In this document: in pieces, positions 1-64,000 of the stretch
How the letters are laid out: every line of letters starts with the position of its first letter
How positions within the stretch are numbered: position 1 is the first letter of the stretch
Source of the DNA: Gautieria morchelliformis
Lineage: Eukaryota > Basidiomycota > Agaricomycetes > Gomphales > Gomphaceae
DNA: 64,000 nucleotides
Direction of reading: 5' to 3'
Assembly (NCBI GenBank): GCA_015179125.1
Contig: WHVA01000088.1
Location: 186,001-250,000, forward strand
Made by a program: the position numbers and the translations under genes
Notes under the pieces: model-generated
The model's input: the letters and a program-made list of their open reading frames with translations, nothing else
What the model was told of the DNA's origin: nothing
The model's database searches: none

Positions 1-250
1 GCCTGTCGCGGCCCTTAAGTGCGCGGCGTAGTCTGCGCACGTTGCGCAATCGTCCGGGTGGACGATGGCGAGGGTGTCCTCCCATCCCACGATCATCCAG
101 TGCTCCTGGTCTATTGGAGCACGGAGAATGTCTGCGGCCCCCTGTCTCAGGGCTGTTGCTCGCGTTGTGGATGTTGACGGATCAACGTCCATCCCATCTT
201 TAGGGGGCATCATCTTCATGGGGATGATGGTGGTTAGCTTCCAAGAAGCG
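1..250 (-). mobile_element. extra 3' reading frame of the chromovirus (partial)
   Basis: An open minus-strand frame downstream of the chromodomain, running off the left edge. It encodes a polypeptide with a tryptophan-rich stretch (HWMIVGWEDTLAI) followed by a Cys-x2-Cys pair (DDCATCADYAAH). It is separated from the chromodomain by a short non-coding gap. Some basidiomycete chromoviruses carry a small extra frame here with a cysteine motif, and I place this one there by position only. No enzymatic domain is recognised. Confidence 0.45.
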
Positions 251-332
251 ATGGGCCCTTGGAAAGATCCAAGGTGAAAATTTAACCGCGCCGTGGCTGG
301 CGCGTCACGTGGTCTGCACGTGACAGACACGT

Positions 333-578
333 CTAGCGGCGTCTGGGGAGGTCACGTGGCTTGCTCACCCCTCTAAGCTCTAGATAGCTATCTAGGGCTT
401 CAAGGTCCTTGCAGGATGACATGGGTTCCCATGTCATGTTGCCTAAGGTCCAGCAGACCTGGAATTCCAGGTCCGTTGAGTTTATCCATCGATGTGCGAT
501 AATCTCGTTGACGAGCCACTCCTCGTCGTCATTCGCTCCGAAGTCATAAAATGACTTGGCCTCACGACGGGGGAACAA
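333..578 (-). mobile_element. chromodomain of the chromovirus
   Basis: A minus-strand segment encoding a typical chromodomain: an acidic start (DDEEWLVNEIIAHRW), then the core FQVCWTLGNMTWEP with its aromatic residues, then LEALDSYLELRGV. In chromoviruses this module sits at the integrase C-terminus and is thought to steer insertion to marked chromatin. It directly follows the integrase segment, as expected for the family. Confidence 0.85.
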
Positions 579-599
579 TTCATCGTTGTTGGCCTCGTA

Positions 600-1627
600 T
601 CACCATACGAGGCTTGAATGGAAGACCGGTGAAATGCGACGGCTTTTCAGCTCATCAGGAAGATCAAGGGTCACAGTCGAGGCGTCGTTGTGAGCCTTGA
701 AAACGCGGTACGGTCCGATGTACCGTGGGACTAGTTTTCTGGCTCTTCCTTTCGGGAGAGTTAGGTTTTGTGTCAAGAGGTAGACGCGGTCGTTGGCCGC
801 GTACCTGTCGCTTGCCATACGTTTCTTATTTGCATGAAACGTTTGCGTCACTCGATGCTCTATGATTGCATTGTGTGCCACCATCAGGTTCCATTTTGCC
901 TGATGTGTGAACCGGGCTACTCCCTTGAACGGGGTGTCCACGGCTATGGGGAGGTCTATCCGCGGCATATAGCCGTGGTTCAGCTCGAAAGGTGTGAACC
1001 CTGTGGTCGCGCTGACGTTGCTGTTGAGGGCGACCTCAACCATTGGGCATTTCAATGCCCAATCCTTCTGATTGTCTCTGACGACCGCGCGCAATATCTG
1101 GCCGATCGAGCGGTTTGCCCGCTCGGTGGCTCCATCCGTTTGGGGATGGAAGGCAGTTGACATGAGGAGCTTAGTCCCCATGAGTCGCTGTAGTTCAGGC
1201 CAGAAGATTGACGTGAACTTCGAGTCTCTGTCCGAGACGATGGAGTCGGGAACTCCGTGGAGTTGAATGACCTCCTTCAGAAACAGCCAGGCAGGCTACT
1301 CCCTTGGCTGACACGCTCGTCGTGGTTGGTACGAGGTGTACGAGCGACGTTAGTCGGTCGATGACTACCATCAGGTAGTCACAGTCGTTGGATTTGGGCG
1401 GGGGCCCCATGAAGTCGATGCCAATCGACTGCCACGGCCTATCTGGAATGGGTAGGCTGTGTAGTAGGCCTTTGGGCCGTTGTGGTCCGGTTTTCGTCAT
1501 CTGACACCTCGTGCACGATGTGCAGAATGCTTCTATGTCTGGGCTCATGCCCAGCCACCAATATGCTCTTCGAATGTAGTTCGAAGTCTTCAGATGGCTG
1601 TAGTGGCCGACTATCTGATGTGCCCGA
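600..1627 (-). mobile_element. integrase region of the chromovirus
   Basis: Minus-strand segments hold the integrase of the chromovirus. Visible are part of the zinc-binding region (CTSCTRCQMTKTG), the start of the catalytic core (GIDFMGPPPKS), the late core (STAFHPQTDGATERANR) and the C-terminal barrel leading to the chromodomain (VPRYIGPYRVF, SPVFHSSLVW). It is broken in places and interrupted upstream by the solo LTR that starts at 1628. Family assignment is firm from these motifs. Confidence 0.85.
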
Positions 1628-2387
1628 TGTCAAGATTGGATTTTTGGGCGTTAATATCGCATGTTAGTGGTGAATGCCCGAATAGCGTGTGCGATCTAGC
1701 GAATCGCCCAGCGAACAGTACCGAAGAGGTAAGGGTTAAGAAGTAAGAGGGTTACTCGAAAGGAATTCGCCCTGATCTACAGTCATAGCGAAATAGCCCG
1801 TGGCACTTGACGATGTAACATGCAAGGTGTCATGGAAAGGTTGTCTAAGTAGCGACAATCCTTTCGTCGGCGAAGGCACTCCTTCGGAGCCCTTCGCTGA
1901 CAGCACAGAAAATAACTCGAAGGCTAAGGTAACAAAGATGAAGTATGAGAACTCACCAGTGATGCCTAAGTCCTCTTCTGGTCGAAGATAAAAATCTACA
2001 GGAGAAGGCTCAAGACGATGGTCACAGCGAGGTCAAGTTTGCACAAGATGGACGTATGATAATTAAACTGGAGAATATACATGCAAATGTAGACTACTTA
2101 TACCGAATGCTCATACGGTGCTAGCGAAATAGGAAAGAGGAGGTCTGGAGTCATTGGATAGGGGTGCGTGGTCAGGATACATTATAGATGGAATAGACAT
2201 CCAATAGGATGGATGATGGCCCCAACACCTGGCATCCTAGCAGGAATGATGCAAATAGTGAATGCCAAAGCAGTATGGCAACGAATATTTTGGCAAGATA
2301 TTTGCTGGTTTGGGAAGTCATTCGCTGGTTCAGGAGGTCATTCGCTGTGTGTTGGGGGATGATTCGCAGAATAAATGAATCATGACA
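1628..2387 (+). mobile_element. solo LTR, copy 1, inserted into the chromovirus
   Basis: A 760-bp insert beginning TGTCAAGATTGG and ending CATGACA, so it has the TG...CA ends of an LTR with a 5-bp terminal inverted repeat (TGTCA/TGACA). It is flanked on both sides by the direct repeat CCCGA (1623-1627 and 2388-2392), a 5-bp target duplication. It lies on the opposite strand to its host element. Much of its length is clearly similar to the reverse complement of 5010-6283, which shows that both are copies of one LTR family. No internal domain accompanies it, so it is a solo LTR, probably left by LTR-LTR recombination after insertion. Intact flanking duplications suggest a fairly recent event. 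Confidence 0.85.
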
Positions 2388-2568
2388 CCCGATCGATGAT
2401 AATTTTGATCAGCTTCCTTCCCCCTTGAAGAACAGAGTGGGGGACGGTGATGACGTCTCTTTTGAGCTGATTCTTAGTCCAGATCAGCCCGTCCCGGATC
2501 CCGAATCTCGGGTGCACCATGATCTTTGTGAACATGGTGTCCCTGTGGTACGCATCTCATAGGACCTT

Positions 2569-3163
2569 AAGGTAGAAGACACCAGGAACCGGCACCCCTG
2601 ATGTAAGCGAGCGCTTAGATCACGTGACGTGCCAAATTGAAGGACTTGGATGTTGATTTTTCAAAAGTTTGCCAGACCATCAGTTTTGATATATAGAAGT
2701 TGTGTGAATTTTGTCTATAGTTACTCTACTTTTGATCTGATTTGCTAATATGTTATTGGTCAAGGCACTCTGCCCTAGTTTGCCCAACGCTCGGTGTCAC
2801 ATGTCACGGGACCCCCCGAAATGGTCATGCGTCTTCGGAACCGAGGTTCAAGCGCTGAGAACGCTGACAAATCATATCACGTGACGCGCCAAATGTTGAG
2901 CTCGCAAAATACTAAAAGTGTCCAAAGGACAAAATAAAGCATTTAGTAAAAAAATTCTTTTTTCTTAACATGTACTTCAAGGTAGTATAACTCAACTATC
3001 ATGCATTATTTGGCTAAATCCTTTCCTACAAGTTCAAGCTAGATATATTTAGAAAACCTCTTAGGACTTAGATATGCCAAAATATGATGTGGGTGGGTGG
3101 AATTAAGAATGTCAAGAGGGGGCTGGTAGCTTATGTAAGGGGTGCTGGTTCCTGGTGTCTTCT
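2569..3163. mobile_element. 595-bp insert with inverted terminal repeats (MITE-like)
   Basis: A mostly AT-rich insert between the RNase H and integrase parts of the chromovirus. Its ends are imperfect inverted repeats of about 35 bp. The left end carries AGAAGACACCAGGAACC and the right end carries the reverse complement of the same motif, and the match continues with GCACCCC. ACCTT occurs on both sides (2564-2568 and 3164-3168), consistent with a 5-bp target duplication, although the left inverted end adjoins it palindromically, so the exact terminus is uncertain. Inside, the motif ATCACGTGACGYGCCAAAT occurs twice about 257 bp apart (near 2620 and 2877). No coding capacity was seen. A small non-autonomous DNA transposon is the simplest reading; a local inverted duplication is the alternative. 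Confidence 0.55.
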
Positions 3164-5004
3164 ACCTTAGACAGGTCTACGCCTTGCTCGACGACCCGGC
3201 GCAGGGGCGCGCTATCATTTCCTGCAGCGATGGCTCTGACGTCATCTTCGTCGTCACGTGACGTGGCGACGTTCGCGGGCTCTGGTGAGCCCTCGTTTAA
3301 TGCGGCGGATTCCGTTACTCTCGCCTCTGTCTTCTCAGTAAGGCGTTTAGAGTGTCTTGTCGCCACTGTTCGCAGCTCGATATACCAGTCAGTGGGCAAT
3401 AACTCACCGTCCGGGTTTAAACGCGCATCCACGTTCACGAAGACGTGGTCCGGGTGATTGTCATCCCTCGTGTCGCTCTCGTAGTAGCGCGACAGGCAGT
3501 CCACTACCTTGTTCTCTACACCATCAACGTGAACAGTGTTGAAATTGAACCAGGAGAGAAACTTCCACCATCTGACCTGGCGGTCAGATAGGCTCTTCTG
3601 GGTCTCAAAGTACTCGAGTCCTTTGTGGTCTGTGACGAGGGTGAACCTTCGCCCCAGCAGTTTGTCCTCCCATTTCATGAGAGCCTCGAGCACCGCGATC
3701 GTCTCATACTCGTGAGTCCAGTAGTGTTGCTGCGCAACGCTGAACTTCTTTGACAAGAAGCCGGCAGGTCGACAAGTTTTCCAGTCAGGACCTTGGCCGT
3801 AGACCGCACCGACGCCGGCTTTTGATCCGTTGGTGATCACCCAGATCGGCTCTGGGCACCTTGCGTCTACTGGACGCAGGATCGGGGCCTTACAGGCCAA
3901 CGCCTTAATGCTTTGCCAGCATTTGTCTAGTAGTGGCATCCATTCGAATGGACGGTTATTATGCGCACAGCCCGATAGTGGGGTGGTATATGCGCTAACA
4001 TCTGGCATGTAGTGTGCCAGATACTGTACCAGCCCGAGGAAACGCTGGATGTCGTTGAACGTCCGTGGCCTGCGCCACTTGCGGATGCGTTGCATCTTGT
4101 CCTCGTCAGCATGTACCCCTCGGCCATCGATGATATGGCCGAGACACTCCATTCGGATGGAATAGAGGTCCACCTTTTTCTTGCTCAGAAAAAGGTGATT
4201 CCTCCTCAGTCTGTCAAAGATGATGTAGAGGTGCTCTTCATGCTCTTGTATTGAGAGCGAGAATATGAAGATGTCGTCCATGTATACATGGACGAAGCGA
4301 CCTATGCAGTCATGGAAAATGGCTGTCATCAGCCATTGGAATGTTGACGGGGCGTTACAGTCCCCCATCTGTATCACCTGGCTCCTGAAGGTGCCAAGGA
4401 TCGTGGCAAAGGCAGTCTTTGCTACGTGATCCGGATGGATCTGGATCTGCTCGTATGCTTCTGACATATCGAGTTTTGTTCGATACCGACAGCGAGCCAT
4501 GTTGCTGTGAATGATATCCTGATCTGGGAAGGGCGTGACGTCCTTCCCCGTGTTCTCGTTCTGCTGGCGCAGATCGAAGATGGTTCGCAATGTACCGTTC
4601 TTCTTCGGCACACACAGCATGGGCATGGCCTGCTGCGCAACTGCCGGAATCCACCACTTTGCAGTGGTGTATCGATCTATCTTAGCCGACAGTTCCTCTC
4701 GGAAGTGTTCAGGGCATTTCGGTAGTTGATACCGCATGTGCTTGTTGGGATAGATGAGGTTGATCTCATGGTTGATCTCCCGTAGTGGCGGGAGTTCTAA
4801 TGGAATTCCACTAAGTCAGTGATTCGTTCCATCCATTCCTCGCGGAGGCGAGGAAGGTCATCATCCATGAGGATGATGGTGGTGGTTGGCTTAGAAGCCA
4901 TTAGGCGCTGTGTGCGTCTATTAGGTCCCGCGGCACACGGAACCACTTTCCTCTTCCCCATCGCTTTCACCGTTAGGTGAGAGCGCCTCTCCCTACGGTT
5001 GTAG
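3164..5004 (-). mobile_element. reverse transcriptase/RNase H region of the chromovirus
   Basis: Minus-strand coding region of the pol part. Visible motifs are the RT finger/palm (PMLCVPKKNGTLRTIFDLRQ), the substrate-binding segment (TKLDMSEAYEQI), the catalytic YMDD box (VHVYMDDIFIF), the thumb segment (FLGLVQYLAHYMP), RNase H (VITNGSKAGVGAVYGQ, YETIAVLEALMKWE, LVTDHKGLEYF) and a connection segment ending in the SRYYESD-type linker. This is a complete Gypsy RT-RNase H order. It is bounded by the MITE-like insert on the low side and by solo LTR copy 2 on the high side. Confidence 0.9.
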
Positions 5005-5009
5005 GGTGA

Positions 5010-6283
5010 TGTCATGACGCGTTTATTTCCCATACTCAGATGCTCAGTTCTCCTATTTTCTCACTCCACCTTCGTGTTCGTTCCGATCGCCATTGTCATG
5101 TTTGGCAACCGATTCTCGCTGTTCACGCTAATTACCATAGCCGCGCCGTCAATCGCACGATCGACGTCTTTGGACTGACTTGGCAGTCATCACTGGGTCT
5201 ATCACCTCCTCTGCTCGACCCTCTTCCAATGGTGTTCTGGTAATTGGATTGTCATGACCTGTGTATTTCCTGCACCTTGTTATCCCCATTTCCCCTTTCG
5301 CTACTCCTCCCCAGTGTTCGCTCGGCTTCGCCCTCCACCTCAACCTCTCCTCCTCTATGTCACCTCTGTTCACCCTTCCTCACATTTCGCTGAACGACCA
5401 TTCGCTGCTCACATCATTTGCCAGCAGGCACACCATCAAATCACGATCGACATCCCTATCCGGCATGATGGCTCATCAGTAACTCCATCAGCTTCTCGAT
5501 CCAACCCCCTTTTGGTGTTCATATGAGCAGGGTGCGTTCACAGGATGTCCTACCCGTGGGTCATGTGGGATCAACCCAGTAGATGAAGAACCCGTGCAGG
5601 GCAGTGTATATGCGGGCCCCAAGACATGATTTCGTACACAGGTGTCTTCGCCACCTTCACCCTCCGTCATTTCATGTTCTCCCTCTTCTCTCATTCTATT
5701 GTATGTTTATTTCATCTATGTTGTATCATGACTGCACACCCCTATCCAACCCTGACTCGTGACGGCCTCTTTCCTATTCACTGATACCTTACGAGCATTC
5801 GATATAAGTAGTTTACATTCGCATGTATATTCCCCAGTTCAATTATCATACGTCGTTCATCTTGTGCAAATTTGACCTCGCTGTGGTCATCGTCTTAAGC
5901 CTTCTCTTGGAGATTTCCATCTTCGACCAGCAAAGGACTTAGGCATCACTGGTGAGTTCTCATACTTCATCTTCATTACCTTAGCCTTGGAACCATTTTC
6001 TGTGCTGTTGGCAAAGGGCTCCGAAGGAGCACCTTCGCCGGTGAAGGGATTGTCGAGACTTAGACAGCCCTTCCGTGAGACCTTGCACGTTACATCGTCA
6101 AGTGCCACGGGCTATTTAGCTACGACTGTAGATAGGGTGAGCCCCGTTCGGGCAACCCTCTTACCTTGTGAACATTCATTGGTTCATCTATTCGCCGAAC
6201 GGCATACTTATTTGCACAAGTTATTCGGGCATTCGCTGTGTTCACTAATACACGATATTAACGCCTAAAAACCAATCTTGACA
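5010..6283 (-). mobile_element. solo LTR, copy 2, inserted into the chromovirus
   Basis: A 1274-bp insert that on the minus strand begins TGTCAAGATTGG and ends TCATGACA, the same termini as the LTR at 1628-2387. The direct repeat GGTGA flanks it at 5005-5009 and 6284-6288, a perfect 5-bp target duplication. It lies between the protease and RT parts of the host element, on the same strand as the host and opposite to copy 1. It is about 510 bp longer than copy 1, because the half nearer 5010 holds sequence that copy 1 lacks. No protein-coding domain is recognised inside. Confidence 0.85.
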
Positions 6284-6327
6284 GGTGAGTTCGAGGACGA
6301 GTCGTCCCGCGACTCGTCCTCCTGGCT

Positions 6328-7225
6328 TCAATGAGCCAGGTTAGGCTTCGGTGCCTGGGTGATTCTGCTCACCCGTGGCCCCTTGTCCTCGTTTGTCGAT
6401 CCCTCATAGTCGAACGATACCTTGCCCATGGGGATCACTTCGTTCCCCTTGCGGATCGTCCCTGGGCTCGAGAAGTCCAGGGTTATGCCGAACCTCCTTA
6501 GGAACGGTGTCCCTAAGATAGCGTCGTAATATTCGACATTCCCTACGTCAAAATATTTGTCGTATGTCTCATGACCAAATTTGATGGTCGTGTTCGTTCC
6601 ATAGTTGATCGTGGAACGGCTGCCTATGCAGGCTAGCTGCAGCGCGATTGGTTGCTCCAGGGAGAATGTCTTCATCCCTGTAGCTCGCGTGAATTCAGGG
6701 GATAGCAGTACCCCTTCGCTGCCGCTATCTAGCAGGCAGTGGGCTTTTACGCCGTTTATTTCCCAGTACCCCGATAGGGTACGGTTCTCACTGTGCGGGC
6801 GCGTTGGCTGCATCCTGTGTTTGCTTCGGTGGTGATACACCGGCTCGGCTGCCTTGTCTGGCGTGACCGACGTGCGTGCCGCCATGACCTTCGTGGCGGT
6901 TTTGTCTTCCAGCGCGAATCTGATCGTGCTGGACCTGTAGGTGGTGTCTTCCACCTCCTCGTCCCATTCATAGTATTGGGACGGTTCTGGGTCCCACTCT
7001 TCAGTGGGCGCATCTCCGTTGTCCAGAGTGTCGTTGGGTTGGGGATCACCCTCCCCCTCTTCATCAATCTGTTGAAGAGAATTTTGACCGAGATCCGTCT
7101 CCGGATCCTCGGCCTCATCGTCGTGCCTCACGGCTGCTGTCCTTATACCGGACCTAAGCCGGGGGCACTCTGCCTTCTTGTGGCCAGGTTGGCCGCATTC
7201 AAAGCACGTGGTGTTGCTTTGGCTG
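6328..7225 (-). mobile_element. zinc knuckle and aspartic protease region of the chromovirus
   Basis: On the minus strand a CCHC zinc knuckle (CFECGQPGHKKAEC, about 7155-7215) is followed by a retropepsin-like aspartic protease. The active-site box reads HCLLDSGSEGVLLS, and a downstream ILGTPFLRRFGI segment matches the family's second conserved motif. The knuckle is the usual C-terminal end of Gypsy gag and the protease opens pol, so order and strand fit the host element. Confidence 0.85.
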
Positions 7226-7244
7226 TTGGGTGCATTTATGCTCC

Positions 7245-7600
7245 TGCACCAAAATCAAGCATAATATATTAATTTATTGTATGGTGTTTCAATCTCTTCT
7301 CACATTGTTCTTGTACCATGCACCCATTTCTCTGATTATTTTCGAAAATTTCCAGTCACTCCCTACCTCTCCATTTTATTTTGTTATTTCTATTTTCACA
7401 GGCGGCTGCACCCAGCGGAGTCTGAAATGACTTTGACGCGCGAGCTCTTGGGCGCTAAAGAGCCGGGTAGTAGTACATGAACAGTGAGACAGATTTCCCC
7501 CTCTCTCAGTGACAACTAAATTCACTGAGAGAGTGAATTAATTTCTAGTCTATTCTTTTGAGCAACAAGTCCATACCTACTGCCTATAATTCCTGTCCTC
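7245..7600. mobile_element. unclassified insert inside the gag region of the chromovirus
   Basis: About 350-390 bp of AT-rich DNA with no resemblance to gag separates the main gag segment from the zinc knuckle. It contains a perfect 12-bp hairpin at 7501-7533 and a 3' AT-rich stretch (about 7255-7390). Both neighbouring pieces belong to the chromovirus, so this is most simply a later insertion. I could not fix its ends or its class. Confidence 0.45.
7501..7533. repeat. perfect hairpin, 12-bp arms, 9-nt loop
   Basis: The arms CTCTCTCAGTGA (7501-7512) and TCACTGAGAGAG (7522-7533) are exact reverse complements around a 9-nt A/T-rich loop. It lies inside the unclassified insert. It may be part of an element end or a transcript-end structure. 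Confidence 0.8.
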
Positions 7601-9010
7601 TACATTGGCTGCCGCTGGGCCTATCGTTAGGCCGGCCCAACGTTTTCGTTGGTGGGGCAGGTCGTGGGGATGACCCTGATGCTTGAGGCTGTTTAGCTTC
7701 AGGCGGGCGTCCAGCTTGTGCTGGGCGTGAGGGCGGTAGCCGTTGTCCTGTTCCGCTTCTTGCGAACAGGCTGGGCCTGGTCAGGCCCGTTTGTGTCAAC
7801 GGCTTGCTCCCTGTGAGCCGGGCAGCGCTTGCCGTTGCTGCTGCGCTTTCTGCACGGCGCATCCCCATGTTGTATCGGGATGCCTCCTCGATCACCCGGG
7901 CTGTCTCAAAGAGTTGCTCTATTGAGCTTCTCTCGGCACTATAGCCCTTTTTGAGGACCTCGTTGCACAGTGTTTCACGCAGCGCCGATACAAACCGTCT
8001 CTGGAATGTGTAATCGTCTGGCGGCTGTATCATACGTGCCGCGTATTTCGTGAGCTCGTTCAGCATCTCCTGAACGGTTTTCATGCCCTGCATGACCGCG
8101 TCGAATTTATTCGATGCGTGATGGTATGTCAGTGTGTGCAGGAACCTTTTTTGAAGGCCTTGCATCACAGTTTCCAGTGTCCAGCTGTGGACCTGGCGAT
8201 CGAAGTGTTCAACGTTTCAAAGGAACCACTCCTGGGCTTCACCGGTGAGGCAAGTGCCCTGCATGTCGATGCTGGTTGGCCCTAGGAGGCAATTCATTTT
8301 CAGCCATCGTAGGATGGCTGCCACAAAGATTTCAAACTCTTCGAGGTCAGATCCCCAGGCATATGGCTCGGGGTGAGCCAATTTTACGCCGGCTTTCGCT
8401 AGCACAGACTTCTCCGGGTCTGTGTCCGCGGCGTCTGCTAACGCCATGTGGATCATCCGTGTGATCCCGTCGTATGGCTCCATTGGTACGACGTCGGCCT
8501 GGTCAGGGATTCCCTGGCCTTCTGTTGGGGCCATGGATCGCTCGCGCGGTTGTGACGCCACACGGGGCAGGCTGTTATATGCCCCGACGGGCCCCAGGCC
8601 CGGATCGGGCTCGGGATCGGGAGCATTTTATGCTCTCGGTTCTGGGGGTGTTTTGTGCCTGGTGTCCCCGGTCAGTCCCGCGTTGTGGATCCGCAGCCTG
8701 CTGTTGTAGGCTGCACGCGCCTGCCGTGTGTCCTGTACGGCTTGTGTGAGCTGCTCGTCGGGCAGCTGAGCGGTGTGGCTGTGGGCCACTGTCTCTTCAG
8801 CGTTCTTCGCTAGTAGCTCAAGTGCCCGTGTGTGGCGGCGCACGGCTGCGGCTTCTTTACGCTGCCAGTGTGCGACTTTGAGCTCTAAGCTCTCGGTCGT
8901 CGTTTCAGAGTCAGGCTCTGAGGTGACCTGCTCCCTAACGATCTGTTGGATCGTCTTACGGCTGTCCGTTGGGGCAGCCGGTTGCTCTTGAGGATAGCTG
9001 TTGGTTAATT
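7600..9010 (-). mobile_element. gag-like region of the chromovirus
   Basis: Minus-strand segments encode a capsid-like region. It has a retrotransposon gag pattern around CLTGEAQEWF and LKMNCLLG, then a helical stretch (KYAARMIQPPDDYTFQRRFVSAL) and a proline-rich tail. Further upstream is a glutamine- and glutamate-rich N-terminal part (about 8628-9010). It is broken in places. The region ends abruptly at about 9010, where an AT-rich repeat shared with 9405-9690 begins, so the 5' end of the element has been lost or displaced. Confidence 0.7.
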
Positions 9011-9290
9011 GCATCTCCCAGTTTGCATATGAAAAAGGAATGATACAATGCATATGGCGTGATTAGCATGCAATAAGCATCCTCATTGTTCATTGGAAAA
9101 CTTTCTATAATGCTTTGACATAGCACTTTAGCAAGTTTGCATGATGAGGATGGTAATTGTGATGGAAATTCTATAGCTCATTCAGAATTGTATAGCTGTA
9201 AAATAAAATACAGAATACCTTCACAGTCAAATTTTGGACCAGATGGAAGGGTGGTATTCTTCTATAGGTCAGGATAGTTGAACAGCAACT
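9010..9290 (+). repeat. AT-rich repeat, copy A
   Basis: This stretch is repeated in the same orientation about 400 bp downstream (copy B, 9405-9690). Shared landmarks are AATGCATATGGYGTGAT near the start, GATGGAAATTCTATAGCT in the middle and ACCAGATGGAAGGGTGGTAT near the end. No coding content was seen. It replaces the expected upstream end of the chromovirus. Confidence 0.75.
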
Positions 9291-9404
9291 TATCAGCTGT
9301 CCTCTCCCAGCTACCAAAGCCACACTGCGTGACCTTACAAGTATGTGTGTTACACTGTTTTTTTGCTCTTACCTGACTCTAGCCAGCATTATACTGTTCA
9401 TTAG

Positions 9405-9690
9405 CTGCATCTTCAAGTTTGCACATGAAAAGGGAATGATAAAATGCATATGGTGTGATAAAATAAACTTCCTCAACATTCATAGGCCAACTTGCTACAA
9501 GGCTTTGAGATAGGACTTTGGCAAACTTGCATGGTGGAGATGGTAATTGCGATGGAAATTCTATAGCTTATTCAGAATTATATAGCTGTAAGATACAATG
9601 CAGAATACCTTCACAGTCAAATTTTGGACCAGATGGAAGGGTGGTATTCTTCCATAGGTCAGGATTGAGACTGCTAGGGACTGGACAGGC
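9405..9690 (+). repeat. AT-rich repeat, copy B
   Basis: Second direct copy of the repeat at 9010-9290, about 85-90% alike by eye. Its 5' part (TTAGCTGCATCTTCAAGTTT onward) is also present in inverted form at about 14000-14130, tying this repeat to the foldback element at 13917-14135. Confidence 0.75.
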
Positions 9691-9920
9691 GATTGCTCAG
9701 TACTCCCCTGTAACCCTGCCCTCCCCTGGCCTTCCCAAACCAACCCCAACTGTGGATGCCAAGTGCTAAGCAGGCAACTTTGCTCCAGACACTGTTCCAA
9801 GAGCAGAGGTGCAGAAGCAATGAAGTGAAGGTTTAGGAGCTCAGCCTCAGGATTGAGATGGGTGCAAAGACAGCTGTGGTTTAGGATGCACTCAGACAAT
9901 GGCCAGGGCCAAGCTCAGCA

Positions 9921-10300
9921 ATGGTCTTGGAAGGTCCCCTGACAGTGATGATGGGACCAAACCAGGCACAATCAAGCCTGCAACAGAATTCAATATCCAT
10001 GGACTTCATTGAGAAACTTCCTAAGCCATCTGGCTATGATACCATTCTAGTTATTGTTGACCGCCTTACAAAGCAGTCCATCTTTATTTTGACCTACAAC
10101 ACTATCACTTCCACCCAGCTCATACAGCTCTTTGTGCTCCACACCTTTTCCAAACACGGAATTCCCTCCCATGTCACTTCCAACCATGGATCCAAATTTG
10201 TGTCCTCCTTTTTCTGCACATTGGGCAATGCTCTTGACATGAAACTCCACTTCACTTCTGGTTATCATCCTGAAGGTGACTGTTTTGGAACCCTTCAAGA
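9921..10300 (+). mobile_element. fragment of a second Ty3/Gypsy integrase
   Basis: A plus-strand fragment resembling a Gypsy integrase core of a different lineage from the chromovirus at 1-9010. Visible are SMDFIEKLPKPSGYDTILVI, the VDRLTKQSIFI segment, FVLHTFSKHGIP and LHFTSGYHPEGD. Only the catalytic core is present, and sequence on both sides is unrelated to pol. It is a truncated, broken remnant. Confidence 0.75.
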
Positions 10301-10810
10301 CTTTGGTGTTATTGCTAACACTTCAATCTATCAGAATGTGTCGTTTACGAGACTCAAAGAATATTAAACAATGCTGAAGCACAACTCCGGAAATAATTTA
10401 ATATTTGTACCTTGGTTGCAATCTGTGTAAAAACTAGTCCAAGTTATTACAGATGGAAGGCAATACGTTTCTTAGCAGCACTGAACAATAAACTAAAAGA
10501 CTATAGGTTCAAGGACACTATCAGGGTCCAAGCGTATTCCAAAATATAAAGGAATGTACTTAGCAGGCGAATTTATAAATGGACTGCCCTGATAATCTAC
10601 CAGCACACACCAATAAAACGAGGGATGAATGAGTTTTATGGAAGTGACTTGTGAAAGTCTCTAATCAGGAAAATCAACTGATCAGATCGTCTCGGGTATT
10701 GGAGTGCGAATGGCAAGACTATCAATTGACAGACTCACTCTGTAGAATTACACCCAGAGGATTAGTCCAAGTGGCTAAGCAGTAAAGTAACTACTTAACA
10801 AGGAAACGAG
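10301..10810. other. no gene recognised; AT-rich repeat debris
   Basis: About 500 bp between two retroelement fragments. No extended frame, no motif and no clear repeat ends were found. It is probably leftover transposon sequence. Confidence 0.5.
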
Positions 10811-11071
10811 TTGGTAATGAATGCACTTACTACTTCTCTTGAAGAATGCGGAAAGCCATTAGTTCCTGATGATATTATCAGGGTACTGAAGGCTCAATAC
10901 GATAGGCGAAAGACTTTGTCTATTTCTCAGGAGGAACAAGTATTTGTGGGCACATCTACCAAGGCCAAGAAGGCGCAGATAACTTGCACAAACTGTACAA
11001 AGCCCAGACACTCTATTGAGAACTGTTGGGCTAAAGGAGGTGGAAAAGAACAGTGTAAGGGTAAGATGTGA
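10811..11071 (+). mobile_element. Ty1/Copia-like gag fragment with CCHC knuckle
   Basis: A short plus-strand frame resembling the C-terminal part of a Copia gag. It has a helical segment with VLKAQYDRRKTLSISQEE followed by a CCHC-type zinc knuckle (CTNCTKPRHSIENCWAKGG) with Copia-like spacing. No protease, integrase or RT follows, so this is an isolated, truncated remnant. Confidence 0.6.
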
Positions 11072-12080
11072 TGGGAGCCGCTGGCCATTTCCCACGCATA
11101 AACTATACAGTGGGTCCCTAAGGGGCACACTGGGAGTAGGTAACAACTCGTGCACATACATGAGTACATAGGTTATTTACACCCAGACATTATAATTTGA
11201 ACTCATGAGCTTTATACTTCTAGTGCGGTGCTCAGTTTCTGAGTCTGACATGTTTAAGGACTTCTTCTTCAATTAGAGTGCAGGGCTAATAACCTATTGC
11301 ACACAGTAAATGTATTATACTGAACTGAGTTTGGAGGAAGAAGTAAGTGAGACCTGGTTCCATGTACCTGAGTTCAGAGGAAGTGTTGATATTTCTGGAT
11401 TTGCGAGTGGCATCGAGTGACTGCAATACCAAACGCAACATGTAGCTTACAAGTATGCAGTAGTTTACTTGTATTTATTCATCTGTTTGTAACTCACCAC
11501 TAGTGTTCTGCAAAGCCTGGCTCAGCCCAAAAGCCGGGGCTTTGGCTCAGCTCACGCCGGCTCAGGCTCGGCTCGGCCTGGGCTGGGGCTCCTGGGTGGG
11601 CAATATTGTTGGAGGGGATGCCACGCTGAACTAAAATTTATATGTAATTTTAACCAGTTGTTTTATATGCTCAGTCCTCTTCACTCTCCCCCTCCATAAA
11701 CTCACAGTCACTGGACAAGTCAATGACGTTGCCCAGTGTCTGGACCGCGGGTTTTCCGACGTGAGAAAGCTTTCCACACATCCTCCAATGTTGTGACATT
11801 AGCTTTGCCCTCAGGGTGTGCTTGGTTGGATCTGGAATTCAGGTTAGGACCAAATCCGAGCTTGGAAATAGCCTCAGAGGGAGGTTCCCCTGCCATGGAC
11901 GGCCCTGCTCTGGATTGATAATGTGCTTCAGGAATATTAAACAATCAGCCGTAAAACAAATACTTACATATTACCCTAGTCAAATCCAAGTAGCCAGTCT
12001 CATCAAGTATATGGAAAGAAAAATCTCAGTCATATGTGGAAGAGGGAGGAATGGAAGGACAGACCAAGGTATCCAGAAAC
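11072..12080. other. no gene recognised; repeat debris and a GC-rich low-complexity patch
   Basis: No convincing gene. About 11515-11605 is a low-complexity patch built from GGCTC-like units. At 11720-11944 on the minus strand is a short open stretch with an acidic tail just downstream (about 11675-11730), which could be the C-terminus of a lost transposon or host gene. Nothing supports a specific name. Confidence 0.45.
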
Positions 12081-13918
12081 AAGATTAAATGTTGTCACAG
12101 CCTGCAACCTGACATTGTTATAAGGATCATTTTGCATAGCCTGAATGCAAAGTCAGTGTGTCATTGATAATATGCCTACAAAGGTCATCTTTGAACCTGT
12201 GAGCCTATGTGACAATTTGGAAGAGGAAACTCACTGTGATGGATTGCAGCTTCCAAGGTTTTCAATGCCTGACATCAGACATCCCCATGTCTGTCAGCCA
12301 AAGTCCCTTGAATGGCAGATACCATATCAGAGTTGAAAATCTGATTACGGAGGTCATCTATGCACCTGTAAGCATATGTTATAATTCACAAGGGGATCCT
12401 CACTGTGATCCAAAGAAGCCACTAGGGTTTTCAAAGCCTGGAACCAAACTTCCCAATCTTGATCTCTCAGCTTGTTGTGAATAGCAGAAATCATGCCAGG
12501 AGTGAAAATCAACCCATGAAGGTCACCTGTGCATCTGTAAGTATATGATATGATTTATGTAGAGGCCTCACTGTAATCCATAGAAGCTACTAGGGTGTCC
12601 AAAGCCTTGCATTGAACATTCTTATCTTTATCAGCCAGTAATTCTTGGAAAGTAACTATTATATCAGGGTTAAAAATCAGACTATGGAGGTTATCTATGT
12701 ATATGTCAGCATGTGTTATGGTTCACAAGGGGATACTTACTGTGAGCTATAGAAGCTGCTAAAATTTTCAAACCATGGGTCCGAACTTGCTAATTTTTAT
12801 CTCTAAGCTTGCTATGAATGGCAGAAATTATACCAGGGATAGAAATTAGGTCATAAAGATCACCTGTGCATCTGTAAGTATGTGATATAATCCATCCAAA
12901 GATCTCACTGTGATGCAGAGAAGTTCCTAGGGTGGCTAAGGCCTCACATTGAACATCCTCATCTTTATCAGCCAGTAACTCTTGGATAGTATGTATCATA
13001 TCAGGGTTAAAAATCAGAGCATGGAGGTTACCTATGTACCTGTAAGTATGTGTTAGAATTTAAAAGGAGATACTCACAGTGATCCAAAGAAGCTCGTAAG
13101 GCTTTCAAAGTCTGTATCCGAACTTTCTGATGTCCAGCTCTCAGTGTACTGTGAATGGCAGAAATCATGCCAGAAGTGAAAATTAGATCACAAAGATTAC
13201 CTGTGCATCTGTAAGTATGTGATATAATTTATGCAGATGTCTCACTGTGATCCATAGAAGCTACTAGGATATCCAAGACCTTGCATTGAACAACCTCATC
13301 TGTATCAGCTAGTAACCCTTGAATAGTAGATATTGTTTTAGGGCTGAAAACCAGACTATGGAGGTCATCTGTGTTCCTGTAAGCATGTGTTATAATTCAC
13401 AAGGAGATACTCACTGTGAGCCATGGAAGCTATAATGGTTCTTAAAGCCTGGAACTGAATTCTCCAATTTTTATCTTTCAGCATGCTATAAATGGCAGAA
13501 ATTATCCCAGGGGTGAAAATTAGCCCATAAAGATCACCTGCGCATCTGTAAGTATGTGATATAATTCCTGTGGATGTCTCACTATGATCCACAGAAGTTA
13601 CTATGATGTTTAAGGCCTCGCATTGAACATCCTTATCTTTATCAGCCAGTAACTCTTGGATGGTAGCTATTATATCAGGGTGGAAAATCAGACTATGGAG
13701 GTTATCTATGTATATGTTAGCATGTGTTATAATCCACAAGGGATACTCACTATGAGCTATAGAAGCTGCTAAAATTTTCAAACCATGGCTCCGAACCCTT
13801 TCATGAGCATCTCTCAGTATGCGGTGAATGGTAGGAATTATGCCAGGAGTGAGCATTCGGTTATACAGATCATCTGTATATCTGTAAGTATGTGATATAT
13901 TTCATAAGAAGGTCTCAC
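12080..13918 (-). pseudogene. tandem array of HEAT/ARM-like exons, ten 123-nt exons with 45-46 bp introns
   Basis: Minus-strand array with a period of 168-169 bp. Splice donors (reverse complement of CTCAC or CTTAC) fall at 12230, 12399, 12567, 12736, 12904, 13073, 13241, 13410, 13578, 13746 and 13914. Each unit is one 123-nt phase-1 symmetrical exon encoding a 41-residue helical repeat plus a 45-46 bp intron ending CACAG or CATAG. Two unit types alternate: one with LHSLIFNPDIIATIQELLAD and one with LYGLIFTPGIISAIHSKLRD. Both have the two-helix hydrophobic pattern of HEAT/armadillo repeats. Eight of ten full exons are open. One has an in-frame TAG (12792-12790) and one a TGA (12277-12275), and an eleventh is partial. 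The upstream end is cut by the foldback repeat at 13917, so start and 5' exons are absent. It is therefore called a pseudogene; the original function is unknown. Confidence 0.7.
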
Positions 13919-14135
13919 TTTATAAAATGCATATGGTGTGATAAGCTTGCGATAAGCTTCCTCATCATTCATAGGCCAACTTTCTATAAGCTTTCCTTAT
14001 AGCAAGTTGGCCTATGCATGATGCAGAAGCTTATCACAAGCTTACACACCATATGCATTTTATCATTCCCTTTTTGTGCACAAACTTGAAGATGCAGCTA
14101 ATGAACAGTATAATGCTGGCATAGTAAGTTCTATT
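13917..14135. repeat. foldback repeat (inverted pair) related to the AT-rich repeat
   Basis: Two arms of about 65 bp face each other. The left arm (about 13921-13985) reads AATGCATATGGTGTGATAAG onward and the right arm (about 14002-14068) carries its reverse complement, with a spacer of about 15 bp. The right arm continues to 14130 as an inverted match to the first 100 bp of repeat copy B (9391-9500). The left arm directly abuts the last splice donor of the HEAT array, so this repeat probably truncated it. Confidence 0.75.
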
Positions 14136-14546
14136 CATATAGTAATTATAAATACTCACTCATTCTCTTCTGTATAGCAAAATGGACCAGCACAACAACT
14201 ACTTGACTATGTATATTATATATTACATATATACAATTTTCCATCTGTTGGGGTAATTGCTGTGATCAGTTGCAATGGGTTTTTCTGGCACTGGACATTT
14301 TCAAGGCCGCCACTTGAAATTGGTCGGGAACAGTCTGAATTGAAGTAAACAGCATGATCAACTTATGAAGTACAAGAAAACTTGGTGTCACTTTTGCAGT
14401 CTAAGTCATTTCAAGTAGCTGCATACTGGTTTTTCTAACCAGTATACTGAATCAGCAGATTTGAGAGACCTGCCGAAATATGCAGGGGTCATAGATTTTC
14501 GGTCCGCCATCCGATGCCAGCACAGTGGATTTTGACTGGGGCTCAC
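14136..14546. other. no gene recognised
   Basis: About 400 bp of AT-rich sequence between the foldback repeat and the TA-flanked element, with no motif or extended frame that I can support. Confidence 0.5.
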
Positions 14547-14548
14547 TA

Positions 14549-15722
14549 CAGTTGCGGACAACCAAACACAACAAACTTTGTTTTTGAGATTGTGACTTTT
14601 TTCTGCCAAACTGAGTTCAGAAATGGATTCAGCACCTTGGAATATGTTGAAAACTGATTTTTCTGGAATTTTCCCACGACTTTTCAAGGTGGCCAAATTT
14701 TTCAGCCAAATTTTTGACAGCTTTGCAGAGTTTTCTGCCACTTCAGGTTGGTGTGATGTATTGGGAATTGGTATGGCTGACTGTCATAGTTGCATGATGT
14801 GCACCCATGAAATTTCATGCTTTTTGATTGCTTTGTGGTCAAATTTGGGATGCGTGGGGATGACAAGATGAGCCATTCACCAGCTGTAGAATTACGAAAA
14901 GCAGACGGTTCTTTAGGGTGTGTGTAAAAGAAGGTTTATGAGTGTGCCTTGGTTCCACAGGTTTTGTTGTAGTATGTGTCTCCAAGCTAATAGATAAGGT
15001 GACCCTTGGTTTCGCCATGACACTCTGTGATTCGGGAGTGTCCTCGCTGCTTCTGGCTTTCTTCAACGGGGGTTGACAACGTTGAACGTTGAAATTTTTG
15101 AAATGTTGACCTGCTGAAAGACTCAATTAAGTCAATGCAGGACTCGGAAGATGTGTCAGCCGTCCCTTCAGCCGCTGTCATGGCTGCTCCTTTGTGTGAT
15201 TCTGCCTTCAACTTTTGCTGGCCCTTGCCTTTCCACTTCTTGTTTGCCTTCCTGCTGACACCGGTTCATCCTTCCCCCTATCAATTATTTTCTGCTTCCT
15301 TTTCTTTTTAGGCGGAGGGACAGCGTCCTGGACACTCCCAGATCCTGTTGTCACTTATTTCTACAGCGACAATACTGATAGCATAGATGGTGGGAACAAA
15401 GTCTTTCCATTTTAGGGCATATTTAATCAATTTATTTCAAGGGATGGTTGTCACGGATGGTTTTTTTTCTTTATGGAATCAGACACGGCTCGCCAAAAGG
15501 AGTCAATTGCGCTATTTTCATGATTTTAGGGATTTTTTTCAGGGGTGGCCAAATTTTTGGAGTTCTCAACACTAAAATCGCCGAAATACAGAAATCGGCT
15601 CGTAGAATCCTCTCCAGAAAAATCAATTGTGCATGTTTTCACGGTTTGTGGCTTTTTAGTACGTTTGTGGCAATGTCCAAAATTCAGTCACTAAAGTTGT
15701 CGGTTTTGATTGTCCGCAACTG
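14549..15722. mobile_element. Tc1/mariner-superfamily-like element with TA target duplication, non-autonomous
   Basis: A 1174-bp element whose two ends are inverted repeats of about 32 bp. Both start CAGTTGCGGACAA, then CAAA, and later share ACAA and CTTT. The dinucleotide TA flanks both ends (14547-14548 and 15723-15724). A CAG-starting inverted repeat with a TA duplication is characteristic of the IS630-Tc1-mariner (including pogo/Fot1) superfamily. Inside there is no DDE or DDD transposase that I recognise. The minus strand from about 15410 to 14840 is partly open, encoding lysine- and serine-rich sequence without a known domain, so the element looks non-autonomous or carries unrelated cargo. 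Confidence 0.65.
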
Positions 15723-18105
15723 TACCACCTTAGACCGATACATCAAGCAAGAGTTATGATCCTCTCCATCTGGTTATAACCTATACAGCGCTGTTCTCTT
15801 TGAGCATCCTAAGAGATGATAGATAGCTCTGGTCTTATCTCACTGTTTATAAAATCGACCCAGCGCATGCACAGATGGGTTAGTGGGGGTTGTTTCATTC
15901 AATGCATAACCCACTCATTGCGCAATCAAATTTTCGCCTCCTCCAATAGACACTGTATCACCACAGCGTGATCTACGCCTGACATTCTGCAAGGCGTTCT
16001 ACTTGTTCGATGCTCGATGACTGGTCAGCCATCGACGTTGGTAAGGCTGTCGAGTTTATAAAGCGTTGCAGAGTTTGCTCTTCGCTTATTAATTACGAAG
16101 GAGGTTGCGGCGAATCACCTGCCTGGGGGCGAGAGGTACACTGAGGTGAGGAGTCGGGGACGATCTGCTTCACACATAATTGATCGTGACGGGCATTAAG
16201 AGGATACAACCTATTGCGCTTTAGCCTCTCTCCGACTACTTTCTGTCTCCTCGAAAACAGTACCGTATCCTTCACAACCTTGTTTGACTCCTTTCGAAGT
16301 GAGAATACTCTGCGCTGGCTTTTACAGAAACAGAAAGCGATTTTCATGGCCATACAGAGACCCTGACGCATGATATGGCTTCTGGTGTGGCGCGTCGATC
16401 AAAGCACTTATCGATTATTCACTGTGTAACTCGGAGGAACTTCTGGCGTTTTGCATTGGCTCAATAATTCCCCAGCAGCCCTTGGGCGGCGGCCACTTAG
16501 TGACAATGATGCTAATCCCCCGTTTCTCCCTCCGTGACAATACAAGTATGAAGGCATTGCCAAGGAACTCGGCGAGACTGCGGGTGGGCCTCTTAAACCT
16601 TCTATGCTGTCTGCGTCCGCGCGACGAGTGAGGCTGGGTGCGTGGAGATTCACTAAGACCGCTCACAGATCCTTATCACACATACTTGCCTCTTGCATCC
16701 CTCGCTCTATATCAGCCCACCGGGACCCTGGCTTGAGAAGTCCATAGCGACATCTTCCTGGAGTCTCCCTCCATTGGATCCACTTTTGAACCTGAGTGAG
16801 GAGTGCGGACTGGGCAAGGAGACATATCCCGTCTCAAGACAGAGTCGCAGAATAGCGCGAGGAAACACATGCACCAAGGAACGGACTGATTCTGTGATAT
16901 TATGCCAAGGTTTGTCGACGACTCATGCCTACAACTTTTTGCGTGATCCTAACGATTTGCCATATACCGACCAATTGAAGAGCAAACGTATACCACTTAC
17001 GATTGATTAGTTGCGATACCACGCTGTTCAGACATCCACGGTAGGCATCATCCAAGGAAACATCTTTTCGATACTCTTTTCCATAAAGACAGAGAAAAAC
17101 GGTATCTGGCAAGCATGTAGTGTCACGACAGCACAGGACAGTCCGACTAGGGTGGCCATTTAATTGAAGTGTAGGGTCTTGTTAGTACCGCAGAATAGAG
17201 ATCCTGGAATGCGTATGTCATATGGAGGATCAAATGCATGAAGCCAAAGCAATGGGTACACAGCTCATAGCCAAGCCTCGTCGGTCTTTAGTATACTCCC
17301 CCTGTGTCATAAACGAGGAATGATTTCACCAAGCCACGTTTGGGGCAATATGCTATGAAACATTGAGTATCCTGTGATTCTTTTCATAAGCAAGTACAGA
17401 GCGTGGATAGGGAATACGCCACGCATGCCAATTTTGAAGCTGGAGCGAAGGGGACAGCCACTGGGCGTCGTCAGCAAACATGAGATATAGCTACCTCTGA
17501 GCATTTGTATATCTTAAACAAGCTGTCGCATCCACGGTCTGGATGATAGTCCAGACCCAAGCACCGAGCACCGAACACCGTGGCTCGGCCAGACACCAGC
17601 GGTCGATGCTTTCAAGTCCACTCTGCGGCTTTCGGCGCAATGAATCCATGCCAACTTGCCAACCGAATTCCAGGGCCACCGATACAGCATGCCGCTGCGT
17701 GTAACTGGCTTCGGGTGCATGAGCAATGGACGGTATATGAGATGTTGACTGGCCGGCGTACTACGGTACTACCAACAAGGAAGCCAAACAGCGGAATGCA
17801 CATATCCCGCCCTGTGCACCGTAGCGGGATTAGGATGCGGCTCACACCCGCGTGCTGCGGGCTGCGTCAGAGTGGCCCGTGGCTGCGTGCTGCTCGTGCG
17901 CGAGTCGGGGCCGCCCGACAGTTCGACACAAGCCGCAGGCCCAGGCTGCGCTCCGGCGCACGACATGACACGGGGGGGATGAGGCGCAGGACAAGACGGC
18001 GCGGCGCGGCGCGAGGCGAGGTGGCACGTGGCACATGGCCCGTTCCACAACCTACGCCCCTGAGGCGTGCTGCGGTCCGCGTGGGCCCTTGGACGCCTTG
18101 GACGA

Positions 18106-18196
18106 TGTTTCCTTCTTTCGCTCTAGCACCAGGACGTCCTCTTCTTTCCCTCCGCCAGGACGTCCTGTACTGGTGCTAGAGGGAAAGAAGGAAACA
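18106..18196. repeat. long hairpin, 26-bp arms with one mismatch
   Basis: The left arm 18106-18131 and right arm 18171-18196 are reverse complements at 25 of 26 positions; the arms include TTTCCTTCTTTC and CTCTAGCACCA. The 39-nt spacer contains AGGACGTCCT, itself a perfect palindrome, which also occurs overlapping the left arm end (18131-18140 and 18157-18166). The structure is isolated in the gene-poor region. It could be a small foldback transposon or a folded non-coding RNA precursor. Confidence 0.8.
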
Positions 18197-19274
18197 TACG
18201 CCATAGGATCTCAGAGGTATGCACAGAACTTCTTCCCCAAATGAATACGGCGTAGCGGGATCAGGAGCACGTATCGCACCGGCACCGGCACCGGCACCAG
18301 CTATAGCACGACTAACCCAAACCAGACGCAAGCACCAGCAACAACATGTCGGCAGCAGCATCGAGCCGTCAGCACGGTGGAGGCGTGAGCATTAGCCGCC
18401 GCGCCCGTGCCAATGCCACGGCACTGGCACCTGGCATATATGAGAACTCAACGGCGGGAGGCCGCACGCCTGTACCGTGTAACATGCGGCGACGCCACAC
18501 GCTCGACGAACACACCCGCTCAACCCGACAGCCGTGAGGCATTCCACAACGCGCCGGGGCTGGCGCATGACGCTCCTCCTCGCAGTGATCGGGAAAACGT
18601 TGATCATGGCTCCGCTGCCGGTGGTTGGAAAATTGAATACGCGCTGGTGCGAGCGAGTGCTACAGTAATTCAGTAACATGGCTGCGGCCAGTAAGTATGT
18701 ACTGCGGATGCGTGGCGCGCGACGCACCACGCACGCAAACGCGTACATATCGTGTTTATATCGTAGCGCATGCAGTCCCACAGCGCCGCCTCATGTCATG
18801 CAAGCAGCAACACTGTGTGCAGGCTTCGAGGTGCCACCGCCGGCACGCTTTATTTCACAACGGCTCACTCACTTACGATCCTGCCAGCATCTGTCGCGCA
18901 TCCCGCCTGGACACCCCGCCTGCGGTGGGCGGCAGCGCACCTGTTTCCGCAGGCCCGGGGGTGTGGTTGTTGTTGCGTGCACTATTTATTCTCCGTGCGT
19001 GTGATCAAGAAGCGGGTTCAGATTTAAGAAGCCGTGTGACCTGTCGACTCCGCGCCGCGGCCAATACAAGCTCCGAGGGCCGATGGATGTTCTCGTGTTA
19101 GACAAGGACCCAACAAACCTTGGTCGCTTACCTTTGGAGTCACGTCTAAGTTCTTTTCGCTGTCAGCGCCTAAGCTCTTCCGACGCACGCGGCACGAGTC
19201 TCCGACTCTCTCCGGATCCGAAAGAGAGGGACGAAGTTCGAACACACTTTCCACGCTTGTACTAATTTCAATTT

Positions 19275-19645
19275 GTGAGTCATGCCGATCCCCGATTCTC
19301 TCCGAAGAAGAGGCGCGTGCTCACAAGTATATACGCCGACTGAAATGTGAAAAAAAAAAAAAAAAAAAAAAGAAGTGGATCTATCAAAGCGCGCTCGCTC
19401 CGGGAGCCGCCTACGGGCATCAAGCAAGACCTTGACTCTGTTCCAATCGCTTCTTACTCTCTTCCCCCGTCGATCAAGAGTCAGTCGTCTTTCACGTTTC
19501 AAAATCGTCGTCGCAGTATACATTGTTTGTACTTTCATAGCCGATTGAAATATAAAAAAAAAAAAAAAACCTCACTTCTTACTCTCCTCCCTCGACGATC
19601 TTCGTCTTTCGAATATTCCGTTTCGAAATCGTCGCCGCGGTATGT
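19275..19645. repeat. tandem A-tailed repeat units
   Basis: Two poly-A runs (22 A at 19350-19371 and 16 A at 19554-19569) follow similar words (GCCGACTGAAATGTG and GCCGATTGAAATAT). The sequence before the second run (about 19448-19550) and after it (about 19572-19645) are diverged direct copies sharing CTTCTTACTCTC and AAATCGTCG. The layout resembles tandem short A-tailed units, as in some SINE-like repeats, but no RNA polymerase III promoter boxes were found. Confidence 0.5.
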
Positions 19646-22322
19646 TGAACTTGAGAAACGACGTGTCACGCGCGATGTTGTCGCCAAGGCCTCAAAATCG
19701 TGTCCACCTCGAACCCCGACACAGCGGATGCGCTGACAGAGGATCGTGTTCGTCAAGTTACCTCGGCGCTGTAGTACTACCTGCCGGTGCCAACCCGGGC
19801 CTGCGTGCGCTCTGCACCTGTATCGGAGTCTGCTTTGCACTTGCACCTGCATCGTTATCGTTGTCGTCGTTCCTGACGAGAGCCCCGTCGATGATGCAGG
19901 ACGAAGGCGACTCGCAAAAGACGGGCAAAGAAGTGCCGCCTGGGTCGCGCCGCTCACGCTATATCAGAGCCCGGAGAGGTGCAGAGCTCTTCACGACGCG
20001 GTGACGGGCCTAGCGTCCGCCGCTTCCTGGTGGAGGTTTGAATCCCAGTTTTGGGAGGCCAATCTCTAAGCGATTAGTATTCGTTTGCGTATGGACGGAA
20101 GCATGGCCATGACGGCGTTCCTCCACAGTGGACCTGGATCCCACCACCAAGCGACAGTGTGCGTCTTCCTTGCGATCAGCACCCAGTAGATATGACGGCG
20201 GCAAGGGTCCGCGCGAGAGGGGGCTTTAGAGGGCGTTTCGACACGTGCCGTGCATGACGCTTCGAGGGGGTACCGAGATGCTTCACGGGGAGTTCGGTAG
20301 TGCGATGGATGCCTGAGGAGCCTGGGGACTGCACCTGGCTAGATGTCACGTATCTTCCGACGCAGGGGCGGGATATGTAGGGCACCGCAGAGGGAAATAA
20401 TCACTTGTTGCTATATTATTAATGCGAACCTTGTGGCGGATTTCGCTGTGCTGTGAACGAGTTACTGCAGGCATTGTGGAACGGAGGGGTGTCACCGTAT
20501 GCAGTGGGCACTCGGCGTCTTATCTTGCTTTTACAAAAATAACGAAGCAGGCCAGACGTCGATATGGTAAATAAATTAGTGCCTGGGCGTAATCGCCGCC
20601 AGGGAGAACCGCAATGAGAATGCGGACTCGATATTTTAAGATGTTGGATGTAAGCGTGCAGCGTGCCGTCCGGCCTCGTACCCATTAGTGTTTCGTGCGC
20701 CACGACTGCGATTTTGTGAGTGTCGCAGAGGAATTGCGTATGACCGTGTGCGTGTCGAATCAACGGGATCGCACAGCACGGGATCGATCGGACGCATTCG
20801 AATAATATATGCTATCGCACCGGGGTGGTACGACATTGGAAGCCAGACCTGTACGAAGATGAGTGCCGGCGCAGTGCCGACCTCTGGGATGTTTGATGGG
20901 GTGTGGGATACATGTGTGTCACTTGAGAAGATGTTGATTACGTTGGTGAGGTCTGGATTCACCCTCCCGTGCTCTGCGCATGATATTGAAGCGTGAATTC
21001 GTGATAGAGCGTGACGGCATTAGCACGTAATGCCACATACATGGCATAGACGACATACTCGCATCACGACGCGTTCAACAACAAGCGTGTAATGAACAAA
21101 AGCTGACGCACGTCGAGTAACTCCTTTAAGTTTAACCTGGGAAAGGGAGTCGGGGACTGGGGCGGCCGCCGCTGGCAGCGTCGACCGACGCCCGGCGCTA
21201 CGTGCTCGTACTTTTGTGTGTCTCGCTTGGCGGCCGAGAGCGCGGCGGGTAAGGTAATACCCAAGAACGGGACGTGCGCATTGGGTGGCGGCGTGTCTCG
21301 GAGGTGATCGGTGGGGCATGTCTATTTCTATTCTTGGAGGTGTGTCTGCCGCCGTCGCCGGGGCGGCGCTGGGGCCGCCCGCACCACCCGGGACCGGAGT
21401 GCGGGCGGAGCGGAGTGTGAGACAGCGTCGTGAGTGGGGGTGAGACACGACGGCGGGTAATGTTGCAGGCGGGGTGCGCGCGTTGGGCGGAGGGCCATAT
21501 ATGGACGCGATCGCGTCCCGCGGCGACACAGACGGCGAAGGGGACTCCGAGGGCGGCACGGGCACGATCGCGATTTGCGAGCATACATGGCAGGGCTCTG
21601 GGAGGAACCCGCCGGGTCTGCAGCGCGTACCTGTCCCAGCGGGCGTGCAGGCCTCCGCGCAGGGCCGCGACGGTCCTGCGCGGAAATCAGTGCCGATCAG
21701 GCATGCGACATGATCATGAACTGAATACTGTGAACACGCGGGATGACGTACTGCTAGCTCCCGCGGGAGCCTGATCGCCGGCGGGACGCAGGCCGGGGGC
21801 GTCGTGAGGCCGGTGCGTGTCTTGGTGTCCGTGTGTCACGGCCTTGTGGGCAGGGAGCGTGCGGGTCGCACCCACGTGCTGCGTGTCGCCGAGCCTCCGC
21901 TCTCGTCGCGGTGTGCGTCGCCTCGCGTCACTCTGTCGGTCTCGGTGTGCCAAGCGTGCGAGGTCCGTGTATCACGGGCAATTACTGGATCTCGATGGAT
22001 GCGGGGCTGCGCTCGATCACGGAGCCTCGACGGCCTCGCTGCCGTCCCCGCAGGCACCACGGTCACCGTGCAGCGCTGCGTGCAGATGACGTGATGTGAC
22101 AACGTGTCAGCGCGGCGTTGGCACACCCTTCCCAAACAGGGCGGGTGGCCGCATCGGGCGTGTGCCTGGCGGTGCCGTGCGTGGCGTGGCACGCGGCGAC
22201 ACGCACGCTCCCGCAGGCACATCCGTCCGCGGCCATCGATCGGCGCTGTGCACGGGGGCCGCGGCTGATCGCGATCCCCCGTGCCTTCCCAGATACCACG
22301 GGCACATAATCCCAGGATACCC

Positions 22323-22330
22323 TATATATT
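22323..22330 (+). promoter_or_regulatory. TATA box of the septin-like/Zn2Cys6 gene
   Basis: TATATATT in an otherwise very GC-rich stretch, about 245 bp before the chosen start codon at 22573 and followed by a pyrimidine-rich stretch (about 22455-22475) often seen at fungal transcription starts. Its presence argues for the 22573 start and against an ATG further upstream at 22096. Confidence 0.5.
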
Positions 22331-22572
22331 CCATTAGCCGCCGCCGCTCCCGCATCCTTTCCCAGCGCCGACATCCGAGGCTCCGAGGCCGGCCCGCTCG
22401 CTCCCTCCAACTCCGCCCGGGAACGCTCATCTCCGCAATAAGAGCTCCCAACGCGGCCTTTCTTTCTCTCTCGTACCACCATCATCGTCTCCAGACGTGC
22501 CCCCTCCGCCCCCGCCGCTCCCCCCACCGCCCGTCCGTCGCCGCCCCTCGTCCACACCGACGTCCCAGCCCC

Positions 22573-25500
22573 ATGCCCACGCCCCCCATCGGCCCCGGCC
22601 TCCCCACACGTCCCCCAGCCCCACCGCCACCCGCCCCCTCCGTCCCCACCTACACCCTCCTCGTCGCCGGGCCCCCCCGTGTCGGCAAGACCGCCCTCCT
22701 CAGGCTCCTCCTCGACTGTGCCGAGCTCAGCCCCCACGCCACCCGCGAGCAGGCCACCAGCGTCGCCGCCTTCGTCGCCGGCGCCCCCGCCCACTCCTCC
22801 CTCCCCCACGGCTTCGCGGAATGCGGCATCGAGGTCCTGTGGCGCGGCGAGCGCGTCCTCCTCCGTCTCCTCGACACCCCAGGCATGCAGTGGCGTGCTC
22901 CCCCGTCACCCAACACACAGCCACCCGAAGACGTCCTCGAGGAGATCATAAGACTCGTCGAGGACCGCTACGTGCAGGGCGCCCGCGATGTGAGTGCCCC
23001 CCCGCTTCCATATCTCCAGGGTCCCTAACCCCTCCCAGGAACACACCACCGGCGAGTCCCACGTCCATCTATGTCTCTACGTCCTCGACCCGACCTCCAT
23101 CGTCCCCCGTCCACCTCCACCCTACCCGCCATCCGCCAACGGCGTCTATCCCCCCTACCCCTCCGCCGCCCCATACCCCGCCTACGCCCACGCCACCGCC
23201 ATCCCCCCTCTCCCCCCAGCCCTCCCCGCCGCGGAGCTCGCCGCCATCCGCCGCCTCTCCAACAGGGTCAACGTCCTCCCCGTCCTCGGCGCCTGCGAGG
23301 CCGTCGGCGTGGACAGGTGCGCTGCCGTTCGTGTCGCCTCCTGTCCCTTCGCTAATAGTGTTTCCAGCCTCGCGACGCTCAAACTCGCCGTGCGCCACTC
23401 CCTCGCGGAGGCGGGGCTCGGCTTCGGCATATTCGACGAGTGTGTCGCATCCGCCGCATCCGGGGCCCGACCCGCCACGACGTTGGACGACCCCGCACCG
23501 GGCGCCGAGGGCGCCAATGATGCCGCGGGCGCCCAGGAGCACGATGCCACGGGCGACGCCGAGGACGCGTCTAAGGCCGCCCGCGCCGTCGCCAGCGCCA
23601 GCGCGCCCACGACCCCGCGCAGCCCCCGCCACGCGCCGAAGCCCACGACAAACCCTGGCGCGCCGCACCCGCGGAAGCACGCGCGCACGAAAGGGCTCGC
23701 GCCCACCGCCCTCGTGGTGGGCGCGGGCGTGCCGCCGGCGTGGCGGGCTCCAGCGGCGCATGCGCCTGCGGGTGTCGCTGCGTTCGTGCCCGTGCCTGCG
23801 CCCGCGCCCGCGGCTGGCACGCGGGAGCACCCGCTGTGTTGGGACGTGGCGGAGGGGGAGACGCGCGCGGAGGCCGGGGGCGCAGGGGTGTCCGGGGACG
23901 AGGTGCCACGGACACAGCCGACGGATGCGCCGGCGGTTGCGGATGCGGGTACGGAGGCGAGGGTGCCAGCGCAAGTGGATGACGCCGCAGCTGCGGCGGC
24001 AGCGGCGGATGCCAGCGGACAGCGCTCGCCGAAGGATACCTCGCCCCCTGCCACCGCCACTGCCACCGCCACCGCCTCCTCCACCTCCAGTACCGCATCC
24101 AGCCTCGCATCAAGTCTTACGTCCAGCCTCAACTCCAGCCCCCGCCCCCGCAACATGCCGGCACAGCCCCCAAAACGGTCCGCCCGGCCCTCGCCCACGC
24201 CCACACCCACGCCCACGCTGACGCTGCCGCTCCTCCCCTTCGCGCTGTTCGCGCCGGAGTGCTACGCGCCCGGCGGGTGTGCGGCGCCTGGACGGTTTGC
24301 GGTTGGGGAGCTGGTGGAGGTCTATGAGGGGAGGAAGGCGGAGGAGGGGGCGGAGGGGGATGGTATGGATGTGGATGTGGAGGAGGGGGAGGGCAAAGAT
24401 GGGGGTGCGGAGGGGACGCCCGGAGCGGGGGATGCGGGGGATGTTTCTGTCGCCACTGCGAGTGCGAGTACGACGTCTTCTGGCCCTGACGCGCCTGCTG
24501 GCTCTTCTACTACCGAGGCAGACCCGGACTCGGATGCAACTGCTACTACCACCGCGACCACCACCACCACCCCCACAGCAGCAGCAGCAGTACCACCCGT
24601 TCCCGCTCCCGCTCCCGCGCCTGACACCGACGCATGCGGGGAGAAGGGGGCGCATGCGGGAGCGGACAGGGGGAAGGGGAAGAGGGAGGAGGAGGATGCG
24701 ATGGAGGTTGATGGGGAAGTGCTCGGACAGCAAGAACGCGATGCTATACACGCACACAAACACGAACACGGAGAGGAGGGGCGTGTGAGTGCGGGGGACG
24801 TTGGATGCGGAGAAGAACAGCAACGACAGCTGCAGCTACAACTGCAGCAGCAACAACACGCGGCCGACGGTCCCGGCGAGACGGCGCTCCTCCACCTCTC
24901 CCGCGCGGACCCGACGTCGCGCCTCCGGGGCCGCTTCGTGCGGCGCTACCGCTGGGGCATGCTCGACGTGCTCGACGAGCGGCACTCGGACTTTGTGGCG
25001 CTGAGGAGCGCGGTTATGGGGTGGCGCAAGGTGAGTGAGCGGCACGTTTTCGTCTTTCGCATTCCTCTATCCAAAAAATTCTTTCATCGCATGCTCACGC
25101 GCGACGCCGCAGGAGCTCAAGACATACACGAAAGACTACCTCTACGAGCGCTTCAAAGTGGAGTCGCTGCTTTCGGCGCAGCGCGTGGGCCCCGGGGTCG
25201 GCGCGCTGGGCCCCGCGGGCATGTCCCCCGGGGCCGCCGCGGCCGCGGTCGTGCCCGTCGGCGCGGCACACCTCCACGCGCATGCGCACCCGCAGCAGCC
25301 GCCCCACCCGCACCCCAGCCCGCTGAACGCCCCGACGCATGCCGCCGCGCGCCACCGCTCGCCCGTGCGCGCGACGCCGCCGCTCCCGCTCCCCCCGCTG
25401 GGGGGCGGGGGGATGACGTCGCCGCCGCCGCACCACGCGCACGCGCATCCGCATGCGGGGGCCATGGGCCCGATTGGCGTGATGGGCGCGATGGGCGCGA

Positions 25501-28344
25501 TACACGCGCAGCATGCGCTGCCGCCGCCGCCGAGCGTGACGCCTACGAGCGGCGGGGGGGGCGGCGCGGTTGCGGGTGCGGGCGCGGCGGCGTACACGCG
25601 TAGTGCGCTCCCGCACCATCTGCACGCGGGGCAGCACCCGCACGCGCACCACATGCATGCGCAGCCGCACGCACACGCACACCCGCACGCGCACCCCCGG
25701 GAGATGTCGCCCCCGGCCCCGCAGGCGGCGGCCGGGGCGCGCGCGCGCGCGCACTCGAACGCGCACGGCATGCACCCGCAGGCGCTCGGACACGCGCACG
25801 CGCATATGCACGGGCAGCACGGCCAGGCGCACGGGCGCGGGCACACGCTGTCGCCCCCGTCGCCGCCGCCGCCAACGCTCTCGTACGTGGCGCCGCAGCC
25901 GGCGTCTGCGCAGACGCAGGGGCGGCTCGGGTTCGGCGTGTTCGCGGCGGAGTCGCCGCCCGGGTCGAGCCACGGCCAGCAGGGACACCGTGCGCACAGC
26001 GCGGGCAAGAGCCACAGTCCGGCGCAGGGCCATGCGAAGGCGCACCGCGGACACAGCCCCGCGGTGGCGCACGGGCACGGGCAGGGCCATGCCGCGCATC
26101 TGCTGGCGCATGCGCCGTACCCCGCGCACGCCCAGCACCCCGCGCACGCCCAGCACCGCCCTGCGCAGCTCCCGCCCATCGTGCCGTCGCACCACGCCGT
26201 GAGTGTGCACGCGCTGCTGAACCATGGCGGGGACAAAGGGTACAAGTACGAGCAGGACTACACGTACGACCAGGAGGCCTACATGGCGAAGGAGCGCGAG
26301 AGGGAGGACGAGTTTTTGCGGGAGGAGGAGGCGTATAAGCGGGTGGAAGAGTACAAGCGTGACCGGGAGCGCGATCGGGAGAGGGAGCGTGATCGGGAGC
26401 GTGACAGGGACCGGGAGCGCGATAGGGAGAGGGAGCGCGACAGGGAGGCGCGCGAGCCGCCTGCGGTGAACGTGCTGGGCGTCGAAAACGGGACCGCGGG
26501 ACAGGTGGGTGCGCCGCTGACCGTGAACGGGCGCAAGCGCAAGATCACGATGGCGTGTAACTTTTGTCGATGTGAGTCGCGCTTCTCCCTTCCTCTATCT
26601 CTCCCTGCAACAGCGCCTGACGCCCGTTCCCCCCGCGCAGCCCGCAAGCTGAAGTGCGACGGCCTCCGCCCCGCGTGTGCGCAGTGCGTCAAGCGGAACA
26701 ATAACTGCGACTACCAGCCGCATGGGCATACCGCCCCTGCGCCGCCAGCTCCACAGGCCGTCAAGCCTGCCCCCACGCCTTCCTCGGGGCCCGTCCCGCC
26801 GCCGTCTGCGCCGCCATGGCGCTACAAGCCGCGGCAGACCGTGCAGCAGCAACAGCAACAGCAGGCACTGGCAGAGCGCGAGCAGAAGGAGCGGGACCAG
26901 CGCGAGCGCGAACGCGAGAGGGAGCGGGAGCGGGACCACGACAGGGAGGACGTCGACGAGCTGGAGGATGACGCGGGCAGCAGCGAAGCCGAGGGGGAGG
27001 GCGATGCGGATGCTGTCGCGTTGGGCGGCGCGGGGGCGCTGGGAGTGCGCGGAGGAACGGGCGCCGCGAGCGGGGCGTATCCGGGGGGGCGGAAGCGCGT
27101 GAGCGTCGATATGCTCATTGCGGAGACGCTGGGGGACACGGGGCGCGGGAAGGCGCGGGGTGGGGCGGGGGCGACGGTGCAGAACGGGGAGCGCTATGCT
27201 TATGGTGGGCAGCCTGAGGCGGGCGCGGCTCCGGGTACGGGCGCGACGACGGGGGCGTGGTATGCGGAGACGGAGGGCGTGGGTGTGGGTGGGGGGATGG
27301 GTGTCATTGATGTGGGGAGTGAGGGGGACAAGCGGAAGAGGCTCAACCGGCAGAGTGCGAACTATGGGAGCAAGGCAGTTGCTTGTGTGCATTGTCGGGG
27401 TGAGTGTCTTGGTCATGGATTCATTCGTGTTTTTCTATCGACTACATCTACGGACTGTATGCTCACGCGTCCTCTCAGCTCGCAAAACACGCTGTGACGC
27501 CGCGCGCCCGGCATGTGGCAACTGCGCCCGCCGCTCTCTCGTCTGCTCGTACATCCACACCCAGCCCTCGCAGCCCCGCTCCAAAGGCAAGAAGGCCGCC
27601 GCGGCCGCCGCAAAGGAAGAAGCTGCGCGCAACGCCGCCAACAAGGCGAGCGCCGAGGGCGACGGCACGACCTCCCTCTCTGCGTCCCTCTCGCCCACCC
27701 GCCGCCACTCCCCCGCGTCCGGCTCACAGCACTCGGGGGCCGCGCACGAGGAGTGGCAGCAGGCACACGCACACCCGCAGCACGCGGCGCACGCGCTCAC
27801 GCTCGCGCATACACACACGCTGCAGACGCCCCCCGCGCATGCGCGCGCGCACCCGCACATCCCCCCGGGCTCGCCCATCCGCGTGGACGACCGGCTCATC
27901 GAGGAGAGCGCGGAGCGCGACAGGCCGCTGACGCGCAGCCCCGCAGGCCCGCCCATCGCGACGCTCCCCGCCGGCTCGCCGTCGACGTCCCCCGCGTCCA
28001 CGTCGCACAGGAGCAAGCACGACGCGCCGTACACCAACGGGGGTGCGAACGGGAAGGCGGCTTATGTCAACGGGGCCGGCCACGCGGACGTGCGCAAGGC
28101 GCTGCGGACCCCGGACGGGGCGGGGCTCGAGGCCGCGACGCCTGTTGGGGACATGCGCTCGCGCTCGAACAGCGCTGGGCCCGGTGAGGGGGCGGACGGG
28201 CACGGGGCGAAGCGCAAGACGGCGGGGAGCGACGAGGATGTTGAGCGCGACCTCTTGCGCGAGTCTGAGCGGCCGGGGAAGAAGCGCAAGTGGCAGGAGG
28301 AGGAGGAAAATGTCTCTGGCGATGATACACGAATGCGCGTTTGA
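22573..28344 (+). CDS. septin-like GTPase fused to a double Zn2Cys6 DNA-binding protein
   Basis: Exons: 22573-22989, 23039-23316, 23368-25030, 25113-26571, 26641-27399, 27479-28344, all with GT-AG introns (49-82 bp); 1813 residues predicted. Residues 30-790 resemble a divergent septin G domain: P-loop GPPRVGKT (33-40), DTPG (101-104), a LSNRVNVLPV segment, and the septin end motif VRRYRWGMLDVLDERHSDF. A long alanine/proline/acidic insert splits the domain. The guanine-specificity box (A/G-K-x-D) is replaced by GACE (223-226). A His/Ala/Pro-rich region and an Arg/Glu/Asp repeat (about 26340-26455) follow. Then come two perfect C-x2-C-x6-C-x6-C-x2-C-x6-C clusters at residues 1268-1295 and 1521-1548. 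The ring residues suggest a nuclear DNA-binding role for the C-terminal half. No stop separates the halves, but a separate transcription-factor gene with its own start inside exon 4 cannot be excluded. GC is far above the neighbours. Confidence 0.7.
25200..26460 (+). repeat. coding low-complexity tracts: His-rich region and Arg/Glu/Asp repeat
   Basis: Within exon 4 of the fusion gene, about 25260-26180 encodes His/Ala/Pro-rich sequence such as HAHHMHAQPHAHAHPHAHP, and about 26340-26455 encodes repeated R-E/D-R-D units from near-identical GAGCGTGATCGG-type words. The second tract has the look of a long charged helix. Slippage in such tracts makes lengths variable between strains. Confidence 0.8.
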
Positions 28345-30545
28345 GGACGTCACGATTCACGATCTAGAAGATGATGTTTGTTTTTCGGTTTTTTCTTTTT
28401 TTCCTGGTATCTGTCTGATCATGTCTCTCAACGTTGTTGTTGTCTTGATTTATTGTCTCGTCTGGAAATCGCTGTGTGCATGCATGATGCCGTGTAATAC
28501 ATCCTACTACAATACTGTCACAGTCTCGTCTCAACTGTATCTTTTCTAGTCGTGACTGGAATATTAAAAAAAAAAATTTGTCTTTGGCCGTGACTGCTTA
28601 CTAATCGGCTATTCCACACCAACGGAAACCCTGCGACTATCACCCTGGGATTCATCTGTTACCCTGCAGGTCTCCCACTTTTGGCGTCAGCGTTTCCCTC
28701 CATAATTATAGTGATCCGATCCCACGCTCCAGTTTGTTTTTTTCTCGAAAAGTCTATATGCTTAACCGACGGCCGGAACGCTCGACTCATCATCCCGGAG
28801 AATCACTGGACGTCGCGGCTCCATCCGGACAAGATACATGCTCGTATCCATCTTTCGTGAGCCTGAACCCTGTGGCACTGGCAGGCATTTCCCGATGATA
28901 GGTGGAGAAGCACTTCCGAGTCTCCCCAGCGCTCTAGAACGCCAGATGTGGCGAGCCGCCGCCTCGCGGCGACCCGGAGCTGGTCCGAGCCGTCTGCCTT
29001 CGCGCCATTCATTGTATCGCAGGATAGGTATGCAGAGGAATGCGATTAAATACAGGCAGGGTGGACGGCGCACCGAGTCGCCAGCAGGTCTCTCATCATC
29101 TCCGAAGGCGGCGCTCGTTTGCTTTTGGCATAACCTGGCACAGCCTCAGCTCCCGAGTTTTTCCCTGGTTCCTCCTGGATCTCCTCCCACACCTGCAACC
29201 CGGCCGCGGCAGTGCTCCCCACCGCATAGCCGCGCGCCGCACACGGAACACCTGTGCAAGTCATATGGGCGCTGCTCCGCGTTCCACCGCACGCCTGTTC
29301 CTGTCTCACTCCACACTTCTGAGAAGCATTCAAGCAACGGATGACTAGCACCGGATGACTCTCGGCACCGCTTGCTGCACCATGGAAGGTGATAAGCATA
29401 TCACACAGGCCGTGGCAGACGACAGCGCACAGGATCATCTTCGAAGCACTCGCCCGCCCGCGAACAGCAGTCCTTTCTCTCCGTCGCTCGGGATTCGGTC
29501 GGCAACCTACTCAATCAGGCTACATATCCTATTTCCGTGCGCACGAGATATGCGTGAGCTGTAACCATGAGCATGTACCCCAGCCGAAAGAGGGGTTCCG
29601 ATGATCCCACTCATCCTCCTAGACGTGCTCCCCTGAGGACCGGACCGCGCAATGTGAATGAAAAGGGAGCCAAAAATACTTGCCGTAATGTGGGAACACA
29701 AGGGCACGGGATAGCTTGGCCCCGCTCCGGCCACCTCTTTTGGTCCCGTTCCGCGAATGCGACCCTCCGGAACCCCTTCCCTTAGGCGAATGTCTCTTCT
29801 ATTGTGAGAATTTCACACCAGGGATCACTCCTTGGCTGGAAAGAACAAGAAGCACGGTGGCACAAGTCCCCGCGGCGACATCCTTCGGCCGTCACCCTTG
29901 GCCAGGCCTGGCCTGGCCTCGGCATTGTGACATGTCTTCTTGCGTTTCCGGGCGGGATCGCTCTTTGGATATCCTTTGCCTAGGCAAGATCTGGTTTTGC
30001 ATACACGGCGGCCCGAAGCCCTTATCACTATCTCGATAAGACGGCCATTGCTTTGTATTGTCCCTCCTGACCACCACTCAGGACTTCCCCTTCCCCTTGG
30101 CCACACGTATCCATCGGCATCCTCGCCTGCTGACCTGTGGTGGTGAATGATTAGCAGTGTCTTAGCCTCACTACTACCTTCACATTAACTAGGTACGTCC
30201 CTGAGCAATGAAAGAACCGCACACCGCAGACGCCGATGACGTGAAACAACAATAGTCGATAGTCGCAAGGTAGTACGTATAATTACATGGAATAAAGAGA
30301 AAAAAAATGATAGGACGCGCAGGGAGCGGTTGAGAGAGCTGTGAGGATACGCAGAAAGGAATGAATCCATATGCATCAAGGGAGGATCGTTTTGACAGAT
30401 AACCAGATGTAACTCAATAAAAACAAGAAAAACAACGAACAAACGGAGGGTATGAAATTGCGGACTCGATTTGCTTTGACCTTACAACCCTAGATCTGTC
30501 GGGGATGAAACCAATGAGAATCACGGAGAAGAATGCGCGATTGTA
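28345..30545. other. intergenic region between convergent septin-like genes
   Basis: About 2.2 kb between the 3' ends of two converging genes. No frame with a known domain or intron pattern was found. The first 230 bp are T-rich and contain ATTAAAAAAAAAAA near 28562-28576, a likely 3'-end region of the fusion gene. On the other side, AATAAA occurs on the minus strand as expected near a 3' end. Confidence 0.5.
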
Positions 30546-32792
30546 TTATATACCCTGGAGAATGCGCTCCCTGTCATTGTCGCTGAGGTTAGTGGTTGCA
30601 CGCCTCGCGAGTAATTTCTCAGTGCGGAAGCGTTCGTATAGCACGTCCTTCGTGGTCGCCTTGAGCGACTAACAAAACCGTCAGAACAGAAACCACAAGG
30701 ATGACTGCCAGGGCACACGCACCCGCATATAGCTTCCCAGCACAGCAGCTCGGAGCGCTGCGAAATCACAATGCTGCGGATCCAACACGTCGACGGTCCC
30801 CCACCGGAACCGCCTAACGAACCTGCCACTCACACCGGGCGCCTGCACCCCGTGTGCGTGCCCATTTTGGCTGACGCCGGCCTTTTTCACGTCCTTGTCC
30901 CGTTCCCGTTCGGGCGCAATGATGCCGAATGGCATCCGCGCCCTCAAATCCGCCCTTGAAAACATCGCGCCGTACGATGAGGTGCCGGCGTCCGTGCCTT
31001 TTACAGAACCCACAGAAGTCCGCCTGCTTGGCGACGCCAAGGAGACATTATCGTGACCGTGCCCGGTGGACGGTGGGGATGCAGGATAACCCGGCGAGAC
31101 CTCGACATCCGGCTCATCATACTCAGCGCCGACGGCCGCCTTGAGCGACTTGCGCGAGTGTGATCGCGTTAGGCCCCGCGTGGGACCCCGCAGCTTAATG
31201 ACCGGGCGCGACTGGCGCTCATCGTCGTGATCGATGTCCTCATCCGCCATTTGCAAATGGCCATTAGCTGCGCCACCCGCGTTCTCCCTCCCTGGGCTCC
31301 TGCCAAAGTGCGAGCCGGGATTGGCATCCCACACGGCGAAGACACCAGCAATTACGTTGCCGTTGTCGTCTTCGATGCCAACGGCTTGGAGATCCCGGCG
31401 CACAGCACGCTTGATACGCTGGAGCCGCCCGTCAGTAAGTGTGTCGGCGCGTGCTACGATCGGAAGCACGTTAACACGCTTCGCGAGGCGCGCAATCACC
31501 CGGATCTCAGCGGGGTTCATGCCCAGTCTATTTGGGGTATTAGTGGGCACCTTGCGTGACTGCGGCTGGGGTAATTTAGTCCTGTCCTGAGGGTACAACT
31601 CGACGGAGTTACGGGGCGTCCGATCATCTGGGGAAATCGGCGTCAAGGGCGCTCGCTGTAAAGCGGGTTCCGGGTCCCCATATTCGTCATCGGAGTCTGC
31701 TTGTTGAGGTGCGACCGCACTTTCTTCCTCCTCGTCGGATCCGGAGTAATACTCTGAAGGCTCAGGGAGGTCACTAGGTGAGAGGGGCTGTGCCGGGAAC
31801 GCCGCAGCAGCCAGCCTCGACCTCGCCCGTCGGGCGGAGGGCGTCATTATGGAATCGGGATCGATCAAGTACATACAGCTGTCCCTATGTCAGTACCGTG
31901 AAAATGACGACAGTAAGTAAAGATACAAACAGGTGGACATGCTGATCGCCCTTGCTCGTTCTGACCACCTTGCTTTCCTCACCCATTGTTTCGGCAAACT
32001 GCATATCAACATATTTGACCACACTGGAAACAGCCCTATCAAGAGCAAACTCTTTGCCCTCAGAGAAGTCGAGCCCGGGGGTATCAATGCACGTCAGGCC
32101 AATACGGTCTTCGGGACCAGGTCGATTCGTTGAAGGACCCTGTAGGATCTCCACACGCACGGTATTGATAGATGTTGTGGGACGAGCGGAAGAAGAGCGA
32201 TATGTGGACAGAGAGGCTAGCTGGGCTTGCGTATTGGTTGGAGAAATGGTGGACGTATCAAGGAGAAGGCGGAGAAGGGAAGACTTGCCAGTTTGCTTGG
32301 CACCAGCCACCTAAGATATGGGTGATCAAACACACAAGAAACATTGCAAGAAAGAAAGGTATGCTCTACCATGACATTAAAGGTAAGTGCATGTTTTGCC
32401 CTCCTTGTCGGCTTCGGGTTAGATCCAGCGCGAGCCCTTGAACCAACTCCATTAAAGGAGGAAGGTGGTGGAACGCCAGAGCCAAATAATGAGGCGACAT
32501 TGTTTGCCTGTGGGCTGGGGAGACCAGGGGTACTATCACCAGTTCTGAACGGTTTGTGGAATGGAACAGGGCCGCGTGTTCCTTGGAAGGATGTCTTGCT
32601 GGCACCATGAGGGGTGCCAGCTTCTTCACTTGCAAGCGGTTCTTGGGTGACGGCGTGAACCGCATCAATATCAACAAGGTTCTCCGGCCAGGGTATACGC
32701 TGCTGAGCAAGTTCTGGGAGTGAGGGTGAAGCACGTATAAAGACAGGTTCTGGGGCTGGCTTCTTCCTCTTTGAGCCAAAACCGAGTACCAT
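30546..32792 (-). CDS. septin-like GTPase, stand-alone paralogue
   Basis: Four exons on the minus strand: 32792-32370, 32310-31931, 31878-30723 and 30668-30546, giving 693 residues. Introns are 52-59 bp; the second uses an unusual GTTTGT donor. The domain shows P-loop GAKQTGKSS (144-152), DTPG (217-220), the septin segment RLAKRVNVLPIVARADTL with an intact AR-A-D specificity box (410-413), and the septin C-terminal element RFVRRFRWGTVDVLDPQHCD followed by a short helix (YERFRTEKLLARR). An acidic and Ser/Pro-rich insert of about 110 residues precedes the specificity box. Septins polymerise into filaments at the cell cortex; this one is divergent, so filament membership is inferred only. It is a paralogue of the septin half of the gene at 22573-28344 and converges with it. 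The ATG at 32792 begins MVLGFGSKRKKP and gives a basic N-terminus. Confidence 0.85.
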
Positions 32793-33960
32793 GGCGATGA
32801 TTCTTAACAGAAAAGGAGGCCGAAGCGAAAGGTGAAATCCAGCGGAAAGGGATACAAGTGCGGTGCCCTGCCGAGATGCCAATGGACAAGTCTTTGGTTT
32901 GCCTGACCAAGAGATGGGAGTGTAAAGCACGAAGGGTCGATAAACAAGCCAAAGTGGTAACAGGAGAAGTGTGAATAAGAGGAAAGGGTTAGCTGCCGAC
33001 GCACGCTAAAAGAAGAAACAAAGCGGCGCCCAAAGCTTATTCGGCTTCATCACTAGTGGCCAACCTGCACGGGTGTTACGGCATTAACTACCACAAACCT
33101 AGTAAACCTAGTAGATACGTCCCTGTAAGTAATATGTAATGAACATGGTAACGCGTCGAAAACTCGATGCTTTCACTAAGTTCCAGTGTGAAGCTAGGAA
33201 TGCAGACTGTGAGTGAAGTTCGAATTCAAGATCGATGTTCTCAGACGTGGGCCCTATAATACAGGGGATACCATAGCTATATATTTATGCCCTCCTCCAT
33301 CGACAATCAAGGAGTCGTGTACATGCTGATGAATGTGGTAGTAGTAGAAGAAGTGTGCTACGTATCGTAGTAGCTCTAGTAGCTGTAGACTCGGGGCAAT
33401 ATGATATGGCTGCGCCCCGTGGCACATGCATGTATTATATTTCATGTGATTGACCCTGATCGGCCTAATCTGCGCATCCACTGGATCGACGCTGCTCAAT
33501 TTACCAAAGGAGGTGTACTTTTTTTGCTAAAGGTCCTGGGGAAACAGTATTCAAACATCTTGGTAGACATTAATGTCGGCGGGACAGTAATCAAAGTTAC
33601 AGTATATAACTGGCCCCATTATTTATTATACACAGCTGGATGTTTCGATATATCTAGGCTTCCATTGGCAATGTCGTGTCAACTCTCGAGGAGCAAGCTC
33701 ACTGCTGTCTTCTCTATATTTATATGTACATTCCTCCCGTTCTTGATAATGATTGACCGGCGTGTCATGCACCTATACACATTAGCATTCTGGATTTGAG
33801 AACAGCTTCAATCACGGTCCAGACTCATAAGGCCTTATCGTATACGTGTATGGTCGGTTTATTTTTGTTTCCGTGCCATCCGATGTCCCGCTTCCTTATC
33901 TAGTCGATGGCAATACCCAGGAAATACGCCAACGAGGCTTGACTCCCAGTCTTGTCCACC
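32793..33960. other. intergenic region, divergent promoters
   Basis: About 1.2 kb between the start codons of the stand-alone septin-like gene and the NCS1 permease, so it holds both promoters. No coding content was recognised. A short run of TAG/GTA-rich sequence lies near 33330-33385. Confidence 0.5.
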
Positions 33961-36483
33961 ATGCCTGGTTTCATGCGGCGAACCCTGCTCAAGCTTGAAG
34001 TGGACAAGTCGCCATCCAGTTTTGCCCCCGAGGGTTCACACTGGTCGAACAAAGACCTCGACCCTGTTCCTCCTGAGAAACAGACATGGAAGATGTTCGA
34101 TTATTTTACCTACTGGATAAGCGATGCCTTCAGGTCCGTTACGGACTGTTTTTGGCGTCATGTAGCTCTAAGACATCGCTTTTCCTTAGCATTGCCACAT
34201 GGGAAATTGCCAGTTCAATTCTTGCTTTAGGTCTCTCGTGGAAGGATGCTATTCCCATCATCCTCGTTGGATACGGAATTGTATGTTTACGATTGCGGTA
34301 TACCTTGGACCGTCCACGCCAATTGTTAACAAGATACCAACGTAGACCATGGTGTTTATTGTTCTGAATGGTGTCACAGGTGCACGTTTACACATTCCTT
34401 TCCCTGTCCTCAACCGATCTTCAATGGGTTTCTGTCTCTCCTGTAAGTAGCATGTAATTGCACCTTCCTCTCTATAACGACGTATAACGTCGCTGTTTCC
34501 AAAGATTGGAGCATCTTGAGTCGCGCTATTCTAGCCTGCTTTTGGATGGGTGTCCAAGGCGCCAACGGAGGTGAATGTGTTACCCAAATGCTCAGAGTGC
34601 GTACCAGCTTCTCCTGGTGCCAAGCATATCCCAAGGCTCTGCCAGGCCATCTGGCCGAGCTATAGGAACATTCCAAATCATTTACCTCCAAGTGCTGGTA
34701 TCACGACTGTATGCAGGTTTGCTCTGGTTCCTTCTAGTAAGCTGACACCAGGCTTTCCGCCATTAGCAAGGGATGCTTAGTTATTTCTTGTTCTGGATTA
34801 TTCAACTACCTTTCTTGTTACTTCGTCCCCATAAGGTTGGTTGCCTCACATTATATGGTATATGCGTTCTCCCGAACCTTCTTGCACGCATAGCTTCGTT
34901 ATCTTTTCTTGGCCAAAGCGAGTCAGTTATCCTCAAACATATTTCTATCCGCTGCATTCATCGTTGAGAACAGTTATTGCTCCGAGCTGTGGTTTAGCTA
35001 TGATGATTTGGGCATTTGTGAAGACTGGGGGAGGACCAATTTTTTCCCAGCAGGGCACTCTGCACGGCTCTGCCCGCAGCTGGGCATGGCTGAGGTATAG
35101 ATATGCTCGCAGCTATGACACTTCATCGTTCATAACGCACACATTTTATCAGCTGCATGAATGCTGTCATTGGCAACTATGCAACACTCGCAGTGGGTTG
35201 CTATAATTTCTCGCCAATTTCATAACTCATATGCCCACAGGTCAAGTGAGAGGCTTTTTGGCTCTCGGGATGTATTGGCTATTCTGACACCAGTATGCTG
35301 CGAAGCATTCCTGATTTTACGCGTTATGCTCGAAGGCCCTCAGATACCTACATTCAGATCGTGGCCATTCCAATCATGTTCACAATTGTCGGATTCTTTG
35401 GTATCGTCGTGACCTCAGCGGGTGCCGTGCTTTGTATGTCAATGGTCCCCAACGTCATGGCCTCGTCTAACCTCGAGACCGACTTCTAGACGGCGGGCAA
35501 CTATACTGGGACCCTTTGCGATTGATCGATAATTGGACCAATCGCCCTGCGACCTTTTTCGCTGCATTTTCTTTCGCATTGGCAACCATGTAATAATCCT
35601 CACATCCCTTTCCACACATATGCTGATTTTGAGTCGCACGTATCAGGGGCACAAACATATCAGCCGTGAGCGATGTTATATATTAAAAAATCGACGTACT
35701 CAAAGACTTTGGATCGCGATATATCCTTACTAGAATTCTCTGTCCGCTGCCAATGATTTCTCAGCCCTCTTTCCGCGTTACGTCAATCTTCGGCGTGGAT
35801 CGCTTCTATGCGCCATCATTGGCGGTTGGGTTTGTGTTCCCTGGCTCGTTCTCGCAAGTGCTATGACGTTTTTGAACTTCATGAGCGGTTATACGGTGTT
35901 TATTGCCCCCATCATCGGGATCATGGTCGCGGACTACTGGTACGTCTTGAAATGCGGTCATGTTTGTGGTTGCGATACCACGTAACAGCCTGACATTCCT
36001 CAAGGGTACTTCATAAGCAAAAGGTTGATGTGCCCTCGATGTATAAGCCTCATGGTCGCTATTGGTACACTTGGGGTATCAGTATGTAGAGGTTACTTCT
36101 TCTCTGCTTACTCATTGCTTATCCTCTATAGATTGGAGAGCACTGGTTGCTATGCTTCTCACCGTCCCACCTATGATTCCTGGACTAGCCCAAGCAATCA
36201 CACCGTCAATTCGGACAGGGAATACAATCCGACTCTACGTGAGTGGCGTTTTCCTTGTCTCCCCCTTCAAGGTGTCTCAACAATCATACAGGATATCAGT
36301 TTTTTGTTCGGCTGCTTCGCGGGAGCCTCCATATTTTTGGCACTTTCATACCTCTTCCCCGCACAAGAGACGTTTGTCGATAACACCATATCAGTTCTTG
36401 AGGCTGATGGCGCCAGTAGTAAACAAATAACGATGGACGATAAGACATCCGATGAAGGATACACCAGAGAGAGCAAAGCTTAG
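33961..36483 (+). CDS. NCS1-family nucleobase permease (uracil/allantoin type)
   Basis: A multi-exon plasma-membrane transporter of the nucleobase:cation symporter-1 family, the group with yeast Fur4 and Dal4, which bring uracil, uridine or allantoin into the cell with protons. The start at 33961 has the context CCACCATG. Family signatures in order: SNKDLDPVPPEKQTW near the N-terminus; SIATWEIASSILALGLSW after the first intron (34134-34189); MVFIVLNGVTGARLHIPFP; MGVQGANGGECVTQML; the hallmark IWPSYRNIPNHLPPSAGITT; AMMIWAFVKTGGG; IPDFTRYARRPSDTYIQ; and late membrane segments ending in VFIAPIIGIMVADYW. Reading continues through about ten short introns with good splice signals, so the gene looks intact. 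The tail is acidic and hydrophilic. It converges with NCA2, about 200 bp apart. Substrate cannot be decided from sequence. Confidence 0.85.
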
Positions 36484-36684
36484 GAAGGGTGGGAACGAGT
36501 GGTCCATGTAATGTACCACAAACGTGTCTTGGATGAGTAGTAGTAGCCTACGCAATATCGACCGTGGCCACTCTGCATAACTTCAGGATGAAATTCATAC
36601 ACGCACTGCGTGTACGAAGAGCGGGTTTGGCTTCAGCTACGAAGACATGGTATCTCGGCAAATGGCTATAGGGCTGATCAAGGC

Positions 36685-38813
36685 CTACTTCTCCCCTATG
36701 GACGACCATTCCAGGACACCGCCCCACGACCTCCACATTCTTTTCACAACGTTCATCTTTTGTTTTCTGCGTAAATCAGAGTCCTCGAGATCAGACACGT
36801 CGACTAGAAACTCCTCGCGTAATCGTGACCGAGCCGGGAGATGCTTTTCACCGTATGCCCGGAGTTGGGCGACAGAAAGGAGTATCAAACCCTGCTCGAG
36901 TGAGGATAACGATTCCGGTTCTGTCTTGTGCGATTGGGGGCGACTCGAGGATAAAACAAGGCATCGCTCGATGCGCCTTTAAATATGGAATGGAAGCCAC
37001 CGGTGAGCGATCATTTGAATAATAATAAACAGTCCAACCCACTTACCGCATGGCTAGCCAGACCGACTGGCGTCTCCCCCTGCCTCCATATCTACCTCTT
37101 CCGTGCCCACTTTGCCAGATACCCCTGGCCCATCCAAAGATAGCGTAAACGATTGCCAATGCCGGTGCCACGCCCACGAATGCAAACGTCAACTCTTGAG
37201 ATCTCAGTAACTTGTCAATACCAGACAGTGCGAAATCAACGTCAACCTGTGGTACATGGAGTCAGTGGAGTACTATGTATGACGTATGAATAAAACACAA
37301 ACCTTCATCTTCTGTATTTGTATCAAAAGGGAACGAATTAGAGTGCCTGAGACTGCGGACTTCAAGGGGGACTTGAGATCTTCTTCATACACCTTCAGAA
37401 TGGGTGTTAGGTCACCTCGCCGAATCTGCATTGAGAGGCCTTCGAGTTCTGTCGGACCGAATTGGTATTTCTCCTTGCTGAGAGCCACAGCCATCCTTTC
37501 CAATGACTATCGTGATGTCAGTCAGTGGAAATATATAAAGATAGCTGCATGCCTCTATATCAGCCTTCACCCCTTCCACACTGACGAGCCTAACCCCTTC
37601 TTCGCCTCCAGTCCGAACAGTATCTAAAATATCTCTGACAGGCTGTAAGAGATAACTCGTCCAGAAGCCTGACACAGTGTCGATCGCTTGAGTTAGTTGT
37701 TGCCCAAGAGTTTCTCTAGACCCATACACAAGTCGAAAGAGAATAAGAGTGATAGGTGGAATGATGACAAGGCGTGGCCATAGCCGCATCACACGGGATG
37801 GCCTTCGCAATCCTGATAGTCCTATGTTGTGTAACCGGTACGCTTTTGGAACCTTGGTGTTACTTATGTCCGAGAGCGATTCTATGAGAGTGTGTTCTCC
37901 TGCACGTATCCCCGGCATCTCATCATCATCCACGATCTCCTGGAGCACACGAATAAAGGTGACCAGCTCTTCCGTTTTTAGAAGAGAAGCTGGTCTAGAA
38001 GCAGTGAGTCGCCCAAGACGTTCTGCGCGGTCATCCCGAATGGCTTCGAGGGCCTGGCGGGAGAATTGGCATTCTTGACGTGTGAGTTCAAAGGGGGAAC
38101 GAAAAATCATCCGTGAATGACCAGATAGATGAGGAAAGAACGATATCGCTAGTCGCGATGGTCGCAGGGTACTCGGGAAGAGCTGACGAATGGAGTTTGG
38201 TGTGAAGGCACTGGGAGTAACTGCTAAGTTTCTTGAGCGTAATGCATGTGTTATCGTCTCAACAACACGCTTCAGGCGTAAAGGCAGTGCTTTCGTATCC
38301 TTCGACTTCAGCGATGTGTAAGTGACTTCAAGAAAATCACGGACTTTCAAGCAAGTACCAAGCAAGTTTCCGCCTGGAACGTTCCAATTCGGCCCACCTA
38401 TCAGACAATGCTATAACTTCTATGGATGCAAAGTATGAATCAAGCTGAGAATATGCCTACCAGTTTGCTTCCGAATCTGCTTCAGTGGCTTGCTGTAGCA
38501 TCATGTCCAATATCTGTCCAAAGAGTGAAGCAGCCACAGCTCCAACGGCTGCTCTCCTTAATGACATCTGTTCCTCGCCCATGCCATTGATAACGATACC
38601 AGACCCATCAGACTTCAAAATATCGACAGTCTCTTGGACTAGAGAAGGACTAATGGGTGGATTGAATGTGGCCAACAGCGAGTGGAGCTTTTGTGTCCTT
38701 GCAGAGAATACGACGGGTTGCTTTATGGTTGGAGAAGAAGGCACCGATTTTCCATGAGCCAAAAGAGTACTCTGCAGGAGTATTTCTGTTTGATGTGTAG
38801 CAAAGGTAGACAT
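36685..38813 (-). CDS. NCA2: NCA2-family mitochondrial protein
   Basis: Minus-strand gene whose product matches the NCA2 family, named for yeast Nca2, a mitochondrial inner-membrane protein needed for normal expression of the mtDNA-encoded Atp6/Atp8 subunits. The start at 38813 begins MSTFATHQTEIL. Conserved blocks: MPGIRAGEHTLIESLSDISN; a membrane stretch LVIIPPITLILFRLVYG; SLERMAVALSKEKYQFG; the most typical block SGTLIRSLLIQIQKMKVDVD, continuing into SGIDKLLRSQELTFAFVG; a second membrane segment around VAPALAIVYAIFGW; and the C-terminal LREEFLVDVSDLEDSDLRRK leading to VKRMWRSWGGVLEW before the stop at 36685. Several short introns connect these, with the last one (donor near 37045) joining ...WLAMR to RIERCL. 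It is divergent from the cyclodeaminase-like gene with a 66-bp gap. Confidence 0.85.
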
Positions 38814-38879
38814 TCACTTTTGTGATCATGATATTGAAAGTCCGGCCCTGTACAACGATCGGGTGTGTGGACTAGCATC
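38814..38879. promoter_or_regulatory. 66-bp bidirectional promoter, NCA2 / cyclodeaminase-like gene
   Basis: The start codons of two diverging genes (38813 on the minus strand and 38880 on the plus strand) are only 66 bp apart. Both 5' leaders must lie in this interval or the two transcripts must overlap. No TATA box was seen. Confidence 0.6.
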
Positions 38880-39969
38880 ATGTCCGGTCAATCCCTTCTT
38901 GTATTGTCGAGTTTAGAGGTTTGGGATCTGTCGTCCCGCATTCCCGTCCCTCTGCTGCTTGAGACTATACAATCTGCGTTACGCTATTATTCCCAATCTC
39001 CACAGACTACCCAGGCACCCCATCGAGCTACTATTAGCTCGGAGAATTATACCACCCTGTTCATGCCGTCGCGTCTTGAGTCTATTCCGACAACATGCGT
39101 GAAAGTTGTAGCCGTCCCGAAGCATGCAGGATCAGGCGGGCTTCCTGCGACGACTCTGGTGATGGATGAAGTAACTGGCGGCGTAGAGGCTGTTGTGAAC
39201 GCGAGGAGTCTCACGGCCTTGAGGACTGCTGCAGGTAAGAAAACAAAGCGTATGCTATGACTTCATCTGAGGAACTGTAAAAGCTTCAACCCTGGCCACC
39301 AAGTTTTGTTTGGGATCTAACGCCGATCCAACACACCTGCTCTTGTTCGGGGCGGGAGCCCAGTCACACTCCCACGCAATGGTCCTTATCGCAGCATACC
39401 CGCAAATTCGACGTTGCACCGTGATTAATCGGTCTTACAATTCCAGGCTTGTCACTCTGCTTGACCGCTTTCGGGCTCAATTTCCTGGTGTCGAAGTTGT
39501 TGGGTTAGCAGGAGATGCCCGTGCCCGTGGTCAGAGCAACGTAGACATTGAAACTGCTGTGAAATCCGCCTCCATCATATGTACAGCCACTTCGTCAACA
39601 GTCCCCCTATTTCCCGCAGACTGGGTCACACCTGGCACGCACGTCAATCTTGTCGGATCATTCACGCCCTTAATGCATGAGATTTCCTCAAGGCTAGTCG
39701 ACAGAGCTGAGTTGGTCATTGTCGACTCAAGAGAAGCCTGCGCCAAAGAAGCTGGTGAGCTCATTGCGGCGGGCGTTCCGCCAGAAAATACGGTTGAACT
39801 TGGTGAGCTGGGAAGTGAACACGGCCTCACTGCAGATGGAGGTGGAGAAGGCAAGGTAATAACGATATTCAAATCAGTGGGTGTGTCTGTGATGGACGCA
39901 GCTATCGCAAATCTGGTGGTCCAGAAAGCTCGAGAGGTAGGAAGCGGCACATCTATTCCGTATGATTGA
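38880..39969 (+). CDS. ornithine cyclodeaminase/mu-crystallin family protein
   Basis: Two exons, 38880-39234 and 39284-39969, joined across a 49-bp intron; 346 residues. The family uses NAD(P) and includes ornithine cyclodeaminase (ornithine to proline plus ammonia), ketimine reductases and mu-crystallin. Visible features: the substrate-side stretch SENYTTLFMPSR, then VKVVAVPKHAGSGGLPATT, the NARSLTALRTAAG segment, the nucleotide-binding loop FGAGAQ (140-145) starting a Rossmann fold, CTATSSTVPLFPADWV, the GTHVNLVGS segment, and a C-terminal ITIFKSVGVSVMDAA typical of the family. The start is set by the first ATG (MSGQSLL); upstream in-frame codons lack ATG. Length matches the family (about 330-350). 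The exact reaction cannot be told from sequence. Confidence 0.9.
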
Positions 39970-40274
39970 AGTATCCGAGCTGCTACTAGCTTGTACTTGA
40001 TGTGAATTTTCTCTTCCATCAATGCCAGTTTTGGGTTCCGGCGTAAATAAGTTGAACGCAACTGACAGCTACGATGGTAGGTTCCCCCACCTGGTTAATT
40101 ATATCCTCCGAATTATACTGTACCGGGGCAGCTCGCGATCAACCCTAGTCAAAGGCAAGAAACGAGAACATGCGTCCCATACTAACTTAGTGGACGAACC
40201 GCGCCGCGTGACGTCAGGGTATACCTCAACTAACCAACAGTTTCTCAAACACCGAAAACTTTGTTGTTCACCGC
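39970..40274. other. short intergenic region
   Basis: About 300 bp between the cyclodeaminase-like stop and the MSH5 start. No feature was seen apart from presumed 3'-end and promoter sequence. Confidence 0.5.
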
Positions 40275-43200
40275 ATGCCGTCCACGAAAAAACCATCAAG
40301 AAAGCGCAAGAAACCTCTCCAGGTGTCTCAAGCATTGAAAACAACTTCACTAGATTGTGAAGTGTCAACGGAACAGGAGACACCCCTTGAAGGCTCCGAT
40401 GAAGAACAAGAGAGCGGCCGAAAGAAACGTGTAAGGTGGGGCAGTGAGGTTGATGAGAGTAAATCGAGTCGTATAGATGATGAAGACGGCTGCAGTGATG
40501 GGCTAGAACAGGTGTGTACAAGGCTTCTGTCATGAATTGGGTGTTAATTGCGATACATAGATTTGCCTCTCCGTATCTTGCCATCAGTGCGCTCTATGGT
40601 TTACTCAGTATGAGTATGTACTGCCTAATAGCCAACTGATTGGGAGCCACAGTGGCCGGCTGGGTGCAGCATATTATGATCCTCTCAAGGCAACGCTCTA
40701 CATATTAGAAGACACTACGGACTCCGCACATTATGACCTGACACGCCTGCGTAAGTACATTCTTCCAAAACGCTTCGTTCTCTGTATTTAAAACAAAAAC
40801 TTAGTACTGGAGCAAGCTTCGCCGGAGATTGTCATAACCGGCTCGAGATCAGACGACAAGTTCATTGAGGTAGTCAGGGCCATGAGTATGAATGTTAACC
40901 TCGAATTTACCTGTTATATTGACACTGGGGTTGCCCAGCCGATTCCACTAGTACTACGTTTCAGATTCGACCCAATCGTGAATTTAATCACACTAAGGGA
41001 TATGAACGCCTCCTCGCTCTGCGTCTTTTTGCCTCACTTCCTAATATTCCACCGTCTGCCGTCTCAGATACCGAACCAAGCTCTACAGGAAGTGCTACTG
41101 AGGATCCAAAAAATGCCTATGATTTCATGCGCAAACGACATGCAGAGACTGGAGATCCTAGTCTTCAGCGTTGGACAGCAGCGATTCGATTGTCCAATTT
41201 CTCAGCCGTTGAGGCATCCCCTTTCTGTGTACGTCAGCCATCGCCTTCGGAATTCGTCGATCCTTGGTAAACGATGGTGCCACACAACAGATCTCTGCCA
41301 CAGGCGCACTTCTAGATTATCTGGCTCGTGCACGTGCGGTCGGCGAACTAGAAGACGAAGGCATCGGTGGCCTCGAAATACGTTCGATAGAATTTCTTGC
41401 ACTGTAACTAATGTCATACGTCTTCCAACTGCTGACAGTAAACACCCAACGCTCCCAGGGATCAGACCATGCACATTAACGCCGATGCTCTCTCGTGAGT
41501 TTTAAACATATATTTACTTCTCTTGTTCTATCAACTGAACGCAGCGCGCGTTGATAACGCGTACACAGCTCACTTCAAATATTCGACGATGAGAACCACG
41601 CATCCATCCATTCAGACAAAACTAAAGAAGGACTGTCTCTTTTCGGTGAGCGCGAGAATACCCAAAGGAGATCTTTATTGGTTATGGTCTATTAGGCATT
41701 CTCGATGCCACACGGACGTCCCTGGGACGGAGGCTTCTTAGAAATTGGTTTCTTCGGCCATCCCTCTCGTTATCGACTATTGCTTCACGCCACAATGCGC
41801 TGTCTTGTTTTCTTCGATCCGAGAATTTGGTCACTTCTAGCGCAATGCACAGTCATCTCAAGGGGATTGGTAACGCCCCGCATGTATTTGGAATACTCCG
41901 TGGAGGCAGGGCAGGCGTACGGGAGTGGCAAACCGTAGTCAAGGTAATCTGTCCCTAGGATAAACTCTGACCCAACGTTCTCACACAATTCTGGACAGTT
42001 TGTCTTTCATATATGCTTGCTCAGGGAAGCCATCTCCGAATTGAACCAGGGAACACATGTGGACGTGATTAAAAAGGTCGGTCAGAAGCTTCTATCCACA
42101 GAGCTTCCGTCCGCAGGCATAGTGTGCTCACAATCTGGTCTCCATAGTTGATCGGGGTTATTGACATTGCTAGTTTCAGAGAAATGGGGAACGCGGTGAA
42201 CGAGACTGTACGTAACTATATGAATAAGGGACAGCTCTTGACCGAAGATCCTAGATCGATTGGGAAGAATCTTCCAATGCCGCTCGTGTCTGTGTACGGC
42301 CCCACGTTGATAAAGAACTAGACGAGTGGAAGCGAATTTTTCATGGGCTTGATTCTGTTCTCGTGCCATCGACCTTTTATGATGACTGTCGACGAGACGC
42401 TGATCTTTCTTATTCACTCAGTCACGCGTGGCGGCGCAACTCGGAGGAACGGTTCCCCCCAACTATGCTGAATCCCTGAATGTTGTGTATTTTCCTCAAC
42501 TCGGTCAGCCAAACATCTGATGCGACAAGTTTCTGAGTACTCAAGGCGACGCAGGGTTTCTTATTTGCGTTCCCCTTCGAGAAGAATGGAAAAACGAGGA
42601 CGGAACGCACGTCCCTGAACCTCCAAACGATGAGTTCATTTTCCAGGTACGTTACAAGGCAATCTCTTTATACGCCCAGTTGATCCAGCCTGTGTCGAGT
42701 TTTGTACAGAGTAAGTCTTCGATACCCGCGTCACTGTTTTGTAGTCATTGGCATCTATAGGAAGAGCGCTTACTTCAAATCGCCAAAAATGCAAGGTGTG
42801 TGCGCACTTTCCACCCGAATTATCCAGTTTAATTTCAGCATAAAGATTTGGATCATCATATCGGCGATTTGTACCCTGCAATCGTCGGTACGTCCTGGTC
42901 GCTATCTTTAATAATTTCCAGATGGCGTTGTGAGTTCACGCTATGCAGACCGTGAAATTGAAATCATACAAGCACTAGAAGAGAGGGTTTTGATGAACGA
43001 CGAAGTAGTATTAGCCACATGTGATGCTTGCGCCGAGCTCGACTGGTATCCCAGGCAACATTCTTTCCACAGTAATTTGTACTGAGCATGTTGTCCGCAG
43101 CTTACTATCCCTAGCGGAAGCATCGCGAGCTTACGGTTACGTTCAACCACACATGGTTGACGAAAGCTTGATCGACATCAAGGGAGGAAGGTATTTAGTG

Positions 43201-44727
43201 TTATCTTCCCGTATCCAACATGAAGGAATTCAATGACTACAGGCATCCCCTGCAAGAAAGAGTGGTGGATACATTTGTTCCCAATGACACATTCATGATC
43301 GGCGGTGCAGGCATCGGTGTTTCTGTTCAGGATAATGTCGACACCGAAGATGGCACTGAAACTTCAGAGCACTCTCCCGCGAGAAGTGTCATTGTTTGTA
43401 CCGGAGCAAATGCTTGCGGGAAAAGTGTATACCTCAAGCAGGTCCGTTCGTCACCGCATGATTATCTACAGTCATCTGACAGTACGGAATGAAGACAGCG
43501 TTGATAGTGTATATGGCTCAGGTACTTCGGTTGATGCTGAGTCGCCGTAATTTCTCTTCCTAATATCATCTAGATCGGCTGGTACATCCACCGACCAATA
43601 CAAGCTATCGCTCATCTGATGTTTATCCAGCTTTGTTCCTGCTGAGTCGGCAACGCTTGGCATCGTGGACAAGAGTAACGGTCTAAGGCTTTCATTGATG
43701 TATGATGCAGCTGACACGGCGACCTAGTCTTCACTCGAGTTCAGACCCGGGAATCAGTATCTAAAGTATCTCCCATCCAAGTCCCCTTCGAGCTGTTATA
43801 CCCTTACCTACACCGCTCCACGCGCTGCTTTCCAGGTTCAATCAGCTTTCATGATAGATCTTAATCAAGTGTCTTTGGCGCTGCGAAATATGACTCCTCG
43901 CTCGTTGCTAATCATTGACGAGTTTGGCAAAGGAACGGTTTCATCAGGCTCGTTCATTGATGATTTTAGCTGGCTAATGGAAAGCTGACCTCTACCTTCT
44001 GCTTGGATCCTGTTTGTGACTTTCTTACTTCTGATGCACAGATGGTGCCGGTTTGTTCTGTGGACTACTGAAGTTTGCTCTTTCTCTTGGCACGTGTTGT
44101 CCGAAAGTTCTGGCCGCAACCCATTTCCATGATGTATTTCACAACAACCTTCTTCCTCCATCCCTCCCTATCTCGTTTCTGCACATGCAGATCCTCTTAA
44201 CATCGAGCAGCGGCGTAATTTTGGACAAACCTGACACGGGGAACAGTGAGAACGACGAAGGCCGCAGATTAATCCAACCAGGGGAATCGATCACTTACTT
44301 ATATAGGTATGTGTTCTATATATTGTCGTCGTGTTCTACCTGTGTCAACCTCATCCTGCCGCGCCCTACTATTAGAGTAGCGCAAGGACTCTGCCTTGAT
44401 TCGTACGCGTCCAAGTGCGCCCTGGCCTTCGGGATCGCTCCTCGCGTAGTGCAGCGCGCAGAGCATATAAGTGATCTTTTATCTGCACACGCTGTGGGCG
44501 AGCTCCTGGATGAGGGCATGACCACTGAAGAACAGCGTGACCTCGCGGACGCAGAAGGCGTATGCAGGAGATTTTTGGCGTTGGATCTCAGAACCTATCG
44601 TGAAGGCGAGGACAGAGATGATGTGAAGGCGCTGTTGAGGCAGACCTTGGGGAGAAATGGAGACCAGGATGGCGAAGGTGGCAATGAAACGACAGACCAT
44701 AGAGATGGGCGCTCTTTCTTTACTTGA
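40275..44727 (+). CDS. MSH5: MutS homologue MSH5, meiotic recombination
   Basis: Many-exon gene for the MutS-family ATPase Msh5, which with Msh4 forms a clamp that stabilises crossover intermediates in meiosis. The start at 40275 ([12 protein letters not shown]) leads a basic, acidic-patch N-terminus. Middle exons carry [20 protein letters not shown] and [10 protein letters not shown] typical of the connector/core, then CDACAELD and [15 protein letters not shown]. The ATPase end has Walker [15 protein letters not shown] (about 43399-43440), [17 protein letters not shown]-like sequence across two short introns, the Walker [13 protein letters not shown] (about 43900-43940), [12 protein letters not shown], and [11 protein letters not shown], all close to Msh5 rather than Msh4 or Msh2. 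The Walker B exon ends with a GC donor (43948). The C-terminal [13 protein letters not shown] helix and an acidic tail end at 44727. No break was found. Confidence 0.85.
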
Positions 44728-45092
44728 GTGTATGCATGATACGCTCTCTCGTGTCGCACCCTCTGCAGAGAACATGTGGTTGTTCGGTTGGACCTACATG
44801 GATCCGAAACCAAGAGGTAATTATATGGTTGTTCATGTGCCATCATGCATGAATTAGTTGAAGCTTGACTTGGACTGATCATGCGGCAGGCCGCCATGCA
44901 TGTTCTAATGAATAAATGGTTTAGTAGTTTACATCACTGGAATGTCATTGAGGAAGCATGGAGCTACAGTATCAAATTAAAAGGCCTTGAGGACAGTGAT
45001 TTAGAGACTAAGTATCTATAATTTGCCAATGATATGAGTTGCAGTCGCATTTGTTTGTTCGGGCCAAGACTTGTTCTGACCTGCCTCACATT
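44728..45092. other. gap between MSH5 and the next gene, possibly holding an upstream exon
   Basis: About 365 bp. A splice acceptor (GAGTTGCAG) at about 45041 precedes an in-frame stretch leading into the next gene, so one or more 5' exons of that gene may lie here, but I could not identify them. Confidence 0.4.
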
Positions 45093-46172
45093 ATGGATGC
45101 CCTTGCAGAACTTCAGATCCTTCGTGACATAGTAAAGGAACTACATACAGCTTTGAGCCTGCAGTTGCATAGCTCAGAAACTACCCCCCGCAGCCCATCA
45201 ATGCAATCTTCGACCCATCCTTCTATCATAGGTGCTCGTTTCACAGCCAAGGATGAGGAAATACTCGCCATTTCCGTCAGGATGGCTGAAGAAACTGATG
45301 GAGATCTCTCTCGAGTGATGGAATGCTTAGCAGGGGTGGGTCGTACTACTATGTTGTTTGGCAGTAGTGTTCCCTGTGACTGATCGATGCTAACTTGAAG
45401 GTAAATGGCCACAGTGTAACAGAGTGGACACATTTTTACCTTAAAAATTCGAGAAAAATTCGCCAACGAGTACATTTGCCCTCGCATACACCCCAAGTCC
45501 GAGTCATTTCGCCCGGTGAAGAGAGCGATCAACATCGATCAACATACACTGATGTGACGCAAACCGGCAATGACGGTGATGGCCCGTCCCGGACCTTCCA
45601 AGTCCAGTCACCTCCGAGATCAGTGTTCTCGTCGTCGTCGGACGATTCTAGAAGCCTGGGCTCAGAGTCTCGGTCAGAACAAGCTTCAAGTTACCGCGGC
45701 CGAGAATCAGCCCCCACCTTGCGCCTCCCAACACCGCCAACAACTTCAATCAAATGTGGTGTAGTTCGTTATAAATACTCGGATGCTGATCAGAGGTTTT
45801 TCAAGGTGAGAAGTGTATGAGTGAGACTATTGATATTCTGTCGCTGATATGCATCATAGCGGTATTGGGCTTATGCTCTCCAACGGTATGGAAGTCTGAC
45901 CCATTCGCATATTTGTAGGTTGCTGGTCAGACATGTGAGTAGATCCATGCAAACCAAGGCGTGTGCAGCAGCACTAAAATTCCGTCTTTCAGGCCCCACA
46001 TCACTCCTTTATGTCCTGGCAGTCGTATGCCAGAGATCACGCAAGTACTATAAAGAAGATTGAGCGTGATGTCCTTTCTCGAAGCCATGGTCATGGTGCT
46101 AATAGAGGATCTGACTCGGAAAATGAGTTAGCTTTTGGCAACAACAGTATTACTAGAAGTCCTAGCCTGTAG
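45093..46172 (+). CDS. protein with two Myb/Rap1-like modules
   Basis: Four exons on the plus strand, roughly 45093-45339, 45402-45804, then 45859 onward with a further intron near 45930-45990, stop at 46172. Two segments share the helix pattern of Rap1/telobox-type Myb domains. The first is RFTAKDEEILAISVRMAEET with SVTEWTHFYLKNSRKIRQRV; the second is YSDADQRFFKRYWAYALQRY with FMSWQSYARDHASTIKKIER. In each, an acidic D/E-E/Q start, a middle hydrophobic helix and a final W-x2-Y/F...I helix are visible. A Ser/Pro-rich linker of about 100 residues separates them. Rap1-type Myb domains bind DNA or shelterin partners, so a telomere or chromatin role is possible but is only inferred. The true start may be upstream, as an acceptor precedes the first ATG. 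Confidence 0.55.
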
Positions 46173-46422
46173 AAGGCGAAGCTCGTCAGCTGTGCCACTG
46201 ACGTGCCTAGTACTTAGTATAACCTGTACTATTTGAGTCACTAGCCTCAAAACAAGGAAAAGAGTGATCGTGCTTAGTGAAATTAGACCGTAGTATTATT
46301 GCGTTATGCAGTGATTTCTCTTTATCTAATACTTAAGAAGTACCAGCGCTAACTCTGTTCGCGACATATACTTCAAGGCGCTGATACGGGTAATTACTTC
46401 CCACGGTCCCTCATCGTCACGG

Positions 46423-49400
46423 ATGCCGATTGCAGTCCCCACGCCTGACGTAGCGCCTCGACGCTCTGGGGAAGACCTGTTAGGTGGTCCTGTGAATGTA
46501 CCTTCGAGCACCTTAATGGTGGAAGCAGCGAAAGGATACGACTTCCCCGAACTTGAAGGCAAAGAGCCGCAACAGCAGGTGCGCACTGATGTTCAAGGAG
46601 TTTACACTAGAAACTGACCTAAAAGGCACCAGGCTGAAGTTCTTGTCCATTCACTTGAGGTTGAGAACAGGATCAAAGATGGTGCAGAGAACCTCTTGGA
46701 GCTCCATCCAAATGTCAGTTGATCAGCGCAGGGCCTATTGTACCTATGTTTACACGTACGCTGTCAGGATCTCCAGGAAAGTCTACGAAAACAAGTCGAA
46801 TCCGAACTTCTTACCGCGCGGAAGAAGATTGAAGCTATAACGAAGAAGTTAGAGGAGGTGCGAGGGTTGGGTACGCTCAGCATCTTAAAAGACATGGTGT
46901 GAACTTTGCTCATAGTGACAACAGCGCGTGGCCTACGGAAGAAGCCTGCTGGCATCAACGCGATCGGGAAGAGTGGCACGTCGCATATGTCTGGGAAGCG
47001 TAAAGCTTTTTCTCTGTCCAGCAGAAAGTCAAGAGAGGACTTGGCAGAGAGAGGTGGGTTCATTACCATCATAAGCTGCCTCATAGACCACTTCTGATTA
47101 TGCTCCTTAACGTCAGATGATTTTCGTACTTCGATGACCCTTGCAATGACACAGATCACTCGATTAACACGGTGGAGCGGTAGCACTCTTGTTTCCCCCG
47201 GGTCGCCCAGAGGGAGTTCCACTCTACCAGTCGATGAGCAAGAGTTTGATTTCTCCCGATTTGAGGCCATGGAAACCTTGGCATCTGTCCTCAAACGCAA
47301 TACTCGGGTGCGATATGAGATAGATGTCGTAGAAGTCATTAAAGCGTATGTAACAAACCCACACAACCGGAATGATCAGTAACTGACAGTATATAGCATA
47401 ATCCCATGTTTAGCAGATACTTCCTCTAAGGAGTCTCGGACAGCTGCATATCGCCTATTGAGATACGCGCTGGTGGATGCGGAGGCTGTGGAGCGATTTC
47501 ACGAGCTCGAGCTTGATTGGTATATAGTCCGGTGGGATAATCTTGACTAATTGATCTAAACTTTATGACATATACCTTTCGCGCAGTTCCCTCGCTAGGG
47601 ACAACAAACATCACCTTGAAAAAGAACAAGCCCTCCTGTTGATACGTTCTCTCGTCGATATAGGCAACAGCATCTTGGAGCGGCGTACTGGCGCGGGATG
47701 CGGGTCGGTTCCTGTATCGGAATCTGTAATGCGTGCAGTCGTGGCTATAGCTGAACAAGTGGAGGACCCCTTTCGAGGTATTTGTCTGGTGACACTGACT
47801 GAGATATGTGAGTTCTGCTTCAAATTTTCTCATACTATAGGTTGAGCAGTCTTCATCTCAGTACTACTCGACACTGAGCTCATGTATCGCACGGGAGGAA
47901 TAAGAGTACTTATTCAGGCCGTTTCGGACGGACCACCTGAGCTTGGTCCCCTCTTTGTAACAGCGTTTCTGTTCATCGTTGATGCACCCAGAACGCGTGC
48001 ATATATGAGACCGGATGTCGACTTGGAGGTGTGTCGGTGGCCATGAAATCTCACAGGAAAGTTACGACTGATATTCTCCTTGGGCTTTCGATAGAATGTG
48101 CTGTCAGGTATTACGGATGCCTACGGCAAGGGTGAAGACCATGCGGACAAGATGAAGGCTTGCGCTAAGATAGTACAAGTTATGTTGCGTACATGGAGTG
48201 GTGCGACTCTACAAAGCAACGTATGACCTGAATTGCTGATCATTGCCTTGACGTGAATGCCTAGGTTTAATGTATCTTTGTATGAATGATATGATGGCAA
48301 TTCGGGCGACGATCGACACCTTGCGAATACCCTCGCTTCAAACGCGGGTGAGCAGGCATTTATCTCCCTCATGCCTGTCTATATTTTGACTCGTTCCTCT
48401 GTCAGGAAATTATCTTGGATATGTTCTTTGACCTCTTGAACATCAAGACTCCTGAGTGGTACCATGCGTTTATAGCAGGGCGGCGGTTAACTTGTACGCA
48501 GTTACTCTCTTTGCTGCAACTGAGCGGTCAGCTCATATCCCACAGTATATCGTCGCGAAAAGCCTGTTCAGGCGCATAGTGCAGAACATGAAGCACCGTT
48601 CAAACCCGTAGACAGGTTGAATATGACTGATCAGTATATCGGTCTATTGCTATTGGTGTTGGTTAAGGCTGGCCTTCTCGATGTGTGTCTTCATTCGGCT
48701 TTTATAGTTCACTCCTTCATGTATTTTGCTTTAGGCGTTAATCAGTATGCTGGAAGAGCCGTCCACGGATCCCGGTCTGGCACGTAAAGCCACCCTTCTC
48801 ATGGGCGAAGTCCTGCAGATCGCAAATAAAGTTTTACCTCTGTCTGTGGCTTCCAAGATCCAGGTTCACTCTATTGATGCCACACGCATTTCTTCAAAGT
48901 GTTAATATGTTTTGCTAGACATTACCCAAACTGTTCGATCTTGCGTCGGACTACACGGACGGTCCTAATCGAATTACAGGAACAACTGCACTCTCTTCCA
49001 TAGATAGCTTTAATCGCAATAGAACAAGATTACAACCTGGGGCTCAGAAAGATGGGCGTCCGAGGTATGTTCTCGCTATGTCCTGGGTGCCATGTGTGTG
49101 ATTTTCATCCCAAGGGCCAACTCCGTAGAGGAAGCCGTGCGTCGGGGCCAACGCCAAGCAGAACAGAGCAAGCTAAAGTTGGGGGTGCAAATCGATGATA
49201 AGGGTTTTCAAAACTTGCTACTTGAGTCGCAGGTGTGTCTTGACCTTCTTTAGATAGCCGTACTGCTACATCAGCACACAGGTGATTCTCACAAAAGACC
49301 AGACCAAATGGAATTTCGACGCCCTTATGGAGATGATTGAAGGGCCTTTACTCAATCCAAAACGTTTAGAAGAGGCCATCAAAGCATCGAAATGGGGCAG

Positions 49401-51922
49401 AAGAATGATGTCATTTTTCCACCCATTTAACCATCGGTTTTCGGACATGCCAAAGACCAAAGTCAGTATTTCAATAAGTGACTGTCATGTGCTAATATTA
49501 TGTAGTCCAATTCTCGGTGGGCCCGCTTGGGGCGCACGCTCCTGGTCACTTTGATCAGTAATCCGGATGGTCAACGTTTCCTTGCCGAAGATCCGTTCCT
49601 AGGTCAAATCGTGGATTGCTTCGCTCAGCTCGACCCTGTGAGTCACTACAAGGTCCTTCTCGCAAATATCTATTGATAGACTAGCATTATAGTTCAATGG
49701 TAATCCTTCTTCTGACCCCATCTTCTCAAAGCGACGTATCGAGACTACACTGACGTATGCCTATCTGGACATGCTTGGAGAACTAAGCAAATATCCTGAA
49801 GGCGTGGAGTATGTCTTGAATTTGTTGAATATTACCTACAAGTATGAACGCCTTTTCTTGCCACAGGCTGCTCGAGCGTTTCAATATCTTCACAGCGTTC
49901 TACCATTTGAGCGAACTTCGAAGTCGTGACGATCTAGTCAAAGGCATTATCCAAGCCATTGATTATTCTCTGTGAGCACCAACAAGATGTTTCTTTATCT
50001 AGGCCTCGCACTGAGTTTATGTCAGCGACGGTCACTCTCGAATCGTTCTGTCAAAGGCGTTGACTTCTCGTTATACCGTAAGTTTAACGCCACTGGTGTC
50101 TACCTGTTCATCATCAAAGGAATAGGATGTGCGAATGTATGCCACAGAGCATGTCGGCCAATTGATACAAACTTCCGCAAAAGCGAGTAGCTGGGCACTC
50201 CGGCTGCTACTGACGCAATTATATGATTCAGCACCTGAAGTCTGTGAACTCGCCGTACGCATATTGGAAGATGCGTGTGAGTCCTCGGACATTCTGGAGC
50301 TTGCCGTCGAGATGCAGCCTACACTGGATCATCTTGGGGAGATTGGAGATCCGCTGTTGCTCAAGTACGCAGTATCACTTTATTTCCCGAAGGGCCACGT
50401 TGACCGTACCAAAGGTTTATGTCGACAGAAGTTGGCTTTCGGTATTTATATAAGGCTGACTACATCGAGCGCGAAATGAATACGTGGTTTCATGTAAGAT
50501 GCGGGCACAACACGTTGATCTTATTACTAATGTGTACTTGACCTTAGGAACGGAACTCTCACTACGTGGTTCAAATTGAGGCTTATCTCGCAAAAGCGTT
50601 CAGTCCAAACGGGCTTGACGATGATGACGATATGCTGTGAAGTTTTTTTATGTCTTCTGTACACATATCCTCACTACGATGCCAGCGTATTTGAAGGGAC
50701 AGTTCCCCCGCATTTCTATGGCACCATGGCGAAGACAGAATTGGGCTGTCAGGTGCTAACAGAGAAGGGCCATTTTGCGGAATTTGCCCATTTCATTCGC
50801 CAGCATGGCCTAGAAAAGGAAGATTTCGATCTCATCTTGAAGCTCAAAAGTGTGCTTTGGGCTGTGGTAAGACATAACCGGTTGTTCCTGTTAGTTGATT
50901 TATGAACCTCTTATTAGGGCAACATCGGGGCCACTGAGCGAGGGTTACCCTTTATGGAGGAAGAAGATCTCATACCTACCATCACTGATATTGCCCGAAA
51001 AACCCCAATACTTTCTGTAAGAGGGTACGTGCTAGTTTTGCATTATCGTGCCCTGGTGATTATAGCTTTTCTTACAGGACGTGTTTCTTTGTTTTGGGCC
51101 TGATATCGTCTACCACACTGGGTGCTGAGGTTCTCGATGATTACGGCTGGGAGGCAACGACCTCTCCCCTTGGGGTGCCAACAGGGTTGGCGATCCCAAT
51201 TAACATCCAGGAGTTTGTTTCGGTGCGAGAGGGTTTGGATGTATGATCTTAGATTCTGACTACTCTATAGGTTCCTCCTTGGTCTCCTCCATCGACAAGA
51301 GATGGACATGGGACAGCACTTGAGACGCGGTTACCCTCACCCTCCAACCCATTGGAACGAGATGCACTCACTGCTATTTATAATCTCGGCAACAACGTCA
51401 TCGCGAATGCAGCATCTCGCACCTTAGTACGGTGCGCTCTCTGCAATACTCGCCCTTGCTCTCTTTCATAGTTTTTCTCCACAGATTGAAAGCTCGGCCG
51501 GAAACTCGAAATGTCTTCACCTCCATACCACTGTTCTACCGGGCATTGCATACCATCTCAACCCAGCGGTATCGCCTGCCGGTCCGCCGTTACATATTTG
51601 AATTGTTCGATATCCCCCTAGATGCCGAGGTGGTCAGGGCTTTGTCAGCCTACGGCCATACGGTGTCCTGTCAGCCTGCCATGATGCAGCGAGACAAGGG
51701 AGAGCGTCCGTTGACGATGATTCGCACGGTTAAGAGAACTGACGGTGACGAAGATGTAAGTCACCTTATAGACGCTATCGTCCTATTTTTCTTAGCATAT
51801 TTTTCAAGGATGTGTTGGACATTGACGTGGGGCAGGGTATGGGTCAAGCCGATCTGGACGACTGGGAGATTATGAGTGTGCCAGCTAAGCCTCTGCACAA
51901 ATTTATCGGCTTCGATGCATGA
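46423..51922 (+). CDS. AVO3: Rictor/Avo3-type subunit of TOR complex 2
   Basis: A long gene with some twenty short introns encoding the TORC2-specific scaffold known as Rictor in animals, Avo3/Tsc11 in budding yeast and Ste20 in fission yeast. TORC2 controls actin polarity, membrane stress and AGC kinases at the plasma membrane. An N-terminal HR1-like antiparallel coil is seen (NRIKDGAENLLELHPN, then LRKQVESELLTARKKIEAIT). Conserved helical-repeat blocks follow: AAYRLLRYALVDAEAVERF, EQALLLIRSLVDIGNSILER, FRGICLVTLTE, ELMYRTGGIRVLIQAVSDG, the hallmark EIILDMFFDLLNIKTPEWYH, and later QIEAYLAKAF and a C-terminal part with YRALHTISTQRYRLPVRRYI. It ends PLHKFIGFDA at 51922. The start at 46423 (MPIAVPTPDV) is the best nearby ATG but an upstream exon is possible. 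No break was noticed. Confidence 0.85.
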
Positions 51923-52189
51923 TGTTGTTCTGTACCGCCTGCTCTCTATCTCATACAGTACTTTTTTTTTTTTATCGTCGCTTTGCACGTTTACTTACCA
52001 CATCGAGCTCAATATCCTGCATTGGACATTTGTACCAAATTCATGTATCACTTGCGTCCCTGTTTATAACATGTATTACGTTTGTCTTGTCTCGATCGAA
52101 CTCGTGGGAAACTTGAATGCAACTGTATAGTATCCATTTCTCCCACGCCAACCTGCCTGGTACAACAACTCTCATATCCTCAAGACACC

Positions 52190-53095
52190 ATGGGTACGCT
52201 ATCCACCACAAATCCTGTCAAGAATCACTGATATCTAAACATTCACCTAGTTCGCTATGCTTCGGCTCACCTTGCCACTAATTCTGAGAAGAGTGAGCTT
52301 CCGAAGCATCTCTTTATGAGTAGAAATTCATGGCGGTTCATTAGCCTCTCGCGCTCGGGGGAGTACCTCAGAACACACTTTAAAAACATGCGCGAAGTTG
52401 CAGCAGTCGTGAGCGGTATGTATTAACATTATCTTTTAGACGAACCGAATATGTACCCACTATACCTTAGGCATGAAGCTGACGAAGGCATACTCCTTCC
52501 TCGGTGACGTCCAGGAGCACAAACAATGTGTTCCATTCCGTCGTTTCAATGGTGGCGTTGGCCGTGCTAGTCAAGCCAAACAATTCAAGGCTACGCAAGG
52601 TTCGTTCATTGTTAATGAACCTCTGCGCTTGAGACTTACTCTTCACTCGTAACAGGTCGGTGGCCAGAAAAGTCGGTTAAATTCTTGTTGCGTCTCCTCA
52701 AGAATGCTGAGTCGAATGCCGACGCCAAAAACCTCGACTTGGAGGACCTGCTCGTAAAGAATATCGTCGTTCAACAGGCCCCGGTATGTCCAAGCTTCCG
52801 AGTCGTATTCTGTCGACTCTTATTAAAGTGATTTAGAAAACCCGTCGTCGTACCTACCGTGCCCATGGTCGTATCAACCCTTACCAAGGTCACCCTTGCC
52901 ATATCGAGGTTTGTATTCTATCTACTCACATCGCACTGACCTAACCATATGTCAATACAGATCATTCTTTCTGCCACAGACACCGAAGTGGAGCGGAGCA
53001 AAGACAAAGATGACGTTGCGGCTAGGCAAATTGGCGAAGGTTTGAACAGGCGGCAACAGGCCCGGATGCGTCGCATCGAAGCTGCACGGGTATAA
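52190..53095 (+). CDS. RPL17: 60S ribosomal protein uL22 (RPL17)
   Basis: Seven exons: 52190-52193, 52251-52292, 52345-52415, 52471-52599, 52656-52793, 52847-52918, 52961-53095, giving 196 residues. The product is the large-subunit protein uL22, which lines the peptide exit tunnel. Diagnostic stretches are [59 protein letters not shown] and [20 protein letters not shown]. The first coding exon is only four nucleotides (ATGG), a pattern common in ribosomal protein genes, and all introns have good splice signals. Length and sequence match the family closely, so the gene should be functional and highly expressed. It converges with the sugar transporter. Confidence 0.95.
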
Positions 53096-53328
53096 AAGCC
53101 TCTGAATGGTTCTGGACCAGAAGTATTGACGAAACATGGAGCTATGTCGTGCCAAATATGTTGTGTTATGCTATGGATAGTCCAGCCCTATGGGAATATA
53201 TCGATTCATTCAGCCTTCCGAGGGCAATTTCCTCCGTGTAGGCTTATTAGCAAATGATCTACCGAGCAAACTGACACGGCCAATCTATGCTAAGCCACGC
53301 TATTAATTCTATATTTCCCCAGGGTGCT

Positions 53329-56301
53329 CTATGCCTCGATGTTCTGACCCTCCGTGCCAGACACATACGTTGTCTGTGGTGTAATAGTTGAATACTCATT
53401 TGCAATTGCCTTGACTTTGGCTTCTCCATCGAAGATACTATATAACGGTGTGCACAGTTGGTCAAAGCTCGTACATAAAATTATACACGAGCAGACTTAC
53501 GCAGCTGTTTCTTCTAGCGTACGCTGTAGATACGTATTCAGTTGCAATGTGAATAAACCGTGACGCGGACAAAAAAACCATACCCCTTTGGTCTGTCAAA
53601 CGAATCGGTGACAAATAAGTGATGCGTTTTCCGGAGGTCCAGGGAAACAACCTTTGCGTACCTCTACGACGAACAACACTACGAACACAAGCTCAAATAA
53701 AAGCCAGCAACAGAAAACGACCTTTGAAGTCGCTCAAAAGTCACTTCTACTGTCAAATCTAGGCGGAAACAGAAAACTAACGTAGTACTTCCACGCTAGC
53801 CTATGACGAGGGTCAGCACACGTACAGCACCGTGCAATATTACACGTACTGCTGAAGCGCGATTGGATTCGCGTATCTAAAATAGAGGCATTATGCGTAC
53901 ATCACCAAAGGTGGAGCACACAAGTTCGGACGTACTGGTTGAAGATGAATGACAGTGAGATCGCAAAGTAATAAATTGTGATCCCTTTGGCGCGTAATGG
54001 GTAGGGGAGTATTTCAACCGTGTATCTGAAAAATCTCAATGAACACGGAATTTCGAAGCCGGTTGGGGATTCACGAGATGACTTACGCTCCAACTAAAGG
54101 GGAGTAAGCGATCTTGAATCTGGTTAGTAAAGGGATTGATTAATCTATACAGTAAGCGTATCTCACATCGTATGAGGCATAGAACAAGACTGACAATAAG
54201 ACGTTCAAAGCATTAGCAATGTCACACCCTCAATACTAACAAGGAAGCCTACAGATGAATGCAACGACTGCATTGGCCATACTTTTCCCACCACCCTGCG
54301 CGTAAAGTGAAGAGAATACAGTCTGCAAAGTGAATGTAATAAGCATGCCTTCATAGAAAGAAAAGCGTCAGTGACGTGCTATGTATAGTACACCAGTGCA
54401 GCGTGAAACGGACCCGCTGTGGATGTTATAAACAGTGTGCGTCTGCCGATCTTGTCGCACAGGCAAGCCGCACCGATAGCCATGATCACGTTCTCGGTGG
54501 ACAGAAGCGCATTGACAAGGAGTTGGGTGAAGGGGTTTGTAACTGATTACATGTCAATCAGATATACAGCTGCTGGTTAGATGACTTACTCCCGATGGTA
54601 TTGAAGACGGGGCTCAAGTCTATACAACACAAAGTCAGTCCCTCTGGCCTTCGAAGTCCAGACCCATTTGCTCACAGTAAGCCACCAGTCCATTCCCACT
54701 CCACTGAAGGCAAAAAATTCGATCATCGATCAACCCTCCTACATTATGATTTCCCCACCTGACTGAAAAAAGCCAAAGCTACAATGACCATCATCCGCCG
54801 ACGGTTCCCTCGCGTACTTATCAGAGTTTTCCATCCGACCATCCCATCAAGCCTCAAGGCAGTCTTGATCTCCTGAAACTCATACTGTACCAGCGGATCT
54901 TGCCTGCTCTGCCACTCATCATAAGGTCGTAGCTGGAGGCAACATCAACTTACTCGTCACCCTGGGCGTGATAATACGCCAGCGTCTGTAAGGCTTGGGC
55001 ATCTCTGCCACGACTAATCAACCATCTTGGGCTTTCTGGACCCAAAAAAACGAAGACCATCTGTATCAGGCCAGGGAGTGCCTGGACTGCTGAAGGTACC
55101 CGCCAGGCCCACGAGCTAGGAATGCGGAATGTACCGAAAGTCTGTTGAGTGGGGTCAGGCCTCGCCGCCTCGGTGATTGGTCACTATACTTGTCCATTGA
55201 ACGGTGACTCACCGTCCACGCAGCACTGTAAGTATCATCACGCCATTCAGCTGTGAGAACATATTGCATAATTAGATGGTATTTGACTCACAGCACAGCT
55301 CCACCTTGCCTTGTCAGAAGAAGTCGAAGTTAATATAAAAACCAAGAAGCATCGATTCCATGCCACACACCAGAGCGCGTTGAAACTGGATGTCAATGCT
55401 GCGCGTTGGGTCGGGTATGCAATCTCTGTTATGAGCATCTACGTAGGTCAGCCTCGACATCATTGAAGGAGTTAATGAGTCCATACAGGAGCCGAATTGG
55501 TGGCAAAGGCCGAACCACAACCAACTTGGTAATAGAATGATGATTTGGGACGCAAAGATGGATTGGAGACACGTACTTAAAAACCTGACATAAAATATGG
55601 CATGAGGAAAAGGATAACGTGGAATAAGCAGTGACTAGGAGCACCTGGCGCCGATGAACGTGCCAACGTTCTGACTACTAGCCTGCAGGATGGCGCCCAC
55701 GACCATGATGCTCGCGCCGGTGAAGACTGCAAAGCGACGACCCATTCCATCGGCTAGGTATGGCACTATAGGCAAGACCGCGATCCCGCCCACTCGCTGT
55801 ATGATAGCAAGAAGAGCAAGCTATATATCCCAAAGTTCCCGGCCCCATTTGTGTGTTAATTGTGTGAGATTACGCGCCTTGCTGCCACGAGGAAAGTTGA
55901 AAGCTTCCTCCCACTGGGTCAACGACTGTAAACCATCTGGGCAATATGTGTCAGGTGAAAAAGCATCGAATTTATCGATAATCCGCACTCATCATGCTGC
56001 CTAATTTTCGTCAGACCATGCCTTAGCGCAACGAACGGATTATATTATCAGGTCATACCATCGTAGCCATCGGCAAAGTTCGACAACAGGCTATCACGAT
56101 GAGGGCCGGCAACTGCAGTTAGCTTTAGATAGGATGCATAGTGTTTCCTTACAGCATGACAATGTACGCGTTGAGCACCAAGCGTTGCCTTTGGTAGTAC
56201 CAAGGCTTGGCACCCGGGACATTGACGACGGATGCGTAGGTTAGCCTTTGTCCTTTGCGTTCGTCGACCTCTACCTTTGGCTTTTCCCCAGTGACTTGCA
56301 T
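53329..56301 (-). CDS. MFS sugar transporter (lactose permease/hexose transporter-like)
   Basis: A minus-strand gene broken by many short introns, encoding a 12-helix sugar porter of the major facilitator superfamily in the plasma membrane. The start at 56301 (MQVTGEKPKVEVDERKGQ) gives a hydrophilic N-terminus. The first membrane region carries NFADGYDG; then SLTQWEEAFNFPRG; the signature VPYLADGMGRRFAVFTGASI (D-x-x-GRR loop); SFNALW; and the C-terminal half has YTVEILPYPLRAKGITIYY, SLSFIFNQY and the family's PETKGR-like end E-TKG-RTLEETAAIFDGE split by short introns. The tail ends GTEGQNIEA at the stop 53331-53329. The VEILPYPLRAKG box is typical of fungal lactose permease/hexose transporters. 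Substrate is not deducible. It converges with RPL17 with about 230 bp between stops. Confidence 0.8.
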
Positions 56302-56735
56302 AACTGTGGCAAAGACAGCAGTAGTCTAGGTCTTTCCATTTTGAAAAGAAGTCAATTCAAATTGGCAGATCGAGCTATAGATACCGTGAGAGCCGGCGAA
56401 CTTCTAAGCGAAGGCTTACTATCGTTTATGGTATACCAGGCACGTAGTCATTATATAATGCAATCTACCAATTAGGACGCCGGAAGAAAGTGTAAGGGAA
56501 TTAGAGGCGTGACTGACGATTTGCCTTTGGTCTCATATAGCACCTCTTCCTCACAAGTCCCAGGAAGCCGTGTGAGCGATTTCAATGGATCCAGGAATGG
56601 TCGGGTGGGAAATGAGCAGCAGTGCACCATTCAGGATCTGTTGGTCATAGTAGAAGGTTGAATGCATCGATGTCTGAGGAATCTTCGCTTCATACAGCAT
56701 ATATAGTTCCTCCGCCACCACGTAAAACATAGGGC
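56302..56735. other. intergenic region
   Basis: About 430 bp between the start of the sugar transporter and the stop of the cyclin gene, both on the minus strand. It should hold the transporter promoter and the cyclin 3' end. No other feature was seen. Confidence 0.5.
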
Positions 56736-58179
56736 TTATCCCGCCAGTAAACTTCCAGGGGGGCCGAACAAAAACCTTACTGTGCCTTCGTTCTTGCCCA
56801 AACCTTCAGCTTCGCCTATTACTCTGTCGCCACCCCCACTCCCATCCTTCATTCCTTGACCTGCGCCAAACTCAAGGCTCCTCTTGCGCTCGCGTGGAAC
56901 ATCTTTTTCGCGCATAAAAATCTTGAGCCGCGTGAGATGATCTGGATGGTGCGGGAAGGATGGCGAAGGTGTCTGGACAGGGAGAGGCGAAGGATGCGAG
57001 TGTGAGTGCGAGTAGGGTGACGGAGATTGTGGTGTGCTGGGCGAGGTGTGTGTGCTAGAGGAAGATGATGATTCGTGGAGAAGGAGATCCATAATCATGT
57101 GTGCAATTTCTGTTATGTGCCATCGATCCGAGGTTTTCCCAATAGATTGGAGGTAACATACCCTGCACATCTTCAAGACGAGACTGAAATTGTTCTTCCC
57201 AAGTACCTTGATTTCCGAGGAAGTCTGCGATTTCACCACTAGTTCTTGATCCAGCGTAAGCGTTCTCTGGTACAGAAGTGTTCTCGAAGGAAAGCAGCAA
57301 GGCGGCAAGATAGATGCAAGCAAGCGCAACGCTATGCGGTGGGTATAAAAGAAGCGAAAGGGTACGATTGCTATCTGTCGTTAAGCGCCATGCCAGGTTT
57401 GTAAGTTGTTTAGTTGCTGCAGTACTCGTTAAAACAAGGACTATTCCCAATCGTTCTGTTTGGAGCTCGGAACTTACCACCAACGGCACGGCCCGCCTTT
57501 ATTACGTAGGGGAAAGGCATCTTAGACGTGAAATTGAAACAAACTGTTTCGAGGATGAGGCGCTCGATAGCAAGGAGACGTTGGCGGTCCTGCTCTACTT
57601 TCTACCACAAAGGACGTTCATCGTTCAGGCTATAAGTTACCGTACAATCACGTACCTCAGGGTCCATAGTGACATCCCCGCCAATGGCCTTGGACTTTGC
57701 GGCAAGGTCAGGGAAACGAATTGCGTATGATACCATAAGGAGGTCTTGTGGCTTCTTGAGGGTGTCGTGCATCTTCGTGGAGACGTACAATGCAGCAAGC
57801 GTCACATCCTGGTTTTTTTCCCCAAGGTGAGTGGGATATGCAGCTGGGCGGCAAGGAAACAAACATGGTAGATGAAGTCTTTCCGAGGAAAGTAAAGGTG
57901 AAACCGGTGGTACAAGTTCTGTGCAGTGGCAATAGTTTTTCGAGGGCTGCCAGTCCATGAAACATATAGCCATGGCACGGGTTAAACCACGTACAAGCCA
58001 ATGCGACCGCCTATTGCCTCAATAAACGAACATGCTTGCTGCCTCTGCTTTTCCTCCTGACTGGTGGATAGTTTTCCTCGTTGCTTTGTTGATAGGACAT
58101 CCACCTGTGATGGTGTAAAGTATGGATGATGATGCTTGGTGTGGAAAGTCGGCGATGGTGGACGAATGTCGATATCCAT
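56736..58179 (-). CDS. CTK2: cyclin of the Ctk2/cyclin K type (CTD kinase subunit)
   Basis: Minus-strand gene with short introns. The cyclin box begins EEKQRQQACSFIEAIGGRIG, continues RKTIATAQNLYHRFHLYFPR, then LAALYVSTKMHDTLKKPQDL and SYAIRFPDLAAKSKAIGG, and a second fold around LLAIERLILETVCFNFTSK and LTNLAWRLTTDSNRTLS. The STKMHDTLKKP block is typical of the cyclin partner of the Ctk1/CDK9-12 kinases that phosphorylate the RNA polymerase II C-terminal domain at Ser2, in the nucleus. A Ser/Pro/His-rich C-terminal extension (about 57060-56930) follows the second fold, and the stop is at 56736. The start at 58179 (MDIDIRPPSPTF) is the first ATG. It is divergent from the G-patch gene with a 70-bp gap. 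Confidence 0.8.
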
Positions 58180-58249
58180 GTCAGACTAAGTACAGGCTAC
58201 AACAGTCATTTCGTCTGTTACATAATCCCATGCTTTGTCCGCCGCCACC
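58180..58249. promoter_or_regulatory. 70-bp bidirectional promoter, cyclin / G-patch gene
   Basis: The start codons at 58179 (minus) and 58250 (plus) are 70 bp apart, so the two genes share one very short promoter interval. The plus-strand ATG has the context GCCGCCACCATGA, a near-ideal start. No TATA box was seen. Confidence 0.6.
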
Positions 58250-59413
58250 ATGAGTCTGGTGTGCCATACCATCGTCTCGCGTTATACTCCTCAGCAGCGA
58301 GATCCTGTCATTACCCCGGGTGAAACCGATGCAGATCCTTGGCAGACAGAATCTTCGTTTGGGCGAACCCAACGCCTACACTCACGTCCTGCTCCTTCAT
58401 TCGTTCCGGCCTCTCTAGAGTATGACGAATTTGGCATGCCAAAGAAGGCAGATGCAATCCAGCCTCAAACCGTTAAGTTTCATAACTCTTCCCAGGACGT
58501 GAGTGAATGGTATCGAGGTCTGACGGCCGGCAGCAGTGTTAAGACACAAATTTCGACGGTGAATGGCCCATCATTAGCTGCACCGACCTCTCATTCTTCC
58601 CCTCAGCCACCCGTCGAATCTGGGAACCCCCATATCGAGGACAACTTACCCACCCAGGGGCGTAATTGGTTTACGTCTTCACGAACTCCTGCCACCCATG
58701 GCTCCAACCCTAGCACGCTAGCGGATCTGCTTTCGCGCAATCCGCCCCCGCTTCCATCAGAGCCTGCTTTTAAACCACCGATTTTCCTTGCCATCGGGCC
58801 ATCCAACAAGGGCTTTATGATGCTTCAGCGCAAAGGCTGGCAGGAGGGCGAGGGGCTTGGCAGTGCAAGGGTTGAACGCAAATCGAAAAATGGGGTCGGC
58901 TTTCCTCGAGCTCTTGAAACTGTGTCCCGGGAACGGAACGCCGAACAAAGCAAATCTTCCTCTAGACCTTTTGAGGCCGACGTCAAACCACTATTCACGG
59001 ATGTCAGGCACGAGATTATTGACCTGACTCTTTCGGACTCCGAGTCTGAACAAGACTCGCCGGTAGTGGTAGATCTCACGCTCTCCGACTCGGAGCCTGA
59101 CAACGACGGAATCGAACACTCGGAAGAAACGTCGCCAGACGCCACACCACACGGCACAACGCTTCTCACTCCTATTGCCACAACCCTCAAAGCGGACCGA
59201 CTCGGTATTGGTCTTAAACCCAGTCGATGCTCTAGGAACAGTAGAGCGAAAGCCATCACCCATACTTCGGCAGCACTTGCAGCGCACACCCGCTCTGCCA
59301 ATCAGGCACGCCTTGATAGAGAAAGGCACGGGCGTGGAAGTCGAGGGTTTTCACGGGCAAGACGGAAAGAGGAGCGAGAAAGGATAGATTTGTTAGCATA
59401 TATGAAGTCGTAA
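58250..59413 (+). CDS. G-patch domain protein with two SUMO-interaction-like motifs
   Basis: An intron-free gene of 387 residues. The G-patch core is GFMMLQRKGWQEGEGLG (about residues 187-204), the glycine-rich helix found in RNA-processing proteins that activate DEAH helicases. The typical final GLG segment is displaced by about 120 residues (DRLGIGLKP near residue 320), so the domain appears split by an insert. In that insert a repeated motif, EIIDLTLSDSES and VVVDLTLSDSEP (about residues 255-282), has the hydrophobic core plus acidic/serine tail of SUMO-interaction motifs. The N-terminal third is Ser/Pro-rich with EYDEFGMPKKAD, and the C-terminus is basic and helical (RARRKEERERIDLL). Nuclear RNA processing is inferred; the partner helicase is unknown. 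Confidence 0.75.
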   Translation: MSLVCHTIVSRYTPQQRDPVITPGETDADPWQTESSFGRTQRLHSRPAPSFVPASLEYDEFGMPKKADAIQPQTVKFHNSSQDVSEWYRGLTAGSSVKTQISTVNGPSLAAPTSHSSPQPPVESGNPHIEDNLPTQGRNWFTSSRTPATHGSNPSTLADLLSRNPPPLPSEPAFKPPIFLAIGPSNKGFMMLQRKGWQEGEGLGSARVERKSKNGVGFPRALETVSRERNAEQSKSSSRPFEADVKPLFTDVRHEIIDLTLSDSESEQDSPVVVDLTLSDSEPDNDGIEHSEETSPDATPHGTTLLTPIATTLKADRLGIGLKPSRCSRNSRAKAITHTSAALAAHTRSANQARLDRERHGRGSRGFSRARRKEERERIDLLAYMKS

Positions 59414-59671
59414 CTGATATGACTCTGGACTGGAATATAGACATCATTGTGAAATGCTACAGAAGTGTCTTGATGATGAGAAGTCTGCTAGGTACAAGGG
59501 TATCCAGGGAAAGCAGAAATGGGCTGATAATGCGGAGAAGGGCTGATAATGCGGAGAAAGGCAAACGATGCTAGCATTTGCATCATTAGTAACAGAACAG
59601 AGAAAGTAAATATGCACACCGAAACGACAACCGTGTATTTGTCAAACTGAGAAGCCCTTGAACTGATCCTT

Positions 59672-61728
59672 TCATACAACTCCCTCGCTACCGGCCCAAC
59701 CCCCTTTGCCATTCTCGCAAACCACATCGCCAACATACATCCGAAGCCACTGCACTCTTTCCCTTGAAATCTGACTGCATCGTGTCAGATCCAACTTCAT
59801 GAGCTTCTGAGGCAGAGCAGCCATGGCCGAGACTCTCAGTTCATGAGTGCTAGAATCCATACGTGCAAGTGAGGATAGGCCAGTATACGGTGTCTCTGCC
59901 ATTGCCTTTCCCCTTGCATATTCGGATGCAGACGACGACACACCATGGCCACTCCTTAGGATCCTGCGTGTCGAAGATGCAGCGGCAGAGGACGACGCTG
60001 ATGAGGATGGTAGACGGCTTTCCACGAGCGCCTTGAGGTCTTCCCACTCAACAGAGGTACAGCCCTCGAGATTAAGTGTAACCAGCTGTGGGAGGATCCA
60101 TTCGTTTGGCTGTACTGGGGCTGAAAGACCCTGCGGGATAAACAAACAAACATTAGCGTCTGGAACTCGGACTAGACGAAGGCCCCTACCTTGAGCAGAT
60201 TGGACGATACATCCTCAACGTCGACCAGTTCGAGCCTCTCGAGAGTAGGGAGCCTTCGCAGAAGTCGCAAAAGCTTAAGCTCATTGAAAAGACTAGCTTC
60301 AATGCGTAGAGTCTTAATGGGGAAGTGTGCGGCCTCTGATGACTGACTATGCCCGTGTTCGGATTCGTACCCATGAGCGTAGTCATAGTCGTAACCGTAG
60401 CGTGAGGCGGCTTGTTGCCTGAGGTGCTTCAGACACGCAGTTATGTTATCCAGAAATGACAGCTCGAGACGCTCGAGCGCAGGAAGGGCTGTCCGGTGCA
60501 GCAAGATACATGTTCGCGCCACGCCCGAGTAATAGAACGACAAGTGCCGTAAGTGACGCATTACGATCGGTGATGCAGCTGGAACGCTGAGCTCGTCATC
60601 CGCTGGATCCACGTCGGACATATTACGAAGTTTGAGTTCCTCAAGCAGGGGACACTGGCGTAACAGGCCTACCATCTCGTCGACGTTCGGTGCGAAGTCA
60701 TTCCAGAACCCGACCAACCGCAACTTTGTCAACCTGCGACCCACACCAGGGAAGATCATCCTTGTCCGACCGGTCCAGATATGCACATCCGGGGCCAACC
60801 GTTCCCCGGAAAACTCACGCATTCTTGGAGTCATGCCGGGGTCGGGCCCCGAGATGGGATCCTCTGAAGAAGGCGATGGCGTCGGTGCCAGATCTTCGGG
60901 GCGCTCGCACCAAAAGCTTGTTAGAGAACACTCTCGTAGACGTGGGGTTACACCTCTGAACGGCAGGAACGTTCGAGCCCCATGGGAACGGTCCCCATCC
61001 CACTCCAGGGGGATCGCATGCAACATTGGATTGCTCACTTGTATGGTCAAGGACTCTAGCATCGGTGCGGGGGAAGAGCATAGCGCCAAGGCTGCTGTTG
61101 CCTGTGGACGGTATGGGACCAAGAGCACGAATGAACGCCATCGAGCAATTGTGGGGCGTAATAGTTGAAGGGAGGTCTTGAGAAGGTGGTCAGGGGTGGT
61201 GAGACATTGCGCGGAGTGCTGCGTGGCAGCTTGAGCACTGAATGAGGAACGTGGGGAAAAGTCGAGGAAGACATGTAATGGGACGGCTTTGGACCGTACG
61301 AGTCGTCTGCGTGCCTTCTCGAAGGACTCCGGTTCGTTAGGAGAGATACTGATCCGAGACCAAAGGTCGGGAGTGCAGAGACATATGTCACGCCATTGCT
61401 TGCAGACGAGCATGAGAGTACTGAGTAGAGCCGGGGCATCGCGTGGAGACGAAGAGTGAGAAGGCAGGGTAGAGGCGACGAAAATGACGGATAGAAGCTC
61501 GTTGGAAAGAAGTCGAATGGGAGAGGTCAGAGCAACGGCTTCTGTTAGACGAGCGGTCAAGAGAAGCCGCTGGTCGAGGAGTGTGGAAAGAGTCGATTCG
61601 AGGCTATCCAACTGGGCTCGGAGGAAAGGGACGTCAACCGAAGATGGCGGTCGAGACTGGGTGAGAGACAACGTTGCTTGGGTGTATGGTGATAGGGCGA
61701 CGAGAGGTGAGCAACGCGGAGAAGGCAT
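59672..61728 (-). CDS. F-box protein with leucine-rich repeats
   Basis: Two exons, 61728-60190 and 60130-59672, with a 59-bp intron; 665 residues. An N-terminal coiled-coil-like stretch (residues 34-65) precedes an F-box (about 69-125: SPIRLLSNELLSVIFVAST and LVCKQWRDICLCTPDLWSRI). The rest has scattered leucine-rich segments such as RLTKLRLVGFWND, LLEELKLRNMSDVD, LERLELSFLDNI and QLVTLNLEGCTSVEWED, ending KLMKLDLTRCSQIS. Such proteins recruit targets to SCF ubiquitin ligases through the F-box-Skp1 contact. Agaricomycete genomes hold many expanded genes of this type. The first ATG giving the full F-box is at 61728. Target unknown. It converges with the G-patch gene. Confidence 0.8.
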
Positions 61729-63009
61729 GGCGCAACGGGGAATGCAAGAAGGGTGAGAGAGTGGTATGTTCCGTCTTCCGAATGGAAACGTAATGAAGTT
61801 TGCAACCACCAGCTAGCCTCGTGTTGACGGGAAACCACTGGACTGTCAAGGGGCTGGATTGCTCGACACGAGTGGCTATGAAGATGGCGGAACGAGTAAT
61901 GGCTTTCGACTCTCGCTTAGCCTTGAAGAACTGGACGAAACAAACGTATAGTATCAGAATGATGGATGTACACTCAAAGGAGCCAAGCCCACCTTTACAT
62001 ACGAACATGACAATAGTTTACTATATCGAATGTAGACCGAGAGGGTCGATGAGGGAGGGAGAGCAACGGAAGCCGGAGAGCCCTGCGGTGGACTCCGAGA
62101 TTTTATGTAGTCGATCTCGCAGCTCAGGCGAGCCACCGGTAAGCAATTGCAAGGAGCAGCAAGCCGCAAAACTGCCGCAAGCCGCTTCACATTAACGAGC
62201 CGAGAGTGGCTCTGGGACCAGAAGCACGTCTCTTCGTCCAGTCCCAAGCCGTCCGCCGCATTGTCACGACACACGCGCTATGGAGATACAAGGCGAGACA
62301 GGTGGTCCCACTGTCTCCACCCTGATTTCGAGGGACGAAGCTTCGCTCGAGAGAGAGTATGCTCACGGGTTTGCGTGAGATCATTTCCTGGCCCACGGTG
62401 CGTGACACGAGGCAGCATATCGGGAGAAACGTGGAAGGAACGAGGCAAGAGGTGGTATCATCACACGTTGCAAGGCCACGAATCCGGCGGCGCTAGCCAC
62501 CAGGGTCGAATAACCGAGCGAGTGAGCTTTCTCGCGATTGCCACAGAATATTCACAAGAAGCCAGCAACGCTGCTGTAGTACGCAATTTAGTAACGCTCG
62601 AACACGATTGCCACCGATCATGACGATTGTGACAAGTACGTGCAAGCCGAAGCACCTTCAAGTGCAGGTATGGATATGCAAGTGATATCCGGGAACAACA
62701 GAGTGCCACTCCAGGCCACTCGTGGGCATTTCCATCGGGGACATCTAGGCCGAAGTCAGTATCTACATGCAAGGCTTTCCGATCCATGGTTTCCGGCCGT
62801 GAGACACACAAGTCCAGGCAAGACAAGATACCGTTATCGTGAACAATTGACTTCTATACACGAGGACGTGATGCACCTGAGAAGAGCAAAACCCACTGCG
62901 ACTATCAAACTGGCGTACTGATCTGAGACCACATATATTGCCCCGCATGAAAAAATCAAAGGGTTTTGCCGGATGGATATGAAGAACTGCTGACCAATTG
63001 GTCTTGGGG
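61729..63009. other. intergenic region without a recognisable gene
   Basis: About 1.3 kb between the F-box gene start and the PQ-loop gene stop. Several short open frames exist on both strands but none shows a domain, a run of consistent introns or a good start. The interval should contain the F-box promoter. Confidence 0.5.
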
Positions 63010-64000
63010 CTAGGGATCTGGCGCCTGACTTGCGTCAGGCACAAACACGCGTTCAGTGGTCCGGAAATAGATGAATTGTGCCAACACCTGGTCAGATAGA
63101 TCATTGACGTTAGGGAATACAACTAGCTGAAACGCACAACGAGGTCCAGAAAAATGGTCAATCCGCTGCCTGCGCAAGATGACAATATGTCCGTGTTCAC
63201 CAAGTACGACGTACCTGCTAGCCAGCTAGCATTCACTGCCAGATATCTCGGCTCAATCGACACAACCAGAATAGACGCAACATAGGTCGCGTTTCCAGCA
63301 ATGGCAAAGAAAAAAAGAACGGGGCTCAAGCCCACACATTTTGTCGCCACATTTTTAGCTAAATTTCTTGGGTCAGAGAGTCAAGCTCGCCATTATGCCA
63401 CACTATCTTACAAATTTGTGGAATTCGTGAGCCCACTGCATATGCAGAACAGCGGAATAAGTGGCATCAAGCCCTGTCACGGAGACGCCACTCACAATAT
63501 AACACTGCACTCACCCAGCCAGATAGTTGGCTCTTCCACTCTAATAGGTCTTCTCGTTTTCCTAACTTCGGACACCCGCCACGACTCTGTGTCTGATCCG
63601 TGTTGATCCAGTATGCTGCGGCGCCAACCGTAAGTACAAACAGTATCCCTAAACCATAAGGAGCAAACTGATTCAAAAGTCTCCGATAACGAGGTCTGTG
63701 GGCAGGGTGCTCCATCTGTGAGGACGGAAGAAGTCGTGTCGATTCATCCTGTTCGGGAGTGCTCAGGTGTACTGGGTGAGTCTGACGGTAGTAATATATT
63801 TGACAGAGGAGTCCGATGTCACATAACGAATACTGAGAGAGAAATAAGTCACTGCGATACCATATGGATGGCGCCACGTACGTATACCGCAAGCACGATG
63901 ATGGTAGGGAGTAGACCGGCCAGAACGGCGCCAAGGAGATTTGTCAGATCGCCAACGAGCCAAACTAGTACGAATGCAACAGAGAGCCCTTCCCCGGACT
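63010..64000 (-). CDS. PQ-loop repeat transporter, vacuolar amino-acid type (partial)
   Basis: The 3' part of a minus-strand gene whose start lies beyond the right edge. Membrane segments read FVLVWLVGDLTNLLGAVLAG and LLPTIIVLAV, then the loop SLCDIGLLCQIYYYR, the acidic/Ser-rich cytosolic stretch, YGLGILFVLTVGAAAY, the second PQ motif SRIPQI (about 63430), then LSPVLFFFAIAGNATYVASI and WLAGSGLTIFLDL, ending QFIYFRTTERVF with stop at 63012-63010. This is the seven-helix arrangement of the PQ-loop family, which in fungi includes vacuolar exporters of basic amino acids (Ypq type) and relates to cystinosin. Substrate and membrane are inferred from the family. Splice signals are good throughout the visible part. 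Confidence 0.8.

Follow-up and report, generated by a model that had tools for sequence, protein, structure and literature searches.

The question raised by this locus of Gautieria morchelliformis is whether a septin-like domain and two Zn2Cys6 clusters, found one behind the other in a single reading frame, are parts of one protein or the products of two neighbouring genes. The window, a stretch of 64,000 nucleotides of contig WHVA01000088.1, carries the frame on the forward strand at 22573..28344. Six exons (22573-22989, 23039-23316, 23368-25030, 25113-26571, 26641-27399 and 27479-28344) are joined in one frame and give a protein of 1813 amino acids and a stop codon; the five introns of 49, 51, 82, 69 and 79 nt all conform to GT...AG. 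A first, sequence-only reading of the DNA had described such a frame of 1813 residues and, within it, a P-loop, DTPG and the septin C-terminal element followed without any stop by two six-cysteine clusters, and spliced translation and Pfam confirm both descriptions. The first in-frame stop for the septin frame is found at 28342, and none that could terminate a separate septin precedes it. A TATA-like box (22323..22328, +; pattern scan) about 250 bases 5' of the frame's first ATG is likely the promoter of the whole gene. At the other end a T-rich 3' flank follows (28345..28600, +), in which GC drops to about 0.45 and the pattern scan detects poly(A)-type signals as well as runs of T from 28381 on; at the stop codon the GC content falls from 0.74 to 0.47 and 0.44 in 250-base windows.

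Elsewhere in the window, in a Pfam survey that covered 10 of the 23 filtered open frames, frames at 603-7254 (-) matching a Tf2-1-like SH3 domain, reverse transcriptase and RNase H, and a gag-type protease with zinc knuckle are those of a Ty3-like retrotransposon; a 546-codon open frame at 60175-61812 (-) shows an F-box-like match (PF12937, 26.8 bits).

The N-terminal part of the protein (residues 1-812) matches the Pfam Septin profile (PF00735) with E 3.4e-18 and 66.3 bits, the cut-off being 26.2. The match falls into three stretches, which are one interrupted domain and not three. Septins are defined, in the accessible part of Pan et al. 2007 (PMC1931588), by a G1 motif GxxxxGK[ST], a G3 motif DxxG, a G4 motif xKxD, a polybasic segment and the septin unique element. 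G1 is present as GPPRVGKT (residues 33-40; 22669..22692, +) and G3 as DTPG (residues 101-104; 22873..22884, +). The unique element (residues ~753-809; 24929..25181, +) is located by Pfam and by alignment to Cdc11 at the C-terminal end of the domain, where it covers profile positions 222-275 and is split by intron 3 (25031-25112). The G4 motif has been lost: the aligned position (residues 223-226; 23288..23299, +) reads GACE. This assignment is weak in the Cdc11 alignment (0.5 bits for the stretch), but the same position is obtained with a second septin (7.8 bits) and with a paralogue discussed below. A polybasic segment was not found ahead of G1, the 32 residues up to G1 containing one arginine and no lysine, and approximately 490 residues, mostly of low complexity, separate the G4 region from the C-terminal element. 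Going by these motifs, 'septin-like' is the right word for the N-terminal half.

The same features bear on the suggestion that the fused gene encodes a septin half that retains GTP binding at the cortex of the cell and relays this signal to the zinc clusters. The intact G1 and G3 motifs and the conserved C-terminal element would fit such a function, whereas the loss of G4, the missing polybasic segment and the long insert all speak against it, and we regard it as highly improbable. The sequence-only reading had proposed a link of cortical GTP sensing to gene expression, which the lost G4 motif and the absent polybasic segment leave without support.

Comparison with solved structures leads to the same family. 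At E ≤ 0.1 the septin half found 37 solved sequences, 36 septins and a single fatty acid synthase; the similarity depends on the C-terminal element. Canonical septins such as Cdc11 (PDB 5ar1) share this element (residues 753-805, with an E of 8e-11 for the whole sequence) as well as G1 and G3. They differ from the fusion protein in having G4 and the polybasic segment, in lacking the added C-terminal zinc clusters and in length, with about 300-600 residues as compared to 1813.

The C-terminal part (residues 1159-1813) matches Pfam Zn_clus (PF00172) in two stretches with E 5.3e-19 and 68.5 bits against a cut-off of 21. Both clusters read CX2CX6CX6CX2CX6C in the spliced protein, with motif starts at residues 1267 (ACNFC) and 1520 (ACVHC), and thus agree with the Zn2Cys6 definition CX2CX6CX5-12CX2CX6-8C given in the available text of PMC7295025. 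The first cluster (residues 1268-1295; 26556..26708, +) is split by intron 4 (26572-26640) and the second (residues 1521-1548; 27384..27546, +) by intron 5 (27400-27478). Since a phase 1 intron directly after CxxCR interrupts both of them, the sequence suggests that one cluster may be a copy of the other that arose by duplication. Basic stretches, RKRK and KRKR, precede the two clusters, and a KKRK is present near the end of the protein. Among solved proteins GAL4 is the best relative (E 4.5e-8 with a trimmed zinc-half query), and cluster spacing and Pfam match are those of GAL4-type regulators. Unlike these, the fusion protein has its clusters doubled and at the C-terminus, contains a septin-like domain and gave no match to Fungal_trans (PF04082) at E ≤ 1 in residues 1-812 or 1159-1813, the regions that the Pfam scans took in on either side of the linker (813-1158). 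PF04082 is common but not required in such proteins; according to PMC7295025 it is present in 43 of the 66 zinc cluster proteins of Pleurotus ostreatus.

Whether the two halves are joined can be judged from the DNA between them. The linker (25185..26190, +; 1006 bases) is rich in alanine, histidine, proline and glycine codons, has a GC content of 79.5% and contains no in-frame stop. The gene lies in a GC-rich island with sharp edges (22000-28340) of 70-73% GC in 2-kb windows, as compared to 39-60% elsewhere in the window and to 45-60% at a first set of eight septin loci of the same genome. In 250-base windows the GC content climbs to 0.81 past the septin half, and the GC-rich composition is alike on either side of the junction. 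An alternative to a fusion is that two adjacent genes, a septin-like one and a tandem Zn2Cys6 one starting from an ATG in exon 4, merely seem joined since GC-rich DNA is poor in stop codons. Indeed, three of the six linker frames are without a stop, and 406 of 2000 dinucleotide shuffles of the linker were likewise open. The open frame was therefore rejected as proof of a fusion; at 79.5% GC a stop-free linker is poor evidence. Exon 4 also offers eleven in-frame ATGs from which a separate zinc-cluster protein could start, and five donor-like sites are candidates for a hidden splice to a septin-only product.

Better evidence of linker coding than the open frame is the period-3 signal, which runs through the entire linker. 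Its signal-to-noise ratio is 23.3, as compared to a mean of 1.0 and a maximum of 4.9 in 500 base shuffles; exons 1, 3, 5 and 6 reach 11.2 to 27.0, and the flanks give 0.7 (1320 bases upstream, 68% GC, and thus not matched in GC to the linker) and 1.0 (2256 bases downstream, 53% GC). In 150-base windows 18 of the 19 windows of exon 4 show values of 2.3-12.1, and the 18 upstream windows show 0.3-2.5, so that the ranges touch. The one low window of exon 4 is the last (1.0), which is explained only in part by the 41 bases of intron 4 that it includes. Tandem repeats above the score limit cover only three short pieces of the linker, and it is thus unlikely that repeats alone make the signal. The synonymous codon score of the sense frame (15.8 bits) exceeds all of 2000 shuffles (mean -11.9, maximum 15.2), but is weak support because one antisense frame, which contains one stop, scores higher (28.0 bits). 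Equally weak is the evidence from the pattern scan, by which neither a TATA box nor a poly(A)-type signal nor a T4 run was detected in the linker, because other GC-rich exons are nearly devoid of these patterns, too.

A second copy or allele that could be compared over the junction was not found in the genome. One search gave eight matches: six are the fusion gene, and the remaining two, at other places, are weak (26.5 and 23.6 bits). In a further copy search the 11 matches were the fusion gene (7), the paralogue (2) and two other septins. Collections of viral, bacterial and archaeal contigs yielded 18 and 176 pattern matches, none of which was confirmed; this says little about fungi, and two of the six peptide patterns used spanned artificial joins resulting from omitted pieces.

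The septin-like paralogue (30546..32792, -), recognised by tblastn, Pfam and motifs, is the tail-to-tail neighbour of the fusion gene and has a stop at 30548-30546 and a putative start at 32792. It ends 20 residues past the septin C-terminal element and is without zinc clusters. Its G4 position reads ARAD, and the one long exon that was scanned matches the Septin profile with 64.2 bits. In a tblastn search against 3201 bases the C-terminal element of the fusion protein matched it with E 1.5e-16 and 48.6% identity (intron residues counted); the G1-G3 region gave E 1.5e-9 (25.7%) and the G4 region E 1.1e-7 (27.4%). By alignment, the last intron is at nearly the same place as in the fusion gene. 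When the genome (122 Mb, 1113 contigs) was searched with the Septin profile, unspliced and exon by exon, 28 matches were obtained at E ≤ 0.001, of which none is the fusion gene and three are this minus-strand neighbour. We assume that one of two neighbouring septin-like genes would have become joined to a tandem zinc-cluster gene. At the same time the paralogue stands alone as a septin-like gene and has a stop codon of its own, and in this respect it favours two adjacent genes over one. At the present locus, in contrast, a separate septin could arise only with a stop codon or with a splice that has escaped detection. This, the coding signal that continues through the linker, the weak evidence of its missing promoter and 3'-end patterns, and a relative reported as joined make the presence of two separate genes unlikely.

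This relative is PoZCP55 of P. ostreatus. Hou et al. 2020 (PMC7295025) list, in the portion of their article available, 66 zinc cluster proteins of this fungus, with gene models corrected by RNA-seq reads; PoZCP55 has three PF00735 matches and behind them, in its last third, two zinc clusters, forms its own clade among the 66 proteins and is given no function there. The order of domains is the same in the fusion protein, where a single gene likewise encodes septin matches first and two C-terminal zinc clusters after them, and the three PF00735 matches of PoZCP55 correspond to the three stretches of the present septin-like domain. A difference is length: PoZCP55 has at most 1386 residues, the longest of the 66 proteins as reported there, as compared to 1813. 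Kinship of the two is inferred from this reported architecture and not from sequence (the record of PoZCP55 is within MN652925-MN652990), and the short reads behind its gene model could join read-through neighbours as well. Besides PMC7295025 no paper describing a septin/zinc-cluster fusion was recognised among the matches listed in the open-licence section of PubMed Central; PMC4035324 and PMC12194055 contain both terms, and the fusion is absent from the parts of them that were available. As far as the accessible text of Hou et al. goes, the present protein is the second listed case of a PoZCP55-type hybrid, and neither the first nor an undescribed one. The idea of one joined gene thus stands, on the coding signal of the linker and the architecture of PoZCP55, but the accompanying statement that no described fusion was known and the suggestion of cortical GTP sensing do not. 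The search for the same joined architecture in relatives, proposed at the outset, has with the reported PoZCP55 produced an example that contradicts the possibility of the halves being always separate. On the sequence evidence it is very probable that one gene encodes a single fused septin-like/zinc-cluster protein, and the fusion is probably real and common to different fungi.

How such a protein might work can be outlined as follows. A septin-derived N-terminus without G4 would be followed by a disordered linker and by the two C-terminal Zn2Cys6 clusters, and the protein would presumably be a regulator that binds DNA in the nucleus. Together with the basic stretches ahead of them, the clusters would contact two DNA half-sites. 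The pseudo-septin domain, having no normal GTP switch, would pair subunits or bind septins and in this way replace PF04082. We put forward only tentatively this division of labour, in which the clusters would sit on DNA and the pseudo-septin would serve as a pairing or docking module. Alternatively, the septin half could be a decaying remnant that rides on a working zinc-cluster gene, as the loss of G4 and the long insert splitting the domain would allow. The P-loop, DTPG and the C-terminal element are still in frame, however, the period-3 signal in exons 1 and 3 is strong, and PoZCP55 is reported to retain its septin matches; a mere remnant is therefore very improbable.

It is conceivable, although improbable, that the pseudo-septin domain co-assembles with septins at septa and that only a change in the septin structure lets the zinc-cluster half enter the nucleus; the gene family would then be kept across mushroom-forming fungi and expression would follow cell partitioning. 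The occurrence of a septin-like domain together with two zinc clusters in a second fungus speaks against a one-off annotation error and expands a single sentence in a survey of mushroom genes into a probable gene family. It thereby provides a concrete case for the question whether septin-derived domains can act directly on genes.
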